62,748 nucleotides of DNA. It comes from Chitinophagaceae bacterium (GTDB lineage: Bacteria; Bacteroidota; Bacteroidia; Chitinophagales; Chitinophagaceae). The notes under the pieces were generated by a model. It was not told the DNA's origin, searched no databases, and saw only the letters and a program-made list of their open reading frames with translations. Both the position numbers and the translations under genes were made by a program. Positions 1-62,748 of this stretch are shown here, piece after piece. The stretch's first letter is position 1. The number at the start of each line of letters is the position of its first letter. The DNA lies in assembly GCA_947476485.1 (NCBI GenBank), contig CANJQU010000014.1, positions 1-62,748 on the forward strand, read 5' to 3'.

Positions 1-1774
1 ATGTATCAGGGCATCCGCGGTCATATGCTATAAGGGTCACGGTAAACGTTCCGGGAACCGTGTAATTATAAACCGGGTTGGTGACAGTGCTGTGGCCACC
101 ATCCCCAAATATCCAATAATAGTTTGTCGCACCGGTACTCGTATTAATAAAGGTATCGGCCACACCATAACACATATGGGTGGGTATCGCATGAAAACCG
201 GCTACCGGGTGATTGCCTACTGTCACCAGCAGACGCGCCGTATCCAGGCAACCGTTCGCAGTAACAATATATACAGTGCATGTGTACGTACCTGTCGCCG
301 TATAGGTATGCGTTACGGTACCGCCACCCGAGGTTGTTGGCGAGCCATCTCCGTAATTCCAGCTATATGAGGTGATCGGGAACGGATACGCTCCTGAGAC
401 CGGGCAGGTGGATGATAGTCGCACAGTAAAATTGACCGTAAGCGGTACACAACCCGCAGCGACCGAATCATGGTTTATCGCCAGGTACATATTGTAATTC
501 GTGTAGGTGCCCGTTATGGTATCAACACAACCACTGCTAGTGGTTATGATCATCCTTACCGTATACTCCCCGCAGGCTCCATAAGTATGCGTAGACGTCA
601 ACCCGCTTCCCGTGCCACCATCGCCATATAGCCACGTCACGGTAGCGCCCGCAGGTACACTGGCTGTAAATGTGGCTGCAGCCGGTGCAGGGCATGTCGG
701 GGATACGGAAAACGAACCTGTAGCCGCCGGCAGAATGGTAATAGTATGAGTCACAGTATTAGTGCATGGACCGTTTGCCACTACCAGTGTCACCGTATAC
801 GTTCCGGGTGTGCTGTAAATGTGCGTCCCATCGTTTAAAGGAGATGTGCCCCCATCGCCAAAGGTCCAGTTGCTGGACGTATGCGTGCTGCTTGTATTCG
901 TAAACGTCACGGGCGCATACAGGCATGCAGTCGTTGGCCCGGTGAACGCAGCCGAAACACTGCCCACGAATATATAGGACGGCAATGTAAGGCTGTCCTT
1001 GCACCCGTTGGCATCCGTTACCACCAGCTTCACGGTATAAGAACCATTGGTCGTGTAGGAGTGCGTGACAGAAGAGCCGGTTCCCGTGCCGCCATCACCA
1101 AATGACCAGTTGCAGGTATACGGCCCGGCTCCAGAGGACGTATTAGTAAACGTTACAGAGCCCGGAGGATTGCATATATAAGTAGTACTCGCAGTAAAGC
1201 TGACCAGCGGCGGAGCCAACACATGTATATATGCAGTTTTTGTGAGTGAACTTACACATCCCTGGCTGTTGGTCGCAGACAAAGTGATATTATAATATCC
1301 TGGTGCCGGAAAAGTATGGGTAGGTGTGGGTGCAGTGCTGAAGCCGCCATCACCGAAATTCCATGAATACGTCATTGGGCCGGCAACACCGGAGGTTGAT
1401 GTACTCGTAAAAGTTATAGCTTCTCCCATACACACTACCGTATCATTAGCTGTAAAGCTTACAGTCGGTGTCGGATAAACGGTTATTACTATTGAATGGG
1501 TATTTGAAGAAGATCCGTTATAAGCCGTGAGTATTACCGTATAGGTACCCGGGGTGAGGTAACTTGTTGATGGATTGGTGATACCTGTTATTACACTATT
1601 TCCCAGGTCCCAGCTATAGCTGGTAGCCCCCGTTGAAGTGTTTGTAAAGTGCACAACTAATGGTGCGCAGCCGGAGATATAGTCCTGCGTAAAATTCGCA
1701 GTTTGCCCGTTAACAGCATGGACTGAAAAGAAGAACAGAAAAAACGCTAATAGGTACTTGTAAAGAAACTTCAC
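1..1774 (-). CDS. PKD-repeat secreted adhesin, C-terminus beyond window
   Basis: The reading frame is open on the minus strand from a GTG at 1774 to the window edge, so only the N-terminal ~590 residues are visible. It opens with a signal peptide (KFLYKYLLAFFLFFFSVHAV, then NGQ). PKD-type repeats of roughly 85-100 residues follow, each marked by W-x-(F/Y)-G-D-G, for example YSWNFGDGG near 1350-1385, NWSFGDGG near 1095-1115, NWTFGDGG near 850-870 and YYWIFGDGG near 100-120. PKD arrays in Bacteroidota usually belong to large T9SS-exported surface or gliding proteins that end in a sorting domain. That end lies outside the window, so T9SS export is an inference. No ATG is available near the signal peptide, which supports the GTG start. 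Confidence 0.85.
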   Translation of the reverse strand, partial: MKFLYKYLLAFFLFFFSVHAVNGQTANFTQDYISGCAPLVVHFTNTSTGATSYSWDLGNSVITGITNPSTSYLTPGTYTVILTAYNGSSSNTHSIVITVYPTPTVSFTANDTVVCMGEAITFTSTSTSGVAGPMTYSWNFGDGGFSTAPTPTHTFPAPGYYNITLSATNSQGCVSSLTKTAYIHVLAPPLVSFTASTTYICNPPGSVTFTNTSSGAGPYTCNWSFGDGGTGTGSSVTHSYTTNGSYTVKLVVTDANGCKDSLTLPSYIFVGSVSAAFTGPTTACLYAPVTFTNTSSTHTSSNWTFGDGGTSPLNDGTHIYSTPGTYTVTLVVANGPCTNTVTHTITILPAATGSFSVSPTCPAPAAATFTASVPAGATVTWLYGDGGTGSGLTSTHTYGACGEYTVRMIITTSSGCVDTITGTYTNYNMYLAINHDSVAAGCVPLTVNFTVRLSSTCPVSGAYPFPITSYSWNYGDGSPTTSGGGTVTHTYTATGTYTCTVYIVTANGCLDTARLLVTVGNHPVAGFHAIPTHMCYGVADTFINTSTGATNYYWIFGDGGHSTVTNPVYNYTVPGTFTVTLIAYDRGCPDT

Positions 1775-2150
1775 GGGGTTATATGTTAAAATGTGATAAA
1801 CTAAGCGGATATTAAAGATAATAAAGCTTTATTAAACAGGCGTTGTTTTTATACGAAATGTTAGGAATATATTTTAATATATTGCATTTTCTATTGTATA
1901 ACAACACCTGACATCACATAATATAAAGTGTAATTTTTATTTCTCCACAACAAAATGTGCTTTCACCCCAACAATACTATGATCATCGAAAATCAGAAAT
2001 AATAAGATGTATCCGGGCTACACGGGCTTGAAATAAGATCTGGAAAACTGCACACCTATTGTTTTAATTCACACTTATCATGCCAGATTTTTAACATTGT
2101 TTTAAACTATGCAAATGTTACTGTAACATTTTAGCCCTTGATCCCATTAT
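1775..2150. other. AT-rich divergent intergenic region
   Basis: This roughly 390-base gap separates the minus-strand PKD gene from plus-strand pheS. It is AT-rich and holds no convincing reading frame. A small palindrome (ATAAAGCTTTAT) lies near 1821-1832, inside the likely leader of the PKD gene. It must carry the PKD promoter, but no clean TAnnTTTG could be placed for it. The pheS promoter lies at its right edge. Confidence 0.5.
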
Positions 2151-2152
2151 TA

Positions 2153-2160
2153 TATCTTTG
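2153..2160 (+). promoter_or_regulatory. pheS promoter -7 element, near-leaderless
   Basis: TATCTTTG matches the Bacteroidota sigma-A -7 consensus TAnnTTTG exactly. It ends only seven bases before the preferred pheS ATG at 2168. Transcription would therefore be expected to start at or within a base or two of the start codon, giving a very short or absent 5' leader. Confidence 0.6.
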
Positions 2161-2167
2161 CCGCACT

Positions 2168-3193
2168 ATGCCATCGCTACAGGAGCAAATTCAAATACAT
2201 GAGCAGGAGATAAAGGCGTTCAGCCCTGCCGATGCCACGGAACTGGAAAACTACCGTATCCGTTTTCTTGGAACCAAGGGTATTGTGAAACAGCTTTCGG
2301 GCGAAATGAAAAGCGTACCACCGGAGCTGCGGAAAGAAGCGGGACAACTACTCAATGCATTCAAGCAACTTGCAGAAGAAAAATACGAATCTTACAAAGA
2401 ACAATATAGCGATGGGGCAAACAAAGGTCCTGCGATAGATATTTCTCTGCCGGGTACACCATTGCCCATCGGCACACGCCATCCATTGCGCATTGTCGAA
2501 AATCAAATGGTCTCCATTTTTGAGAAGATAGGCTTTAGTGTTGCCACAGGGCCCGAGATAGAAGACGACTGGCACAACTTTACCTCCCTGAATATGCCGG
2601 AGCATCACCCCGCCCGCGACATGCAGGACACATTCTATGTCTCCCAAAATCCCGACTGGATATTACGTACACATACGTCATCGGTACAGGCACGCATACT
2701 TGAAACACAACCGCTGCCTATACGCGTCATTTGTCCCGGCCGTGTATACCGCAACGAGACCATATCTGCCCGCGCACACTGTTTCTTTCACCAGTGCGAA
2801 GGACTCTATGTAGATAAGAATGTCTCCTTCGCCGATCTGAAGCAAACACTCTATTACTTCGTTACCGAGATGTTTGGCGCCGATACCAAAGTTCGTTTCC
2901 GCCCGTCTTACTTCCCCTTCACCGAGCCAAGTGCAGAGATGGATATCTCCTGCACCGTATGTGGCGGCAAGGGCTGCAATCTCTGTAAGCACACCGGCTG
3001 GGTAGAGATACTCGGCTGCGGCATGGTGCACCCAAATATGCTCCGCAACTTCGGCATAGATCCTGAAGTATACACTGGCTTTGCCTTCGGCATGGGCGTA
3101 GAGCGCATCACCCAGATCAAATTCCAGGTCAACGACCTCAGGCTGTATTCACAGAATGACGTCCGGTTCCTGCGACAATTTCAGGCATTGTAG
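2168..3193 (+). CDS. pheS: Phenylalanine--tRNA ligase alpha subunit
   Basis: PheS is the catalytic subunit of the alpha2-beta2 class II synthetase that charges tRNA-Phe in the cytoplasm. The 341-residue product has the N-terminal tRNA-binding coiled coil (about 1-85) and the class II core. Motif 2 is seen in RVYRNETISARAHCFFHQ, and motif 3 in the terminal GFAFGMGVERITQIKF. A CxxC..CxxC cluster (CTVCGGKGCNLCKHTGW), common in Bacteroidota PheS, precedes motif 3. The ATG at 2168 is preferred over an upstream TTG at 2138 because MPSLQEQIQIHE is the usual start and the promoter overlaps the upstream option. pheT is not adjacent. Just downstream are a toxin-antitoxin pair and a degenerate second copy of the last ~107 bases of this gene. 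Confidence 0.95.
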   Translation: MPSLQEQIQIHEQEIKAFSPADATELENYRIRFLGTKGIVKQLSGEMKSVPPELRKEAGQLLNAFKQLAEEKYESYKEQYSDGANKGPAIDISLPGTPLPIGTRHPLRIVENQMVSIFEKIGFSVATGPEIEDDWHNFTSLNMPEHHPARDMQDTFYVSQNPDWILRTHTSSVQARILETQPLPIRVICPGRVYRNETISARAHCFFHQCEGLYVDKNVSFADLKQTLYYFVTEMFGADTKVRFRPSYFPFTEPSAEMDISCTVCGGKGCNLCKHTGWVEILGCGMVHPNMLRNFGIDPEVYTGFAFGMGVERITQIKFQVNDLRLYSQNDVRFLRQFQAL

Positions 3194-3221
3194 GTATATT
3201 TTTTGATATTTACTAACTTTG
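3187..3221 (+). promoter_or_regulatory. Putative promoter of the toxin-antitoxin pair
   Basis: TAACTTTG at 3214-3221 fits the TAnnTTTG -7 element. A TTG about 23 bases upstream lies in the last codons of pheS and could serve as the -33 element. The pair would then have its own promoter beginning right at the pheS stop, 16 bases before the antitoxin ATG. Confidence 0.45.
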
Positions 3222-3237
3222 TTTTAAATCGAAGATT

Positions 3238-3429
3238 ATGACTTACATAGTAATTGATACCACCGATAAACAATCCAAAGCTTTTTTGCATTACGTGGAA
3301 ACCCTGCCGTTTGCCAAGGTTCAATCTGGAGATAACGCTATTACAATTAAAGCGATGGAACAAGTCAGAAAAAGAAAGACAACAAAGCATAAAAGTGCAA
3401 AAGAGCTTATTACATTTCTGAATAAATAG
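3238..3429 (+). CDS. Antitoxin of YafQ-type type II TA pair
   Basis: This 63-residue, lysine-rich protein begins with a short beta/alpha segment (MTYIVIDTTDKQSKAFLHYV). A charged tail (VRKRKTTKHKSAKELITFLN) follows. No named antitoxin family is obvious from motifs; the assignment rests mainly on size and on sitting three bases upstream of a clear YafQ-like toxin. In such systems the antitoxin binds the toxin active site and usually represses the operon. The pair is bracketed by intact pheS upstream and a decayed pheS 3' end downstream, which suggests it came in as a unit. Confidence 0.75.
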   Translation: MTYIVIDTTDKQSKAFLHYVETLPFAKVQSGDNAITIKAMEQVRKRKTTKHKSAKELITFLNK

Positions 3430-3432
3430 CCC

Positions 3433-3705
3433 GTGTACAAACTTCAAACAAGTAAACAATTTGAAAAGGATTACAAATTGTGTAAAAAACGTGGCTTGGA
3501 TTTAGTCCTTATCCATAACGTATTTGACTTTTTAGAACAAACAGGTAACCTTCCTGCTAAATATAAAGCACATAAATTAACAGGCAATTATGCAGGCTTT
3601 TTAGAATGCCATATTCAAAGTGATTGGTTATTGGTTTGGGAGAAAGATGAAGGGACGAAAGAAATTTTTTTAACAAGAACAGGAACACATAGCGATCTTT
3701 TTTAA
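3433..3705 (+). CDS. YafQ/RelE-family mRNA interferase toxin
   Basis: The 90-residue product is a typical YafQ-branch RelE/ParE fold. YafQ toxins cleave mRNA on the ribosome. Residues aligning with the known YafQ active site are present: H47 (KAHKL), H60 (ECHI), D64 and W65 (SDWLL), R82 and H86 (TRTGTHSDLF) and the terminal F90. All expected catalytic residues are there, so the toxin looks functional. It starts with GTG at 3433, three bases after the antitoxin stop, and is probably translationally coupled. Its stop (3703-3705) lies within a few bases of the start of the duplicated pheS tail. Confidence 0.9.
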   Translation: MYKLQTSKQFEKDYKLCKKRGLDLVLIHNVFDFLEQTGNLPAKYKAHKLTGNYAGFLECHIQSDWLLVWEKDEGTKEIFLTRTGTHSDLF

Positions 3706-3708
3706 CCA

Positions 3709-3979
3709 CTCGGCATAGGCATAAGGCGCATCACCCAGCTAAGGTTTCAGCTATGACCTCAGACTGTACTCACAAAATGATGTACGGTTTTTGCGCCAGT
3801 TTCAGGCGTTGTTGAACAAAAATCGCCCGGATGTCGAGACGTTGCACTGCAACGTCTCAGATAGGTACATCGACTTCACAATGAGCACCAACACCCAGCC
3901 CATCAAGGCCTACGCAACACACTCACCTCATTTTTTCAAAGAGGCGATGCTAAAAAATTCAGCGAAGCGTATTTTTTAG
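3709..3979 (+). pseudogene. Decayed second copy of the pheS 3' end
   Basis: Bases 3709-3815 align with the last ~107 bases of pheS (about 3087-3193). The first part reads GIGIRRITQLRFQ against GMGVERITQIKFQ. A two-base deletion near 3752 shifts frame, and reading then resumes as DLRLYSQNDVRFLRQFQAL, identical in protein to the true C-terminus. Most base differences in this second part are synonymous (for example GAC CTC AGG against GAC CTC AGA, CGA CAA against CGC CAG). This is therefore a homologous pheS end with independent history, not a fresh duplication. Where pheS has its stop the copy reads on into about 54 unrelated codons ending at 3979. Confidence 0.7.
3836..3858. repeat. Dispersed GAGACG-type palindrome
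   Basis: Perfect 11-base arms (GAGACGTTGCA and its complement) surround one central base. It belongs to a short palindromic family also seen at 18057, 42431, 42507 and 45269, always outside intact genes. Confidence 0.6.
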
Positions 3980-3980
3980 C
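3949..3980. repeat. Hairpin with A-tract arms and GCGAAGC loop
   Basis: GCTAAAAAAT and its exact complement ATTTTTTAGC are separated by 12 bases that contain GCGAAGC, a very stable mini-hairpin. It sits at the end of the pheS-tail relic. It could be a bidirectional terminator or a remnant of a mobile repeat. Confidence 0.5.
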
Positions 3981-4076
3981 TGGGGTGATCAACGCGAGGA
4001 AAAACTATACTGCTCAAAACAATATTGTTCTTTTCCATAAGTTATATTATATACCTTAACAACTCAATCCGGTATC

Positions 4077-4621
4077 TTGAAAAAGCAATTGTTTCTCGTA
4101 TTGTCTACGATGTTCTTTTTCTCTGCAATAAACTGTAGGGCCGGCTTCGTTATAAAGAAAGCTTTAGACGATATCCATTTGAGCAACGCAGCATCGGTAA
4201 ATCCCGAAGTTTCAAAGACAGTCTTAGGGAAGAGAAAAGGAAGCGACGTATCTCGCACATGCCGCTGCGCATGCAGCAAAAAATGGAGAAGGCAAATGCA
4301 AAGCACCAGAAATATAAAGACGGTGCATGGAGTAATAAGTTTGGGCTGTCGGCAATCATCTGTGCCGGATTGTCGTTAGTATTATTTGGTGTAGCCGTTA
4401 TGCTAACCGAAACAACTGCAACGTTCCTGTTTACTTCACTGTTTATCCTCTGTCCTGTTGCCGCACTCGCGGCTATTATTTTAGGTGCCATAGGCAGCCA
4501 TCGTGATGGCAGAAAAATGCTTGCCCGGATAGGGAAAGTGATCGGCATAGTGGAGTTAAGCGCTGCTGCTTTTGTCGCCGGTTGCGGAGTCCTATTACTT
4601 TTAATGTCGGGAGGACTGTAA
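4077..4621 (+). pseudogene. Frameshifted secreted/membrane protein gene
   Basis: Two overlapping frames look like one broken gene. The first frame starts at TTG 4077 with a signal peptide (MKKQLFLVLSTMFFFSAINC) and a region ending VNPEVSKTVLGKRKGS; after about 4230 its composition becomes implausible. The second frame (phase of 4259) reads plausibly from about 4200 (KDSLREEKRKRRISHM) into three hydrophobic segments, near FGLSAIICAGLSLVLFGVAV, FILCPVAALAAIILGAIG and GIVELSAAAFVAGCGVLLLL. The signal peptide followed by a basic linker and C-terminal helices resembles short Bacteroidota envelope proteins of unknown role. A one-base change around 4200-4255 would join them. A sequencing error cannot be excluded, and if only the second frame is real it would start at ATG 4259. 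Confidence 0.55.
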
Positions 4622-5053
4622 CATGCGCAGTTTGGTCAAATAAACTTACCCACAATTTTCCAAACCCCATAACTCTACGCCAGGCCGGCATTTCACGTCT
4701 TTCATCACCCGTAAAATGTGGATTTCCCCTTTTTTTCATACCATTTTCCATCCTACCTTTGTTACCCGCCATAGCCCTTTGGGCGGCGTGTATACCGCAG
4801 AACCCCACTATAGTTGCAAAGAGAAAACAGTAAATCGGTTGATCTCGACAGTTGCTGTGATAGTGAGCGAAGTCGAACTACGTGTGATATGAATGTGATA
4901 CGTTTGTGATATTTTTTCGAACTAACTAATTGATTATCAATAAAAACAGTGAAAAACTTTTTTCTGGGAAAATGTGATATTTCGCTCGAAAAATCGTTTA
5001 TAGAAAATCTCAGATCCAGAAATCCTTTAATCCAGTAAATCCTGATCCAGACA
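4622..5053. other. Gene-poor region with dispersed-repeat debris
   Basis: No convincing gene is seen in this 430-base stretch. TACCTTTG near 4756 matches a -7 element but has no gene just after it. TGAGCGAAGTCGAAC at 4863-4877 resembles a segment inside the NHL gene near 27150 and looks like a dispersed repeat. The last ~45 bases are a run of related AATCC/ATCCAG units that abuts the epimerase coding sequence and appears to have replaced its normal start region. Confidence 0.45.
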
Positions 5054-6034
5054 TTGATCACAGGCGCCAGTGGCTTTCTCGGCCAGCATCTCGTACGGCA
5101 TTTATCCGCACAGGGGCTCACCGTGCGCGCACTGTACCATAGTCATCGGCCATCAGATGAATTAAAAGGACTAGCGGGTGTAACATGGATGCAATGCGAC
5201 CTGCTGGATATCTATGCGGTGGAAGAGGCAATGCAGGACGTCACAGATATTTATCACTGCGCAGCTATTGTATCCTTCGATCCCCGAAAGAAAGATACCA
5301 TGCTGCATTTCAATCCGGAGAGCACCGCTAATGTAGTGAACCAGGCCATCATCCAGGGCGTTCGCAAATTGGTATACGTAAGTTCCATTGCAGCCCTCGG
5401 CAGAACTGGCGACCCGAAAAAAGAAATGGACGAAGAGGCCGAATGTGAAGACAGTAGCTACAACTCCGCTTATGCGTTCAGTAAATACCGCGCAGAAATG
5501 GAAGTTTGGCGCGGAATAGGAGAGGGGCTGAATGCCGCAATCGTAAATCCCGGTATCATACTTGGTGCAACGAGTGGCCACGACCTTTCGGCTTCATTAA
5601 TGAAAATGGTATACCGTGAATTCCCTTTTTATTCAAATGGAGTGACCTCGTGGGTAGCTGCCACTGATGTCGTTAATGCCATGGTGACACTCATGAATTC
5701 AGAAACAGAGGCCGAGCGGTTCATCGTAAGCGGTGGCAATTTCTCTTATAAAGAGGTGCTGCAGCAAATGGCAACCGCACTGCACAAGCAGCAGCCACGC
5801 TTTGCTGCAAAACCATGGATGACCGGCATTGGCTGGCGGCTGAGCGCATTGCTGCGCAACGTGTTTGGCATAGATACTCTGGTAACAAGAGAGACCGCAC
5901 GCAACGCAAATGCATACTCTTTTTACAGCAACAGAAAATTAATAAATGCCTTTCCCGGCTTTTCTTACACTCCGTTACCCGCTACCATAGAAGCGATGGC
6001 ACGGTCTTTTGAGCATTATCATGTTAGAAAATAA
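5054..6034 (+). CDS. NAD-dependent epimerase/dehydratase (extended SDR)
   Basis: The product is an extended short-chain dehydrogenase/reductase of about 326 residues. The N-terminal nucleotide-binding motif is TGASGFLG, followed by D49 at the end of beta-strand 3 region (CDLLD) and HCAA. The catalytic pair is YxxxK (YAFSKYRAE) with an upstream serine (VSSIAALG). The C-terminus is similar to dihydroflavonol-4-reductase-like members acting on sugar nucleotides or small ketones; substrate cannot be read. No ATG exists before the Rossmann motif. The first usable codon is TTG 5054 (or CTG 5042), right after repeat-like sequence and only a codon before the beta-strand, so the original start may have been lost and expression is uncertain. 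Confidence 0.85.
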   Translation: MITGASGFLGQHLVRHLSAQGLTVRALYHSHRPSDELKGLAGVTWMQCDLLDIYAVEEAMQDVTDIYHCAAIVSFDPRKKDTMLHFNPESTANVVNQAIIQGVRKLVYVSSIAALGRTGDPKKEMDEEAECEDSSYNSAYAFSKYRAEMEVWRGIGEGLNAAIVNPGIILGATSGHDLSASLMKMVYREFPFYSNGVTSWVAATDVVNAMVTLMNSETEAERFIVSGGNFSYKEVLQQMATALHKQQPRFAAKPWMTGIGWRLSALLRNVFGIDTLVTRETARNANAYSFYSNRKLINAFPGFSYTPLPATIEAMARSFEHYHVRK

Positions 6035-6204
6035 TTTTTTTCGTTATTTACAAAAACAGTCGTAAACTTGCAGCAAGGAAACAGTATTTGTTCCAGCCTT
6101 TCGCAGTTTATCTGAAAGTTCCCATTATCATAATTAGATCAATAGATATTTCAAGATAAGCCCATATTTATTTTAAAAAATAATTATTCAGAAAAAAAAT
6201 CCGC

Positions 6205-7950
6205 ATGCCTTACGACATCTTGCAGTTAAATGATATGCTCATTCCTGAGCTTATAGACGTAGCAGACTCACTAAAAATCCGGAATGCAGCTTCACTTGAC
6301 AAAAAGTCACTGGTAGATAAGATACTGGAGATACAAGCCGGCGCTGAAGAAGAACCCAAAAAGAAACGTGGCCGCAAGCCGAAAGAAGAAGCCGCAGTAG
6401 CAGCTCCAGCTCCTCCGCAACCTGTAGCCCCTGTTGATGATGCTGCTCCGGCCGCTGCACAGGCACGTACGGAAGAAACGAACGATGGCGGTGATAAAAA
6501 ACGCCGTTTGCGTAAACCTAAGGAAGAATATGCACCTGATGCTATGCCGAAGGCCGTAGAATCGGACCAGTTGCCGGTGCACAAAAGGCAGGAAGTAAAA
6601 AGAGAAGCTCCGGTTGCTGAGCCGAAGCCTGCCCCGGTTGTTGCAGCCCCGGTTAATACCCAGGGTGGTAATAATGAGAATGGCGGCAACGGTATTACCA
6701 TGCCCACCGAATCTCCCGAAGTGCAGCCGCCCCAGCAGTCTGCAGAGCCGGAAAAACCACAGCACGAGCCGCGTCAGCCATTCAACAGGCCTCCCCGCCG
6801 CGAAGAGAAACCGCAAAGCAATTTCAATCTCGAGTTTGAAGGCATTGTGGCAAGCGAAGGCGTACTGGAAATGATGCCGGACGGTTATGGCTTCCTGCGC
6901 AGCAGCGACTACAACTACCTCAGCTCACCGGATGATATTTATGTATCTCCATCACAGATAAAACTATTCGGCCTTAAAACGGGTGATACCGTGAAAGGCA
7001 ATGTTCGCCCACCGAAGGAAGGTGAAAAATATTTCGCATTGCTGAAAGTGGAGACCATAAACGGCAGGCTGCCCGACGAGATACGCGACCGCGTACCTTT
7101 CGACTACCTCACACCATTGTTCCCATTCGAGAAGCTTAGCCTTACTACCACCGGCGGCAACTACAGTACCCGTATCATGGACCTCTTCACGCCGATAGGC
7201 AAGGGACAGCGCGGACTTATCGTAGCACAGCCTAAGACCGGTAAGACCATGCTGCTTAAGGAAGTGGCCAACGCAATAGCAGCCAATCACCCCGAGTGCT
7301 ACCTCATGATCGTGCTCGTAGATGAGCGCCCGGAGGAAGTTACCGACATGCAGCGCAGTGTGCGCGCAGAGGTGATCGCATCAACATTCGATGAGCCTGC
7401 AGACAAGCACGTAAAAGTATCAACCATAGCATTACAGAAAGCAAAACGGCTCGTAGAAGTAGGCCACGATGTGGTTATCCTGCTCGACTCTATTACCCGC
7501 CTGGCACGTGCACACAACACAGTGGCACCTGCGAGCGGTAAAGTACTCAGCGGTGGTGTAGAAGCAAACGCCATGCAGAAGCCAAAACAGTTCTTTGGTG
7601 CAGCACGTAAAATAGAGAACGGCGGTTCACTCACCATCCTGGCAACAGCGCTTATCGATACCGGTTCCAAGATGGATGAAGTGATCTTTGAAGAGTTCAA
7701 GGGTACCGGCAACATGGAGTTGCAACTGGACCGTAAGCTGGCCAACAAGCGTATCTATCCCGCTATCGACATCACATCATCCTCTACCCGCCGCGACGAC
7801 CTGCTGATGGATAAGGATGTGCAGAACAAGATGTGGCTCCTCCGCAATCATATCGCAGACATGAACACCGACGAGGCCATGCACTTCCTGCTTCAGCAAA
7901 TGAAGGGTACCAAAAGCAACGAAGAATTCCTTGCTACGATGAATAAATAG
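6205..7950 (+). CDS. rho: Transcription termination factor Rho
   Basis: Rho is the hexameric RNA-dependent ATPase that ends transcription of untranslated RNA. The 581-residue protein is much longer than the ~420 of E. coli. It has a Rho_N helical domain (1-45), then a ~170-residue low-complexity insert of Lys, Pro, Ala, Glu and Asn (about 48-215), a feature typical of Bacteroidota Rho. The cold-shock-type RNA-binding domain includes [13 protein letters not shown]. The RecA-like core has Walker A ([14 protein letters not shown]), Walker B ([14 protein letters not shown]) and the Q/R-loop region around [21 protein letters not shown]. It follows a ~170-base leader and is closed by a strong hairpin terminator. 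Confidence 0.97.
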
Positions 7951-7970
7951 TATTAATAGTCTTTATACAG

Positions 7971-8003
7971 AAGCCCGGCACTCAGAATGCCGGGCTTTCT
8001 TTA
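7971..8003 (+). terminator. Rho-gene intrinsic terminator
   Basis: A perfect ten-base stem, AAGCCCGGCA pairing with TGCCGGGCTT across a seven-base loop, is followed by TCTTTATT. It begins 21 bases after the rho stop. Confidence 0.85.
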
Positions 8004-8100
8004 TTATACCTGGCACGGGATGTTTCGCGTAGAGCTGTGAAGACACGCACAAAGGTCGCAAGCTCATTCTATTCCAGCATACGTAGGATACAATTGTAAA

Positions 8101-8124
8101 GGGAGCAGCCTTGCGGCCGCTCCC
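8101..8124 (-). terminator. Hairpin after the RND efflux operon
   Basis: GGGAGC-AGCC-TTGC-GGCC-GCTCCC forms a GC-rich stem 75 bases past the end of the pump gene. The minus-strand side is followed by CTTTACAATT, only a weak T-run, so this is a possible bidirectional terminator between convergent rho and the pump operon. Confidence 0.6.
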
Positions 8125-8199
8125 TTCGTAGTTTCCATTGTTCCCCTTAATAGCTTGTTCCTGTCTTTTGCTCTTGTCCTGTCTAAGATTTTGAATGCC

Positions 8200-11100
8200 T
8201 TATACTTCTTCTGGTTTATCTTCTATCTTGAAAGCCCTTTTAAGCCGGGCTTTTAGCCTGAAGCTCAACAGGCACATAGCTGGTACTACAATAAGTGTCA
8301 GTGCGGTTGCAAATGTGAGGCCGTAGATCATGGTCCATGCAAGTGGCGCCCAGAATGCTGTGTTATCACCACCAAAGTAGATATGCGGGTTGCCGGTGCT
8401 GAGTAATGAGTAGAAGTCCACGTTCATACCTGTGGCCAGCGGAATGAGGCCCAGTATGGCTGCCGTTGCGGTAAGTATCACCGGTGTCATACGTGTGCGG
8501 CCAGACTCTATGATGGCATCATAAGGTTCCATACCTTCTTTCAGCATCAGATCCATGAACTCTACCAGCAATATACCATTTCTCACAACGATACCGCAAA
8601 GCGCCACAATACCTATACCGCTCATCACCATAGAGAAGGTGTTGCCTGCAATTGCATAACCAAGGAATACGCCTATGATGCTGAAGATCACCTCGCTAAG
8701 GATGATGATAGTGCGGCTGAAGGAGTTGAACTGCAGCACCAGTATCAGGAATATGAGCATCAGCGAGGTGAGCATGGCGCCGCCAAGGAAGCCGCCTGTT
8801 TCTTTCTGGTCTTCCTGCTCTCCGGCCATTTTTACGGTTACCCCGGGAGCAACGTGAAATTTATCTATCTCCTTCTGCACTGCATCCACTACATCATTGC
8901 CCTTGCTTTGATATTCAGCAGTGAGGTTAGAAGAGAGAATGATAATACGCTTCTGATCTTTACGCTTGATGCCGCCGTACGTATTTGTATAGCTGATGTT
9001 AGCAAATGCGCTCACCGGTACTTCTCGTATCTGGCCACCCATGCCCATGTCGCGGTACACGATAGGCATATTGCGGAGTGCGTCCACATCCTTGCGCTGT
9101 TCCTTTTCCAGGCGTATATAGATAGGGTAGTCGTCATTCGCATCGCGGAAACGGGATATCTCGGTACCGAAGATAGCGCTGCGCATATTATAGGCTATTG
9201 TCTGGGTTGATATGCCTTCCTTGTCCATGCGTTCACGGTCAAGGTTAAAGGTGATCTCGGGCTTGTTGGCCTGAAAGTCACTGCGCAGCTTTTCCACACC
9301 AGCTACCTGCTTTGCTTCAAGGTACCGTTTCAGGTTATCGGATGTGCTGATGAGCGAATCGAGGTTATCGCCGGTTATCTCTATCGAGATCGGTTTCTGT
9401 GTTGGCGGACCGCCCGACTCTTTGTCAACGGTTATTTCCGCACCAGGCACATTATTTACCACAGCCCGTATTTTACTTAGATAATCCCATGTGGAAACAC
9501 CATTACGCCTCGCATATTCCACAAACGCCACGGTAACACGTCCCTTGTTAGGGAAATCACCTACTTCCCCGCTGCCGGGGTCTACTGCATTTACGGTCAC
9601 GTTAGATATTACCGATTCCACAAGTGGATTGGTTTTCCCTGTTGCAGGATCTATTCCTAAAACCTTATTCACACGGCCTTCCAGGTCTTTCATTACTTCG
9701 TCGGTGTGAGCCTGATCGGTGCCTACAGGCAAGTTCAGGTATACATAAGCAAAGTTAGGATCAGCATCAGGGAACAACGTGAAAGGTGGGTGGCGGATAA
9801 TATAACCACCTATTGCCACCGGCAACAGCAATATAGTGCATATCAATACAAGCACCGGCCTTTTGAGCGCACTTTTCAGCACACGGGTATACCAGTTCTG
9901 GAATGCAGGCCAGGACTTATTCTGGAATGAATGTATCCATTTCGACAGCACGAATTTTTCCAGAAGGATGAATACATAAATGAACATCACGAAGTTGGCT
10001 GTAGCCCACGATTTGCTTATGTAGAACAGCGCAGCTATGGCCAGGAATATAACCAGCAGCACTTTGTCGCGCTTGTTGAAGCTCGGCTTTGTATTATCAT
10101 GATCGGTATGCGGCTTCATAAAGCTTACCGCAAAAACGGGGTTGATGATGTAGGCAACGAGCAATGATGCAACAAGCGTGATAATGAGCGTGACAGGCAG
10201 GAAGAACATGAACTTACCGATGATGCTGTTCCAGAAGGCAAGTGGTACGAATGGCATGAGGGTGGTAGCCGTACCTGAGAGCACAGGCAGGAACACCTCT
10301 CCGGTAGCCATTTTTGCAGCTTTGATTATGGGTACTTTGCCATTGTCAAAGATGCGGTGGGTATTCTCGATGACCACAATAGCATCATCAACTACTATAC
10401 CCAGCGCCAGCAGGAAGGAGAACAACACGATCATATTCAGTGTGAAGCCGATAGTGGGCAACACAAGGAAAGCTATGGCGCATGAAAGTGGTACGGACAT
10501 GGCTACGAACAACGCATTTGTTACACCCATGAAGAACATGAGTATCAGCGTTACCAGTATAAAGCCAATGATAATTGTATTGATAAGGTCATGCAGCGTA
10601 TCTCTTGTGTTTTGAGACTGATCGCCGGTCACCACTATTTTCAGATCTGCTGGCAGTCCGTCTGCTTTCATCTTTTTGATCAGCTCAGTCACATGGTCAG
10701 ACGCATCAATGAGATTCTTGCCCTTTGCTTTAATAACGTTAAGTGTGATTACATTCTTTCCATCGAGCCGGGCAAAGCTCTTCTGCTCTGCGAAGTCATC
10801 AACAACCGCCGCTATATCCTTCAGATAGATAGCGCTTCCTTTCTGGTTCTTAATTATGGTATTGCCGATCTGTTCTGCCGATTTATATTCATTCTTTATG
10901 CTCAATACCCGCTTCTGGTTGTTCATGGATATCTCACCGGCTGATGCGGAGATGTTCTCGGAAGCTATGGTGTTCTGGATATCATAGAAGGTAAGTCCTG
11001 CAGCCTGCATCTTGTACAGGTCTATATTTATCTGTATCTCCCGATCCGGGCCACCCACCATATCTGCGCGCTTCACTTCTTTTATTGCCTCTATGTTGTC

Positions 11101-11604
11101 TTTTACCTTGTCGGCATACCTCTTCAGGCGGTTCAGGTCATAATTGCCTGAGATATTCACCGATAGTATCGGGAACTCTGAAAGGTCAATGTCTTTTACT
11201 TCAGGCTGGTAAGGCAGGTTCTTAGGCAGGTCCTGCTTTGCCTTGTCCACCCCGTCTTTTACCTCCTGTTTTGCTTTGTCTACCTGTATGTCGGGTGTAA
11301 ATTCCACGATCACCACTGAGTAGTCCTGGAAAGAATTACTAGTCACCTTCTTTACGCCGGTAATATTCTTTACCTGCTTTTCGATGTGCTTGGTCACCAG
11401 GTTCTCCATATTCTCGGGCGATGTGCCGGGATATATCGTTTGCACGATCACCTGCGGGAATTTTATTTCGGGAAATTTTTCCTTGGGCAGATTGTTGTAT
11501 GCCACCAATCCCATCAGCGTGATGATGATCGTGAGTATATAGATAGCCGTACGATTGTTTATCGCCCAACTGGACGGCTTAAACTCTTTGAATGAATCTT
11601 TCAT
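8200..11604 (-). CDS. RND efflux pump permease (AcrB/MdtB family)
   Basis: This is the inner-membrane, proton-driven transporter of a tripartite efflux system. At 1134 residues it has the RND layout: TM1 (TAIYILTIIITLMGLVAY), a periplasmic porter domain with FPEIKFPQVIVQTIYPGTSP, and TM2-6 including the TM4 aspartate pair (LGIVVDDAIVVIEN). The second half repeats this pattern with RIIILSSNLTAEYQSKG and TM8-12. A hydrophobic insert after TM6 (about residues 505-555) adds probable helices, as in many Bacteroidota members. The TM4 motif favours drug-type HAE1 substrates over heavy metals, but substrate is not readable. It is the last gene of tetR-tolC-adaptor-pump. Confidence 0.93.
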   Translation of the reverse strand: MKDSFKEFKPSSWAINNRTAIYILTIIITLMGLVAYNNLPKEKFPEIKFPQVIVQTIYPGTSPENMENLVTKHIEKQVKNITGVKKVTSNSFQDYSVVIVEFTPDIQVDKAKQEVKDGVDKAKQDLPKNLPYQPEVKDIDLSEFPILSVNISGNYDLNRLKRYADKVKDNIEAIKEVKRADMVGGPDREIQINIDLYKMQAAGLTFYDIQNTIASENISASAGEISMNNQKRVLSIKNEYKSAEQIGNTIIKNQKGSAIYLKDIAAVVDDFAEQKSFARLDGKNVITLNVIKAKGKNLIDASDHVTELIKKMKADGLPADLKIVVTGDQSQNTRDTLHDLINTIIIGFILVTLILMFFMGVTNALFVAMSVPLSCAIAFLVLPTIGFTLNMIVLFSFLLALGIVVDDAIVVIENTHRIFDNGKVPIIKAAKMATGEVFLPVLSGTATTLMPFVPLAFWNSIIGKFMFFLPVTLIITLVASLLVAYIINPVFAVSFMKPHTDHDNTKPSFNKRDKVLLVIFLAIAALFYISKSWATANFVMFIYVFILLEKFVLSKWIHSFQNKSWPAFQNWYTRVLKSALKRPVLVLICTILLLPVAIGGYIIRHPPFTLFPDADPNFAYVYLNLPVGTDQAHTDEVMKDLEGRVNKVLGIDPATGKTNPLVESVISNVTVNAVDPGSGEVGDFPNKGRVTVAFVEYARRNGVSTWDYLSKIRAVVNNVPGAEITVDKESGGPPTQKPISIEITGDNLDSLISTSDNLKRYLEAKQVAGVEKLRSDFQANKPEITFNLDRERMDKEGISTQTIAYNMRSAIFGTEISRFRDANDDYPIYIRLEKEQRKDVDALRNMPIVYRDMGMGGQIREVPVSAFANISYTNTYGGIKRKDQKRIIILSSNLTAEYQSKGNDVVDAVQKEIDKFHVAPGVTVKMAGEQEDQKETGGFLGGAMLTSLMLIFLILVLQFNSFSRTIIILSEVIFSIIGVFLGYAIAGNTFSMVMSGIGIVALCGIVVRNGILLVEFMDLMLKEGMEPYDAIIESGRTRMTPVILTATAAILGLIPLATGMNVDFYSLLSTGNPHIYFGGDNTAFWAPLAWTMIYGLTFATALTLIVVPAMCLLSFRLKARLKRAFKIEDKPEEV

Positions 11605-11666
11605 TTGGAATATTTTTTGGTACGTGTTCAGGTGTAGTGCACCTCAAAGGTGTCCCACGCCTATCA

Positions 11667-12716
11667 TTATTGAATACTGATGGGTTGCCCGTTGTCAATT
11701 CCTTCATAGCCTTTTACAATCACCTGGTCGCCTTCGTTCAGGCCTGATAGTATTTCCACCTGGCCGTTGGAATTGCGCCCCGCTGTTACCATAACTGCCT
11801 TTGCCTTCCCGCCGCTGGCAACATATAGCATGGCGCCATCCTGCGTTTTCTGTATTACCGACACGGGCACTACCAATGCATGTGGGTTTTCATAGTTGCC
11901 TATTTTCATTTCGCATGCCATATTTGGGTGCAGCTTGCTGTTATTGCCGAGGCGCACAACCACCGTAAAGGACCTGGAAACAGGATCTATAGCCTGTGAT
12001 ACGTAACTAAGCGTTGTCTTTATTGAGTCGTTTTCACTATTGAGCACCAGTATTACCGGATCTCCCTGCTTCACTTTGCCCAGGTAGTTCTCACCAAGGT
12101 TGGCTTCAGCTTTCAGTTTGTCGTAGCTAACCACTCTTATGCCCATCATTCCATTTCCGCCGGGTGAAGATATTTCTCCCACTTTCAGCGTGATCTGGTC
12201 TACTACACCGCTTATCGGTGAAACTATCCTGTAAAAATCTTTCTGCGTTTTCAGCGCTTCGATCTGCTTCTGCACTGATTCATAGTTGGCCTTTGAAGAC
12301 ATCAACTGAACTTCAGTTCCAATATTCTGTTTCCACAACGCCTGCTGCTTTTCATAGACAGATTTAGTTAGCTCCAGTTGTGGTTGCATTGCATCAATCT
12401 GTTGGTTCACCATTGCTGCATCCAGCGTAGCCAGCACCTGTCCTTTACTCACACGCTGGCCCACCTGCACCGTAATGTTGCTAACCGTGCCGGGGGCCTG
12501 GCTGGTCGCAAGCACATTCTCGTCACCTACAATTTGCGACTGCACCTCAACATAACCATGAAAATCCACCGGCTGAACGGTTATCACAGCAACCGGTATT
12601 GCTTTAGTGGAATCTGCTTTGGGCGAGGTCTCAGGTGTTTTCTTTTCCGGCTTATCGCCGCCGCCGCATGATGCAAAAATTATCGCGGGTATCAGTAAAT
12701 AACTTAAACGTTTCAT
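11667..12716 (-). CDS. RND periplasmic adaptor (membrane fusion) lipoprotein
   Basis: The adaptor bridges the RND permease and the outer-membrane channel. The 349-residue protein has a lipoprotein signal with lipobox FASC (lipidated C17) and a Lys/Glu linker. The barrel-sandwich lipoyl halves are seen in GTVSNITVQVGQRVSKGQVL and YRIVSPISGVVDQITLKVGE, split by an alpha hairpin (about 110-160). Beta-barrel and membrane-proximal domains end in GLNEGDQVIVKGYEGI. It lies 62 bases upstream of the pump gene and 57 bases after the channel gene on the same strand, so one transcript is likely. Confidence 0.93.
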   Translation of the reverse strand: MKRLSYLLIPAIIFASCGGGDKPEKKTPETSPKADSTKAIPVAVITVQPVDFHGYVEVQSQIVGDENVLATSQAPGTVSNITVQVGQRVSKGQVLATLDAAMVNQQIDAMQPQLELTKSVYEKQQALWKQNIGTEVQLMSSKANYESVQKQIEALKTQKDFYRIVSPISGVVDQITLKVGEISSPGGNGMMGIRVVSYDKLKAEANLGENYLGKVKQGDPVILVLNSENDSIKTTLSYVSQAIDPVSRSFTVVVRLGNNSKLHPNMACEMKIGNYENPHALVVPVSVIQKTQDGAMLYVASGGKAKAVMVTAGRNSNGQVEILSGLNEGDQVIVKGYEGIDNGQPISIQ

Positions 12717-12773
12717 TTTATGGTGTGTTTTATTTTATCAGATAGTTTATTAATCGATTATTTCTCAACCTGT

Positions 12774-14129
12774 CTATTTCAGCAATCCCAGTGCTTTTTT
12801 CAGATCTGCCTCTGCGTTTATCATGTCAAGTTGCGCGCTGAAATAATTTGTCTGAGCCCTCAGCAGATCAGTTTGGGCCTGTGTCACCTCCAGGTTACTG
12901 CCCACACCGGCTTTATACTTTCTGCGGGCAAGATCAAGCACGTCATCAGAAAGCTCCAGGTTACGACGCTGGCTTTGAACCTGCAGCACAGCGTTCTTCA
13001 AAACAGTGCGCGATGTTGCAGCCTGGAAGTCGATCGACTGTTTTAAATAGGCGATGCTGTTCTTCGATTTCTCAATATTGAGCCTTGCTTCATTTACCTG
13101 GTTCTGGCGAAGAGATCCATTGTATATTGGGATGTTAAGCTGTAAGCCGGCCATTAAATTGAAAGCATAATTTGAAAAGGACATAATATCCTTGAACTTG
13201 TTCGAACCATAATTATAACCAGTTGCTCCAAATATACTTACCGAAGGGAGGGCATTTAACTTGTGACGCATCAGGTTATACTCGTTCAGTTTCAGAGAAG
13301 TATTTACAACATTGAATTCAGGAACCTTGTCATAGTGCTCTTCCTCATTCATCAGCCGGATAATGTTCTGCTTGCGGTCCTCAATTGCAGTATCTGTCAG
13401 AACGATAGCAGTATTTATGTCCATACCTATCTGGTATTTCAGCATTTGCTCTGATACAGTCAGCAGGCTGGCAACACGCATACTATCGGTTGCAAGATTG
13501 TTCACCTGCACGCTCGTACGTTCTACATCTATTTTTTCTGCAAATCCGTTTTGCTGTGTTACGATCACATCATGCTCCAGGCTGCGTGCATAGCTCAACG
13601 AGCTTTTGATGATATCATACTGCCGATAGGCTATAACAAGTGAATTGTATGCCTTAAGCACATTGTATCTTACATTCTCTTCAGTGACCTCGCCGTTCAA
13701 CCTTGCAAATTCCATCAACGTATTTCGGGCTTTCACCGCCACGAATACACTTCCATCAAAAAGTAACTGCGACCCGCTTATTGCCGCAGAACCTGAATAA
13801 TTCAGAGCGAACGGAAACCCTACGATCAGATCTGATGGTGCACTCGGGTTAAAGGAATTTGCGGCAATAAACGTTTTTTGCGGCTTCAAAAAATCATCGA
13901 CCTCGACCTTGCCATTAATATGCGGATATGCCGCAGACAGCGTCTGATTATTTTGAGCCTTCTGTATCAATACGTCAAGCTGAGAATTCCTGATGTTGTA
14001 GTTATGCTTCAGGGCATAATCCATACATGCCTGCATACTCAGCGGCGTCGCCTGCTGGGCCGATGCATTTATTATTGTTGCGGTTAGTAGTAAGGCAATC
14101 CCTACTATACGTTTGTATGATCGTGTCAT
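12774..14129 (-). CDS. TolC-family outer-membrane efflux channel
   Basis: A 451-residue outer-membrane factor with a signal peptide (KRIVGIALLLTATIINASAQ). Two OEP repeats of long amphipathic helices follow: ACMDYALKHNYNIRNSQLD at the start of repeat 1, and the second repeat ending in YKAGVGSNLEVTQAQTDLLR, a hallmark TolC segment. It forms the trimeric exit duct for the RND pump. Its ATG overlaps the end of the tetR-family gene by four bases (ATGA), which indicates translational coupling. Confidence 0.93.
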   Translation of the reverse strand: MTRSYKRIVGIALLLTATIINASAQQATPLSMQACMDYALKHNYNIRNSQLDVLIQKAQNNQTLSAAYPHINGKVEVDDFLKPQKTFIAANSFNPSAPSDLIVGFPFALNYSGSAAISGSQLLFDGSVFVAVKARNTLMEFARLNGEVTEENVRYNVLKAYNSLVIAYRQYDIIKSSLSYARSLEHDVIVTQQNGFAEKIDVERTSVQVNNLATDSMRVASLLTVSEQMLKYQIGMDINTAIVLTDTAIEDRKQNIIRLMNEEEHYDKVPEFNVVNTSLKLNEYNLMRHKLNALPSVSIFGATGYNYGSNKFKDIMSFSNYAFNLMAGLQLNIPIYNGSLRQNQVNEARLNIEKSKNSIAYLKQSIDFQAATSRTVLKNAVLQVQSQRRNLELSDDVLDLARRKYKAGVGSNLEVTQAQTDLLRAQTNYFSAQLDMINAEADLKKALGLLK

Positions 14130-14752
14130 GCGGTTGCTGCTTGCTTTAAATATTTTGTTTTGTATTTCTGGTACAGTTTTTCACCTTTTGAGGTCATGAT
14201 GCCGTAAAGAAAATGCTCACCAATCTCCAACGCCACACTCATCAGGTCATTGCGGTCGCTTACCAGCAGGTTGGGTTGCAATACCAGCAGGGAGGTTTCC
14301 AGCCGGTAACGAGCCAGCAGATCCGCGTTGATATCCTCGCGGTATAATCCTTCCTTTATGCCCTGCAGTATGTTCTCCCTTATCATCACTACATCCCGCT
14401 CTACGAGCATTCCGCGAAAAGTGTTGTATGCCTCCGGAAAGTAGCGCTGCATCTCAAACATCGCCATCGGGTTGATGCGCCGGTTCATATTGTCAAAGAA
14501 CGCAAGCATTTTCACCATGGCTTCTATTGCATTTTCAGCTTCCTTCAATACCATTCCGCAGTTTTCTGTCATCTGGTTCTTATACCATACCACAGATTCG
14601 TTCACTACTTCCTGCTTATTGGCAAAATGCTGGTAAAGCGTTTTCTTCGAAATTCCCGCCCGGCGCGCAATATCATCCATAGTAATTGTCTTAAAGCCAT
14701 ACTGGCTAAACAATTCTGCCGATGCACCAAGTATTTTTGTCAATGGTTCCAT
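14126..14752 (-). CDS. TetR-family regulator of the efflux operon
   Basis: The 208-residue protein has an N-terminal TetR helix-turn-helix (about 10-55: FSQYGFKTITMDDIARRAGI, then SKKTLYQHFANKQEV) and a variable ligand-binding C-terminal domain. It is the first gene of the pump operon. A long imperfect palindrome sits just upstream over the presumed promoter. TetR repressors generally bind such sites and are released by a drug-like ligand, so autoregulated control of the pump is the likely role. The C-terminus gives no clue to the ligand. Confidence 0.92.
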   Translation of the reverse strand: MEPLTKILGASAELFSQYGFKTITMDDIARRAGISKKTLYQHFANKQEVVNESVVWYKNQMTENCGMVLKEAENAIEAMVKMLAFFDNMNRRINPMAMFEMQRYFPEAYNTFRGMLVERDVVMIRENILQGIKEGLYREDINADLLARYRLETSLLVLQPNLLVSDRNDLMSVALEIGEHFLYGIMTSKGEKLYQKYKTKYLKQAATA

Positions 14753-14799
14753 AATCCTCTACTCATTAGTTCTTTAAACACGCTATTTCAATGCGGCCG

Positions 14800-14836
14800 C
14801 AAAACTATGGAAACGTTTTTGATAAAAATAGTTTCC
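14800..14836 (-). promoter_or_regulatory. Promoter and candidate TetR operator for the efflux operon
   Basis: On the minus strand, TAGTTTTG (complement of 14800-14807) matches the -7 element TAnnTTTG, about 48 bases before the tetR start codon. Immediately upstream, 14809-14836 is a 28-base imperfect palindrome. Its outer arms are GGAAAC and GTTTCC and its inner arms are T-tract and A-tract, around a GAT centre. It covers the spacer and -33 region, where a repressor would block RNA polymerase. Confidence 0.6.
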
Positions 14837-14963
14837 TGAGTGTTTTTTGTTTCTATAGCGCTATTTGAAAAAGTAATACCCAGTGCCACGACTGTGACAC
14901 TCAACCAGTTATCCTTTTTTATCAAATTGCCGCTTTCGTTTAAATAATTTTTACTTTTACCCT

Positions 14964-15404
14964 ATGGCTCTCTTAAAAGATTTCAAGTCGTTCGCCCTGA
15001 AGGGGAATGTTATGGACCTTGCAGTCGGTGTGATCATCGGCGCTGCTTTTGGCAAGATCGTTACCGCAGTTGTCAATGATCTGCTGATGCCTGTGATCGG
15101 CTATCTCACACCCTCAGGCGTTAAGTTTACAGACATGCTCGTTGTGCTGAAAGCTGGTAAATCTGGCAAAACCGTCTATGCTACACTTGCGGAAGCGTCA
15201 GCAGACAGCGCTACTGTGTTCGCTTACGGCGATTTTCTCCAGACTATCTTAGATTTCATGATAGTGGCATTTTGCATTTTTGTCGTAGTCAAAGGGTTTG
15301 AGCGAATGAAACATAAGGAAACAACTGCAGCTCCGCCTCCCGGCCCCACACCTACGGAAGTATTACTTGCTGAGATCCGCGACGAATTGAAAAAGCGCCC
15401 ATAA
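14964..15404 (+). CDS. mscL: Large-conductance mechanosensitive channel
   Basis: MscL is the homopentameric inner-membrane valve that opens under hypo-osmotic membrane tension. The 146-residue product has the amphipathic N-helix (LLKDFKSFALKGNVMDLAVG), TM1 (VGVIIGAAFGKIVTAVVNDLL), a longer than usual periplasmic loop, and TM2 (ILDFMIVAFCIFVVVKGF). A proline-rich link leads to the C-terminal helix (EVLLAEIRDELKK). It is divergent from the efflux operon, with about 210 bases between them. Confidence 0.95.
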   Translation: MALLKDFKSFALKGNVMDLAVGVIIGAAFGKIVTAVVNDLLMPVIGYLTPSGVKFTDMLVVLKAGKSGKTVYATLAEASADSATVFAYGDFLQTILDFMIVAFCIFVVVKGFERMKHKETTAAPPPGPTPTEVLLAEIRDELKKRP

Positions 15405-15437
15405 CCAATCCCATTTTCTAACATTTATACTTCTATC

Positions 15438-16211
15438 TTGGCTACTGGAGAGATATATGGCCGGCTTCGCGAGCTGAAATCGCAAAAGAAGAGTGGATTT
15501 GCAGTGCTTGCCGACCCGGATAAAATAGCCCCGGCCGATATGCATTACCTGGCGCGGCTCTGCAATGACGCACGGGTAGACTATCTGTTCATAGGAGGCA
15601 GCCTGTTGCTGGTTCACCAAATGGAACTTTGCATTCAGCGTTTCAAAGCCGAAAGCGATATACCTGTGATGCTCTTTCCGGGCAGCCCGGCGCAGGTAAC
15701 ACCTTATGCTGATGCGTTGCTTTATTTATCGCTTATTTCAGGCCGCAATCCTGAGCTGCTTATTGGCCAGCATGTTACATCTGCACCACTTGTGCGGGCC
15801 AGCGGGCTTGAAGTTATCTCCACCGGCTACATGATCATAGATGGCGGTGTGCAGACCTCTGTTTCCTATATGAGCAATGCCATGCCCATACCTGCAGATA
15901 AGCCCGAAATAGCGTTGTGCACCGCATGGGCTGGCGAGTTGCAGGGCAAGCACATAATATATATGGACGCCGGCAGTGGGGCACGCAAACCGGTATCTGC
16001 AGAAATGATCACCATGGTAAGCAGCCATATCAGTATACCGCTGATTGTGGGCGGTGGAATTGTTTCGCCAGAAAAAGTCTACGAGAACTGTAAAGCAGGC
16101 GCAAACCTGATCGTGGTGGGGAATGCTATAGAGCGGGACCCGCTGCTGATACGCGATATGGCACAGGCAGCCCGGGCTTCCGCCGGCAATGTGCAGGAAG
16201 AACAGCCCTGA
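15438..16211 (+). CDS. Geranylgeranyl/heptaprenylglyceryl phosphate synthase family
   Basis: A TIM-barrel prenyltransferase of the GGGPS/PcrB family that joins glycerol-1-phosphate to a polyprenyl diphosphate. The 257-residue product shows the substrate-pocket strand FAVLADPDKIAP, FIGGSLLL, VMLFPGSPAQVTPYADALLY, the STGYMIIDGG segment and phosphate-binding loops VGGGIVSPEKV and VVGNAIERD. Bacteroidota members form the bacterial group II of the family and are described as making ether-type prenylglyceryl phosphates; the physiological product remains poorly understood. Start is TTG 15438, 33 bases after mscL, with no nearby ATG. Confidence 0.9.
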   Translation: MATGEIYGRLRELKSQKKSGFAVLADPDKIAPADMHYLARLCNDARVDYLFIGGSLLLVHQMELCIQRFKAESDIPVMLFPGSPAQVTPYADALLYLSLISGRNPELLIGQHVTSAPLVRASGLEVISTGYMIIDGGVQTSVSYMSNAMPIPADKPEIALCTAWAGELQGKHIIYMDAGSGARKPVSAEMITMVSSHISIPLIVGGGIVSPEKVYENCKAGANLIVVGNAIERDPLLIRDMAQAARASAGNVQEEQP

Positions 16212-16255
16212 TTCCAAAAAAGACATAATTTCGACCAAAATTTATAATACGCATT

Positions 16256-17152
16256 ATGAGATACTTGCTATTAGTTATCACGCTATTTACGTCGTTCTGC
16301 TCATTTTCACAGGACAGGGTGTTTTCCGGCCGGGTGATGGACAAAGACAAGAAAGAAGGCATACCCTTTTGCGTAGTAAAGGTTAAAGACAGGAATGAAG
16401 GAGTATATACCGATGAGGACGGACGGTTCTCATTCACCGCAAACCCTGATTCGGCTAAGGCATTTATCTTCTACAGCCTTGGCTTTGCGAAGAGGGAGAT
16501 AACGGCTGATCAGTTTACAAAAGACTCCATGATCATAGATATGCAAAAGGAGGCGACGAATCTGAAGGAGGTGGTGGTGACTGCAGAAACCGGTAAGCTG
16601 AAAAAAAGATACCTGGGTAAAAGGAAGCTCCGGCACATATCTGATTGCTATCAGAAATATGGTGAAGAAGACGCCGTGTTCCTGCATGCGGACCGCATCA
16701 ATAAAAACATACTGAAAGAGATATTTGTTTTCATCACCAAAGAAGGAGTACCGGATACAAAGTTCAGGATACATGTTTACGAGCAGGATCCTGCCACCCA
16801 CCTGCCTGCGCGTGAACTGACCGACAGTAACCTGATCGTACACGCCAGCAAAGGGAATGAATGGGTGAAAGTAGATATGAGCAGCAAGCGGATACCTGTA
16901 TCCGGCGGTGTATATATTTCGGTGGAGTGGATAGCCGGCCATGGAAATAATGAACAGGCACTGACTTCAAGTAAGCATGCTGAGATTACAGATCATAACG
17001 GCCAGGTACTGGGGCTTGCACGTAATTACGGAGTGCCCTATATGGCCCACAGGAGCTCATTTCATACCGAATGGAAGAGCAATATCGAGTATGGCCTGAA
17101 TCCTGCTTTTTGCCCCATGATCTACGGTACCTATACCTATAGGAAGAAGTAA
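16256..17152 (+). CDS. Secreted protein with carboxypeptidase-like regulatory domain
   Basis: The 298-residue product has a signal peptide (MRYLLLVITLFTSFCSFSQ) and a CarboxypepD_reg-like beta-sandwich at about 20-105 (FSGRVMDKDKKEGIPFCVV, DEDGRFSF, LKEVVV). In SusC-like proteins this module precedes a plug and barrel. Here it is instead followed by a ~190-residue domain (FRIHVYEQDP, VSGGVYISVEWI) found in stand-alone Bacteroidota envelope proteins of unknown function. TAATTTCG about 30 bases upstream is a weak promoter match. Role unknown. Confidence 0.8.
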   Translation: MRYLLLVITLFTSFCSFSQDRVFSGRVMDKDKKEGIPFCVVKVKDRNEGVYTDEDGRFSFTANPDSAKAFIFYSLGFAKREITADQFTKDSMIIDMQKEATNLKEVVVTAETGKLKKRYLGKRKLRHISDCYQKYGEEDAVFLHADRINKNILKEIFVFITKEGVPDTKFRIHVYEQDPATHLPARELTDSNLIVHASKGNEWVKVDMSSKRIPVSGGVYISVEWIAGHGNNEQALTSSKHAEITDHNGQVLGLARNYGVPYMAHRSSFHTEWKSNIEYGLNPAFCPMIYGTYTYRKK

Positions 17153-17233
17153 AACCCTTTCATTCAACGCAGGGGCAGTTTATATATACATTAAAATTAT
17201 TCGCAAAAGTTATGGTTTTCTAAAAATGCCGAT

Positions 17234-17241
17234 TATATTTG
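17234..17241 (+). promoter_or_regulatory. Promoter -7 element of the barrel protein at 17267
   Basis: TATATTTG is a perfect TAnnTTTG match followed by CATG. It lies 25 bases before the ATG at 17267. Confidence 0.65.
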
Positions 17242-17266
17242 CATGTCTAAATAAAACACACTCTGT

Positions 17267-17983
17267 ATGAAAAAACTGATCCTCGCTTTATTAGTAGCTG
17301 CGGGAACTTTCGCAACAGCTAACGCCCAGGAACCAAAAAGTATCTTATTGTATGGCGATGTAAACCTGTCATCTGTACGGGAAGCATCGTTAATGAAAAT
17401 CACAGACTGGGATGCATCTCCTGGTATTGGTTATCAGTTTAACCACAACTGGACTTTAGGTCTGGCAATAAGCTGGGGACAGCATGCAACTAAGGACAGC
17501 GCTGGTGTTAAGAACACTGACAACCTGTACAGGGTAGGCCCGTTTGCACGTTATTCTCATTATATCCGCAAGAGCGAAACTTTCTTCTGGTTTGGCCAGT
17601 TCGATTTTGATTACGCTGGCGGTTACCATACTAACGAAGGTAATCCAGCTACCAACAAGCACAACGGTGTATATGTAGGCTTCTATCCTGCATTAGGTGT
17701 CAATTTCGGCCGTGGTGTTTGCATGAATTTTTCGATCGGTGGTCTTAACTATAGCACTGACAAAATTCAGAACGCTACTTACAGCACTAACACATTCAAT
17801 CTGACTTTCGGTCATACAATGAATTTTGGTATCAGCAAAAATTTCAATTGCGGTCACAAAATGCATAGCCACCACGAGCCAGGTGATGAAGTTCACCGCA
17901 GGAAAGCAGATCGCATGGAAGATGAAGATGATGCTGCTCCAAAAGCAAAGAAGAAACAAAGGAACAGGGACGAAGATGAGTGA
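17267..17983 (+). CDS. Outer-membrane beta-barrel protein with charged C-terminal tail
   Basis: A 238-residue protein with a signal peptide (MKKLILALLVAAGTFATANA, then QE). The body is a small beta-barrel with alternating polar/aromatic strands (GIGYQFNHNWTLGLAISWG, FFWFGQFDFDYAGGY, VGFYPALGVNFGRGVCMNFS). The barrel appears to end at HTMNFGISKNF, where small OMPs normally stop. Here some 40 more residues follow, rich in His, Asp, Glu, Lys and Arg (KMHSHHEPGDEVHRRK to RNRDEDE). No enzyme motif is seen. A good promoter and terminator flank it as a single-gene unit. Confidence 0.85.
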   Translation: MKKLILALLVAAGTFATANAQEPKSILLYGDVNLSSVREASLMKITDWDASPGIGYQFNHNWTLGLAISWGQHATKDSAGVKNTDNLYRVGPFARYSHYIRKSETFFWFGQFDFDYAGGYHTNEGNPATNKHNGVYVGFYPALGVNFGRGVCMNFSIGGLNYSTDKIQNATYSTNTFNLTFGHTMNFGISKNFNCGHKMHSHHEPGDEVHRRKADRMEDEDDAAPKAKKKQRNRDEDE

Positions 17984-18010
17984 TAACATTCTTGTCTGAT
18001 AAATATTGAA

Positions 18011-18043
18011 CAACCCCTGGCTATGCCGGGGGTTGTTTGTTTT
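18011..18043 (+). terminator. Intrinsic terminator after the 17267 gene
   Basis: An 11-pair stem (CAACCCCTGGC against GCCGGGGGTTG, one T-G wobble) with a TAT loop is followed by a T-rich run. It lies 28 bases after the stop codon. Confidence 0.8.
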
Positions 18044-18056
18044 GGGACATTATTCG

Positions 18057-18082
18057 GAAACGTTGCAACAGCAATGTCTCTA
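18057..18082. repeat. Degenerate copy of the GAGACG palindrome
   Basis: GAAACGTTGC and GCAATGTCTC form arms that match at 8 of 10 positions around AACA, followed by TAC. It resembles the complete palindrome at 45269 and the copies near 42431. Confidence 0.45.
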
Positions 18083-18177
18083 CCCGGGACGATAAAGGGC
18101 GCTTATTCTGCTTTTATTTTCCCATGATGTAATTTTTCAGTGGATTTTACCGTTTATTTTGTTAGTTTGCTGATAAT

Positions 18178-18822
18178 ATGAAGACCTGTCTTACTCTTTT
18201 ACTCTCTGTTTTCGCCATCACGGTATGGGCGCAACATGACACTACCTCCAAAGGCGCTGGTACTCAGGCATACTATGAGAAGGGATCAATAACACCATCA
18301 ATATCCTTCGGCTTTATTGATGCTTACCGGACCAATTATTCCCTGCCTGCAGGTTTCATTAAGAACAACACCTCGGGGTTTGTTCCTATCTATTTTAAGG
18401 CAGAATATGGCTTGACCCGGAACATAGGCCTGGCAGCAACGCTTTGCTATGATGCTTTTATATACAATTTCAGCCAGCAGTATGCAGGTAATAACGGACC
18501 GTTTTTACGCAACAGAACAAATGCTTTTCGATCGTTCAGTGGCGGGGTGGCAGCGTACTACCACCTCGGCAATGTGATAAAGGTGAAAAGGCTGGATCCA
18601 TTTGTTGGTATCGGGCTCTCGATTAATAACATCCGTCACAACGGATATCCGCAGGGCGACAGCCTGGCTATAAGAAACGACCGTACAACAGACCTGACGC
18701 TAAAAGTGGGTGCACGCTACTACATCTCCCACAAATTCAGCCTTTATGGCGATGCCGGATATGATAATCATACAATATTCAGTTTAGGATTTTCGTGCCG
18801 CTTCCTGCCCCGTAAGAAATAA
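18178..18822 (+). CDS. Small outer-membrane beta-barrel protein
   Basis: A 214-residue protein with a signal peptide (MKTCLTLLLSVFAITVWAQ). Amphipathic strands are typical of OmpW/opacity-type barrels (SITPSISFGFIDAY, PIYFKAEYGLTRNIGLAATL, LKVGARYYISHKFSLYGDAG). It ends in IFSLGFSCRFLPRKK, a standard barrel-closing strand. No specific function can be read. It converges on the DUF922 gene with a 12-base gap. Confidence 0.8.
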   Translation: MKTCLTLLLSVFAITVWAQHDTTSKGAGTQAYYEKGSITPSISFGFIDAYRTNYSLPAGFIKNNTSGFVPIYFKAEYGLTRNIGLAATLCYDAFIYNFSQQYAGNNGPFLRNRTNAFRSFSGGVAAYYHLGNVIKVKRLDPFVGIGLSINNIRHNGYPQGDSLAIRNDRTTDLTLKVGARYYISHKFSLYGDAGYDNHTIFSLGFSCRFLPRKK

Positions 18823-18834
18823 CAATCAAGCTTT

Positions 18835-19446
18835 TTATAATTGGGCCGACATCATTTCACTCCAGCGTTTTTGCTGCGTGAAGTTTGTGCCATGTACTGT
18901 TTCCTGCTCATAAGCCTGTTGCCTGTTTTCATATTCGCGGCTTACCTCGTCATATATGTTCATCAGGGCCGTGCGAACATCGGCAGCGCTAAAATCGAAC
19001 AGCTCCATGCGGGCTCTGAGCTTGCGGGTGTATATCTCGCACAGGTCAAAATGCCCTTGTTCATGCACAAGTATTTCGGGCATTTTAGCGTCTGGCCGTA
19101 CCCACGATTTCGAGGTATAGAAGGTGTTGTATACAACAACCTTTGGTTTACCACCGGGACAATCCGTTTTGGTCCGGAAGCCGATTCCGCAATGTGTAGC
19201 AGCCGCGCTTCGTTCCGTTTCCGGCTGAACATTGCCCTTGAAGTCGTCCCACGACAACCTGCTGTGCTCGTTCCACTGAAACTCAGCAGCCGTACTGGTG
19301 ACAGCTACTGCTTCGGCAGCCTTTACAGTTGCGCCTTCTTTGGCATCCTTAGCGGACGCGATAGTAGCTTGCGCACAAATAAAAAAAACAAGAAAAATAG
19401 CATATACACCCCCACTCCTTACGGCACAAACCATTTTATGCTGCAT
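18835..19446 (-). CDS. DUF922-like predicted secreted zinc protease
   Basis: The 203-residue product has a hydrophobic export segment (GGVYAIFLVFFICAQATIASA) and then a domain with FQWNEHSRLSWDDFKG and VVVYNTFYTSKSWVR. A metal-binding HExxH motif follows at 128-132 (ILVHEQGHFDLCEIYTRKLR). This arrangement matches DUF922, whose members are predicted Zn-dependent secreted proteases, though activity is largely unproven. The additional His or Glu ligand would be in the helix after the motif. It is a single minus-strand gene between plus-strand envelope genes. Confidence 0.75.
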   Translation of the reverse strand: MQHKMVCAVRSGGVYAIFLVFFICAQATIASAKDAKEGATVKAAEAVAVTSTAAEFQWNEHSRLSWDDFKGNVQPETERSAAATHCGIGFRTKTDCPGGKPKVVVYNTFYTSKSWVRPDAKMPEILVHEQGHFDLCEIYTRKLRARMELFDFSAADVRTALMNIYDEVSREYENRQQAYEQETVHGTNFTQQKRWSEMMSAQL

Positions 19447-19576
19447 TTGAAAAGAATAAATTTTAATTGATAACTAAAGTTACGCAAATAACATACCAAA
19501 AACATTTGTCATCGAAAATTTTACAAACTGTGGAGTGTCCGCAATATATCACTTTAGTATCCGTTAGCCTGGTAAT

Positions 19577-20287
19577 ATGAAACCTATCCTTGTAACGTTA
19601 TTATCCTTCATCGTCTGTAATTGCCGGGCGCAAAACATTCTTGGTTTCAAAGCAGGTGTTGGCTTTTCCCCTACTTATTTGAAAGCAATAGTACCAACCC
19701 CAGGATGCGAAGGTTACTATTTGCGAAAACTATCTGATCGTCTTGCAGTGGGTGCAGCAATGAGGATTGAGAGATATTCGTTCACAAAAAAAATAGCTGA
19801 TCTTGGCAGTACACCCTTTTTAGAAGCATTGAGCGTGAATCAAAAAAGTACCTATTTATACCTTTCTCCAAAAACAGAGATCGCTATCGGAAGACGACAA
19901 AATATAAAGGCGGCCCTTTCTTTCGGAGCAGGCAAATTACTTGGTGGCAAGCAAACAACTGTGCTTGGCTCCACCACTACAACACATGGCAACCCGCTTA
20001 CTGGCAACAATCCTTACTCGTACCTGGCAAGTACTAAAGAAAACACGGAAAATAGCATTTCCAACCTGATACTCGGGTTCCAGTTTAGCCTTAGCGAGTG
20101 CTTTGCTGCTAAAGGGCGCTATCGCTACTCCCTTTTCGAGGAGTTTAGTTTTATACCCGGCTATGTGAGCAAGCCTCAGGGCCACATAAATTATGCCCTT
20201 AACCGCAAGGAACTATTTATCAGGACAACTTACCTGTCGTGTGGCATTTGCATTGCCTATAAATACAAGCATTTAAAGGTCAGGTAG
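19577..20287 (+). CDS. Outer-membrane beta-barrel protein
   Basis: A 236-residue product with a signal peptide (MKPILVTLLSFIVCNCRAQ; its cysteines do not form a clean lipobox). Barrel strands include NILGFKAGVGFSP, AVGAAMRIERYSF, IKAALSFGAGKLLGG and NLILGFQFSLSECF. It closes with CGICIAYKYKHLKVR. It looks like a transport-inert small barrel of the porin_OMP_b-brl type. No partner genes suggest a role. Confidence 0.75.
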   Translation: MKPILVTLLSFIVCNCRAQNILGFKAGVGFSPTYLKAIVPTPGCEGYYLRKLSDRLAVGAAMRIERYSFTKKIADLGSTPFLEALSVNQKSTYLYLSPKTEIAIGRRQNIKAALSFGAGKLLGGKQTTVLGSTTTTHGNPLTGNNPYSYLASTKENTENSISNLILGFQFSLSECFAAKGRYRYSLFEEFSFIPGYVSKPQGHINYALNRKELFIRTTYLSCGICIAYKYKHLKVR

Positions 20288-20376
20288 AGAAAGAAGACCG
20301 TGATGTTACATAGGGCGATTAATACGCCCCTCCAATATTATCCATTTCAGTTAACTTTACCTTTCTTAAAAACTGC

Positions 20377-21138
20377 ATGGAATTACCAAAGGGTAAAAAA
20401 ATTTATTTCGCTTCCGATTTTCATTTGGGTATACCCGACCGCGCCAGCAGCATAGCACGCGAGCGGCGCATATGTCAATGGCTGGATGAGATAAAGGCAG
20501 ATGCTGCGATACTATACCTGGTAGGCGATCTCTTTGATACCTGGTTCGAGTACAAGAATGTGATACCTAAGGGGCACAACCGCTTCATGGGCAAGCTGGC
20601 AGAGCTTAGCGACGGCGGCATGCAGATAGAAGCCTTTACCGGCAATCACGATATATGGATGATGGGTTACTTCAAAGAAGAGCTTAACATCCCTGTGCAT
20701 TACGAACCGATCACAAGGGAATTCAACGGCAAGAAGTTGTTCATTGGCCACGGTGATGGTCTCGGGCCAGGCGACCATGGTTATAAATTTCTGAAAAAAG
20801 TGCTGAGCAGCTCTGTCTTACAATGGATGTACCGCCGTCTGCACCCGGATACGGGAGTAGGCATTGCAAGCTGGTTCAGCAAGTTGGGCCCTAAACATGC
20901 CGATGCGCCGGAAAAAAAATTCCTTGGTCCGGAGAAAGAAATGCTGGTGAAGTTTTGCCTCGATAAGCTCAATCATGAACATTTCGACTACTTTATTTTT
21001 GGCCACCGGCATATCGCCATTGAGTACCCATTGCCCCAAAACAGCCTGTACGTGAACCTTGGCGACTGGATACGGTATGACAGTTATGCAGTGTTTGACG
21101 GAGAGAAGCTCGAGCTGAAATTCTATAAGCAACCCTGA
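20377..21138 (+). CDS. lpxH: UDP-2,3-diacylglucosamine diphosphatase (LpxH-type)
   Basis: This calcineurin-like phosphoesterase would hydrolyse UDP-2,3-diacylglucosamine to lipid X, the fourth step of lipid A synthesis at the inner membrane face. The 253-residue product has all metal motifs: SDFHLG (D14, H16), GDLFD (D50), GNHD (N89, H90), GHGDG (123-127) and GHRH (about 210-213). It also has the Arg/Tyr-rich insert (LQWMYRRLHPDTGVGIASWF) that contacts lipid in LpxH. Related Bacteroidota phosphoesterases exist, so LpxH-like is the safer reading, but the full motif set favours true LpxH. Confidence 0.85.
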   Translation: MELPKGKKIYFASDFHLGIPDRASSIARERRICQWLDEIKADAAILYLVGDLFDTWFEYKNVIPKGHNRFMGKLAELSDGGMQIEAFTGNHDIWMMGYFKEELNIPVHYEPITREFNGKKLFIGHGDGLGPGDHGYKFLKKVLSSSVLQWMYRRLHPDTGVGIASWFSKLGPKHADAPEKKFLGPEKEMLVKFCLDKLNHEHFDYFIFGHRHIAIEYPLPQNSLYVNLGDWIRYDSYAVFDGEKLELKFYKQP

Positions 21139-21279
21139 TCCCTGATGAATACCACGCATTAGCTGTGGCAGCAACCCCCGGGGCCGTAAATTGATTTTTG
21201 TTCGTTTGCGTTAATTACACAGGAAATGTGTTTTCCCGTGACATTAATGTCTATGGGTCTGAGAAATGCCTATTTAATT

Positions 21280-21287
21280 TATATTTG
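21280..21287 (+). promoter_or_regulatory. Promoter -7 element of the arylsulfotransferase-like gene
   Basis: TATATTTG matches TAnnTTTG exactly and ends 13 bases before the ATG at 21301. This also argues against the upstream in-frame start at 21226. Confidence 0.65.
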
Positions 21288-21300
21288 CTATCCCGAAACC

Positions 21301-22791
21301 ATGCGTAAACTTTTTGTCCTTTTCCTTTTATTTCTTAGCTCATATAACCAGCTAAGTGCACAGCTATTCCCGCGGGAAGGGTATAAGCTCTGCTACCGGC
21401 TCATTGGTTTTCAATTCCCTGTTCCTGCCGGAACTGTAAAGAACAAGATCGAAATAGCCAAGGGCACGCACACTACTGAAAGCACATTTGAACAGAACAT
21501 TGCGAAGTCAATAACGATCACGGATCACAAGATCATTACCGAAGTACCTTCTTTCGGAACACCATACACATGGCGCGTCGTTTCTTATAATGCTGCCAAT
21601 GCTGTGGCAAAAAGTGAGTTTCATCATTTCAGTGTGAAGATGACCGCAGATGTAGATCCGGCCATGACCCGGCTAAGGGTGATCAAAAATGCGGAAACAT
21701 ACAAAGACGCCTATGTATTCATCGACGGCAACAGGGTGCTCTATGATATGAAAGGCAACCCGGTATGGTTCCTGCCTGGTACCGAGCAGACGGATAACAA
21801 AAGTGTTGCATCGCGCGACATGAAGCTCACCCCTCGCGGCACTATTACTTTCTTTACCGGCAGCCATCCCTACGAGATCAACTATAACGGCAGCATACTG
21901 TGGCAATATACCAACCGCGAACCGGCTGTAATGCACCATGAGTTTACTCACCTTGCTAATGGCCACTATATGGGATTGGTATACGAAGATCGCACCGGGC
22001 AATCGCAGCCCGTGATCCAGGACAGTATCCGGCAATATATTTATGACAGCGCAGGCTTTTTCCGCAGCAGGCGGTACAGCAACATCATGGAATTCGATGA
22101 GCATTCGCGGCCGGTTTGGCAATGGAATGGCCTGCAGTATGAAAATGGATCAGACTTGCGCCTGCGCCGGACTGTTGACTGCAACCCGCTGGACTATGAC
22201 CTGCACGAAAATTCATTTTTTTTCGATGAAAAAAATAAGATCATCTATATGAGCGTCAGGAACTTAAGCCGCATCATTAAGATAAAATACCCCGAAGGAA
22301 AGGTACTGGCTACATACGGAACCGTATACAAGCCTGGTACCACGCATATGGAAAACAGCCTGTTTTGTGGCCAGCATTCCTGCAAGCTTTCCAAAAATGG
22401 TTATCTGTACCTGTTCAACAACAACTCATGTACTACATCATTGCCAACCATTGTCAAGTTGCAGGAACCAGGCCCTGGAAAAACTGAGCTGAAAAAAATA
22501 TGGGAATACCAATGTACTGTTGAGCCGCAGGATGCCGCGGCCATTGGAAATACACGCTTTGTTTCCGGGGGGTCGGTTACTGAACTCCCCGATCAGACCA
22601 TGCTGGTAATGATGGGTTTACCTTATCCGAAAGTTTTTATAGTGAACAACGATAAAAAAGTGTTGTGGAGCGCAGTTCCGGAAAGATATGATCCCATAGC
22701 AAAAAAATGGACATATACCGACCAGTATCGCGCTTGCCTGATCACCAGCCGCAAAGATCTGGAACAGCTTATATGGAACTCGGAAAAATAA
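21301..22791 (+). CDS. Arylsulfotransferase (ASST)-like secreted protein
   Basis: The ATG at 21301 gives a signal peptide (MRKLFVLFLLFLSSYNQLSA, then Q) and sits just after a promoter element. The 496-residue product is a beta-propeller resembling the ASST family: repeated blade strands (DAYVFIDGNRVLYDMKGNPV, VWFLPG), the HHEFTHLANGHYMG strand, and GQHSCKLSKNGYLYLFNNNS, which aligns with the region carrying the catalytic histidine in ASST proteins. ASST enzymes move sulfate from one phenol to another in the periplasm. There is no adjacent DsbA/B pair and no sulfatase neighbour, so the substrate is unknown. Confidence 0.75.
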   Translation: MRKLFVLFLLFLSSYNQLSAQLFPREGYKLCYRLIGFQFPVPAGTVKNKIEIAKGTHTTESTFEQNIAKSITITDHKIITEVPSFGTPYTWRVVSYNAANAVAKSEFHHFSVKMTADVDPAMTRLRVIKNAETYKDAYVFIDGNRVLYDMKGNPVWFLPGTEQTDNKSVASRDMKLTPRGTITFFTGSHPYEINYNGSILWQYTNREPAVMHHEFTHLANGHYMGLVYEDRTGQSQPVIQDSIRQYIYDSAGFFRSRRYSNIMEFDEHSRPVWQWNGLQYENGSDLRLRRTVDCNPLDYDLHENSFFFDEKNKIIYMSVRNLSRIIKIKYPEGKVLATYGTVYKPGTTHMENSLFCGQHSCKLSKNGYLYLFNNNSCTTSLPTIVKLQEPGPGKTELKKIWEYQCTVEPQDAAAIGNTRFVSGGSVTELPDQTMLVMMGLPYPKVFIVNNDKKVLWSAVPERYDPIAKKWTYTDQYRACLITSRKDLEQLIWNSEK

Positions 22792-22979
22792 TTTTTGCAG
22801 AAAAAATCACCAGATAACAACTAAATACTTTCTACTTTTGACATCCCTTTTATCCGGTGCATGAGTGGAATCAGAATGAATGCGAAATCCCCAGGTAGTA
22901 TTATGAAGCTTGAAAAAAGAGGTTTGTTAACTATATCAAATAACAGGACAAGTCCCGCATGTGTGGGACTGGGATTTTT

Positions 22980-23492
22980 ATGCAACGGACAATAGTATTG
23001 ATAAGGCATGCCAAAAGCAGTTGGGCGAATCCGCTGCAGAGCGACTTTGAGCGGCCACTGAACGACCGGGGAAAAGAGGAAGCGCCTGCAATGGGCGAAA
23101 AGCTGAAAAAGCTGAATGTGATCCCCGACCTGATAGTGGCCAGCAGCGCCAAAAGAACACGGCAAACAGCCAAACGTGTGGCGAAGGAAGTAGGCTATGA
23201 TGCGGATAATATCAGATGGGAAGAAAAATTGTATCATTGCATACCCTCGGTTTTTGAGGAAGTGATACATGATCTTAAGGATTCAGTGAAAACTGTTTTT
23301 ATCGTGGCACACAATCCGGGGATCACAGAATTCGTTAACCAGTTGTCGGATCAGTTCAGAATAGATAATATGCCTACCTGCGGCGTAGTAGCAGCAAAAA
23401 CAGAAGAAGCACACTGGAATAATTTTTCCACAGCAAAAAGAGAAGTAATTTTATTTGATTATCCGGGAAGCGAGGCGAACCGAAAGAAATAA
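22980..23492 (+). CDS. SixA-like histidine phosphatase
   Basis: A 170-residue histidine phosphatase. The phosphohistidine loop is LIRHAKSSW, with R and H as catalytic residues. SSAKRTRQTAK and the second catalytic histidine in VAHNPGITEFVNQLSD complete the core. Minimal single-domain members like this include SixA, which dephosphorylates phosphohistidine proteins. The start at 22980 (MQRTIVLIRH) is preferred over a start 21 bases earlier. It is ten bases upstream of the kinase/RapZ-C fusion gene and likely co-transcribed with it. Confidence 0.88.
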   Translation: MQRTIVLIRHAKSSWANPLQSDFERPLNDRGKEEAPAMGEKLKKLNVIPDLIVASSAKRTRQTAKRVAKEVGYDADNIRWEEKLYHCIPSVFEEVIHDLKDSVKTVFIVAHNPGITEFVNQLSDQFRIDNMPTCGVVAAKTEEAHWNNFSTAKREVILFDYPGSEANRKK

Positions 23493-23502
23493 CCAGAGGT
23501 AA

Positions 23503-24984
23503 ATGATAACACACAATAAATCCATAGTACAGATCACAGGCATTTTAGAGAAGCTGTTTGAAGAGCACTTTGAAAAGAAGGCAGAAACCATTGAAGCGCT
23601 TGCTGTTTCTGGTTCCGACCGACGTTATTACCGCCTTACAGCCGGAAAAACCTCTGTAATAGGCACCTACAATACCAATGTTGCTGAAAACAATACCTAC
23701 TTCTATTTCACTGAGTTGTTTCGCAAGCACCAGATTAATGTGCCAGAAGTATATAAGACGAGTAAAGACCGCCGCTCATATCTGCAGCAAGACTTGGGTA
23801 AGACATCTTTGTTCGACCTGGTGACAAAAGAGGGCTACACAGAACCCGTTCGCAAACTATACCACAAAGCCCTGGCACAACTCGCCAAGGTGCAGTGGAT
23901 AGCAGGGCGCGATGCCGACTATAAACAATGCTTCGCTTCCCGCCAGTTTGACGAGAAAGCGATCATGGCTGATCTGCTTTACTTCAAATACTACTTTGCA
24001 GACCTGCAGAACATTCCATATGACCGTTCGCTGCTGATGAGTGAGATGGAGTTGCTCAGCAAAGACCTGGGTCGTGTGCAGCCGCAAACATTCATGTATC
24101 GCGACTTCCAGAGCCGCAATATAATGGTGCATGAAAATAAGATCTACTTCATAGACTTCCAGGGCGGCATGCAGGGCCCACCTCAGTACGACATAGCATC
24201 GCTGCTGTGGCAGGCACGGGCCCAGTTGCCCGGTGCCTGGAAAGAAGACCTGCTCAATGGATATATCAGCAGCCTCAACGACCTGCACGTATCGCGTATG
24301 GACGAGATACACTTCAGGCGCGGGTATGTACAGTTTGTACTGGTGCGTTTGTTGCAGGTGCTCGGCTCTTATGGTTTCCGTGGCCTGCTCCAGCACAAGG
24401 CCCATTTTATTACCAGCATTGGCCCTGCGCTTAAAAACCTGCAGCTTTTTCTTTCAGATCACCCGCAGACTCCATCTTATCCCGAGCTACGTTCTTTGCT
24501 CGAGAAATTGTCCTCACCGGAAATGCAGGATAGGTATACGACTGTGTCCAGTGCGGAGAAGCCCAAACTGGAAGTTCAGATCAGTAGTTTCTCTTACAAG
24601 ACCGGTATGCCAAAGCCCAACTCACACGGGGGCGGCTACATTTTCGATTGCAGGGGTCTCTTAAACCCTGGCAGATATGCAGCCTACAAATTCCTGACCG
24701 GAGAGGATGAAATGGTACGCCAGTTCCTGGAGCGCGAAACAAGAATGCCGGACTTTATGAACTATGTCTATTCACTGGTGTCCATCAATGTGGATGATTA
24801 TATAGCACGGGGGTTTGAGCAGTTGAGTGTGGCATTTGGTTGCACTGGCGGCCAGCACCGTTCGGTATATGCAGCAAACCAACTGGCAGCATATCTCAAA
24901 ACGAGATATAATCTTGAAGTTTCTGTGGTACACTCCAACGAGAAAAAATGGTTAAGGCAGGAAGAAACCTCGGAATCGGCTTAG
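23503..24984 (+). CDS. Anomeric sugar kinase-like (AmgK) / RapZ C-domain fusion
   Basis: The 493-residue product joins two domains. Residues 1 to ~330 form an APH-type phosphotransferase close to AmgK/YihE-like sugar kinases. The catalytic loop is YRDFQSRNIM (D201, N206) and the metal motif IDFQGGMQGPPQYDIASLL (D218). AmgK phosphorylates the anomeric carbon of MurNAc/GlcNAc during wall recycling. Residues ~353-493 match the C-terminal domain of RapZ (FSYKTGMP, IFDCRGLLNPG, FGCTGGQHRSVYAANQLA), which in E. coli binds glucosamine-6-phosphate. The RapZ N-terminal P-loop ATPase is absent. A sugar kinase tied to an amino-sugar sensor is an inference. No MurU partner lies next to it. Confidence 0.85.
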   Translation: MITHNKSIVQITGILEKLFEEHFEKKAETIEALAVSGSDRRYYRLTAGKTSVIGTYNTNVAENNTYFYFTELFRKHQINVPEVYKTSKDRRSYLQQDLGKTSLFDLVTKEGYTEPVRKLYHKALAQLAKVQWIAGRDADYKQCFASRQFDEKAIMADLLYFKYYFADLQNIPYDRSLLMSEMELLSKDLGRVQPQTFMYRDFQSRNIMVHENKIYFIDFQGGMQGPPQYDIASLLWQARAQLPGAWKEDLLNGYISSLNDLHVSRMDEIHFRRGYVQFVLVRLLQVLGSYGFRGLLQHKAHFITSIGPALKNLQLFLSDHPQTPSYPELRSLLEKLSSPEMQDRYTTVSSAEKPKLEVQISSFSYKTGMPKPNSHGGGYIFDCRGLLNPGRYAAYKFLTGEDEMVRQFLERETRMPDFMNYVYSLVSINVDDYIARGFEQLSVAFGCTGGQHRSVYAANQLAAYLKTRYNLEVSVVHSNEKKWLRQEETSESA

Positions 24985-25005
24985 TGTCGGGAGCTTTAGA
25001 ATTGC

Positions 25006-25377
25006 TTACCACAGTCCGTTCCATGAGCAGATGCCTACCCATTCTCCTGATTGAGTCTCCGGGCTCTCCTGATCGTAGGGGAATTTCACTTTTGGGACGG
25101 CAGGTATACCTCTGAGCACTATTGGCGTAGCCCGGTCCTTTTCATAGTCAGGCTGATATTCAGGCCCGTGTGGCGGCAAGGGATAGGTGGTGTTATGCTC
25201 CGCTACGGGCTGCCCGCACACTGTGTACCCAATATCGTTTTTACACACCTTGAAATTCCATACGACCGTGTCCTTTGCAGCCTTCTTCCGCACCGCAATA
25301 CTGGCCGATGGCCTTTTTCCCATCGCATCAACATAAATGAGACTTAGTATAGTAGCCGCTATCAATATCTTTTGCAT
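25006..25377 (-). CDS. Small secreted protein, NFKVCK family member 1
   Basis: A 123-residue protein with a signal peptide (MQKILIAATILSLIYVDAMG). The mature part contains WNFKVCKNDIGYTVCGQP followed by AEHNTTYP. The next gene has ENFKVCKGNSGYYICCQTPE with ENNSTHP, so the two share the pattern NFKVCKxxxGYxxCxQ and are paralogues. No known domain is recognised. The conserved cysteines suggest a disulfide in an exported product. The ATG at 25377 is preferred over a TTG seven codons earlier. Confidence 0.7.
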   Translation of the reverse strand: MQKILIAATILSLIYVDAMGKRPSASIAVRKKAAKDTVVWNFKVCKNDIGYTVCGQPVAEHNTTYPLPPHGPEYQPDYEKDRATPIVLRGIPAVPKVKFPYDQESPETQSGEWVGICSWNGLW

Positions 25378-25524
25378 CGTTCGTGTTTTATACTCCAATT
25401 ATTAGAATCCGTTTTGCAAATCTATGAAACGCAGGCCTTTTTTGTGCTAAAACAAGAACGCCACTGGAATATAATTCCACGGCGTCCTTTCATTTAACCA
25501 CTAAAATATACATTATACTATATA

Positions 25525-26061
25525 CTATTGCCCGGTTACTACGTTCACATTACGCTGATTGTTTCTTTCGGGACCATCATTTTCAGGGCTTGGGCAACCG
25601 TCCCATGGGGCGCGGGTCAGTTTGGCTACATTGTCACCGCCATAGCACACTTTCATTTTACCTTTAGGGTTATTGTAATACCCTTCATAGGAGCTGGCTG
25701 CATTTGCGCTATACTGAGCGCCGGATTGTGACACAGGCGCCACGAACTTTGTCGCCGAGTTCTGGTACTGCTGTTCCTCATTATCATAATCCCTGAATTG
25801 GTTTACCACTACGGTTGTTCCGCGGGGATGGGTGCTATTGTTCTCCTCTGGAGTCTGACAGCAAATATAATAGCCGGAATTACCCTTGCATACTTTGAAA
25901 TTTTCCGCATACTTGGTTTTATAACAGGATATGCTATTGTCTGATGACTTCCTGCAAACGCGATCCTGAGTTATACCACAGTTCTTTTTGCTGCTTGTCT
26001 GGGCTTCTGCACTGCAATAAACAAATCCGCTCACTGCCAGTGCTATTAGTATCTTTTTCAT
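25525..26061 (-). CDS. Small cysteine-rich secreted protein, NFKVCK family member 2
   Basis: A 178-residue protein with a signal peptide (MKKILIALAVSGFVYCSAEA, then Q). It holds about nine cysteines in the mature part: NCGITQDRVC, SISCYKTKYAENFKVCK, YYICCQ, KMKVCYGGD and WDGCPSPEND. The central segment is shared with the neighbour at 25006. The C-terminal third is rich in Asn, Gln and Tyr. It may be a small disulfide-stabilised secreted factor; no homologous family is recognised. The intergenic gap to 25006 is about 150 bases on the same strand. Confidence 0.72.
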   Translation of the reverse strand: MKKILIALAVSGFVYCSAEAQTSSKKNCGITQDRVCRKSSDNSISCYKTKYAENFKVCKGNSGYYICCQTPEENNSTHPRGTTVVVNQFRDYDNEEQQYQNSATKFVAPVSQSGAQYSANAASSYEGYYNNPKGKMKVCYGGDNVAKLTRAPWDGCPSPENDGPERNNQRNVNVVTGQ

Positions 26062-26202
26062 GATCTTCTGTTTTTTTGTTCACAATGCTTGTTCATCCCT
26101 ATTGTATACAAAACCGTACCCTCAGCACGTTAACGGAAATATAAAGATCGCATGATGAAAAAATTACAGCCTGATATTATATGGATCAAGGCTTTATGTC
26201 GC

Positions 26203-26499
26203 TTATTTATTTTGAATCGGTTGCCCGGGAGCAGGGACATTATTATAATTGGTAGGGGCCGGGATGCTTCTGGTGGGGTCTGCGTAGTTTGCATTGCCCG
26301 TATATGGGCCGGCAGTGCGGTTCGGGGGCGGGTTGGTCTGCATGGCGTTATTACTGAACATAGAATTGTTCTGATGATAATTCGGGAGCTGGAAGGGATT
26401 ATAGACAGGCGGCGGTGGCGTCAGTGCAGTATCCCGGCGTATTTGTGCATGGAGCGTGGTTGTGAGTAAAACACTTAATATTATCAGTATCTTTTTCAT
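26203..26499 (-). CDS. Small secreted Pro/Asn-rich protein
   Basis: A 98-residue product with a clean signal peptide (MKKILIILSVLLTTTLHA, then Q). The mature part is low complexity and rich in Pro, Asn, Thr and Tyr (TPPPPVYNPFQLPNYHQ). It has no cysteine. The signal peptide is very like those of the two genes downstream on the same strand (MKKILI in the 25525 gene), so the three may share ancestry at the N-terminus. Function unknown. Confidence 0.65.
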   Translation of the reverse strand: MKKILIILSVLLTTTLHAQIRRDTALTPPPPVYNPFQLPNYHQNNSMFSNNAMQTNPPPNRTAGPYTGNANYADPTRSIPAPTNYNNVPAPGQPIQNK

Positions 26500-26912
26500 A
26501 TGAATGGTTGTTCCTATTACTAAGAATAAAATCGTTCCAACCGAAGGGGCCAGCCAGGTGGAATTTATTGAAGAGGCGCTTTGGGAAAAATTGCTCAGTT
26601 TTCGGAAAAAAAACGTTGTTGCACTACTTTCTATTGATAATCAATAAACTAAGTAAAAATCGTTGCTCATTTCTTGCTCACTATTGCTCATTTCTTACTC
26701 ACTTTATATCTAATTATTTTTAACGTGGGTAATATTTTCTTGTGAAAATCGCAAATGGAGCGAGCATGCTAAGAAGAGGAGAACGCTGGAAAACGGTGAA
26801 ATCTGAGACAAAGGTAGTAAGCAAAATAACACGCTCCAACACCATTTAGTTATAGCACCGAAGGGTTTGTCTATATAGTATCTACCACAAAGACCGAGGC
26901 TTGTTTTGTGGG
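26500..26912. other. Intergenic region, no gene seen
   Basis: This 413-base stretch shows no convincing coding sequence. A short direct repeat (TGCTCATTTCTT followed by G/A CTCACT) occurs twice around 26663-26705. CAAAGGTA at 26809-26816 is the complement of a perfect -7 element (TACCTTTG) for the minus strand, but it would leave a ~300-base leader before the 26203 gene. Confidence 0.4.
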
Positions 26913-28826
26913 TTACTGTTTAATGATCTTGTTTATTGTTCTCTGTCCTTCTTCGGCAGTTAACTCCAACAGGTAGATGCCTGCCGGAAGTTCTTTTATG
27001 CTGATGGTATTGCAGCTTTGCTGCAGTATACCTTGCTGAACGGGAGTACCGACCACGCTCAGTATTCTATAGTCTGCCGGACTTGTAATGTTATCAATAT
27101 GCAGCTCATTTTTTACCGGATTGGGATAGACCTCTCCCCGGCCCTCTCCACTTCGACTGCCGCTCAGTGCAGGCTCCGAAGAGGGGGTGATGCCTGTTGT
27201 ACTTGCCGTAACCGTACTCACCGCCGACATAGTACTATCATAACACCCCTCTCCGGGCAGCACTGTGGCGGTGATATGGTCTGTGCCGGAGGGCTTGGTG
27301 TAGGTGGTGGTGGGCACAGCGGTGGTGCTGAACAGCACGGCATTATTATACCAGTTAAGCGCATAGCCGGTACCTGCGCCAGCTACTGTGGCATTGACGG
27401 TGACTATGCTGCCTACCGGGGCTGCTGCCGGCGCAGTGACCGAGATAGTAGGTGTGGTGACGGGCAGCACAGACATAATGATACTATTGCTGCTGGTAAC
27501 CGCACTGGTGCAGGGGCTGGTGGCCGTAGCTACACAGCGTATGCTGTCTTCATCTGCCGGGGCATAGGTATAAGTGCTGGCTGTTGCGCCTGCTACCGGG
27601 CTGCCATTTACGTACCATTGGTAAGTGATAGCACCACTACTCGCGGCAGCGGCAGCAGTAAAGGTGGCTGGTGTGCCTGCGCAGGCGGTGGCTATAAGTG
27701 TGGAAATGGCATTGGTGAGCGTGATGGGAGTGGATGGGTAGGTGACTTTGCGTACTCTTTGATTATTTTTATCGGCAATATACAAATTGCCGCAATTATC
27801 CAATGCTACATTTTGAGGCCAATTAAGTTTTGCCGCTGTCGCCGGGCCTGAATCACCACTAAAACCGGCCACCCCGGTGCCAGCGATAGTATGAATAATA
27901 CCTGAAATATCTACTTTTTCTAAACGTTCATTCATATAATCTGCAATGTAAATGCTTCCACTACCATCAACGGCGACTCCAAGCGGAGCAATACGTGAGT
28001 TGGTAGCAAGTAAGCCATCTCCCAAATATGGGCTACCAATATTATCTCCGGTGCCTGCAACTCTACTAATAATACCCGTAGATACGTCTATCTTACGAAT
28101 GGATGCAGAACTATCTGTACAATAAATATTTCCTAAAGCGTCCGTACAAACGCCAAACATGCCACTTATTGTAGCTGCTGTAGCAGCACCACCATCGCCG
28201 GTATTTGTAGCGATCCCTGTGCCGGCAATTGTGGTCATAATGCCAGATGCATCAACTTTTCTTACTCTGTAGCTCCCGCCATCATTTATATAAAGATTAC
28301 CTAAATTATCTACCGCAATACCTTGTGCCCCATCGCTGGTTTTGGATGTAGTAGCTGGTAGTCCGTCCCCACTAAAGCCAGAAACGCCCGTACCTGCAAC
28401 AGTATTGATTATCCCAGTGCTAGCATCTATTTTGCGGATGCGCCAATTTAGAGCATCATTTATATATACATTACCCGCGTTGTCTACCGCTACAAATGAA
28501 ACATGGTTAAGTTGTGCTGTTGTGGCAAGTATTCCATCTCCGTTATAACCAGCTATTCCAGTACCTGCGATTGTTGTAATTATGCCAGTTACAGGATCAA
28601 CTTTTTTTACTTTATTATAGTTACCAGCAGCTATATATATGTAGCCGGACTGATCCACGGCAAGCCCGCCAAACAATCCTATTTGTGCAACTGTAGCGGA
28701 CACGCCATCTGCCATACTACTACCGCCACCAGCAATTGTTGTAATAGTTTGCCCATGGGCATTCAACTTGCTGCATGCAATTGAGAAAAATAAAAGAAAA
28801 AACTTTACGGGCAGTTTCATTTTCAC
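26913..28826 (-). CDS. NHL-repeat protein with T9SS sorting domain
   Basis: A 637-residue secreted protein. After the signal peptide come six or so NHL beta-propeller blades with a strongly repeated pattern (TTIAGTGIAGYNGDG, VAVDNAGNVYI, RIRKIDASTGIINTVAGTG). Ig-like domains follow (ITYQWYVNGSPVAGATASTY and LNWYNNAVLFSTTAVP). The C-terminal type A sorting domain reads VYPNPVKNELHIDNI to AGIYLLELTAEEGQRTINKI. T9SS would export it and anchor or release it at the surface. The linker just before the sorting domain (SGSRSGEGRGE) is encoded by a copy of a dispersed DNA repeat at 27129. Confidence 0.9.
   Translation of the reverse strand: MKMKLPVKFFLLFFSIACSKLNAHGQTITTIAGGGSSMADGVSATVAQIGLFGGLAVDQSGYIYIAAGNYNKVKKVDPVTGIITTIAGTGIAGYNGDGILATTAQLNHVSFVAVDNAGNVYINDALNWRIRKIDASTGIINTVAGTGVSGFSGDGLPATTSKTSDGAQGIAVDNLGNLYINDGGSYRVRKVDASGIMTTIAGTGIATNTGDGGAATAATISGMFGVCTDALGNIYCTDSSASIRKIDVSTGIISRVAGTGDNIGSPYLGDGLLATNSRIAPLGVAVDGSGSIYIADYMNERLEKVDISGIIHTIAGTGVAGFSGDSGPATAAKLNWPQNVALDNCGNLYIADKNNQRVRKVTYPSTPITLTNAISTLIATACAGTPATFTAAAAASSGAITYQWYVNGSPVAGATASTYTYAPADEDSIRCVATATSPCTSAVTSSNSIIMSVLPVTTPTISVTAPAAAPVGSIVTVNATVAGAGTGYALNWYNNAVLFSTTAVPTTTYTKPSGTDHITATVLPGEGCYDSTMSAVSTVTASTTGITPSSEPALSGSRSGEGRGEVYPNPVKNELHIDNITSPADYRILSVVGTPVQQGILQQSCNTISIKELPAGIYLLELTAEEGQRTINKIIKQ
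27129..27168. repeat. CTCTCC dispersed repeat within a coding region
   Basis: ACCTCTCCCCGGCCCTCTCC is shared with the intergenic-type copies at 29201 and 42311. It is followed by CACTTCGACTGCCGCTCA, similar to sequence at 4863. It is read in frame as part of the linker before the T9SS domain of the NHL protein. Confidence 0.6.
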
Positions 28827-28859
28827 ATAATCAGCGTTGATTAATACATTTATTAATTA

Positions 28860-29279
28860 TCATACAACAAATAATTGTTTCGAACCTGGTCCTGTACCTC
28901 TGGTTATTGAGTATATCGCACCTGCGGGAAGAGAAAGGTATGAGGCAACATCTGGAATATTTATCGCAACAAGTTCGTCCACCCAAAATGCGCTTGGTAC
29001 GCCCATAGTAGCAGGATCTACAGATGCCACTAAAGTATTTCCAAAAACAGCCGTATTAGGGAAGCCGCCATCGCTGTTATTGAGACCACCGAGTACTACA
29101 GAGCAAGAGCCGGAGACGGTATTGCCAAAACCGCTGAAGATGCCGGAGTGTTTAGTGCCTGCGGCCACAGTGTTTCCTTGCCCACCGCCTATGCTGCAAG
29201 GGACCTCTCCCCGGCCCTCTCCGAAGGAGAGGGTGAAGTTGCGCACCCATGTCCTGTAGACACATATTTTACGGGTCAT
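28860..29279 (-). CDS. Fragment of adhesin-head repeat protein
   Basis: The 139-residue frame has a repetitive Gly/Ser/Asn segment (CSIGGGQGNTVAAGTKHSGI, FSGFGNTVSGSCSVVLGGLN) like left-handed beta-roll head repeats of trimeric adhesins or tail fibres. A C-terminal part (VDELVAINIPDVASYLSLPAG) follows. No signal peptide is present. The first ~27 residues are largely encoded by a dispersed repeat (LSFGEGRGEV from the copy at 29201-29250). This looks like the C-terminal remnant of a larger surface protein whose front was replaced by repeat DNA. It may be a pseudogene. It ends 33 bases upstream of the NHL gene. Confidence 0.5.
   Translation of the reverse strand: MTRKICVYRTWVRNFTLSFGEGRGEVPCSIGGGQGNTVAAGTKHSGIFSGFGNTVSGSCSVVLGGLNNSDGGFPNTAVFGNTLVASVDPATMGVPSAFWVDELVAINIPDVASYLSLPAGAIYSITRGTGPGSKQLFVV
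29201..29250. repeat. CTCTCC dispersed hairpin repeat, read in frame
   Basis: GGACCTCTCCCCGGCCCTCT followed by CCGAAGGAGAGGGTGAAG contains the hairpin CCCTCTCC-GAA-GGAGAGGG. It closely matches 42311-42352. It overlaps the 5' part of the frame at 28860-29279. Confidence 0.7.
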
Positions 29280-29477
29280 TGTTCAATACCAATTATTTAA
29301 TATGAAGGTAATGAATTATCTATAAGATAGCGTTTCCCCTTCAGCTAAAATAAAATCCAAGAATAATTTTTTTGATTATTAAAGAATCTGCAAAAATGGT
29401 TTTTAAATTGTCATCTGCCACAGACCGGCTCTCCATTATTGATTTAGCCACTATGTGTATTGGTATAAATAATCAGC

Positions 29478-29503
29478 TTGCAAAGCATATTTCAGTATTT
29501 TTG
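29478..29503 (+). promoter_or_regulatory. nfuA promoter
   Basis: TATTTTTG at 29496-29503 fits TAnnTTTG. TTGCAAA at 29478-29484 is a reasonable -33 element. The preferred ATG at 29521 would have a leader of about ten bases. Confidence 0.6.
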
Positions 29504-29520
29504 TGCTAAATATCATTGCG

Positions 29521-30111
29521 ATGCTGAAGACAGGAAACACGATTGTGAGTATTTATACCGAAATGACCCCGAACCCGGAGACTATGAAGTTTGTGGCTAA
29601 TAAGCTGCTGTATCCCGGCAAGAGTATTGATTTCCCCGATGAATCTTCTGCTGCGCCATCTCCGCTGGCAAAGGAATTGTTCGCTTTCCCGTTTATCAGG
29701 AGCGTATTTATCGCCAGCAACTTTGTTACGCTCACCAAAACCCCTGAAACAAACTGGGACGATGTGATCCCATCTATACGCCAGTTTCTGAAAGAGTACC
29801 TGGAAGAAGGAAAAGCAGTGATCAACGAAGACCAGGTGGTGATAAAACCTGATACTCATGTTATTAGCGCCGGCGATGAAGACGTTGTTGTAAGGATAAA
29901 AGAACTACTTGAGAACTACGTGAAACCAGCCGTGGAAATGGATGGCGGAGCTATAAGCTTCAAGGGATTTGATAATGGCACAGTGAAACTGATGCTGCAG
30001 GGCTCATGCAGCGGTTGCCCCTCTTCTATGATCACCCTGAAAACAGGCATAGAAGGTATGATGAAGCGAATGATACCCGAAGTAAAGGAAGTGGTGGCAG
30101 AAGCGGAATAA
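29521..30111 (+). CDS. nfuA: NfuA-type Fe-S cluster carrier
   Basis: Nfu proteins receive 4Fe-4S clusters from the assembly scaffold and pass them to target enzymes. The product of about 196 residues has an N-terminal Nfu_N domain (IYTEMTPNPETMKFVANKLL, FPFIRSVFIASNFVTLTK). The NifU C-terminal domain (VRIKELLENYVKPAVEMDGG) carries the ligand motif CSGC (about C163 and C166). Start 29521 (MLKTGNTIVSIY) is preferred over a TTG or GTG-like start 18 bases earlier because of the promoter position. No suf or isc genes are adjacent. Confidence 0.93.
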   Translation: MLKTGNTIVSIYTEMTPNPETMKFVANKLLYPGKSIDFPDESSAAPSPLAKELFAFPFIRSVFIASNFVTLTKTPETNWDDVIPSIRQFLKEYLEEGKAVINEDQVVIKPDTHVISAGDEDVVVRIKELLENYVKPAVEMDGGAISFKGFDNGTVKLMLQGSCSGCPSSMITLKTGIEGMMKRMIPEVKEVVAEAE

Positions 30112-30339
30112 AGCAAAGGGTAAAAGGCAAAAGCAAAAAGTTGCTCTAAATGAGTATTTATTGGATTTGAAACGATATTATTACGGCTGGGGTGTCCCCG
30201 GCCGTATGTTTTTAATACTGCGCTTATTGTCCTATTTTTATCCTTTCTTATCATTAAACAAAAAGCAAAAAAAGCAAGATGTGCGGGTTTTATTGATATA
30301 CTCACTTTCGGCTTTTGACTTTTAACTTTTGACTTAAAA

Positions 30340-31425
30340 ATGGGCATCCAAAATAATTACGTAGCTATAATGGCAGGTGGTATTGGCAGCAGGTTCTGGC
30401 CGGAAAGCCGTACCCACCATCCTAAACAATTCCTTGACCTATTGGGCACCGGCCGTTCGCTGATACAGTGGACTTACAATCGCTTCAAACATATTTGCCC
30501 TAAGGAGAACATCTACTTTATTACCAATGAGCAATATATAACCACGCTGAAGCAACAGATACCGGAACTGAATGATCACAATATTATCAGTGAGCCTTCC
30601 CGGAAAAATACTGCGCCCTGTGCCGCTTACTTTGCACATAAGATAATGGCGCTAAATCCTATGGCGAACATCATTATGTCGCCGGCTGACCACCTGATAA
30701 TGGACGAGCATGCTTTTGAGCGCACCGCTCATGAGGCGCTGGATTTTGTGGCGCACCATAAATGCCTGCTTACCCTGGGCATCAAACCAACCCGCCCTGA
30801 TACTGGTTATGGCTACATACAATATGACCAGGAGCAGGAAGTGGACAAGAGCTACCGGGTAAAGACATTTACCGAAAAGCCATCCCTGGAGCTTGCCCAA
30901 ACTTTTTTGAAAAGCGGGGATTTTCTCTGGAACTCCGGCATATTTGTATGGAATGTGAATACCATAATGGAAGCGCTGGAACATTTCCTGCCGGAAATGA
31001 ACGATGTTTTCCTGCAGGCCAACGGTGTATACAATACACCCGCAGAGCACGATGCCATTACCAAGCTTTATCCGCACTGCACCAATATTTCCATTGACTA
31101 TGGTATCATGGAGAAAGCAAGGAATGTATATGTGATCCCATCTTACTTTGGCTGGTGCGATCTAGGCACGTGGGAGTCGGCTTATGACAACTGCAATAAG
31201 GACTACCTGGGCAATGCCGTGCTGGGCAACAACGTAATGGTTATAGATGCCTCACAGTGCATGATCAAAGCGCCTAACGAAAAACTAGTGGTACTTCAGG
31301 GTCTTGAAAATTTCATCGTTGTAGATACCCCGGATATACTGCTGATCTGTGAACGAAACAGGGAACAGCAGATAAAGGAATACGTAGCTGAGGTGAAGAG
31401 GAATAAGGGGGATAAGTACTTATAA
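30340..31425 (+). CDS. manC: Mannose-1-phosphate guanylyltransferase
   Basis: The enzyme makes GDP-mannose from GTP and mannose-1-phosphate for O-antigen, capsule or glycoprotein synthesis. The 361-residue product has the nucleotidyltransferase signature AGGIGSRFWPESRTHHPKQF, the SRKNTAPC and SPADHLI motifs, FTEKP, and the FLWNSGIFVW loop typical of GDP-mannose pyrophosphorylases. It is the single-domain form, lacking a fused phosphomannose isomerase. Neighbours do not form an obvious polysaccharide cluster. Confidence 0.93.
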   Translation: MGIQNNYVAIMAGGIGSRFWPESRTHHPKQFLDLLGTGRSLIQWTYNRFKHICPKENIYFITNEQYITTLKQQIPELNDHNIISEPSRKNTAPCAAYFAHKIMALNPMANIIMSPADHLIMDEHAFERTAHEALDFVAHHKCLLTLGIKPTRPDTGYGYIQYDQEQEVDKSYRVKTFTEKPSLELAQTFLKSGDFLWNSGIFVWNVNTIMEALEHFLPEMNDVFLQANGVYNTPAEHDAITKLYPHCTNISIDYGIMEKARNVYVIPSYFGWCDLGTWESAYDNCNKDYLGNAVLGNNVMVIDASQCMIKAPNEKLVVLQGLENFIVVDTPDILLICERNREQQIKEYVAEVKRNKGDKYL

Positions 31426-31450
31426 CCCCCTGTCCCCCTGAAGGGGGAAC
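31424..31450. repeat. CCCCCTGAAGGGGG dispersed hairpin
   Basis: AACCCCCTGTCCCCCTGAAG followed by GGGGAAC forms a CCCCC-TGAA-GGGGG type hairpin that begins at the manC stop. It may act as a terminator. It resembles a repeat type common in Bacteroidota gene gaps. Confidence 0.6.
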
Positions 31451-31515
31451 CATGCATTTAGCTATTGTTCTTAATATCAGCTTGGAAATATAATTTAGCA
31501 TATTGCTTTGTTTGT

Positions 31516-31893
31516 ATGGAGAAGAAAATGTTTTTGGGGGCTTCTAATCTGATCTTTGAAAATGCGAAGTCTTTAAGATACAATCCAACCAATGCTGAGT
31601 TAGTATTATGGGGTTATTTAAAGCAGCGACCGTTAGGGTTTAAATTCAGAAGACAGCATCCAATTGCTTCCTTTATTGCGGATTTTTATTGTCATGAATT
31701 GAAACTGATCATTGAGGTAGATGGTGCTGTACGTGCCGATAGTGAGGTTGCGATTAATGATATGGAGCGTCAAACATTTCTTGAGGCTTCGGGCATTCAC
31801 TTTTTGCGTTTCACGAATAATTAAGTTGAAAAACATCTCGATTCAGTTGTAAATAGAATAGAAGATCATTTTAGAAAACAGAAAAATGGCTGA
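31516..31893 (+). pseudogene. DUF559 endonuclease-like gene with premature stop
   Basis: The frame starts at ATG 31516 and encodes a DUF559 (Vsr-like, PD-(D/E)XK-related) domain: NPTNAELVLWGYLKQRPLG, FKFRRQHPIASFIADFYCHE, LKLIIEVDGAVR, ending in HFLRFTNN. A TAA at 31822-31824 ends it at 102 residues. The same frame continues past the stop as VEKHLDSVVNRIEDHFRKQ, the usual C-terminal helix of the family. So a single sense codon (probably GAA) has become TAA. The extended frame ends at 31893 and would overlap the next gene by eight bases. The catalytic region is upstream of the stop, so residual activity is possible. Confidence 0.7.
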
Positions 31894-33097
31894 TAACATG
31901 AGTAATGCCCGGGAACGAGGGACAGGCAACGAGGGAAAGCCCCTTCAGGGGTTTGGGGTTAAACATTCTGCTTCCGGAACGACCATTTTCACGGTTATGT
32001 CGGCTTTGGCAACTCAGCATAACGCCATTAACCTTTCCCAGGGCTTTCCTGACTTTCATATAGATGAGGCGCTGTCTGCTGCGCTTGGTGATGCAGCACG
32101 TAACGGCTTTAACCAATATGCACCAATGCCGGGCCTACCGGCACTGAGGCAGGAAATAGCGGCAAACTTTAAGAAGCGCTATGGCGTGGATATTAATGCC
32201 GATACAGAAATAACGGTGACACCGGGAGCTACCTATGCCATCTATACTGCGTTTACCGCTGTGCTGCAACCAGGAGATGAAGCGATAGTGTTGGAACCCG
32301 CGTATGACAGCTACATCCCTAACATAGAAATGAACGGCGCCAAAGCTGTAACAGTGGCTTTACATGCTCCTGACTTCCATGTTGACTGGAGTAAGGTTAA
32401 AGATGCAGTGACTCCAAAAACAAGAGCGATCATCATCAATACCCCCCACAACCCTACGGGGGCAATATGGGCTAAGAGCGACTGGGATGAACTTGCCAAT
32501 TTAGTGAGAGATACCAATATCGTGATACTCTCTGATGAAGTGTATGAACAGCTCGTGTTTGATGGCGAGCGGCACTATAGTGTATTGGAGCATCCCGAAC
32601 TGAGGCAGCGCAGCTTTGCGCTTTACTCCTTTGGTAAGGTATATAACTGCACCGGCTGGAAGATGGGCTATTGTATTGCTCCCCCTGACTTTACCGTTGC
32701 CTTCCGCCGGATACACCAGTTTGTGGGGTTCACCACGAATACTCCTGCGCAACATGCGCTTGCTCATATTCTTGCTCATGGCACCGCTGAGCCGGTACAT
32801 GCCCTCATGCAGCGCAAGCGCGACCACTTTCTTTCGCTCATAAAAGACACACCTTTTACTATACATAAACCTGCTAAGGGCAGTTACTTCCAGGTGGCCA
32901 GCTACGAGCGCATCAGCAATATGCCGGATATGGAGTTTGCCCAGTGGCTTACCAGGGAATATGGCGTGGCTACTATACCGGTAAGTGCGTTCTATAAAAA
33001 CAAGCACGATGACAAGCTGATCAGGTTCTGCTTTTCGAAGAAGGAAGAAACGCTTAATGATGCGGTGGAAAGACTGAGAAAGTTGCCTATGTTATAG
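31886..33097 (+). CDS. Methionine-type PLP aminotransferase (YbdL-like)
   Basis: A fold-type I aminotransferase of 403 residues. Key features are SQGFPDF (about 51-57), TPGATYAIY, NTPHNPTG (185-192), SDEVYEQLVF (216-225) and the PLP lysine K251 in SFGKVYNCTGWKMGY. The GWKxGY motif points to the kynurenine aminotransferase/YbdL group, which prefers methionine, glutamine or kynurenine. It could close the methionine salvage pathway, but no salvage genes are near. The first ~30 residues are extra: a segment reading EGKPLQGFGV is encoded by a dispersed repeat (31933-31961), and family homology starts around GTTIFTVMSALA. Confidence 0.92.
   Translation: MADNMSNARERGTGNEGKPLQGFGVKHSASGTTIFTVMSALATQHNAINLSQGFPDFHIDEALSAALGDAARNGFNQYAPMPGLPALRQEIAANFKKRYGVDINADTEITVTPGATYAIYTAFTAVLQPGDEAIVLEPAYDSYIPNIEMNGAKAVTVALHAPDFHVDWSKVKDAVTPKTRAIIINTPHNPTGAIWAKSDWDELANLVRDTNIVILSDEVYEQLVFDGERHYSVLEHPELRQRSFALYSFGKVYNCTGWKMGYCIAPPDFTVAFRRIHQFVGFTTNTPAQHALAHILAHGTAEPVHALMQRKRDHFLSLIKDTPFTIHKPAKGSYFQVASYERISNMPDMEFAQWLTREYGVATIPVSAFYKNKHDDKLIRFCFSKKEETLNDAVERLRKLPML
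31933..31961. repeat. CCCCTTCAGGGG dispersed repeat in an N-terminus
   Basis: GGGAAAGCCCCTTCAGGGGT followed by TTGGGGTTA contains the hairpin CCCC-TTCA-GGGG. It is related to the repeat at 31424 and lies in frame in the aminotransferase N-terminal extension. Confidence 0.6.
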
Positions 33098-33160
33098 CAA
33101 GCTTGATTCGGCGTAAGTGTATCCGGGCAATGGAAAAAGTCCGATATTATTTATATTATC

Positions 33161-33168
33161 TATCTTTG
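33161..33168 (+). promoter_or_regulatory. Promoter -7 element of the VapC-type TA pair
   Basis: TATCTTTG matches TAnnTTTG exactly, with GCAG following. It lies 29 bases before the antitoxin ATG at 33198. Confidence 0.65.
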
Positions 33169-33197
33169 CAGCAGCAGAAACTAGAAAATAAAATCGA

Positions 33198-33422
33198 ATG
33201 GACAGTACCCTAAAATATGATCTTCTAGGCCCTCTTGAAAAAAAAGAGGTACAGGATTTTATTGACTTCCTGTTTAGCAAAAAAATAAGTTCTCATAAGC
33301 CTAACTCTACAGATGATTACAAAAAGCATCTACTTTCTGTTTCTGTGTGGAGTAAGAAGGACCTTAAGGTATTTGAAGAAAACAAAAACCTGTTTGATCA
33401 ATGGCAGCCCCCGGTATGGTAG
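33198..33422 (+). CDS. DUF2281-like antitoxin of VapC-type pair
   Basis: A 74-residue protein. Its front (LKYDLLGPLEKKEVQDFIDF, LFSKK) resembles the DUF2281 pattern of a leucine-rich helix followed by EV.DFIDFL. Its back (SVSVWSKKDLKVFEENKNLF) probably embraces the toxin. Its last codons overlap the toxin start (ATG at 33416 inside the W-stop end), which is typical of translationally coupled toxin-antitoxin pairs. Confidence 0.8.
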   Translation: MDSTLKYDLLGPLEKKEVQDFIDFLFSKKISSHKPNSTDDYKKHLLSVSVWSKKDLKVFEENKNLFDQWQPPVW

Positions 33423-33787
33423 TAGATTCGGGAGTCTTTATAGAACATCTGCGGTCTAAAGACAAGACCAAAACAATCTTGTATTCGATTACCGGCATAA
33501 GTCAGTTATATGTTTCCGCTGTTACTTTGTATGAATTATACATGGGCGCACCAACTAAGGAAAAGAAAAATGATATTCAGCTAATCACAAAAAATATTTC
33601 AGTAATTCCCTTTAGCGATATAGTTGCCCTTAAGGCGTCCGAAATTTACCACGAGCTCAGAAAAACAAATCAAATGATTGAATTTCGGGACATCTTTATT
33701 GGCGCAACTTGTATCGTTTATAATATCCCGTTAAAAACGACTAACGTTAAGCATTTCAATCGAATCAAGGGCATTGAGCTTTCTTAA
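33416..33787 (+). CDS. VapC-type PIN-domain ribonuclease toxin
   Basis: A 123-residue PIN domain with its acidic metal-binding residues in place: D4 (MVVDSGVFIEHLR), the glutamate in VTLYELYMGAP and the aspartate in FRDIFIGATC. It ends in TTNVKHFNRIKGIEL, a usual VapC C-terminus. VapC toxins cut specific tRNA or rRNA sites. The start at 33416 is preferred over 33401 because it gives the standard MVVDS N-terminus and overlaps the antitoxin stop. Confidence 0.88.
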   Translation: MVVDSGVFIEHLRSKDKTKTILYSITGISQLYVSAVTLYELYMGAPTKEKKNDIQLITKNISVIPFSDIVALKASEIYHELRKTNQMIEFRDIFIGATCIVYNIPLKTTNVKHFNRIKGIELS

Positions 33788-33797
33788 ATTATACAGG

Positions 33798-34262
33798 ATG
33801 CTCATTCATAAGCCTTCCCGAAACATAGCGCTCTCTTTCATTTACTTTTTCTTATCCACTGTCATAACATGGTGGTTCATATACTGTGGAACCGCGCTTT
33901 ACCATTTCGATGAGCAGAAAATGTTGCTGTCCTGCTGCATAGCTGGTGGTAAGTGGGCATTGCAGATAGTTGCTGCGTTGGTGTTTCTCGGAGATAAGAA
34001 ATGGCTGTTCATCCGACGAATTGCGTTCACCTGCTTTATTGGTTCTTGTATTTTACTTCCTTATTGTTTCGCACCCATAAGGAACATGATACCCGGAAAT
34101 CCCTTTCTCGTTTCTCTTATTGCGGCCGTAGCTGCCATGCTGATCCTTTACTACCGTAGCGTGGGTAGTACGGCTATTTCTATCAAATGGTATTTCGGTT
34201 GGGTGTGCTGCCTGGCGGTTGCTATTAGTTTGCAGCTTACGGTGGTGTTCCATGTACTTTAA
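33798..34262 (+). CDS. Four-helix membrane protein of unknown function
   Basis: A 154-residue protein with four predicted membrane segments: ALSFIYFFLSTVITWWFIYC, WALQIVAALVFLG, IAFTCFIGSCILLPYCF with FLVSLIAAVAAMLILYY, and WVCCLAVAISLQLTVVFHVL. No family is recognised. The start at ATG 33798 is chosen over TTG 33774, which lies inside the VapC gene. It ends 18 bases before glcD, whose promoter-like motif overlaps this gap. Confidence 0.7.
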   Translation: MLIHKPSRNIALSFIYFFLSTVITWWFIYCGTALYHFDEQKMLLSCCIAGGKWALQIVAALVFLGDKKWLFIRRIAFTCFIGSCILLPYCFAPIRNMIPGNPFLVSLIAAVAAMLILYYRSVGSTAISIKWYFGWVCCLAVAISLQLTVVFHVL

Positions 34263-34280
34263 AATTCCCATCTTTGCAGT

Positions 34281-35690
34281 ATGCCATTCAATAAAATAAC
34301 AGCCGCCGATGTCTCTTTCTTCAAATCGATACTTGAGGAGAAATATGTGCTCGCTGATGAGGAGAACCTGGCGCGCTGCGCCAGCGACCAAACGGAAGAT
34401 CTGCACTATCTGCCGGAAGTGGTATTGCAACCCGGTACTACTGAGCAGGTAAGCAAGATATTGAAGTACTGCAATGAGCAGGTGGTACCTGTTACCGCGC
34501 GTGGCGCTGGTACAGGGCTGAGCGGAGGGGCGCTGCCTGTGTTTGGCGGGGTGTGCCTGGATATGAAGCGGTTCAATAAAATACTGCATGTAGATAAACG
34601 TAATTTCCAGGTGACGACTGAGCCGGGGGTAATAACACAGGAGCTGCAGGAGCATCTTAAAGCGGATGGCCTTTTCTATCCGCCAGACCCGGCGAGCAAG
34701 GGCTCGTGCTTTATTGGCGGTAATGTGTCTGAGAACAGTGGCGGGCCGCGGGCGGTGAAGTATGGCGTGGTGAAAGACTATGTGCTGAACCTGGAAATGG
34801 TGATGGCAAATGGTGATGTGATATGGACAGGGGCCAATGTGCTGAAGAATGCAACCGGATATAATCTTACACAACTGGTAGTGGGCAGCGAGGGAACGCT
34901 GGGTATCATTACCAAGATCGTGTTGCGGCTGATACCGGCTGTGAAACACGACCTGATTCTGCTGGTGCCGTTCCGGTCGGCAGTGGAGGCGTGTGCTGCG
35001 GTGAATGCGATATTCCTGGGCGGGTATACGCCCTCGGCGCTGGAGTTTATGGAGCGCGACGCGCTGGAGTGGTCTATGCGGTATGTACAGTCGACCGGTA
35101 TCAGCCTGCCTGATGATATTGCGGCCCACCTGCTGATAGAAGTAGATGGCAACCACATGGAAGAGCTGTACCGCGATGCTGATGCCATATCTGAGATCGT
35201 GCAGAAATATGATGTGGGCGACATACTGTTTGCCGACACCCATGAGCAAAAACAAATGCTGTGGACGCTGCGCCGGAAAGTGGGCGAGGCTGTAAAGAGC
35301 AACTCGATATACAAAGAAGAAGACACCGTAGTGCCGCGGGCTGAACTACCAGAGCTATTGAAGATCATAAAGGAACTGGGCATAGAATATGGTTTTAAGT
35401 CGGTATGCTACGGGCATGCGGGGGATGGAAACCTGCATGTGAACATTGTAAAAGGCGATATGAGTGACGAGGACTGGAAGACAAAATTGCCGCAGGGAAT
35501 CAGGAAGTTGTTTAGGGAGGTTGTGCGCATGGGTGGTACAATATCGGGTGAGCATGGTATAGGGCTGGTGCAGAAGGAGTATATGGATATTGCATTCAAC
35601 GAGGTGCAATTGGGATTGATGCGGCAGATAAAACAGGTGTTTGACCCGAAGGGGATACTTAATCCGGGTAAAATCTTAATGAATGTATAA
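34281..35690 (+). CDS. glcD: FAD-linked glycolate/lactate oxidase subunit GlcD-like
   Basis: A 469-residue FAD_binding_4 oxidoreductase acting on 2-hydroxy acids such as glycolate or D-lactate. FAD-binding loops are VVPVTARGAGTGLSGGALPV and PPDPASKGSCFIGGNVSENS, with GYNLTQLVVGSEGTLGIITK. The C-terminal FAD-oxidase cap domain has VCYGHAGDGNLHVNI and GGTISGEHGIGLVQKEYM, both typical of GlcD/DLD. No glcE/glcF neighbours are present, so a stand-alone D-lactate or glycolate dehydrogenase is possible. It starts four bases after CATCTTTG (34269-34276), a near-consensus -7 element. Confidence 0.92.
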   Translation: MPFNKITAADVSFFKSILEEKYVLADEENLARCASDQTEDLHYLPEVVLQPGTTEQVSKILKYCNEQVVPVTARGAGTGLSGGALPVFGGVCLDMKRFNKILHVDKRNFQVTTEPGVITQELQEHLKADGLFYPPDPASKGSCFIGGNVSENSGGPRAVKYGVVKDYVLNLEMVMANGDVIWTGANVLKNATGYNLTQLVVGSEGTLGIITKIVLRLIPAVKHDLILLVPFRSAVEACAAVNAIFLGGYTPSALEFMERDALEWSMRYVQSTGISLPDDIAAHLLIEVDGNHMEELYRDADAISEIVQKYDVGDILFADTHEQKQMLWTLRRKVGEAVKSNSIYKEEDTVVPRAELPELLKIIKELGIEYGFKSVCYGHAGDGNLHVNIVKGDMSDEDWKTKLPQGIRKLFREVVRMGGTISGEHGIGLVQKEYMDIAFNEVQLGLMRQIKQVFDPKGILNPGKILMNV

Positions 35691-35753
35691 AATGCAGGGA
35701 ACATCTTGTTCTATATTGAATTATCCTAACTTCGTGAGGGAAAGTATGGTGTT

Positions 35754-36389
35754 ATGAAAAATATTGTTTTGGTTTTGCTGTTGGGTCTGGGGATGGCTTC
35801 TGCTTCTGCGCAGGAAGTGTATAACAGTTCTGGCAAGCCAGGTTATCAAAAAAATACCAAGAAGAAAAAGAAGAAAGGGTATGACCCTGACAAGCTGATT
35901 CTTGGCGGTGGTATTACATTTAATTTTGGCGATGGCTTCATTGCTGCCGGCGCTTCGCCGATCGTCGGTTACCGGATCACAGATCGTTTTTCTGCGGGAG
36001 TGGGGGTTGGTTACCTGTATTCACAATTCCGTGACCCCGCGAATAATAATAAGCTATTCACTTACCGGGAACATATTGTATACCCGAGCCTGTGGACGCG
36101 TTTTTTTGTATACAAGAACTTTTTTGTTTCCGCTATCGGTGAATACGACTTCATTTTTCAACGCGTGCCGGGCTATGACCCATATTCCCCTAATCCCGGA
36201 ACCCTTACGACTTTAAAAGAAAACTTTACCAACACCTGCCTTTTTGTTGGCGGTGGTTATAAGTTTCCGATGGGTGGCAGAGCAAGCTTTTTACTGGATG
36301 TGCAGTATGATGTGCTGCAAGGTAAAAACAGCCCCTATCCTACAGGGTTGCCCACGTTGGTGCATTTCGGGTTTGCTTTAGGGCTTTGA
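35754..36389 (+). CDS. Outer-membrane beta-barrel protein
   Basis: A 211-residue protein with a signal peptide (IVLVLLLGLGMASASA, then Q) and a lysine-rich stretch right after it (KNTKKKKKKGYDPDKL). Barrel strands include LGGGITFNFGDGFIAAGASP, DRFSAGVGVGYLYSQF and FVSAIGEYDFIFQRVP. The C-terminal strand ends LVHFGFALGL. Function unknown. The polylysine patch next to the cleavage site is unusual for a small barrel. Confidence 0.8.
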   Translation: MKNIVLVLLLGLGMASASAQEVYNSSGKPGYQKNTKKKKKKGYDPDKLILGGGITFNFGDGFIAAGASPIVGYRITDRFSAGVGVGYLYSQFRDPANNNKLFTYREHIVYPSLWTRFFVYKNFFVSAIGEYDFIFQRVPGYDPYSPNPGTLTTLKENFTNTCLFVGGGYKFPMGGRASFLLDVQYDVLQGKNSPYPTGLPTLVHFGFALGL

Positions 36390-36638
36390 TCAGGAATGCC
36401 TCGTCCCTAAATAGGTAATATCGTTTTTTGTTTACTTCGAGGCGTAAAGCTCCGTTTTGAGCGATTATTTTTCCCTTTTGGCACACCCGCCGCAAATACG
36501 GTATATGATATGCTAAGGGCGGTATATGATGTAAATTTCTTTTGAGGTAGTGGGATTATTTTGCGTGCAGTATACATGATCGTTCCGGACGCAAACCAGC
36601 TAGGTGCATCCGGAACAAATCAGTGGATCAAATCATTC

Positions 36639-37136
36639 TTACATCATCATTTCATCGGCGCTGGGTCCGTAGCTGCCGGGGATGGGCACATCGAGCAGGC
36701 GAAGGAAAACGCCCATTTGTGCACGGTGGTGAATGATCTGGTTGATAGCCATACTTATCACTTCTTCTTTTGGCCGCACGCTTATCACATAGTCGTTGTT
36801 GCGCATCGTCCAGTTGGGCGCCAGGTCTTCGTCTGTTGCATTTTGCAATGAGGTGCGACCCTGTGCCAGCTTATTCTCAAAAAAGTCAAGCGTCTCAGCA
36901 CGATTGTTGACCAATGGCGGAACGAAAGGATTGTTGCCGAGATCCAGCCCGTCCGTAGTAAGCGTAATGGTTATCCAACCGGGAAGTTCTGCAAGGTGAG
37001 TGGCCAGCCTGCTGATGGTCATACTACGGGGATGTGGTTGCCAGTCGAATTTTCCGTCGGGCACTACGGATAGCATTTTGCGTGTGGCGGCTGATTCCTG
37101 TTCGAGCTGCGCGAGTAACCTTTGTGTCGTTGTCAT
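36639..37136 (-). CDS. DinB-family protein
   Basis: A 165-residue four-helix DinB/YfiT-type protein. Conserved histidines that bind metal in the family are visible: H47 in ISRLATHLAELPGW, and the pair in NQIIHHRAQMGVFLRLLDVP near 135. PDGKFDWQPHPRSMTI is the usual DinB loop. These enzymes are often bacillithiol or related thiol transferases, but the specific role is not readable. It follows the WYL-type regulator on the same strand with an 83-base gap, so that regulator may control it. Confidence 0.88.
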   Translation of the reverse strand: MTTTQRLLAQLEQESAATRKMLSVVPDGKFDWQPHPRSMTISRLATHLAELPGWITITLTTDGLDLGNNPFVPPLVNNRAETLDFFENKLAQGRTSLQNATDEDLAPNWTMRNNDYVISVRPKEEVISMAINQIIHHRAQMGVFLRLLDVPIPGSYGPSADEMMM

Positions 37137-37219
37137 AATTTGTTTGCTTTTGATAACACAAAGGAAGAGCCGGCCACTGACAGCCCTATGGCAGTCTGAA
37201 AACTGCGCGAAAAATATTT

Positions 37220-37918
37220 TTATTTTACGTTGATGCCTTCCACTTTAAGACCCGCAATGTAATCATTGAGAGAGATGTGGGTATTCTTAAATGGAAGCCC
37301 TATTGCTTTGAGCTGTTGTATGTGCACCACCTTAAAGTCGCGGTATTCATTGCGCAGGTGACACCAGGCGATAACATGCCAAGCTGCCATGTAGAAGACC
37401 AGACCAATAGGTTCCAACTGACGCACTGTGGTGATGTTGTTGTTATTGCGGTACTCGACCTCTATAATATGCCTGTCTGAAATGGCAGATTGCAGCGTAG
37501 CGAGGTAGTCGAAATTGCCGGAGAAGTGTTTTGATACACTTATCTTAATGCGGCTGTTGAGCTGATCGATCCGGTCCTTTTCAGGGCTGCGAAGAACCGA
37601 CTTCACTTTGTGCAGCGCAGTAGTGTAGTGAGCATGGATGGATTTGTCGGCCACTCCATATATGATCTTCTCCATGAGCAGCAGGGCATTGGCCTCCTCG
37701 GGGGTGAAAGATACCGGCGGCAAAAAATAGCCCTGCACTAGGAAGTAGCCCCTGTTCTGCTCGAAGCTTATGGGAATACCCTGCTCGCATAGCGCCTTTA
37801 CATCGCGGTAAACGGTGCGCACACTGATACCGAACTGCTCCGCGATCTTCTCTGCAGGAACATACTTCTTCGATTGCAGCATAGTGGTGATACCGAACAA
37901 GCGGTCGATGCGGTTCAT
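37220..37918 (-). CDS. WYL-domain transcriptional regulator (YafY-like)
   Basis: A 232-residue regulator with an N-terminal HTH_11 domain (MNRIDRLFGITTMLQSKKYV, AEQFGISVRTVYRDVKALCE) and a C-terminal WYL-type ligand domain (HIIEVEYRNNN, LEPIGLVFYMAAWHVIAWCH). WYL regulators respond to nucleic acid or small ligands. The start at 37918 (MNRIDRL) is chosen over an upstream start because it is the standard family N-terminus. The DinB gene directly downstream is a common partner. Confidence 0.9.
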   Translation of the reverse strand: MNRIDRLFGITTMLQSKKYVPAEKIAEQFGISVRTVYRDVKALCEQGIPISFEQNRGYFLVQGYFLPPVSFTPEEANALLLMEKIIYGVADKSIHAHYTTALHKVKSVLRSPEKDRIDQLNSRIKISVSKHFSGNFDYLATLQSAISDRHIIEVEYRNNNNITTVRQLEPIGLVFYMAAWHVIAWCHLRNEYRDFKVVHIQQLKAIGLPFKNTHISLNDYIAGLKVEGINVK

Positions 37919-38157
37919 TTGTGGTCGGCTGTTTTGTGCGAAGTTAACTGGTTGGTGGAAATGGTGGGTTTTAAGTGCGCGGTTATAGGCGTGCCGAATC
38001 ATTGCAGCCGATCATGGGGCGAACATTGAATCGGACCGCATTATTGTTTGCAGGTAGCATAGGTTCTTTATGCATTGATTTAAGTTATTTAACGAAATTT
38101 TATTTGATATAAATCGCCCGATCTATTTTTTGTAGCGAATATTGACAAACTCTTTGG

Positions 38158-39084
38158 ATGAAAATAACTGTTCTGCTTATAGCATTGTTTTTTACTTTCC
38201 CCTCATTCGCGCAACCGGTATCTTTTCCCGATAGCTGCAATACGGTAATGTGGGGCGTTGTCAATTCCAGGGGCGACACATCCTACATACTGGGCACATG
38301 CCATATTTTCGGAAACACATTTGTGGACGGCTATGCACCGATCAATGGTAAACGTAGGCAGGCAAACATCATTGTAGGGGAATCGATAGATAATAGTTTC
38401 GTGGCTCAAAAAAACAATTGGTTTAAAAAGTTGCCTGCAACAGATCGCCGGGTTATAAAAAGCTATTTAAAACAAACAACCCCATTATTCTATCTGACGT
38501 CTTGTACAAAAATGCCGCCTTCATGGTTATATTATGCTCTACTCTTAGAAATGGCTTCGCGCGAATGTCATACTTACAATGAGAATGACGTATGCAGCAT
38601 GGATGAGTACCTTATGAATGCAGCAATTACATTCAAGCAAAAATCGTGCGGATTGGAACAAAGAGACGACTCATTCGACAATGCACTTTTTTCGCATGTG
38701 GGAGTCAGGAACGATGAGGATGCAATCGCGAAAATTAAAGACCTGGTGGGAAACAGCGATCGTTATAAAGATTCGGTTCATAAGTGGTGCGATATTAATG
38801 AAATGAATAGCTACAGGAATCTGACAATTAACTATAAATTTTCAAAATCTTCCATAGAAGAAGATAGTAGTAGTCTCATAACTTTAGACCAAAGAAATGA
38901 CCGGTGGATGCCCGCCTTAAAGACAATCATAGACAGCAACAAGGCATTTATTGCAGTAGGTCTGGGCCACTTGTATTATAAGAAAGGGCTTATCATGCAA
39001 TTGGCTACCAATGGTTATACCCTGTTTCCGGTTGCCATGCATAATACCGGACCGGTTAAATATGTTAAGAAGAAGAAACAGTGA
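38158..39084 (+). CDS. TraB/GumN-family secreted protein
   Basis: A 308-residue protein with a signal peptide (MKITVLLIALFFTFPSFA, then Q). The TraB/GumN pattern is seen: MWGVVNSRGDTSYILGTCHI at the N-terminus, a central helical region, and near the end DSNKAFIAVGLGHLYYKKGL IMQLATNGYTLFPV. TraB family members are suggested to be metalloproteases using GxxH and ELG-like motifs, though function is mostly unproven. A lysine-rich tail (VKKKKQ) ends it. Confidence 0.82.
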   Translation: MKITVLLIALFFTFPSFAQPVSFPDSCNTVMWGVVNSRGDTSYILGTCHIFGNTFVDGYAPINGKRRQANIIVGESIDNSFVAQKNNWFKKLPATDRRVIKSYLKQTTPLFYLTSCTKMPPSWLYYALLLEMASRECHTYNENDVCSMDEYLMNAAITFKQKSCGLEQRDDSFDNALFSHVGVRNDEDAIAKIKDLVGNSDRYKDSVHKWCDINEMNSYRNLTINYKFSKSSIEEDSSSLITLDQRNDRWMPALKTIIDSNKAFIAVGLGHLYYKKGLIMQLATNGYTLFPVAMHNTGPVKYVKKKKQ

Positions 39085-39202
39085 TCATAGCGCTTTGCCT
39101 GGTGGGTACACATGTTCAGCACAGATCCTTTACCACCCGCCAAAAGTGAATAAATTTACCCCATTTCCTTAGAAGGGGCACGAAATTCAGGTACAGCTGT
39201 TT

Positions 39203-39847
39203 GTGAACGATAACAAAACCATTAAGTATACGGCGCTTGCCGGTAGCTTTGGCTCCGCACTGTTTGTTATTGTGTTCATGGTTGAGGGCTGGTTGAGGCC
39301 AGGCTATAGTACGCTTTCTACTTACGTAAGCGCGCTGTCGCTGGGCCCGCGGGGCTGGGTGCAGATCAGTAACTTTATCGTGAGCGGCATATTAATGCTG
39401 GTATTCTCCAGGGGCGTAGCCAATGCATTTAAGAAAGAGAAAAGATCGCAGGCCGGGCCGGTGCTGCTGGGTATAGTTTCGGCAGGCATGTTCCTTTCCG
39501 GCCCGTTTGTGATGGACCCTATGGGCACGCTGCCCGCACAGGCAAGCCTGCATGGACTGGTTCACGGCATTACTGGCAGCATCGTGTTCCTGCTCATGCC
39601 TGTCAGTTGCCTTGTTTGCTACCGCCGCCTGCGTATAGAGCCTGGGTGGCATGCCTTCAGCAAATGGACGCTCATTGTGGGTATACTGCTCACCGTCACC
39701 CTTATCATTTTTACCTGCGCTACAAAAATTCCTGCATTGCACATGATAGATAGCCATTGGTTTGGGCTGCTTCAGCGTTTGGTGCTTGTTCCCTTTATGT
39801 TCTGGGTTTTTACATTTGCGGTGGTGATGTATAACAGGCATTGTTGA
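39203..39847 (+). CDS. DUF998 integral membrane protein
   Basis: A 214-residue protein with about six membrane helices. DUF998 features are seen: an N-terminal helix (LAGSFGSALFVIVFMVEGWL), RPGYSTLSTYVSALSLGPRG, a second helix pair, FVMDPMGTLPAQASLHGLVH, and a closing pair ending VVMYNRHC. Function of the family is unknown. Start is GTG 39203; an in-frame ATG only occurs inside the first helix. Confidence 0.85.
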   Translation: MNDNKTIKYTALAGSFGSALFVIVFMVEGWLRPGYSTLSTYVSALSLGPRGWVQISNFIVSGILMLVFSRGVANAFKKEKRSQAGPVLLGIVSAGMFLSGPFVMDPMGTLPAQASLHGLVHGITGSIVFLLMPVSCLVCYRRLRIEPGWHAFSKWTLIVGILLTVTLIIFTCATKIPALHMIDSHWFGLLQRLVLVPFMFWVFTFAVVMYNRHC

Positions 39848-39891
39848 TGAACTAAAAGTAGTGTTACCTGTACTGCGCGAGCCAACCACCC

Positions 39892-39951
39892 CCAACTGAA
39901 AACACTGCTTCGCTGTGTTTCCAGTTGGCCCCTCCTTGAAAAAAGGAGGGG
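39892..39951. repeat. Double hairpin between DUF998 and symporter
   Basis: CCAACTG-AAAACAC-TGCTTCGCT-GTGTTT-CCAGTTGG (39892-39928) forms a long stem with a GCTTCGC loop. CCCCTCCTT-GAAAA-AAGGAGGGG (39929-39951) follows at once. The second matches the dispersed CCCCTCC-type family. The first seems to be inserted inside a CCACCCCCAAC..CCCCTCC unit. Either may terminate transcription. Confidence 0.6.
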
Positions 39952-40047
39952 AGTGTGTTACGCACCCATCACGAGTACCTATACATCTATCGCTGTTTGC
40001 ATGAAAAAAACTTCCGCTATACCGCTAAAGTCTATTTATTTTGCAGC

Positions 40048-41610
40048 ATGAGTCCGGCGATATTGCTTTTTGTTATTGTTCTTTACTTCTCGGTATTACT
40101 GGGCATTGCGTTTTATACTTCGCGGCACTCTACCAATGAGTCGTTCTTCATAGGCAACCGCAACAGCAAGTGGTGGCTGGTGGCATTCGGGATGATCGGC
40201 ACATCGCTTTCAGGGATGACGTTCATCTCGGTGCCGGGTACTGTAGGACTGGCCGATGCAACAGGCCATATAGCAGGGTTCAATTATTTCCAGGTGGTCA
40301 TCGGTTATTGGCTGGGGTACTTTGTTGTAGCGTTTGTGCTGCTGCCACTATACTACCGGTTGCAGCTTACATCTATATATAGCTACCTGGACAGGCGGCT
40401 AGGCACAAATGCCTACAAGACCGGCTCATTGTTTTTTATTCTTTCACGCACGCTGGGCGCTACTATAAGGCTTTACCTGGTTATAAAAGTGCTGCAAAAA
40501 TTTGTACTCACCGACCTTGGTATTTCGTTTGAGGTCACGGCCGTTATTATACTTGCACTTATACTGCTGTATACTTATCGCGGTGGTGTAAAAACAATTG
40601 TCTGGACAGATACGCTGCAAACCACTTTTATGCTCCTGGCGCTTATTATATGCGTTGGCTATATCATGCACCTGCTGCACCTTGGCCCGGGCGACACATG
40701 GCATGCAATGCAGCAAAAGGGTTATACTTCATTGTTGAATACTGATGTGAAGAATAAAGACTTTTTCCTGAAACAAATACTGGGAGGAGCCTTTATCACA
40801 ATAGCCATGACCGGTATGGACCAGGAGATGATGCAGAAAAATATAAGTGTAAGCAACCTCAGGGATTCCAAGAAGAACATGCTGACTTTCTGCTTTGTAC
40901 TCCTGGTAGCTAATTTTATTTTCCTTCTGCTGGGGGGCTTGCTATATCTCTACGCTTCGGCAAAGGGAATTGCCACCTCCGGCGATGACATTTTCCCATT
41001 CATAGCTGTAAAGAGCGGACTGCCATTTTACATCACCGTGTGCTTTATGATCGGGCTCATCTCTGCGGTTTTCCCAAGTGCGGATGGCGCGCTTACCGCA
41101 CTCACATCGTCGTTTTGTATAGACATCATTGGCCTAAAAAAAAGGACCGGCCTGAGCGAAAATCAGCAGAAAAATATACGGCTGATTGTTCACAATGCGT
41201 TTGCCGTTATCTTCCTGGCTTTTGTATTTTTCTTCCGGGCGGTAGATAATGGATCGCTGATAGATATATTACTAAAGATGGCTGGCTTCACCTATGGGCC
41301 GCTGCTGGGCCTGTTTACCTTTGGTATCATTACCCGGCGGAAAATAGCCGGCAAACTGCCCTCGCTGGTCTGCATTGGGGCGTTGATAATTACCGTAATG
41401 GTGGATGTGGCAAATAACGCAGAATGGTACATCCGCAAGCTGAAACTGGATGAAGCAACCAGTAATGCACTTTTAAAGTTCTCTGCTAATACTTTTCATG
41501 GATATAAAATAGGCACTGAATTACTTATAATTAACGCTTCTCTTACATTTTTCCTTCTATTTTTATGTTCTAAAAAAGGCGGCAATGTTGCAACCGCCAT
41601 GCCTGATTAA
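40048..41610 (+). CDS. Sodium:solute symporter family protein
   Basis: A 520-residue SSS-family transporter with about 13 membrane helices. SSS hallmarks are STNESFFIGNRNSKWWLVAF, GMIGTSLSGMTFISVPGTVG, NYFQVVIGYWLGYFVV, RTLGATIRLYLVIKVLQKFV and TYRGGVKTIVWTDTLQTTFM, with SAVFPSADGALTALTSSF in the later core. The substrate may be a sugar, amino or organic acid. The start ATG 40048 is chosen over 39955 because the latter runs through the dispersed repeat, and TTATTTTGC lies just five bases before 40048. Its stop overlaps the LOG gene start by one base. Confidence 0.9.
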   Translation: MSPAILLFVIVLYFSVLLGIAFYTSRHSTNESFFIGNRNSKWWLVAFGMIGTSLSGMTFISVPGTVGLADATGHIAGFNYFQVVIGYWLGYFVVAFVLLPLYYRLQLTSIYSYLDRRLGTNAYKTGSLFFILSRTLGATIRLYLVIKVLQKFVLTDLGISFEVTAVIILALILLYTYRGGVKTIVWTDTLQTTFMLLALIICVGYIMHLLHLGPGDTWHAMQQKGYTSLLNTDVKNKDFFLKQILGGAFITIAMTGMDQEMMQKNISVSNLRDSKKNMLTFCFVLLVANFIFLLLGGLLYLYASAKGIATSGDDIFPFIAVKSGLPFYITVCFMIGLISAVFPSADGALTALTSSFCIDIIGLKKRTGLSENQQKNIRLIVHNAFAVIFLAFVFFFRAVDNGSLIDILLKMAGFTYGPLLGLFTFGIITRRKIAGKLPSLVCIGALIITVMVDVANNAEWYIRKLKLDEATSNALLKFSANTFHGYKIGTELLIINASLTFFLLFLCSKKGGNVATAMPD

Positions 41611-42308
41611 TGAAAGACAAACTTACTGAACTGAAAATGCGCGACTGGACGGAGACCAAGGCCCACTCCAGCTGGCAGATATTCAAGATAATGGCCGAAT
41701 TCGTGCAGGGATTTGAAACGCTGGCCAAGATAGGGCCGTGCATTTCTATATTTGGTTCTGCGCGCACCAAGCCGGGACACAAGTATTACGAGCTGGCGGT
41801 GAATATTTCACGCCGGCTTGCCGAAGAGGGTTTTGGCATCATTACCGGTGGTGGACCGGGTATAATGGAGGCAGCCAATAAGGGCGCGAACATGGCTGAA
41901 GGCCGGTCGGTGGGGCTGAACATAGATCTGCCGTTTGAGCAGACGAGCAACCCATTCATAGACCGGGACACCTTCATGAACTTCGACTACTTTTTTGTGC
42001 GCAAGGTGATGTTCACCAAGTATTCGCAGGGCTTTATTATGATGCCGGGCGGATGGGGTACAATGGATGAGTTCTTTGAAGTAGCCACACTGATACAGAC
42101 ACGTAAATTTACCCAGACGCCTATGGTTTGTGTAGGTTCTACCTATTGGAATGGATTGTTTCACTGGATGCAGGAGTCGATGTATGCGGGCGAGGGTAAC
42201 ATAAGCCCCGGCGACCTGGATATGATAAAGATATTTGACACAGCAGATGAAGTGGTGGCATATATAAAAGAGTTTTACACGCACAATAAACTGCAGCCGA
42301 ATTTTTAA
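41610..42308 (+). CDS. LOG family protein (cytokinin phosphoribohydrolase-like)
   Basis: A 232-residue Rossmann-type lysine-decarboxylase-like protein. The LOG signature GGGPGIMEAANKGA is at about 80-93, and MPGGWGTMDE at about 145-154. LOG proteins cleave nucleoside 5'-monophosphates to base and ribose 5-phosphate; in bacteria they often act on AMP or related nucleotides. It overlaps the symporter stop (TAATG), so the two are probably co-translated. The longer N-terminal extension (1-40) is typical of the TIGR00730 bacterial branch. Confidence 0.9.
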   Translation: MKDKLTELKMRDWTETKAHSSWQIFKIMAEFVQGFETLAKIGPCISIFGSARTKPGHKYYELAVNISRRLAEEGFGIITGGGPGIMEAANKGANMAEGRSVGLNIDLPFEQTSNPFIDRDTFMNFDYFFVRKVMFTKYSQGFIMMPGGWGTMDEFFEVATLIQTRKFTQTPMVCVGSTYWNGLFHWMQESMYAGEGNISPGDLDMIKIFDTADEVVAYIKEFYTHNKLQPNF

Positions 42309-42310
42309 TG

Positions 42311-42352
42311 AGAGACCTCTCCCCCGCCCTCTCCGAAGGAGAGGGTGAAGTA
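42311..42352. repeat. CTCTCC dispersed hairpin repeat
   Basis: AGACCTCTCCCCCGCCCTCT followed by CCGAAGGAGAGGGTGAAG is a near-copy of 29201-29250, including the CCCTCTCC-GAA-GGAGAGGG hairpin. It begins two bases after the LOG gene stop. Confidence 0.7.
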
Positions 42353-42430
42353 GAATGAGTTACGTATTAACCTTACGACGTGCCGATAACCAACCAATAT
42401 TGTAAGAATAACAGATGGGGTAAATGTGTT

Positions 42431-42531
42431 GTAGAGACGGCATGCATGGCGTCTCTACGAAATACGAACGAGGAAAACAGCGTTAATGGCGCGGTACACA
42501 TATAACGGAGACGCAAGCATGCCGTCTCTAC
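42431..42531. repeat. Pair of GAGACG palindromes
   Basis: Two copies of the GAGACG-type palindrome lie about 50 bases apart. The first (42431-42458) has arms GTAGAGACGGCATG and its near complement. The second (42507-42531) is GGAGACGCAAGCATGCCGTC then TCTAC. The gap between the LOG gene and the methyltransferase (42309-42577) otherwise shows nothing coding. Confidence 0.6.
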
Positions 42532-42577
42532 ATCATACTGATCAATTAATTTGTAAAAACAGGTATTAGTATTTCCT

Positions 42578-43234
42578 ATGAAAACACTTCTTGCATCGAA
42601 GCAGCTTGATGAATATACAGAGCAGCACACCAGCGCTGAGCTACCTGTGCTGGCGAAGCTGAACCGGGAAACGAATTTGAAAAGAGGTGATGCTGTGATG
42701 CTGTCGGGGCACCTGCAGGGAAGCTTTTTGCAGATGATGAGCAAGATGATACGGCCGAAGATCGTTCTGGAGATCGGGACGTTTACCGGGTATTCTGCTA
42801 TATGCCTCGCTATGGGGTTGCAGGACGGCGGGCATGTGCACACGATAGAGATAGACGAGGAACTGCATGATATGGCTGCACAATACATCGAAGAAGCCGG
42901 CCTGCAGGATAAGATCACGCAACATACCGGAAGCGCTATAGATATTATTGCGGAGCTGGAAGGACCTTTTGACATGGTATTCATAGACGCCGACAAGAGC
43001 AACTATGAGCGGTATTTTGACCTGGTATTTGATAAAGTGCCGGTGGGTGGCTACATAATGGCCGACAATGTGCTGTATGATGGCGAAGTGATACTGCCCG
43101 AAGAACAGCAAACTAAAAATGCGCGGGCGATAGGCAGCTTCAACCGGAAAATAAAGGCGGATGACCGCATAGAGCACCTGCTCGTGCCCATAAGAGATGG
43201 AGTAATGATCGCCAGGAAATTGCGAGATAAATAG
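42578..43234 (+). CDS. Class I O-methyltransferase (family 3)
   Basis: A 218-residue SAM-dependent methyltransferase of the CCoAOMT/COMT family-3 type. Motifs are LEIGTFTGYSAICLAMGL (SAM motif I), HTIEIDEEL, FDMVFIDADKSNYERYFD (metal-binding Asp) and GGYIMADNVLYDGEV. In bacteria this family includes tRNA-modifying and small-catechol methyltransferases; substrate cannot be read. It has its own gap with dispersed repeats upstream. Confidence 0.9.
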   Translation: MKTLLASKQLDEYTEQHTSAELPVLAKLNRETNLKRGDAVMLSGHLQGSFLQMMSKMIRPKIVLEIGTFTGYSAICLAMGLQDGGHVHTIEIDEELHDMAAQYIEEAGLQDKITQHTGSAIDIIAELEGPFDMVFIDADKSNYERYFDLVFDKVPVGGYIMADNVLYDGEVILPEEQQTKNARAIGSFNRKIKADDRIEHLLVPIRDGVMIARKLRDK

Positions 43235-43264
43235 CTTTTAACTTAGAGATAAGGAAGGTTATTG

Positions 43265-43272
43265 TATTTTTG
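43265..43272 (+). promoter_or_regulatory. Promoter -7 element of the glucosaminidase gene
   Basis: TATTTTTG fits TAnnTTTG and ends 17 bases before the TTG start at 43290. Confidence 0.55.
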
Positions 43273-43289
43273 TCTGAAACCCGGAACTT

Positions 43290-45233
43290 TTGGTATTAAA
43301 TAAAAAAACGGTGGTAAGAACATATGTGCTATGCTGCATGGTGCTGGCGCTGTTAACAACGGCACGGGCCGACGCGCAGGAGGGCTATACCGAACGTGCC
43401 AAAAAGTATGTAGAGCAGTACTACAAGTTTGCTATTAGTGAGCAGAAAATATCTGGCGTACCTGCCTCTGTGACACTGGGCCAAGGTATACTCGAAACAG
43501 AAGCCGGCGCCAGCGAACTGATGATGCGCGGCAATAATCACTTTGGCATAAAATGCAAAACCGGCTGGGAAGGTGATACAATACGCCATACGGATGATGC
43601 GAAAGATGAGTGCTTCAAAAAATATAACAGCGCGCTGGAATCATACCATGACCATTCTGAACACCTGAGAAAAAATCCAAGATATTCTTCATTGTTCAGC
43701 ATATCAATAAAAGACTACGCATCGTGGGCTTCAGGGCTGAGGAGATGTGGGTATGCAACAGATCCGCAATATGCGCGCAGGCTTATTAAAATAATCGAGG
43801 ATTTCGGGCTGCAAAGCTATACACTTGCTGCCATGGACAGCGCAAAAACGCCCCTGGAAACGCTGGTTGCCAAACAACAGACCCCTGCCCCAAAGCAACC
43901 ACAACTGGTAGATAAATTGGCGGACTCAACGCAGTTTGTGCTGGATAAAAAGGACAGCGAAAAAGAAGAGGAAGAAGAGGATGTGGAAGAACCGGCCACA
44001 CCTACAGTAGCTACCCCTGTTACCAAACAACCCGTTGCAGTTGTGGAAAGCCCTGCTCAGACAAAGCCTGAGCCTGAGCCCGACCCTATAAGAAGGATAG
44101 CAGACAGCGCAAGGAATTTGATCGTAAATAACAACAGTAGTAATGATGACACCCTTATTGCACCGGCACCTAAACAGATGGTGTATGACACCACCGGTAT
44201 TGTACGGGTGCATGGCCTTAAAGCGTTTTATGTGCATAAAGACGAAATGCTGCTGGAATATGCGATGAAGTATAATGTACGCTATCCAAAACTGCTGGAG
44301 GTCAATGACCTGGCAGATGGCCCGGTACCCGCAAACAGTTATATATACCTGGAGAAAAAAACAGCGTCCGGCGTTAATACACGGCATATAGTAGAGGAGG
44401 GCGAAACGCTGTGGCTGATATCCCAGATTGAGGGTATTCAACTGAAAAGGCTGACAGCGCTGAACCTGATGAGCCCGGATGAAAACCCTGTGCCGGGCAC
44501 TGTGCTTCAACTACAGTTTCCTGCAGCAAGAAAACCGGATGTGAAGATAAGCGCCAGTGCAGCCCACAAAACCAATGCTATAGTACTGATAAATAAGGAT
44601 GACAAAGCAGCTGCTATAGCGCAGGATAGCGCTGACTACATTCCTTTAAAAACCCGGCCGGATACTTTTTCAACCGATGGTTTCATAAATAATACAGACA
44701 CTACAGATATACCTGTTCGCAATCGTACGGCAGATAAGAAGGGCAAAAAACCAAATAATACAAAGGTGCAACCCAGGCCCAAAGTAGCGCCGCTGCCAAT
44801 TCCGACAGCGCCGCAGCCGATACCGCAAAAATCAGATGCGGTAGTGATCATAACCCCTAATGCACCCGGCGACAAAAACGCGCCTGTGCACTGGGTAACG
44901 ACAGATACTGTGAAGAAAGAAACACCAAGGCTGGCCAATGAATATGAACAAGGTGTAAAAAACCAGGAACTCGCGGAACTGAAGGCGCAGCTGGACAAAG
45001 TGGTTTATGCCGATGACAGCAAGCTGGTAGAGAAGATACAAAGCGAACAAACACAACAGAAAGCGCCAGAAGAGCAACAGGAGAAAAATTCAAAATTCTA
45101 TGTGGTGAAGAAAGGCGATACGGCATCTTCGATAGCGAGGAAGAACAATATAACGGTAAACCAGTTGCTGAAATGGAATGACATAGATGCAACCGATATC
45201 AAGATCGGGAAGAAGCTGAAGATAGCTAACTAG
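43290..45233 (+). CDS. Glucosaminidase with LysM domains
   Basis: A 647-residue secreted wall hydrolase. After the signal peptide (VLCCMVLALLTTARADAQ) comes a mannosyl-glycoprotein endo-beta-N-acetylglucosaminidase (GH73/FlgJ-type) domain at about 30-175: ASVTLGQGILETEAGASELM (catalytic Glu), NNHFGIKCKTGWEGDTIRH and GLRRCGYATDPQYARRLIKI. A Lys/Glu/Pro-rich stretch leads to two LysM-like segments in the middle (FYVHKDEMLLEYAMKYNVRY; HIVEEGETLWLISQIEGIQL). A C-terminal LysM (FYVVKKGDTASSIARKNNIT) closes it. It would cut peptidoglycan during growth or division. The start is TTG 43290; GTG 43311 is an alternative. Confidence 0.9.
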   Translation: MVLNKKTVVRTYVLCCMVLALLTTARADAQEGYTERAKKYVEQYYKFAISEQKISGVPASVTLGQGILETEAGASELMMRGNNHFGIKCKTGWEGDTIRHTDDAKDECFKKYNSALESYHDHSEHLRKNPRYSSLFSISIKDYASWASGLRRCGYATDPQYARRLIKIIEDFGLQSYTLAAMDSAKTPLETLVAKQQTPAPKQPQLVDKLADSTQFVLDKKDSEKEEEEEDVEEPATPTVATPVTKQPVAVVESPAQTKPEPEPDPIRRIADSARNLIVNNNSSNDDTLIAPAPKQMVYDTTGIVRVHGLKAFYVHKDEMLLEYAMKYNVRYPKLLEVNDLADGPVPANSYIYLEKKTASGVNTRHIVEEGETLWLISQIEGIQLKRLTALNLMSPDENPVPGTVLQLQFPAARKPDVKISASAAHKTNAIVLINKDDKAAAIAQDSADYIPLKTRPDTFSTDGFINNTDTTDIPVRNRTADKKGKKPNNTKVQPRPKVAPLPIPTAPQPIPQKSDAVVIITPNAPGDKNAPVHWVTTDTVKKETPRLANEYEQGVKNQELAELKAQLDKVVYADDSKLVEKIQSEQTQQKAPEEQQEKNSKFYVVKKGDTASSIARKNNITVNQLLKWNDIDATDIKIGKKLKIAN

Positions 45234-45268
45234 GGTCTGTGGCGTCATATGTTATTTGTACATGGCAT

Positions 45269-45296
45269 GTAGAGACGCAATGCATTGCGTCTCTAC
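45269..45296. repeat. Perfect 28-base GAGACG palindrome
   Basis: GTAGAGACGCAATG is followed directly by its exact reverse complement. This is the cleanest copy of the family. It lies between the glucosaminidase and hpt genes. Confidence 0.75.
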
Positions 45297-45371
45297 CAAA
45301 TCAATTACTACATCCCGTAGAGTTAACCTTGGAAACGCACATTATTATACACTCTTTTGAATTTATACACC

Positions 45372-45902
45372 ATGATCAAAGTCCACGACAAAACGTTCGT
45401 TCCGTTTATTACAAGGGAAGACATACAGAAGCGGGTAGGCGAACTCGCAGAGATGATCAATGAAGAATATGCCGGGAAAAAACCTTTACTGATAGGTATT
45501 CTCAATGGTTCGTTCATATTTGCAGCCGACCTGTTTCGCGGACTGACGATAGAGGCGGAGATATCTTTTATCAAACTGGTATCTTATAAAGGCACCACTT
45601 CTACCGGTAATGTTGTGACAGCAATAGGCATGGAAGAAGACCTGCACGGCCGGCACATAATTATAGTTGAAGACATCATAGACACGGGTAAAACATTGAG
45701 CTCTTTTCTCCCGGAAATTCATCACCGCAACCCGGCTTCCGTAAAGATCGCGACCTTCCTTTCTAAGCCCGAAGCCCTGAAATACGATATCAAGGCTGAT
45801 TTTAACGCCTTTAATATCGAGAACAAATTTGTGGTGGGGTACGGGCTGGATTATGATGGATTAGGGAGGAATTTGCCGGATCTGTTTATTCTGAGTGAAT
45901 AG
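45372..45902 (+). CDS. hpt: Hypoxanthine phosphoribosyltransferase
   Basis: Salvages hypoxanthine (and guanine) to IMP/GMP with PRPP. The 176-residue product has the PRPP loop VEDIIDTGKTL, the LLIGILNGSFIFAADLFRG strand, the flexible-loop motif VSYKGTTSTGNV and the closing GYGLDYDGLGRNLPDLF. The start at 45372 (MIKVHDKTF) is preferred over one 15 bases earlier. It is convergent with the mqnD gene, eight bases apart. Confidence 0.93.
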   Translation: MIKVHDKTFVPFITREDIQKRVGELAEMINEEYAGKKPLLIGILNGSFIFAADLFRGLTIEAEISFIKLVSYKGTTSTGNVVTAIGMEEDLHGRHIIIVEDIIDTGKTLSSFLPEIHHRNPASVKIATFLSKPEALKYDIKADFNAFNIENKFVVGYGLDYDGLGRNLPDLFILSE

Positions 45903-45909
45903 TTGATGT

Positions 45910-46740
45910 TTAATAGAAGATAGTCTCCGGCAATTCACCTTTTATCAATCCACCTGCTTTTGCTTTTTCAAACAAGGTACTGATCGCATTGCGGCCTTTT
46001 TCGCCGAGGTCGGTAGTGTAGTCGTTCACATAGAGGGTTATATGTTGGCGCATTACTGCTTCTTCCATCTCCTGTGCGTTCTCTTTTATGAACGGCGTTA
46101 GTTCGGGATAGCGGTTCCACGACCAGGCAAGGCTTTCTTTCAAAATTTTATCTACTGTAGCGCATAGTTCTTTATCGAAGCTGCGCCGAATGACAATGCC
46201 GCCCAGTGGTATAGCGGCATGGGTTGTTTGCTCCCACCAGTCGCCGAGGTCTATGAGTTTGGTGAGGCCCTTACTCTGATAAGTGAAGCGGCCTTCGTGT
46301 ATCATAAGTCCGGCATCATATTCACCGCTTAACACAGCAGATTCTATATCACTGAATAACATTTCGGTTTTGTTCTTCGCTTGCGGAAATGCCAGCAAGA
46401 GCAACAGGTTTGCAGTAGTGTTGAAGCCGGGGATGGCTATTTTAAACTTACCAATTTCAGAGATGTCGAGCGGCTTTTTGGATACCAGTAGCGGCCCCAC
46501 ACCCTCACCAAGCGCGCTGCCGCTATGCAGCAGAGCGTATTGGTTTACTGTATGCAGAAAGGTGCTGTAGCTAAGCTTGGTGATGTCAAGTTTGCCTTGC
46601 TCTACCCATTGATTCAGGGTGGCCACGTCTTCCATCACATAATCGAAGTTTATACCCATGGTATCTATGTGGCCATTTACCATCGCATCGAAGATAAAGG
46701 TATCATTGGGGCAGGGACTGAAGCCGAGGGTGAGATTCAT
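45910..46740 (-). CDS. mqnD: 1,4-dihydroxy-6-naphthoate synthase
   Basis: MqnD turns cyclic dehypoxanthinyl futalosine into 1,4-dihydroxy-6-naphthoate in the futalosine pathway to menaquinone. The 276-residue product has the MqnD signature FSPCPNDTFIFDA at the N-terminus, DITKLSYSTFLH, and GPLLVSKKPL plus PGFNTTANLLLLLAFP typical of the periplasmic-binding-like fold. It is preceded on the same strand by mqnB, 60 bases away. Confidence 0.92.
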   Translation of the reverse strand: MNLTLGFSPCPNDTFIFDAMVNGHIDTMGINFDYVMEDVATLNQWVEQGKLDITKLSYSTFLHTVNQYALLHSGSALGEGVGPLLVSKKPLDISEIGKFKIAIPGFNTTANLLLLLAFPQAKNKTEMLFSDIESAVLSGEYDAGLMIHEGRFTYQSKGLTKLIDLGDWWEQTTHAAIPLGGIVIRRSFDKELCATVDKILKESLAWSWNRYPELTPFIKENAQEMEEAVMRQHITLYVNDYTTDLGEKGRNAISTLFEKAKAGGLIKGELPETIFY

Positions 46741-46800
46741 TTAGAAGTCAAAAGTTAAAGGTCATAACCAAAGAATGAGTTTCGACAAAGGTAAGTGTAC

Positions 46801-47457
46801 TTAGTACGCGAGTACGTTCATAAAATCTATGAGCCATTTGTTCAAATTTATAATGGCATCCTTCATTTGCCACTGGCTTTTATCGCGTGGGGTTACATAG
46901 TTGGAGATGGCGCGCACCTGGGCAAAGGCTACTCTCTCGCGCAGGCACACATAGTGCAGCGCTACACCTTCCATCGTTTCCACATCGCAGTGAAACTTGT
47001 CTTTCCTTCTTTTTACCGTGCGTTCATTACCACTAACAGTGTTTACAGTAAGGCCGGTTACCTGTGGCAGCTTTATGCGGTTGTGCAGCGGCAGCAGCGG
47101 CGTGAGCAGTGTGCCATTGATAAACGGGCTCACATTTGGATTAATCAGCCCCATTTCAAAAATATCGAGATAGTCATCATGATCTTCTGCGCCGAGGTCG
47201 CCGTAACGGTCGCTGGTAACGAATACTACATCGCCGGGCTTAATACTTTCTACATAGCTGCCGGCCACGCCCACCTGCAATACGAGGTCATACCTGTTGG
47301 TCTGCAGATGTTTAGTGAGTTCGAAGGTGGTATTGAGCATGCCAACGCCGGTAATAATGACACCACCAGTGAGCGAACCGGGGAGGGATGCTTTCTGGAA
47401 ATAAGCATTAAGCGGCGCTATTTCGGCATCTGTGGCGGCGGCGATCAGTATGTTCAT
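46801..47457 (-). CDS. mqnB: Futalosine hydrolase
   Basis: MqnB removes hypoxanthine from futalosine, the step before MqnC/MqnD. The 218-residue product is a PNP_UDP-type nucleoside phosphorylase-like fold with ITGVGMLNTTFELTKHL, LVLQVGVAGSY and CDVETMEGVALHYVCL, with NTVSGNERTV and ISNYVTPRD. Together with mqnD it shows a futalosine route to menaquinone. It is divergent from the queD-like gene. Confidence 0.9.
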   Translation of the reverse strand: MNILIAAATDAEIAPLNAYFQKASLPGSLTGGVIITGVGMLNTTFELTKHLQTNRYDLVLQVGVAGSYVESIKPGDVVFVTSDRYGDLGAEDHDDYLDIFEMGLINPNVSPFINGTLLTPLLPLHNRIKLPQVTGLTVNTVSGNERTVKRRKDKFHCDVETMEGVALHYVCLRERVAFAQVRAISNYVTPRDKSQWQMKDAIINLNKWLIDFMNVLAY

Positions 47458-47573
47458 AACTAATTGAGCAGGAGAGTAAAATAAGCAAAATTATGCCTTC
47501 CAGCGATGAAACCATCCGAAAACAGAAGCTATTATCCAATAACGCATATCAGGTTTTATTCACTCAACTTCAC

Positions 47574-47581
47574 TAATTTTG
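47574..47581 (+). promoter_or_regulatory. Promoter -7 element of the queD-like gene
   Basis: TAATTTTG fits TAnnTTTG and is followed by CACCC. It lies 17 bases before the ATG at 47599. Confidence 0.6.
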
Positions 47582-47598
47582 CACCCTAAATCAGAGCA

Positions 47599-48012
47599 AT
47601 GGTATACCTCACGCGCGTAGAGCATTTTAATGCAGCGCACAAACTGGAGAACAAGACCTGGAGTGACGAAGAGAACAAAGAGGTTTTTGGCAAATGCGCC
47701 AATGAGAACTGGCACGGGCATAACTATGAACTGCATGTGACCATAAAAGGAGAGCCACATCCGGAAACAGGCTTTATATACAACGCAAAGACGCTGGGCG
47801 AGCTGATAAGGGACGTAATAGTAGAAAAAGTAGATCACCGCAACCTGAACCTTGATGTAGACTTTATGCGGGGCAAATTTACCAGTGCGGAAAACTTTGC
47901 AATGGGCATCTGGGACCAGTTGAAGCCATACATAGAAAAGCCGGGCGGCGCAAAACTGCATGCCATAAAGCTGGTAGAGACACCTAAGATATACGTAGAG
48001 TACTTTGGATAA
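47599..48012 (+). CDS. queD: 6-carboxy-tetrahydropterin synthase (QueD/PTPS family)
   Basis: A 137-residue PTPS-family enzyme acting on dihydroneopterin triphosphate. Zn ligands are H14 (HFNAAH), H39 and H41 (WHGHNY), with the catalytic cysteine C33 (KCANENWHGH). DHRNLNLDVDF and VRE-like helix segments complete the fold. Next to folE it would use the FolE product, either toward queuosine (QueD) or toward biopterin-type cofactors (PTPS). No queC/queE neighbours are present, so the branch is undecided; QueD is the commoner bacterial role. Confidence 0.85.
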   Translation: MVYLTRVEHFNAAHKLENKTWSDEENKEVFGKCANENWHGHNYELHVTIKGEPHPETGFIYNAKTLGELIRDVIVEKVDHRNLNLDVDFMRGKFTSAENFAMGIWDQLKPYIEKPGGAKLHAIKLVETPKIYVEYFG

Positions 48013-48050
48013 AACCTCACCCGACCTCTCCTGAAGGAGAGGAGATGTCG
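48013..48050. repeat. CCTCTCCTGAAGGAGAGG dispersed hairpin
   Basis: AAACCTCACCCGACCTCTCC then TGAAGGAGAGGAGATG holds the hairpin CCTCTCC-TGAA-GGAGAGG. It begins at the queD-like stop and is a variant of the family at 29201 and 42311. Confidence 0.65.
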
Positions 48051-48093
48051 CGCATCTCAGAGCGGGAATTTTAACGCTTATCAAAATAATGTT

Positions 48094-48690
48094 GTGGCGT
48101 ATCATAAAAAAGAATACTACGACGAGGAAATAACTGCGGGGCTCAAGGAGCACTACCGGGGTATACTCGAGGCTGTAGGGGAAGATCCGGAGCGGGAAGG
48201 CCTGCTGAAGACACCTGAGCGTGTGGCCAAAGCTATGCAGTTCATCACCCAGGGTTATACTATGGATGCGGCGCAGATACTGAATTCGGCCAAATTCCAC
48301 GAGTCCTACAGTGAGATGGTGTTGGTGAAAAATATTGAGCTTTATTCGTTGTGTGAGCACCATATGCTACCATTTTTCGGAAAGGCGCATATAGCCTATA
48401 TACCAAACGGCGTGATCACCGGACTGAGCAAGCTGGCCCATGTGGTAGAGTGTTTCAGCCGCAGGCTGCAGGTGCAGGAGCGCATGACCCACCAGATACT
48501 GGATGTGATACAGGAAACCCTTAACCCGCTCGGTGTGGGCGTAGTGATAGAAGCACAACACTTGTGTATGATGATGCGCGGCGTACAAAAACAAAACAGC
48601 ATGACCACCACTTCAGCATTCAGCGGGCAGTTTATGAAAAACGAGACCCGGGCTGAGTTTTTGAAACTTATATCCCACGATCTGAGCTAA
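48094..48690 (+). CDS. folE: GTP cyclohydrolase I
   Basis: FolE opens GTP to 7,8-dihydroneopterin triphosphate, the entry to folate and other pterins. The 198-residue product has the Zn ligands C87 and H90 ([19 protein letters not shown]) and C158 ([10 protein letters not shown]), plus [20 protein letters not shown] and [11 protein letters not shown]. The start is GTG 48094 ([13 protein letters not shown]). It follows the queD-like gene by 82 bases containing a dispersed hairpin, and is followed by a DUF1569 gene. Confidence 0.95.
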
Positions 48691-48723
48691 ACCAGCTCAT
48701 ACCTAACCCAATAAAAACAATAA

Positions 48724-49182
48724 ATGGCGTTACCTAATATTTTTGATCAGAAAGTTGCGGAAGGTGTTATTGAGCGTATCAATAAGCTTACACCCACCAC
48801 ACAACCCAAATGGGGTAAGATGACTGTTGGCCAGATGCTGGCACACTGTTGTGTGACCTATGAAATGCTCTATGAGAACAAGCATGCTGCGCCCAAGGGC
48901 CTGCTGAAGCTTATGCTGAAAATGTTTGTAAAAAATGCAGTGGTAAGTGAAACACCATACAAGCACAACAGCCGCACCGGACCTGCTTTCCTGATAACCA
49001 CAGAGAAAGAATTTAATACGGAGAAAGAGCGACTGATCAACTATATCAAAAAGACGCAGCAACTGGGCGAAAGCCACTTTGATAACAAGGAGTCAATGTC
49101 GTTTGGCAAACTATCAAAAACAGAGTGGAACAATATGTTTTACAAGCACCTGGATCATCACTTGTCGCAGTTTGGTGTGTAG
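48724..49182 (+). CDS. DUF1569 (DinB-like) protein
   Basis: A 152-residue protein of the DUF1569 group, a DinB-like four-helix fold. QPKWGKMTVGQMLAHCCVTY has the family histidine H41, and a C-terminal histidine cluster occurs in FYKHLDHHLSQFGV. FGKLSKTEWNNM is also typical. Such proteins may bind metal and act as thiol transferases, but function is unproven. It is 33 bases after folE and ends with a strong terminator. Confidence 0.85.
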   Translation: MALPNIFDQKVAEGVIERINKLTPTTQPKWGKMTVGQMLAHCCVTYEMLYENKHAAPKGLLKLMLKMFVKNAVVSETPYKHNSRTGPAFLITTEKEFNTEKERLINYIKKTQQLGESHFDNKESMSFGKLSKTEWNNMFYKHLDHHLSQFGV

Positions 49183-49215
49183 GGCTTAGATAACCAGCCA
49201 TAACACAAAATATAA

Positions 49216-49251
49216 GCAGCGGCGCATCTTCTGAGGCGCCGCTGCTTTTTT
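49216..49251 (+). terminator. Terminator after the queD-folE-DUF1569 run
   Basis: A perfect ten-base stem, GCAGCGGCGC against GCGCCGCTGC, is followed by a T-run. It lies between the plus-strand run and the convergent 49281 gene. Confidence 0.9.
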
Positions 49252-49280
49252 ATATCGAGTCTAAATGTATACGCTCACTA

Positions 49281-50273
49281 CTAGTCCTTCTTCATTATTT
49301 TCACCTTCGCTACAAAAGCATCTGCGTATTTTTCAAGCGCTTTCTTAGCGGCCGCTTTATATTGCGCCCTTGTTGTTTCTATTACTACCGGCTTCATCTC
49401 TTTCGCAAAGCGAAACGGATTGTTCTTCATACGCGACTGATCTTCGTTCACCGCAGTGCTGTAGCTCGCGTTCGATTCCAGCTCTTCGCTTAGCGTTAGC
49501 GTCTCCACCACACCCTTACCATTTTCTATCATAGACATGCCCAGCTCATTGGTGGTTATCTTCATGTTGGGCTTTACGTATGCATCATATTTAAACGAAG
49601 TAGTGCGGGTAATAGTGTACCAGCCGGTATGCTCGCCGCTCTTTATATCCAGGCCCACAGTAACGTCAGCAAAATCTACGGTCAGGTAAAAGTAGCCGGT
49701 AGGTGCATCCAGTGCTTTGGCAAACTTTACCGCCCGCGTGCCTTTACCAAACGTGAAGCCTATCTTACCACCGTAAATAGTATTCCCATTGTTTGCATTA
49801 TTGGCCACCCACACCTGGCCTCCTTTTTTAGCCTGGTCTTCATCCGCCTTCTTCTCATCTGCTTCCTTGTAGAAGTCTTCAGCTATTATCCGGCTCCATG
49901 CTATGGTATCTATACCGCCCGCTTTCAGCGCTTTCTGAAAGTAGGAGTAGAAGTAGTCGCTCACCTCCTGGAAATCGGCGGTAGTGAGGGCACCGTCTGT
50001 GGTTTCCAGGTAAGCGGTTATCTTGGCGCCTGCTATCTGGCCGCTACTCTTTTCCTTGGTCGTCACCCTTTCGGTAGTGGTAAGCTTATAGTTTATTGTT
50101 ACCTGCGGTATAGCCAGGTTTTCCATATGGTTCAGGATCTTTGGCTTGCCGAAGGTGCCGCCTACACCTACGGTCAATGCTTCAGCATTTTTCTCTGCTT
50201 CTCCCTGTGCCCTTGCGGCCTGGCTACTCATAATGGCCACGGCCATTGCTGCTGTAATAATTATTTTTTTCAT
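49281..50273 (-). CDS. Secreted protein of unknown function
   Basis: A 330-residue product with a signal peptide (MKKIIITAAMAVAIMSSQAA, then RAQ). No known domain is recognised. It has alternating beta-strand-like stretches (YFYLTVDFADVTVGLDIKSG, WYTITRTTSFKYDAYVKPNM) and ends in a Lys/Ala-rich helix (QYKAAAKKALEKYADAFVAK). It looks like a soluble periplasmic or surface protein. The start at 50273 is chosen over 50282 to give a standard MKK signal peptide. Confidence 0.7.
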   Translation of the reverse strand: MKKIIITAAMAVAIMSSQAARAQGEAEKNAEALTVGVGGTFGKPKILNHMENLAIPQVTINYKLTTTERVTTKEKSSGQIAGAKITAYLETTDGALTTADFQEVSDYFYSYFQKALKAGGIDTIAWSRIIAEDFYKEADEKKADEDQAKKGGQVWVANNANNGNTIYGGKIGFTFGKGTRAVKFAKALDAPTGYFYLTVDFADVTVGLDIKSGEHTGWYTITRTTSFKYDAYVKPNMKITTNELGMSMIENGKGVVETLTLSEELESNASYSTAVNEDQSRMKNNPFRFAKEMKPVVIETTRAQYKAAAKKALEKYADAFVAKVKIMKKD

Positions 50274-50400
50274 ACGCGTCATTGGTTTTTGCTATGGTGA
50301 ATCTACCTTACAAAATTATTCCCATCTGTATGCACGAACAATGCGTACTTACCGGTAATTTTCCATCCGTATTTACAGGGATACGTGCAGGGGAAAAAGC

Positions 50401-50463
50401 AAAAAAACTGATAGAAACAATAGATTTGCCCTAAACAGTTTTTACTGTTATATTTGCAGCCCT
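50401..50463. repeat. Direct repeat copy A: GIY-YIG tail plus tRNA promoter
   Basis: These bases are nearly identical (about one mismatch) to 50787-50848. They include the last codons of a GIY-YIG gene (reading KKLIETIDLP then stop at 50432-50434) and a TATATTTG promoter. The rest of that upstream GIY-YIG copy is gone. Confidence 0.85.
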
Positions 50464-50471
50464 TTACCGTG

Positions 50472-50545
50472 CGGGACGTAGCCCCGCCGTGGCGGGGCAC
50501 CAGGCTGGGGGTCTGGTGGTCGCAATTTTGAATCTTGTGGTCACA
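50472..50545 (+). pseudogene. Degenerate tRNA-Pro (GGG) copy
   Basis: The 5' acceptor strand (CGGGACG), the anticodon arm with GGG, and GCACCAGGCTGGGGGTCTGG are identical to the intact tRNA-Pro at 50878. However the D-arm is replaced by a hairpin (GCCCCGCC-GT-GGCGGGGC), the T-loop is changed (TTTTGAAT in place of TTCGAAT), and the 3' acceptor strand (needed CGTCCCG) is lost. It cannot fold into a normal tRNA. Confidence 0.8.
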
Positions 50546-50561
50546 AGTCATGCACTAAAAC

Positions 50562-50819
50562 ATGTCATACTACGTTTATATTCTCCAAAGCCAAACGGAC
50601 TTAAAATACTACATCGGCAGTACAGCGGATATCGCAGCCCGAGTTGATTATCATAATGCAGGCAAACAAAGATCAACTAAAAGCAGAATTCCTTTTATTC
50701 TGATTTATTCAGAAGAATTAGATAGTAAGGAGGAAGCTTTATTCAGAGAAAAGCAAATAAAAAGCTATAAGGGCGGTCAGGCATTCAAAAAACTGATAGA
50801 AACAATAGATTTGCCCTAA
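50562..50819 (+). CDS. GIY-YIG endonuclease-like protein
   Basis: An 85-residue single-domain GIY-YIG nuclease (UPF0213 type). Its N-terminal strand pair is YYVYILQSQTDLKYYIGSTA, with an Arg (IAARVDYHNAG) and the downstream glutamate in EALFREKQIKSYKGG. Stand-alone members may be DNA nucleases of unknown role. It lies between two copies of a repeat whose downstream copy carries its own last codons, a promoter and tRNA-Pro. A remnant of an older copy of its 3' end sits upstream at 50401, pointing to duplication of the whole unit. Confidence 0.88.
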   Translation: MSYYVYILQSQTDLKYYIGSTADIAARVDYHNAGKQRSTKSRIPFILIYSEELDSKEEALFREKQIKSYKGGQAFKKLIETIDLP

Positions 50820-50848
50820 ACAGTTTTAACTGTTATATTTGCAGCCCC
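50787..50848 (+). promoter_or_regulatory. Direct repeat copy B with tRNA-Pro promoter
   Basis: The downstream copy of the repeat at 50401. It contains the GIY-YIG stop (50817-50819) and TATATTTG (50835-50842), a perfect -7 element that would drive the intact tRNA-Pro starting at 50878. Copy A differs mainly by a shorter spacer to its tRNA. Confidence 0.7.
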
Positions 50849-50877
50849 CAATAAAATGAAGACCCCGAAAAGGTTTT

Positions 50878-50951
50878 CGGGACGTAGCGCAGCCCGGTAG
50901 CGCACCAGGCTGGGGGTCTGGTGGTCGCAAGTTCGAATCTTGTCGTCCCGA
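50878..50951 (+). tRNA. tRNA-Pro (anticodon GGG)
   Basis: A full cloverleaf can be drawn: acceptor CGGGACG with CGTCCCG (seven pairs) and discriminator A at 50951. The D-arm has GCGCAGCCCGGTAGCGC. The anticodon stem CCAGG/TCTGG holds the loop CTGGGGG, with anticodon GGG at 50912-50914. The T-arm has GTTCGAAT. It aligns well with bacterial tRNA-Pro. CCA is not encoded. A strong terminator follows. Confidence 0.92.
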
Positions 50952-50959
50952 CTTAAATT

Positions 50960-50990
50960 AAAACCCGCTCTGGTAGCGGGTTTTGTATTT
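50960..50990 (+). terminator. tRNA-Pro terminator
   Basis: AAAACCCGCT pairs with AGCGGGTTTT across a five-base loop, followed by GTATTTG. It is also convergent with the antiporter gene, so it may serve both strands. Confidence 0.85.
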
Positions 50991-50993
50991 GAA

Positions 50994-52589
50994 TTATTTC
51001 ATCCTTCTGAGCTTCTGCCCAACCCTTGATTCCTCAATGTCCAGCTCATGTTCCAGCTTCTTCAGTATATCGCTGTCTGTAGCGCCGTGTTTATGCAGTT
51101 GTATGATCATTTTGCGCTCAAAGTCCAGCACAATTTTCTGTGCTTCAGCATACTGTTTTAGTATTATACCGGCTCCCGGTTCATCGGTCTCCTCCTGTTC
51201 CATATCCTGGATGGCCTGTTTCAGGTTTATCTCATACTTGCTTTTCAGTCGGTCAACAGCGGCGGGCGTAAACTGGCCATTGGCAATATGCTCGTTGATA
51301 AACTCAATAGCCCCGGCACCTATTTTCTTTCGTACCTCATTCTCTTCACGCTTTTCCTTTTTAGGGTCCGGAGATATTTTCAGGAATTTTATGAGCATAC
51401 GTAGTGACAGCCCATGCACAACCAGTGTGAAGAAAATAGAACAGAAAGTAACAAACAATATCATATTCCGCTGAGGGAATGCAGAACCATCGGCCAGTGT
51501 GAGCGGCAGAGCCAAAGCAGAAGCCAGTGATACCACTCCCCTCATTCCTGTCCACGAAATAATAAACACATCGCGCCAGCCAAGGGATTTATTTTTCTTG
51601 CTCCTGCCGGCAAGGTAGGCAACAGGGAACACCCAGATAATACGTACGATAATAGCGACAGAAGTGATAAGTATCCCATACCCCAATGCATCAAGTAGTG
51701 AATGCCGTTCTATATCTGCAACGATAGCAGGAAGCTGCATACCTATGAGTATGAATACAAGACCATTCAGCAGGAACTCTATTGTTTCCCAGAAAGAATA
51801 TGCCTGTATCCTTGCACGGTAGCTGAATGTCTCCGGCGCTCTATATGCCTGGAACAGCCCCGCAGCTACTACGGCCAGTACGCCGGATAAATGCAAATGC
51901 TCTGCAAGCAGATATGCGGTATACGGCGTTAATACAGTAAGCGCCACCTCTATAGTGGCATTGCTTTTCATATACTTGTGCATGAACGTCAGGCACCTTC
52001 CCAGTATAAGCCCGACAGCAGCGCCACCTATGGCAACCCATACAAACTGTATGCTCGCCTCCCATAGCACGAAACTTCCTGTTACAATGGCGGCTGTCGC
52101 ATATTTGTATGCAACAAGCGCCGATGCATCGTTTACCAGGCTCTCACCTTCCAGTATGGTTGCTATACGCTTGTTGATATTTAACCCTTTCATCACGGAG
52201 CCGGCAGCAACAGCATCAGGCGGGGAAATAATAGCCCCAAGGACAAAACCCATCTGCCACGAAAAGCCGGGGATGAAATAGTGTGCTACAACCGCTATAC
52301 TCACAGTAGTAAAAAACACCAGCCCTGTGGCTAACGAGATCACAACCCGCCGTTCGGCCTTGAACTCATGCCATGATAGTTTTCGGGCGGCTGTGAACAG
52401 TAATGGGGGCAGAAAAATAAGGAATACTGTATCCGGTGTTAAAACAAAATTGGGTAATTGAGGTGTAAACCCAATAAATAATCCGGCGAGCACAAGCATG
52501 ATCGAGTGCGGAAATCTCAGCCGCTCCATACCTGCTGATAGCAAGACAATAACTACCAAAAGAAATATGACTATCTCTACGTCAGACAT
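50994..52589 (-). CDS. CPA1-family Na+(K+)/H+ antiporter
   Basis: A 531-residue cation:proton antiporter with about 12 membrane helices. Family motifs are FPPLLFTAARKLSWHEFKAE, GAIISPPDAVAAGSVMKGLN and EGESLVNDASALVAY, which carries the ND/D ion-binding helix, and FIISWTGMRGVVSLASALAL. A cytoplasmic C-tail of ~130 residues (EFINEHIANGQFTPAAVDRL and a coiled-coil region) is likely regulatory. It supports Na+ or pH tolerance at the inner membrane. Confidence 0.92.
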   Translation of the reverse strand: MSDVEIVIFLLVVIVLLSAGMERLRFPHSIMLVLAGLFIGFTPQLPNFVLTPDTVFLIFLPPLLFTAARKLSWHEFKAERRVVISLATGLVFFTTVSIAVVAHYFIPGFSWQMGFVLGAIISPPDAVAAGSVMKGLNINKRIATILEGESLVNDASALVAYKYATAAIVTGSFVLWEASIQFVWVAIGGAAVGLILGRCLTFMHKYMKSNATIEVALTVLTPYTAYLLAEHLHLSGVLAVVAAGLFQAYRAPETFSYRARIQAYSFWETIEFLLNGLVFILIGMQLPAIVADIERHSLLDALGYGILITSVAIIVRIIWVFPVAYLAGRSKKNKSLGWRDVFIISWTGMRGVVSLASALALPLTLADGSAFPQRNMILFVTFCSIFFTLVVHGLSLRMLIKFLKISPDPKKEKREENEVRKKIGAGAIEFINEHIANGQFTPAAVDRLKSKYEINLKQAIQDMEQEETDEPGAGIILKQYAEAQKIVLDFERKMIIQLHKHGATDSDILKKLEHELDIEESRVGQKLRRMK

Positions 52590-52750
52590 GTTACTAAGAT
52601 AAGACCAAAAATGCGTATGTTTTAAATAAAAGCACTCGAAATTTGTTTGACTTCCCTACATTAATTAAATGGCAATAGACTTCGGTTGGCGCTGGTTTGT
52701 CCCCGCTTTGCCGGTTTTTCGCATAAGTTCTCGTTTTAGCCCTGATTTCA

Positions 52751-53219
52751 TTAAGCCAATTTTCTTTTTATTAATCCTATAATTCCAATAAACAGGTTGA
52801 TAAAAAAGGCAGCAATTCCCAGTAAAAATATTAAACCCACTATCCCCAACATAGTGTTCTCCCACGTAAAGTCTAACTTCCCGATATCAGCATAGGTTCT
52901 TGGCTGTCCGTTTGGTTCATGTTTGGGCAGTTCTATCAAGTCGCAAATCAACCAGGTGAGAGAAAACAGGAGCGTCGAATATATATGCAATCTGGCCAGG
53001 AACTTAGACGGGAGGATCAGGTCCGCCAGAAAATAGGTCAGCCAAAGAAAAGCTATTAAAATTGCAGCCGCGGCATCGAGAATTGAATTGTGAATTATCA
53101 GGTAGGTCGTGCTTTATTATGTCGGTTTTACCTTTGACAAAAAATGCCTCCAGGAACATTCCGAGTGAACATAATACCAGAAACAGGTACGGTTCCCTTA
53201 AATGCTTTTTTAGCTGCAT
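52751..53219 (-). pseudogene. Frameshifted small membrane protein gene
   Basis: Two minus-strand frames join into one four-helix protein. From ATG 53219 the first frame reads MQLKKHLREPYLFLVLCSLG to FVKGKTDIIKHDLPDN and then loses sense. From about 53110 the second frame reads LIIHNSILDAAAAILIAFLW then LTYFLADLILPSKFLARLHI and on to a stop at 52751 (IAAFFINLFIGIIGLIKRKL). A one-base shift near 53095-53115 would restore a ~155-residue protein. The family is not recognised. This may be a true pseudogene or a sequencing slip. Confidence 0.55.
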
Positions 53220-53487
53220 GTTTTAGAATTTCTCAACAAGACGAATATACAACAAAGCAGTATTTCGAAAATTATCCAGCCATCCCGACGTGAACGGGAA
53301 CAAACATGCCCGTTCAATAGTATGTTTTCTTTTATTTCGCAAAATCCATTTTGTGTAATTGACTTATGACCAGCGAACAGCCAATCTACTTCCTCCTCGT
53401 CTGTTTTGCAGAATTCATCTGATCGGTTGTGTAGGCAATGCTGTTAAAGTCGGGAGCACAAACCCGGTGGAGACTATTGCAGAGACA

Positions 53488-54348
53488 TTAATGCTCTTCT
53501 CCCATATAATTCTTGCTATACAATGTACGAAATGCATCGTAAACGGCATTGTGCAGTATAGTTGCGTGCGTTTCCTTTTCGAATGAACGAAAAATAATAT
53601 TAGCTGATTTATTTTGCTTCAGCGCAGCAGCCAATTGTTCCGCATCGTGCTCCATTATATCGCCTTCCTTGCCTACGGCTATGTATACCGTTTTACCTGA
53701 AAGTTTTTGGGGGTCTACCAACTTTATGAGCGACTGATTGCCCCACCAAAGGCTAGGGCTAACGATAATGTAATCGTCAAAAAGGCCGGGTTTTCTGGCA
53801 AGAAATTCAGTAGCCAGCAATCCGCCAAGCGATTGGCCAATGATGGTGCGTTGCGCAGTACGGTAATGCCCGGTAATATAGGGCTGCAGTTCCTTTTCAA
53901 CGAAAGCGATAAACTTCTCTGAGCCTCCTGCCTTTGGATCCTGCATCTCGTTTTCAAAAAACGCCTGCCACTTGTCTGAACCTTCTGTTGCACCAGGTTT
54001 GCTCTTGTCTTTGTTAACAGTTATCGGGAAAGTAAAGTCACGCTTGCGATTCACGTTAGCGATGCCTACTACAATTGCTTCAGGCATAAGCCCCATCATT
54101 TCGTAGAATTGAACCAGTCCCGCTATGTGCGGAAAGTCTTCGTTATAGGAGCCATCCAGCAGGTATAACACACGGTATTTGCCAGTATCGCTTTTCCTAT
54201 AACCCTCAGGCAAGTAGATATTGATTATCCGCTTTTCGCCCAGTTGCTTTGATTGTAACTCTGCTGATTCGCCCAGAACAAATGGCTTTTGTGCTACTGC
54301 AATAAAACCTGTTAAAATCAAAACTATAAGATGAGCAGCACGTATCAT
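53488..54348 (-). CDS. Secreted esterase (putative esterase PF00756-like)
   Basis: A 286-residue alpha/beta hydrolase with a signal peptide (MIRAAHLIVLILTGFIAVA, then Q). The family front RIINIYLPEGYRKSDTGKYR, VLYLLDGSYN is followed by the nucleophile elbow GQSLGG (S173) and the acid and base region ending in KETHATILHNAVYDAF (His ~261). It belongs to the esterase D/Fes/IroE group, whose members cut siderophore esters or other esters. No siderophore genes are near, so the substrate is unknown. Confidence 0.85.
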   Translation of the reverse strand: MIRAAHLIVLILTGFIAVAQKPFVLGESAELQSKQLGEKRIINIYLPEGYRKSDTGKYRVLYLLDGSYNEDFPHIAGLVQFYEMMGLMPEAIVVGIANVNRKRDFTFPITVNKDKSKPGATEGSDKWQAFFENEMQDPKAGGSEKFIAFVEKELQPYITGHYRTAQRTIIGQSLGGLLATEFLARKPGLFDDYIIVSPSLWWGNQSLIKLVDPQKLSGKTVYIAVGKEGDIMEHDAEQLAAALKQNKSANIIFRSFEKETHATILHNAVYDAFRTLYSKNYMGEEH

Positions 54349-54640
54349 AAACCAATTATACTTTGTTACCGGAAGTTAGCAGTTTCCACTATTATTCTTA
54401 AAAATAAATCGGGCACAACCCATAATGTTCCATTTTCTTTATACGAAGCCGGCGATTGGAAAACCCGGTATCTTCGGGCTTTAGCCCTGTGAGTTATTTT
54501 AACTCAATTCTTGCCGCTTGTTACTCCTGTTTCGCAGATCTTCTGCAAAGTCTGCCATGCATGTAAGCCTTTTAGAAACCAGTTCGAAAGTTCCAGTGAT
54601 CGGACCTGGGATAAGGCGAAATAAATTGTCCTCGCCTCTG

Positions 54641-57238
54641 TTAATCCAGCACCTTATTGAACCGGATATGAACATAATTGCCTTCAACAGAGGTGGCACA
54701 AGTAACCGTAAAAGTGAGTTTATTAAAGGGCGCAAGCAATATACCGCCACCATAGGCATAGTGCCATATATCAGAGCGCTCTCCATTAAGCCACACACGT
54801 CCATTGTCAAATAATGCTACGAGCCCTGCTTTGCCATTCATAAGGTATGACTTCACATCGGCTATATACCTAAACTCATTGCTGTTATAGAAAGCAGTAT
54901 TTCCCCAAAACCGGTCCCTTTTAAAACCTCTTAGATTTTGACCTCCGCCGATAGAGGCATATTGGTAAAATTCCGGCTGGCCGGAAACAGAAGTTACTCC
55001 TGCACGAACAGACAAACTGAATTTGCTGACCAGCGGAATATACACCTGTGCAATGCCATTGCATGTGACAAAGCCTTTGTTCACATCCAGGTTTTGGGTA
55101 TAAGAGGCGCCACCGTATAGCATCACTCCTTTTGATGGTATGGCAGCATCATCTATATCCTGGTACGTGTATCCAAAATTTCCGCCAACAAATTTCTGAT
55201 ACTCCAGCAACCAGGGCTCGGCCGCTATATAGTTATCACTTACAAAATGGTGCTGGTCATTGATCACCCCAACAGCTTTTGCAAAAGCGTTCAGCGAGAT
55301 ATAGTGCTGTGAAAATATCCTGTTTATGCCGGCACTGGCAAAAAACTCTTTTGTTCCCAGTTTATTATAATACCTGTCTTTGGTAACGATCATCGTCTCA
55401 TTTCCCAGCCCATAGAAATTAGTAGAGCGAAAGGCGTCGTAGTGGGCGTGGAAGACCATGTTCCACTTTCCGGCAAACTGGTATAGAGTACCCTCATACA
55501 ATACGCTAAATGAATTTTCAGACAGTGAATAGCGCAGGTATATCGCCTGCTTTGAGCCGTAGGGATACTTTCGCCAGGCACGATGAGCAAAGCCATAACC
55601 TATGCTCACAAACACCTTGTCCGGGTTGTTATAAAAGATCAGCGGCTTTATGCCTTTCTTATGATATTCAAACTCATTATAGTTATACGCATGGTTCGCG
55701 CTGTCAGCGGCAAGGTGCATACGGGTCTCTTTGCCCGCACAAAAGAAATTGTTTTTATCATCGTAAACATTCGTTTTTCTCCGTGCACCGCTTACGCGTG
55801 AGCGATCAATGATCGTATCTATTTCGGTACCACCTATAATTCTTACGTTGATGCCGGTTCGCGTATCCCCTTCTACGCTGAATTTGTCCACTCCACCTAT
55901 GCCGTACAACCGTATGTCTTTTGTTTCACCGGTATTGAATACCCTGCTGTAGAATGGCGTGTCTTTTGCTCTGCCTTGCTTGTTTATCTTATAAACGTTC
56001 ACAGATGTTTCATCATCATTAAGGCGTTTAACTTCAAAATATTCGCGGTCTTCTGTGCCCGCAATATCTACATGCCGCGCAAGGAATGCATAATACCTCA
56101 GTGCAAAATCCAGCAGGTGATCCCGGCGCGATCTTAACCTGGCAATAATTTCATTCCCGGATATAGGAAAGACCTCCTGCGGCAGTTGCTTTACGGCTTG
56201 CTCTATCGCTTCGTCAGTAAGATGTGCCTGCATGTCTTTTGCTATGTCGACCCACTGTTGCCGTGTAGGTTCATTTGCGCATTGCCGGTCCAGGTGTCTT
56301 GCTGTATAACCGTATACTTTAATGCCGTTTATGTTGTAGCCGAATGACTGCAAATGGTCGAGATCAGCCGCACGAATAAATAATACCGTCAGCATACCTC
56401 CAAATTTAGAATATGCCTGGTCGCGGTCGCGCGGTATTGGTTTGTAGGTCTCCCTCTTGCCATCTTTAAAAACACCCCAGCGCCATTGATCCTCATGCCT
56501 GCCCCAGTCGCCAATGAACATGTCAAACAACCTGGAGCGGACATATAATAGCTGGTCTACGCTTCTATCGTTATCCTTCAGGAGCTTTCTTAACATTTTC
56601 TCAGAGCTGATGATCTTCCTGGCGTCGCCGAAGTTATCTGCCGTTTCCCAGTCATCATCAGGTCGCTGTTCCAGAATATACAGGTTGTCCCCAAACTTAT
56701 CACTAAATGAGTCCAGGGAAGGCTGCTGCGGCACATAAGTTATTTCCGGAACCGCATGATAAACGCCTGCGGCATCTGCCAGTGGTGCAATGGTAAGCGA
56801 AGTATAAGGGTTACCGATGGTGACCTGGTCATCAACAATATCTTCTATGAACGTATTCAGGAAGATCGGGGGCAAGGCCCTGCCAAACGATTTATCAACG
56901 CTCCGCAATACGTACTCACGCCCGGCAGTATCATGGAGACGTAATGACCGGGTTTGCCTGCCGCCGCCGCTTTTATAGGGGACGAGTCCCCCATGAGCAG
57001 TATCCAGTTTCATAACCGGCACCTGCACCGCCGCAGACCATTCTTTTCGATAGTTCCTGCCAAAGAGAAAATTGTGTATTGCTGACCTCTGATAATCGCC
57101 GGCCACAACCGTCCTGTGAGTAACAGACGAACTGTCAACTACTATTGTCCTGGTTTGGGACATCGTATTGTCTGTAAAAAAGCACAACCATACGGCAAAT
57201 GTGATCTTTAACGTGATGTTGATTAATTGTTTTCTCAT
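54641..57238 (-). CDS. CotH-like kinase-type domain fused to Omp85-type barrel
   Basis: An 865-residue outer-membrane protein with a signal peptide at ATG 57238. The N-terminal half has features of an atypical kinase fold: a Gly-rich stretch and lysine-like strand (GGGRQTRSLRLHDTAGREYV LRSVDKS), a catalytic-loop-like FIGDWGRHEDQWRWG (243-255), and a metal-loop-like PIPRDRDQAY (268-275), spaced as in CotH/Fam20-like proteins. The C-terminal half is a beta-barrel ending with the Omp85 signature region SIGGGQNLRGFKRDRFWGNT. A kinase-type domain held at the outer membrane would be unusual; catalysis is inference. No obvious partner gene is adjacent. Confidence 0.8.
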   Translation of the reverse strand: MRKQLINITLKITFAVWLCFFTDNTMSQTRTIVVDSSSVTHRTVVAGDYQRSAIHNFLFGRNYRKEWSAAVQVPVMKLDTAHGGLVPYKSGGGRQTRSLRLHDTAGREYVLRSVDKSFGRALPPIFLNTFIEDIVDDQVTIGNPYTSLTIAPLADAAGVYHAVPEITYVPQQPSLDSFSDKFGDNLYILEQRPDDDWETADNFGDARKIISSEKMLRKLLKDNDRSVDQLLYVRSRLFDMFIGDWGRHEDQWRWGVFKDGKRETYKPIPRDRDQAYSKFGGMLTVLFIRAADLDHLQSFGYNINGIKVYGYTARHLDRQCANEPTRQQWVDIAKDMQAHLTDEAIEQAVKQLPQEVFPISGNEIIARLRSRRDHLLDFALRYYAFLARHVDIAGTEDREYFEVKRLNDDETSVNVYKINKQGRAKDTPFYSRVFNTGETKDIRLYGIGGVDKFSVEGDTRTGINVRIIGGTEIDTIIDRSRVSGARRKTNVYDDKNNFFCAGKETRMHLAADSANHAYNYNEFEYHKKGIKPLIFYNNPDKVFVSIGYGFAHRAWRKYPYGSKQAIYLRYSLSENSFSVLYEGTLYQFAGKWNMVFHAHYDAFRSTNFYGLGNETMIVTKDRYYNKLGTKEFFASAGINRIFSQHYISLNAFAKAVGVINDQHHFVSDNYIAAEPWLLEYQKFVGGNFGYTYQDIDDAAIPSKGVMLYGGASYTQNLDVNKGFVTCNGIAQVYIPLVSKFSLSVRAGVTSVSGQPEFYQYASIGGGQNLRGFKRDRFWGNTAFYNSNEFRYIADVKSYLMNGKAGLVALFDNGRVWLNGERSDIWHYAYGGGILLAPFNKLTFTVTCATSVEGNYVHIRFNKVLD

Positions 57239-57277
57239 GAAAGATAGCGGCAAAGGATATATAATAAAACCCTGCCA

Positions 57278-57499
57278 TTAACTACGTCTGAGAAAATGTA
57301 TTGCGACTATACCTGGTAAAAGGATTGGAATGCAGGGGGTGCAACGGAGGAGCGGAATGAAGGGGAGAAACGGCGCGATAAGCTTACTGCCATACCAAGA
57401 AAGCAATTTTACACTCACGGTCAGCACATAATACGCAGCACCATAGACCACGATAATAAACACATAATGAATAGTGATCAGTGATCGTCCCGGTTCCAT
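57278..57499 (-). CDS. Possible small membrane protein
   Basis: A 73-residue frame with two hydrophobic segments (ITIHYVFIIVVYGAAYYVLT and PFIPLLRCTPCIPILLPGIV). It starts 22 bases inside the end of the tag gene. No family is recognised and it could be chance, but it fills an otherwise empty same-strand gap. Confidence 0.3.
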   Translation of the reverse strand: MEPGRSLITIHYVFIIVVYGAAYYVLTVSVKLLSWYGSKLIAPFLPFIPLLRCTPCIPILLPGIVAIHFLRRS

Positions 57500-58032
57500 A
57501 AAGGCTGGGCCTTTAGCACATTTTTATAGACCGGGCATTCTGGTGAGTGGGCTCCGGGCAAATACCCCGCGCTCATCAGGAACTCATTCACGATCTCGCC
57601 ACCTGTGAAACGAAAGGTCTTTTTAAACAGCTTTACCCAATCTTCCTTTGACCGGGGATGATGGAGCTCCAGCCATTTTTCAAAAGAACCAAATTCCTTC
57701 TGAAGCACGACTATAGCCCTCGCATTTTCTATAGCAGCATTCACTTTCAGTTTGTTGCGGATGATGCCCGGGTCGGCTAACAATCTTTCCCTGTCGGCTT
57801 CGGTAAAAGCAGCTACTTTTCTGATGTTGAAGTTATGATAGGCATTTCTGAAAGTGACCTCCTTTTTCAATATTGTCTCCCAGCTAAGCCCTGCCTGGTT
57901 GATCTCAAGAATAAGGCGGCAAAACAACTCATCGTCGTCATGAATAGGGAAGCCATATAGTTTGTCGTGATAGGCTTTATGTAAAGCTTTTTTGTCTCCC
58001 GACATATTTTCGATGGCTCTGCAATAAGACAT
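57478..58032 (-). CDS. tag: DNA-3-methyladenine glycosylase I
   Basis: TAG removes 3-methyladenine from alkylated DNA. The 184-residue product has the family front YHDKLYGFPIHDDDELFCRL and the catalytic-region ILEINQAGLSWETILKK. Zn ligands are C4 (MSYC), H22 (YHD) and the C-terminal H and C in AHSPECPVYK. Typical length is ~190. It is on the same strand as DUF1003 upstream. Confidence 0.93.
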   Translation of the reverse strand: MSYCRAIENMSGDKKALHKAYHDKLYGFPIHDDDELFCRLILEINQAGLSWETILKKEVTFRNAYHNFNIRKVAAFTEADRERLLADPGIIRNKLKVNAAIENARAIVVLQKEFGSFEKWLELHHPRSKEDWVKLFKKTFRFTGGEIVNEFLMSAGYLPGAHSPECPVYKNVLKAQPLWNRDDH

Positions 58033-58077
58033 GTTATTCGTTTAAAAAATGTTCAAATAATCCAGCACTATTTTGTT

Positions 58078-58509
58078 TTACTTCGCCGCTTTCATCTCCT
58101 CAAGCAGCCTGATCAATTTATCTAGTTTTTCGGTCTCTATTTGATTCAGCCTTCGTTGCAATTCTTCGATCTCGTTCTTGGCATCTATGTTGGTTTGATA
58201 GTCGGCATTGGCCTGCAGGCGGTCACGGTCGCTCTGCCGGTTCTGAGCCATCATGATGATAGGTGCTGCATACGCCGCTTGTGTGGAGAATACCAGGTTG
58301 AGCAAAATGAAGGGATATACATCCCAGTGATAACAAAAACCGACCACATTCATACCCATCCAGATCGCCACAAGTAGCGTCTGGATAATAATAAAATTCC
58401 AGGAACCCATTCCCTTTGCTACGGCGTCTGCTACCCTGGCTCCAAGGTTTAGCGTCCTTTCATGTTCTTCATGCCACGTCTTCTTTTCTACCCTGCTCTT
58501 CGGTTTCAT
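58078..58509 (-). CDS. DUF1003 membrane protein
   Basis: A 143-residue protein with two membrane helices (SWNFIIIQTLLVAIWMGMNV, YPFILLNLVFSTQAAYAAPI) and the DUF1003 motif IIMMAQNRQSDRDRLQANAD. A C-terminal coiled coil follows (EIEELQRRLNQIETEKLDKL). Function of the family is unknown. The ATG at 58509 is preferred over GTG 58530. Confidence 0.88.
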   Translation of the reverse strand: MKPKSRVEKKTWHEEHERTLNLGARVADAVAKGMGSWNFIIIQTLLVAIWMGMNVVGFCYHWDVYPFILLNLVFSTQAAYAAPIIMMAQNRQSDRDRLQANADYQTNIDAKNEIEELQRRLNQIETEKLDKLIRLLEEMKAAK

Positions 58510-58580
58510 TGCGTTCGGTTTATTGATCACTGTGTCCGATAAAGATAACTTCTTGCGGACAAAACTTCAACTACGCAAAA

Positions 58581-58614
58581 AAACGCATGGGAGCCAAAGA
58601 GCTCCCATGCGTTT
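58581..58614 (-). terminator. Terminator of the Ig-repeat adhesin gene
   Basis: A perfect 14-base stem, AAACGCATGGGAGC against GCTCCCATGCGTTT, with a six-base loop. It lies 20 bases past the adhesin stop on the minus strand. Confidence 0.88.
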
Positions 58615-58634
58615 CTATTTTGATATGCATCTAA

Positions 58635-61600
58635 TTACTTCTCGATAACGAAGTGGAACACCTTGTTCTCAGTGCCACTGATCACCGTCAGCATATACAT
58701 ACCATTTGCGTATGTATTATCCATAGATACTTTCTCATTGATCTTACCACCATGAGTCATGATCTTGGTCTTGTAAACCACCTGGCCAAGAACATCGGTC
58801 ACTTCAAGTGATACTTCTTCGTCCTGTAGTGTACCAAGGCTGCCCTTGATGCTGAACGTACCGTTGTTCGGGTTTGGCACTACCCTGATGTCAACCGGAG
58901 GTGCAGTAACCACTATCGGTGTTACCGTTGTGGATATTTCGCCATCGCTGTAAGTGATGATATGGGTGATGTTGGCCGTACCTGGCTTGATACCGGTTAC
59001 AGTGCCTGCATCGTCAACAGAAGCAATTGTTGTGTTGCTGCTGCTCCATACTCCGCTTACAGTCTCATCGACTAAGCTTACCGCAGTACCTGTTATCACA
59101 GATGTTGTGCCGCTCACCGTTGTGCCATGTGAATGTGGCGCAGGTGTATGCACCGTGATCGTCTTGGTTGCTATAGCGTTACATCCGCTGCCATAAGGCA
59201 GGTTGTAAGTAATGTTAGCTGTACCCGATACCGCAACGCCGGTTACTACGCCGCCTGCGTCAACACTTGCGATCGTCGCATTGCTGCTGCTCCAGTTACC
59301 ACCCGGTGTCGCATCAGACAGCGTGATAGTTGAACCGCTGCTTACGTTATTAGCGCCTGATATTGCCGCAACTGTAACCAGTGCATTCACGGTTACTTCC
59401 GCTGTCACCTTACATGTATTGCTGCCTGTGAAGGTAACGGTAGCTGTACCTGGTGAAACGCCATATACACGGCCGCTGGTGCTTACTGTCGCAGTACCTA
59501 CCGGGCTGATGGCCCATGATGTACCGGTTGTAGCATCTGATAAGAACGTTACCGCTCCCACACCGCATACTGAACGATTGCCGAGGATAGGTGTCGGCAT
59601 GTCAATAACAGTTACTGTCTTCGCAACGTAGCAACCAGTACCCAGTGTATAAGTTACACTACCAGTACCGAGGCTTAATGGAGTAACTGTAGTCAACGTA
59701 GTACCTGTTACTGCTGCAGACACATTACCTGTGCTGCTCCATACACCACCTGCAGTATTATCGCTGAGGGTGATTGTTGAGTTGATACATACATTCGCCG
59801 CTCCGCCAATACCTGTTGGTTGTGGGTTAACCGTAACTACTGCATAAGTAGCACAGCTTCCACCAACGGTATAGGTAATACGTGATGTACCAGCAACTGA
59901 ACCGGTAACCAGACCGCTTGTTCCGCCAACCGTAGCTATTGATGGGCTGCCGCTTGACCATATACCACCTGCACTTGCATCAGACAACTGTGTTGTGAAC
60001 GTCTGACATACGGTGAGTGTACCTGTGATCGGAGCAAGTGATGAGGTTATTGTTACCACAACCGAGCGTGAACAGCCCGAAGGTATTGTATAGATAATAG
60101 TAGTAGTACCTGCTGTCACCGCACTAACAAGACCCGAAGATGAGCCAACTGTAGCTACTGATGGGTTTGTGCTGCTCCATGTACCACCGGCAGATGCGTC
60201 GCTCAGTGCAGTTGTAAAGCCAACGCAAGCTGACGGCGTACCCGTGATCGGTGATATAGCGCTTACTGTTTCAACACTTACCGTGATACAGCCTGCGGTA
60301 CTTGTATAAGTGATCCATGCAGTACCGCCTGCAACGCCTGTAACCGTACCGCTGCTTGCTATGGTTGCAACCGCTGCGTTACTTGAACTCCAGGTACCGC
60401 CAGCCGAAGCATCTGTAAGGAGCGCTGATGAGCCTGCGCATATGGTGCCTATACCATTGATAGCCGGTGGCAGATCGTTAACCGTTACCGGCAACGTTAC
60501 ACTGCACCCTGTGCTTGCTTTCGTATAGCTGATAGTAGTCACACCGGCAGTGAGCCCTGTAACCATACCGGTTGTACCATTAATAATTGCCACGCCTGTC
60601 GCACTGCTGCTCCATATACCGCCTGTTGTAGCATCAGATAAACTTCTTGTCGATCCAACACATACAGATGGCGTACCTGATATTGCTGCTGGCAATGCAT
60701 TGATGGTTACCACCACTGTTGCAGAGCAACCTGCACCCGCACCGTATGTTATGATCGAAGTACCTGCTGTTACGCCTGTTACGTTACCGAAACCATCTAC
60801 TGTGGCATTGCCGTTGCTGCTGCTCCATGCACCGCCGCTAACTGCATCTGTCAGAGATACTGTTGCACCAATACATACCGCAGTTGGGCCTGTAATTGCT
60901 GCCGGCGTCCCGTTCACTGTGATCAATGTTACAGAAGTACAGCCTGCTGCAGTTGTATAGGTGACATGGGCAGTTCCAGCACCTATGCCAGTGACAACAC
61001 CCGAAGCACTAATTGTACCAACTGCAGAGTTATCGCTGCTCCATGTGCCGCCTGATGTAGCATCAGTAAGTGTCATGGTAGCGCCTGCGCATATCGGATG
61101 AGATCCGTTGATCGGTGTTGATGGGTTAACCGTTACTACAGTTGTAGCGTGGCAACCTGCACCAGATACCGCATAAGTAATTGTCGCATTTCCGCTGGCA
61201 ACTCCTGTCAAAGTACCATCTGTACCAACAGAGGCTATACCCGTGTTGTTACTGCTCCAGGTACCGCCTGCTGTTGCATCGCTGAGCGCTATTGACGATC
61301 CCTGACATACAGGACTGTTGTTCGTGATAGCCGCTGGCTGTGCATTCACCGTTACTACCGCTGTAATGTAACAGCCTGTAGTAATGGAATAGGTAACTGT
61401 GGTTGTACCCGGAGATACCGCCGAAGCTACTGCACCGGAGTACGATATGGTAGCAACCGATGGTGTGCTGCTTGTCCATGATACTCCGCCTGGTGTAGGA
61501 TCAGAGAGGAAGGTTGAAGCACCTACGCACACAGTCAGATTACCATTGATAGGCAGTGGTATCGGATTAACATTTATGTTGCGGGTAACATAGCAGCCTA

Positions 61601-62748
61601 CGCCTGCTGTATAAGTCACGGTAGCTAAACCAGCGGAAATGCCGGTTACGTTACCTGAACCATCAACTGAAACGTTGAATGTGCTTGTCCATGATCCACC
61701 AGGAGTTGCATCAGTCATTGATACGGTCGCGTTCTCACAAACAGCCGACGGACCGGTAATACCGGCAGGCGAAGCCTGAACAGTGATATCCAAAGTAGAT
61801 ATGCAGCCACCTGTTACATAACTGATGGTTGATGTACCTGCACCAACACCGGTCACTGTACCGTCTGTGCCTACCGTAGCTACCGATGTGCTACTGCTTG
61901 ACCATACACCGCCTGCAGTTGCATCGGTATATAGTGTAGATGAGCCTATGCAGATCGTTGGTACACCTACGATCGGTGAAGTAGCGGTATTTACTGAAAT
62001 TGTAGTTGTGGTCGTGCAACCGATAGCGGTAGTATAGGTAATAGTAGCTATACCTATGCTCAGTCCGGTTACAACGCCGCTGCCGGAGCTCACAGATACG
62101 TAAACATCTCCGCTGCTCCATAGACCACCCGGTGTTATATCATGCAATGTAGTAGAAGCACCTACACATACAGACGAGGCACCGGTGATAGCCGCCGGTG
62201 GCGCCGCAACAGTTACTATTGTTACTGCACTGCAGCTACCCAGTGTATAAGAGATAGCAGCTGTTCCTGCTGTTACACCCGTTACGTTACCTGAGCCATC
62301 GACTGTAGCATTACCGCTGCCTGATGTCCACGCACCGCCGGTTGATGATTCAACAAGACTTGTTACAGAACCAAGGCAAACCGTAGCACTACCGGTGATA
62401 GCCGCCGGTGCTGCATTCACTGTCACATCAGCAGTTACACTTCCGCAACCGGTAAGTGTATAGCTGATCGTGGTTGTACCTGCAGTTACGCCAGTAACAA
62501 CTCCGCTGGAACCAACAACTGTTGCATTTCCTGTTGAGCTGGTCCACACACCACCCAGTGTCGCGTCATTTAATATCATTGAAGCGCCTTCACAAACCAC
62601 CAGCGTACCAGTGATAGCTGCAGGCGTAGCGCCTACGGTTACGACTGTCGTAGCTGTACAACCAGCACCAGTGGTATAAGTAATACCAGCTGTACCAATT
62701 GCAACTGCGGTAACGTTACCTGAACCGTCTATTGTTGCAACACCTGTG
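58635..62748 (-). CDS. Giant Ig-like repeat adhesin with T9SS sorting domain, N-terminus beyond window
   Basis: The frame is open to the window edge, giving at least 1370 residues. It has about 17 full tandem Ig-like (BIG_2-type) repeats of ~65-67 residues plus a partial one. Typical markers are AITG..VC.G, LSDATAGGTWSS, VTGVTAGT..ISYT and GC....VTVN. Nearly all repeats have two cysteines, one after the first strand and one near the end, likely forming one disulfide each. The last two lose the first or both cysteines. The C-terminal type A sorting domain is VPNPNNGTFSIKGSLGTLQD to MYMLTVISGTENKVFHFVIE. T9SS would export it. The true start lies to the right of the window. Confidence 0.9.
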   Translation of the reverse strand, partial: TGVATIDGSGNVTAVAIGTAGITYTTGAGCTATTVVTVGATPAAITGTLVVCEGASMILNDATLGGVWTSSTGNATVVGSSGVVTGVTAGTTTISYTLTGCGSVTADVTVNAAPAAITGSATVCLGSVTSLVESSTGGAWTSGSGNATVDGSGNVTGVTAGTAAISYTLGSCSAVTIVTVAAPPAAITGASSVCVGASTTLHDITPGGLWSSGDVYVSVSSGSGVVTGLSIGIATITYTTAIGCTTTTTISVNTATSPIVGVPTICIGSSTLYTDATAGGVWSSSSTSVATVGTDGTVTGVGAGTSTISYVTGGCISTLDITVQASPAGITGPSAVCENATVSMTDATPGGSWTSTFNVSVDGSGNVTGISAGLATVTYTAGVGCYVTRNINVNPIPLPINGNLTVCVGASTFLSDPTPGGVSWTSSTPSVATISYSGAVASAVSPGTTTVTYSITTGCYITAVVTVNAQPAAITNNSPVCQGSSIALSDATAGGTWSSNNTGIASVGTDGTLTGVASGNATITYAVSGAGCHATTVVTVNPSTPINGSHPICAGATMTLTDATSGGTWSSDNSAVGTISASGVVTGIGAGTAHVTYTTAAGCTSVTLITVNGTPAAITGPTAVCIGATVSLTDAVSGGAWSSSNGNATVDGFGNVTGVTAGTSIITYGAGAGCSATVVVTINALPAAISGTPSVCVGSTRSLSDATTGGIWSSSATGVAIINGTTGMVTGLTAGVTTISYTKASTGCSVTLPVTVNDLPPAINGIGTICAGSSALLTDASAGGTWSSSNAAVATIASSGTVTGVAGGTAWITYTSTAGCITVSVETVSAISPITGTPSACVGFTTALSDASAGGTWSSTNPSVATVGSSSGLVSAVTAGTTTIIYTIPSGCSRSVVVTITSSLAPITGTLTVCQTFTTQLSDASAGGIWSSGSPSIATVGGTSGLVTGSVAGTSRITYTVGGSCATYAVVTVNPQPTGIGGAANVCINSTITLSDNTAGGVWSSTGNVSAAVTGTTLTTVTPLSLGTGSVTYTLGTGCYVAKTVTVIDMPTPILGNRSVCGVGAVTFLSDATTGTSWAISPVGTATVSTSGRVYGVSPGTATVTFTGSNTCKVTAEVTVNALVTVAAISGANNVSSGSTITLSDATPGGNWSSSNATIASVDAGGVVTGVAVSGTANITYNLPYGSGCNAIATKTITVHTPAPHSHGTTVSGTTSVITGTAVSLVDETVSGVWSSSNTTIASVDDAGTVTGIKPGTANITHIITYSDGEISTTVTPIVVTAPPVDIRVVPNPNNGTFSIKGSLGTLQDEEVSLEVTDVLGQVVYKTKIMTHGGKINEKVSMDNTYANGMYMLTVISGTENKVFHFVIEK

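Follow-up and report, generated by a model that had tools for sequence, protein, structure and literature searches.

The window, by which we mean the whole stretch of 62,748 nt that was analysed, carries a short GIY-YIG nuclease gene between two copies of tRNA-Pro(GGG), one intact and one broken. With a probability of roughly two thirds, this locus is in our view one copy of a small selfish element, in which a GIY-YIG homing endonuclease of the free-standing type invades tRNA genes. The architecture of the unit, its recurrence, the existence of nuclease-free sites and the linkage of nuclease lineages to tRNA isotypes were established computationally.

The tRNA-Pro(GGG) locus

Throughout the 62.7-kb window ARAGORN calls a single tRNA, the tRNA-Pro(GGG) at 50878–50952 (+ strand); the sequence-only reading was therefore right to describe the downstream copy as intact. 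The upstream copy (50472–50546, +) has the native 5' side, aligns with nt 1–70 of the tRNA and scores 19.6 bits against the Rfam tRNA family, for which the gathering score is 29. GCCCCGCCGTGGCGGGGC stands where its D-arm belongs. Its predicted fold has a strong hairpin at this place and lacks a full acceptor stem, in agreement with the hairpin and acceptor defect described earlier. The GC-rich hairpin that replaces the D-arm, GCCCCGCC-GT-GGCGGGGC, is located at 50481–50498 (+). The pattern CCCCGCCNNGGCGGGG has one site only in its own genome, which rules out that the window hairpin is a dispersed repeat there. Between the two tRNA copies, where a full GIY-YIG gene had been recognized, an ORF at 50562–50819 (+) encodes 85 aa with a single catalytic domain, matching PF01541 at 57.7 bits. 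It is not placed in an intron or intein: among the 7 Rfam matches obtained up to E = 1 for 50200–51100, none is group I or group II.

Comparison of the window with itself yields a direct repeat, 50402–50462 against 50787–50847 (both +), with 60 of 61 positions identical, close to the 62 bases and one mismatch estimated before. The tRNA bodies constitute a second repeat (50497–50542 and 50902–50947, 93% over 46 nt). Repeat copy 1 holds the tRNA-Pro promoter region, in which we take TTTG...TATATTTG to be a promoter consensus of the Bacteroidota type, and copy 2 the 3' end of the nuclease gene together with the second tRNA-Pro promoter. The final nuclease codons (TIDLP-stop) correspond to ACAATAGATTTGCCCTAAACA, which falls within the promoter region and occurs also at the nuclease-free tRNA-Pro of genomes G001 and G020 and, with a one-letter difference, at the upstream copy of G013. 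In addition, the window has at copy 1 approximately 14 nt in front of ACAATAGATTTGCCCTAAACA (codons KKLIE), which are missing there in G001, G004, G013 and G020 and look nuclease-derived. Thus, the nuclease gene reads into a copied promoter, and copy 1 appears to retain a fossil of its C-terminal codons. The claim that the repeat holds the last GIY-YIG codons needs the correction that ACAATAGATTTGCCCTAAACA is not nuclease sequence alone; only these 14 nt or so look nuclease-derived. At tRNA-Arg of G034, an exact repeat of 86 nt comprises nuclease C-terminal codons, the leader and the start of the tRNA. A duplicated promoter, proposed earlier as part of the module, is seen in the window and in G013, with the comparable repeat in G034, but this is not the usual case. 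The terminator-like hairpin 3' of the intact tRNA (50960–50984, +) belongs to the native 3' side and is present in nuclease-free relatives as well, e.g. G003 and G014. As a separate observation, small palindromes, CCCTCTCCGAAGGAGAGGG and CCTCTCCTGAAGGAGAGG, identical or nearly so, occur at 29215–29233, 42327–42345 and 48025–48042 of the window.

A tRNA-Pro(GGG) match was found in 33 of 35 genomes of the genus, and 30 loci, one per genome, were compared. In the vicinity of 27 of them lie one or more of the genes that neighbour the tRNA in the window, namely a gene that we take from its protein sequence to be folE, another that we likewise name a DUF gene, and a minus-strand gene; L194, L199 and L203 have none of them. 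The minus-strand gene (49281–50282, −), situated between the DUF gene and the tRNA-Pro, is shared by the window and G013 and is unmatched at the other 28 loci. An antiporter gene was discarded as synteny anchor, its orthologues being present in 5 of the 35 genus genomes; upstream genes served instead.

A comparison of single-copy and multi-copy states had been suggested, and the single form is clearly the rule. One intact tRNA is present at 27 of the 30 loci and at 24 of the 27 with conserved neighbours, if a second copy may score at most 30 within 600 nt upstream and 400 nt downstream. One such single-tRNA locus, L204, has a weak nuclease match 296 nt downstream. The three broken tRNA-Pro copies (window, G004, G013) score 50–90. 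A broken copy accompanied by a nuclease gene is found in the window and in G004, where the nuclease gene carries internal stops, while G013 has the broken copy and a second promoter without nuclease, and also possesses the minus-strand gene of the window. In this single comparison, the D-arm hairpin is perfect in the window and decayed in the nuclease-free G013. Presence or absence at an otherwise similar site is thus polymorphic at tRNA-Pro(GGG), and it is so at tRNA-Ala and tRNA-Arg. Occupancy by the nuclease within the genus is patchy: 8 of 25 loci for Ala (25 of 28 loci were used), 7 of 30 for Arg and 2 of 30 for Pro(GGG).

Recurrence at tRNA genes and the second tRNA copy

Searching 60 related genomes with the window protein gave a match in 39, and a search of one genome for each of 84,980 species gave 94 relatives, of which the best 80 were kept. 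After removal of the duplicates L119, L131 and L002, and with L001–L005 and L036–L038 left out, 183 GIY-YIG hits were placed (L167 has no tblastn hit, and only the nearest tRNA per side was tallied). A tRNA lies within 200 nt of 104 of these 183 hits (47 of 94 at named loci, 57 of 89 in the relatives), compared to 170 of 11672 (1.5%) randomly chosen 255-nt stretches that were taken from these named loci at a distance of 1.5 kb or more. Proximity to a tRNA tracks kinship, as 31 of 34 named hits with E ≤ 1e-15 but none of the 21 weakest (E > 1e-8) have one. All 111 tRNA neighbours are on the same strand as the nuclease gene and none on the opposite one, and the nearest tRNAs span 16 isotypes. 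Neither of the two conditions named as refuting the module idea applies: single-unit forms are common and GIY-YIG genes are in excess near tRNAs, so the proposal of a unit copying with its tRNA holds. Its composition had to be revised: rather than nuclease, promoter and tRNA together, the duplicated part is usually the tRNA or a piece of it. Similarly, the repeat makes up a true duplication at the locus, but the arrangement is not confined to it and is spread at isotype-matched tRNA genes in many genomes.

Of 80 named loci, 44 have a tRNA within 200 nt, 13 of them in Bacteroidota and 6 unranked. Other tRNA-adjacent carriers are many Patescibacteria-type lineages, Omnitrophota, Fidelibacterota, Balneolota, Elusimicrobiota, Acidobacteriota and Armatimonadota. 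Isolates of Rhodohalobacter, Algibacter, Polaribacter and Pedobacter carry a nuclease gene adjacent to tRNA-Val, and therefore the arrangement is not merely an artefact of metagenome assembly. In G029 tandem units are found at tRNA-Ala (three), tRNA-Asp (two, with identical nucleases) and tRNA-Val (two).

The sequence lying across the nuclease gene from the adjacent tRNA was compared with that tRNA in 108 nuclease/tRNA pairs. Polarity was determined for 69 out of 78 pairs with a score of at least 30, excluding unclear anticodons, the upstream reading of L014, L021, L023 and L027, as well as L052, L094 and L097. The second copy keeps only its outer end in 46 pairs (27+19), only its inner end in 3, both in 5 and neither in 15. 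Where the intact tRNA is upstream (37 pairs), the second copy has retained the 3' end only in 27 and the 5' end only in 3 cases; where it is downstream (32 pairs), the 5' end only in 19 and the 3' end only in 0. This is the polarity which insertion into a tRNA gene predicts. Almost complete second copies occur at tRNA-Arg, tRNA-Pro and some other tRNAs; in many cases the copy is a short fragment. Within a genome, the tRNA part borne by the element mostly equals the native one.

Hairpins were counted in the 86 of 108 pairs which score at least 24; these represent 14 isotypes, with some nucleases counted twice, once per side. A strong GC-rich hairpin is present in 46 of the 86 second copies. Random segments from these loci have one in 2 of 401 cases, and the copies called intact in 8 of 86, with 4 of these 8 being palindrome-bearing copies that ARAGORN accepts. 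The decayed, hairpin-bearing tRNA noticed in the window is therefore real but not a local oddity, and such broken copies exist also at some nuclease-free sites (tRNA-Arg in G034 and G009, tRNA-Pro in G013). In L039, the nearest relative, nearly the same hairpin sits in the same arm of a tRNA-Pro copy, with the order of parts reversed relative to the window. At tRNA-Arg(TCT) the 20-nt palindrome CCTGCCTGCCGGCAGGCAGG or a close variant follows nt 39 in six genus genomes; it follows nt 22 in G029 and is found in both places in G002. Out of 42 hairpin insertions, a few of them with doubtful alignments and the Arg copies non-independent, 35 are in loops or at loop borders, with 25.9 expected (simulated P 0.002).

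In its perfect 20-nt form, the palindrome CCTGCCTGCCGGCAGGCAGG is also a dispersed repeat, with 1–19 sites in 15 of the 35 genus genomes and 0 for its reversed control. Thirty stretches fetched around it contain 1 GIY-YIG match and 2 tRNAs called by ARAGORN, with 3–4 more that are tRNA-Arg-like by eye; most are not tRNA-like. Some palindrome-rich sites were noted besides. On contig 1 of G009, at approximately 179,960–180,400 (L274/L295), tRNA-Arg-like copies are arranged in tandem with a period of 138 nt and CCTGCCTGCCGGCAGGCAGG in each anticodon loop; the nuclease locus at tRNA-Arg is about 45 kb away. L289 (G034 contig 128, 6397) is a tRNA-Arg copy with palindromes in both the D-loop and the anticodon loop, 7 kb from the nuclease locus; neither of these two stretches has a nuclease match. 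The second tRNA-Glu copy in L025 (G050) holds about four tandem 22-nt palindromic units in its T-loop.

Nuclease-free sites and nuclease lineages

Nuclease-free sites show that the insertion is inside tRNA-Ala. Coming from upstream, the flank of G016 and G026 leads into a 5' piece of tRNA-Ala (nt 1–27) with a hairpin; the intact tRNA and the nuclease gene follow, and in G016 these are located between this piece and a 3' piece starting at about nt 43–45. Beyond the insert, G016 resumes at nt 45, and its downstream flank matches the nuclease-free G028 and G008 at 93–94% (G028 93.5%) over about 870 nt and G031 at 92.7% over about 550 nt. G002 and G017 both resume at nt 42, the former with 74% over about 710 nt and the latter with 86% and about 50 nt of flank; the downstream match of G004 consists of 23 nt inside the tRNA and is uninformative on the flank. 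On the upstream side, the native flank runs directly to the intact tRNA-Ala in G014, G017 and G002, and in G016, G026, G004 and G029 a 5' piece with a CCCG...CGGG hairpin is found 60–130 nt before the intact tRNA. Upstream hairpin pieces exist at the nuclease-free tRNA-Ala of G008, G024 and G021 (scores 32–49), not at those of G028 and G031; therefore, G008 is not a pristine comparator. Before tRNA-Ala(GGC), hairpin-bearing 5' pieces were observed with a nuclease in L222, L218, L225 and L212 and without in L235, L219 and L229, and G029 and G021 have arrays of such pieces.

At tRNA-Arg, G024 compared with G022 (89%) shows the native upstream flank leading into the broken copy, and G034 compared with G010 (95% over 900 nt) shows the intact copy followed by the native downstream flank. 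In G025 and G016, a tRNA or nuclease fragment before the intact tRNA-Arg looks, by eye, like a scar. Recombination between the tRNA copies can also yield a nuclease-free site; such a loss may mimic an empty site, so that each event may have been a gain or a loss.

The nuclease has a homing-type domain, and Y6, Y17, G19, R27, H31 and E63 are invariant in 32 aligned sequences; we take these residues to be catalytic-type from their role in the GIY-YIG family. The predicted structure is a compact single domain of 85 residues (mean pLDDT 88.3, pTM 0.76). Profile comparison with solved structures places UPF0213 (1zg2, 1ywl) at the top, SLX1 near and I-TevI weaker, so by profile the nearest solved relatives of this bare catalytic domain are UPF0213 and the structure-specific SLX1.

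A nuclease tree was computed from 108 rows (E ≤ 1e-9, no stop, at least 60 aa) and 80 columns, with 54 of 104 inner branches open. It follows the tRNA isotype: 40 changes are needed versus 75.1 after shuffling, with 0 of 200 shuffles as low, and the 17 Arg rows need two changes. With the window and named genomes only (40 rows) there are 19 changes versus 25.2, again with 0 of 200 shuffles as low, and Lys, Ala and Thr are unclustered in this tree. The nuclease of the window clusters with two further tRNA-Pro nucleases (96%), one of which comes from a different Bacteroidota genome; this grouping is unstarred in the 40-row tree. Computation shows that the nuclease is under purifying selection: over the 31 of 109 unsaturated pairs in three clades, median dN/dS is 0.12 for Arg (19 of 36 pairs usable), 0.07 for Lys (4 of 28) and 0.18 for Ala (8 of 45).

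PADLOC gave no hit, and membership in a defence system was rejected. Carriage by phages or plasmids was likewise dismissed. A tblastn search with the window protein against 50,697 phage records returned 2 matches only (Staphylococcus, 43.5% identity), and there was no plasmid and no confirmed viral contig among its matches. The window protein has no PHROG match, and two of three relatives weakly match phrog_314 'homing endonuclease'.

From these data we infer the following course. The nuclease would cut a tRNA gene without the element, and repair from an element-bearing copy would insert about 0.35–0.4 kb, composed of the nuclease gene and a copy of either the tRNA or the part that it lacks. 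Because the insert brings this copy or missing part, one tRNA would stay intact. The nuclease gene lies in sense beside the tRNA, probably inside its transcription unit, and both are probably co-transcribed from a tRNA promoter. The other copy or fragment of the tRNA, still joined to the native outer flank, would stay broken, and one of its arms often has a palindromic hairpin. For the window, this would place the native promoter with the 5' side at copy 1 (50402–50546), the native 3' side with its terminator at copy 2 (50878–50984), and the inserted part roughly at 50547–50877. One working tRNA is needed where the tRNA gene is single, and among the tRNA-Pro matches of the window's own genome there is one GGG gene. 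Judged by its distribution, the nuclease unit is presumably mobile. The intact tRNA beside a nuclease can equal that of nuclease-free genomes, as in the case of Arg in G017 and G024 and of Pro in the window, where it is letter-identical to the nuclease-free copy of G003. Therefore, the letters of the tRNA alone cannot be a strongly cut site, and flanking sequence or DNA structure must matter.

Alternative readings, known systems and implications

Several observations speak against homing, among them the intact tRNAs that equal those of nuclease-free genomes. The nuclease is a bare catalytic domain whose apparent kin by profile, UPF0213 and SLX1, score above I-TevI. The near-full-length second copies at Arg, Pro and others resemble a whole-tRNA duplication more than a split gene, and hairpin-bearing broken copies occur at nuclease-free sites, too. 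Some of these facts would suit a structure-specific nuclease living with palindromes, which recognises DNA hairpins such as the single-stranded arms of tRNA genes; GC-rich palindromes would enter the loops, and the intact tRNA would be a rescue copy. A comparable logic is known from REP/RAYT, where a HUH (Y1) transposase gene is tied to REP palindromes. The likeness lies in a nuclease gene associated with palindromes, yet here the enzyme is GIY-YIG instead of HUH and the palindromes are inside a tRNA copy; membership in REP/RAYT was rejected, as GIY-YIG is the sole Pfam match of the gene. The contrast between 46 of 86 hairpins in second copies and 2 of 401 or 8 of 86 in the controls, the 35 insertions in loops or borders, the dispersal of CCTGCCTGCCGGCAGGCAGG with its empty reversed control, the nearly identical hairpin in the same arm of L039 and the better profile score of SLX1 all favour such an enzyme. 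However, only 1 of the 30 stretches around CCTGCCTGCCGGCAGGCAGG has a GIY-YIG match and 2 have an ARAGORN tRNA, the window hairpin is unique in its own genome, nuclease genomes such as G017 and G024 are without CCTGCCTGCCGGCAGGCAGG (close variants occur there), and the loop excess is modest, with doubtful alignments and non-independent Arg copies. We regard this as unlikely. Only a little less doubtful is a combined scheme, a widespread class of bacterial chromosomal elements in which the bare GIY-YIG domain cuts hairpins of tRNA arms, palindromes captured in loops kill the struck copy and make it uncuttable, and a rescue tRNA is carried along. It would amount to a selfish system that targets hairpins, with isotype-specific lineages.

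The second copy might also be kept as a tRNA-like RNA which regulates, processes or inhibits the nuclease, for instance as an mRNA end signal or RNA antitoxin. In 61 second copies the average identity to the tRNA is 92% over aligned bases, stem pairs altered on both sides still pair in 25 of 26 cases versus 11.6 expected, and the hairpin is perfect in the window and decayed in the nuclease-free G013. The paired two-sided changes, however, may sit mainly in swapped-in hairpins, many second copies are short fragments, and PADLOC gave no hit. Among 67 one-sided stem changes 46 break the pair and 21 keep it (13 expected by chance), and the change rate is 0.089 in stems versus 0.070 in loops. Stems are thus no better conserved than loops. 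Overall, the data do not support selection for an RNA role of the broken tRNA, and we find a functional role of this kind improbable. If tRNA-Pro had simply been duplicated in tandem, with the nuclease gene as a bystander, the 98% repeat and the local arrangement would be accounted for. The same gene family is present, however, at many isotypes and in many phyla, with 111 of 111 neighbours on the same strand, and nuclease-free sites show an insertion. This pattern already contradicts the simple form of a tandem duplication, to which we give hardly any credence.

The homing endonuclease that we prefer has relatives in function. SegB of T-even phages is a free-standing GIY-YIG homing endonuclease of the tRNA region with many isotypes, and it is reported to drive amplification of tRNA segments, probably via short stretches of homology shared by the 5' region of the tRNA and the 3' end of segB (PMC13096335; PMC2988022). 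The survey in section 10 of PMC13096335 covers phage and archaeal-virus proteins. The elements described here share the free-standing GIY-YIG gene beside tRNAs of many isotypes, and their repeats of nuclease 3' end and tRNA resemble the segB homology. In contrast, they are chromosomal, the window protein is a bare domain of 85 aa, and the broken hairpin-bearing tRNA copies are unmentioned in the SegB passages of PMC13096335 and PMC2988022. Given the missing PHROG match, the absence of confirmed viral contigs and the 2 phage records, the window protein was not assigned to the phage SegB family.

In fungal mitochondria, mobile endonuclease ORFs make gene hybrids at atp6, atp9, cox2 and nad3; such an ORF, of the GIY-YIG type at atp9, inserts into a conserved gene together with a copy of the 3' part of its target, and the native 3' end lies beyond the ORF (PMC3630166). 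This is similar to the nuclease-borne copy of a target part with the native part beyond the nuclease at tRNA-Ala of G016, G002 and G017, from nt 42–45 on. The fungal mORF copies a gene part, unlike the window locus itself, where the second copy is nearly full length; it also concerns mitochondrial protein genes, whereas here bacterial tRNA genes are affected, either side can be copied and the leftover copies often have hairpins. The small UPF0213 proteins (1zg2, 1ywl) are the best-scoring solved relatives by profile, and the weakest named search hits have a tRNA nearby in 0 of 21 cases. A tRNA-integrating island of the tyrosine-recombinase type was excluded, because the longest listed ORF in the unit of about 0.4 kb, and the one compared with protein families, is the 85-aa nuclease, too short for an integrase. 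By title and start of the abstract, the matches listed from the open-access literature contain nothing on GIY-YIG genes inside bacterial tRNA genes. By analogy, the element is probably a free-standing homing endonuclease with gene reconstitution in a new setting, bacterial tRNA genes with a hairpin signature, functionally closest to SegB and the fungal mORFs.

These findings suggest an overlooked kind of selfish gene, which invades tRNA genes and leaves one copy working. Cells depend on their conserved tRNA genes, so that an element could persist across phyla if it breaks such a gene and leaves a working copy at once. If this is true, a gene annotated just as a small GIY-YIG protein would be a selfish element shaping tRNA copy number, pseudogenes and annotation in Bacteroidota, Patescibacteria-type lineages, Omnitrophota and others. 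SegB-like homing at tRNAs would have its counterpart on the chromosome, where a single genus offers nuclease-free sites, scars and lineages linked to isotype, and target specificity as well as self-protection would become directly testable.
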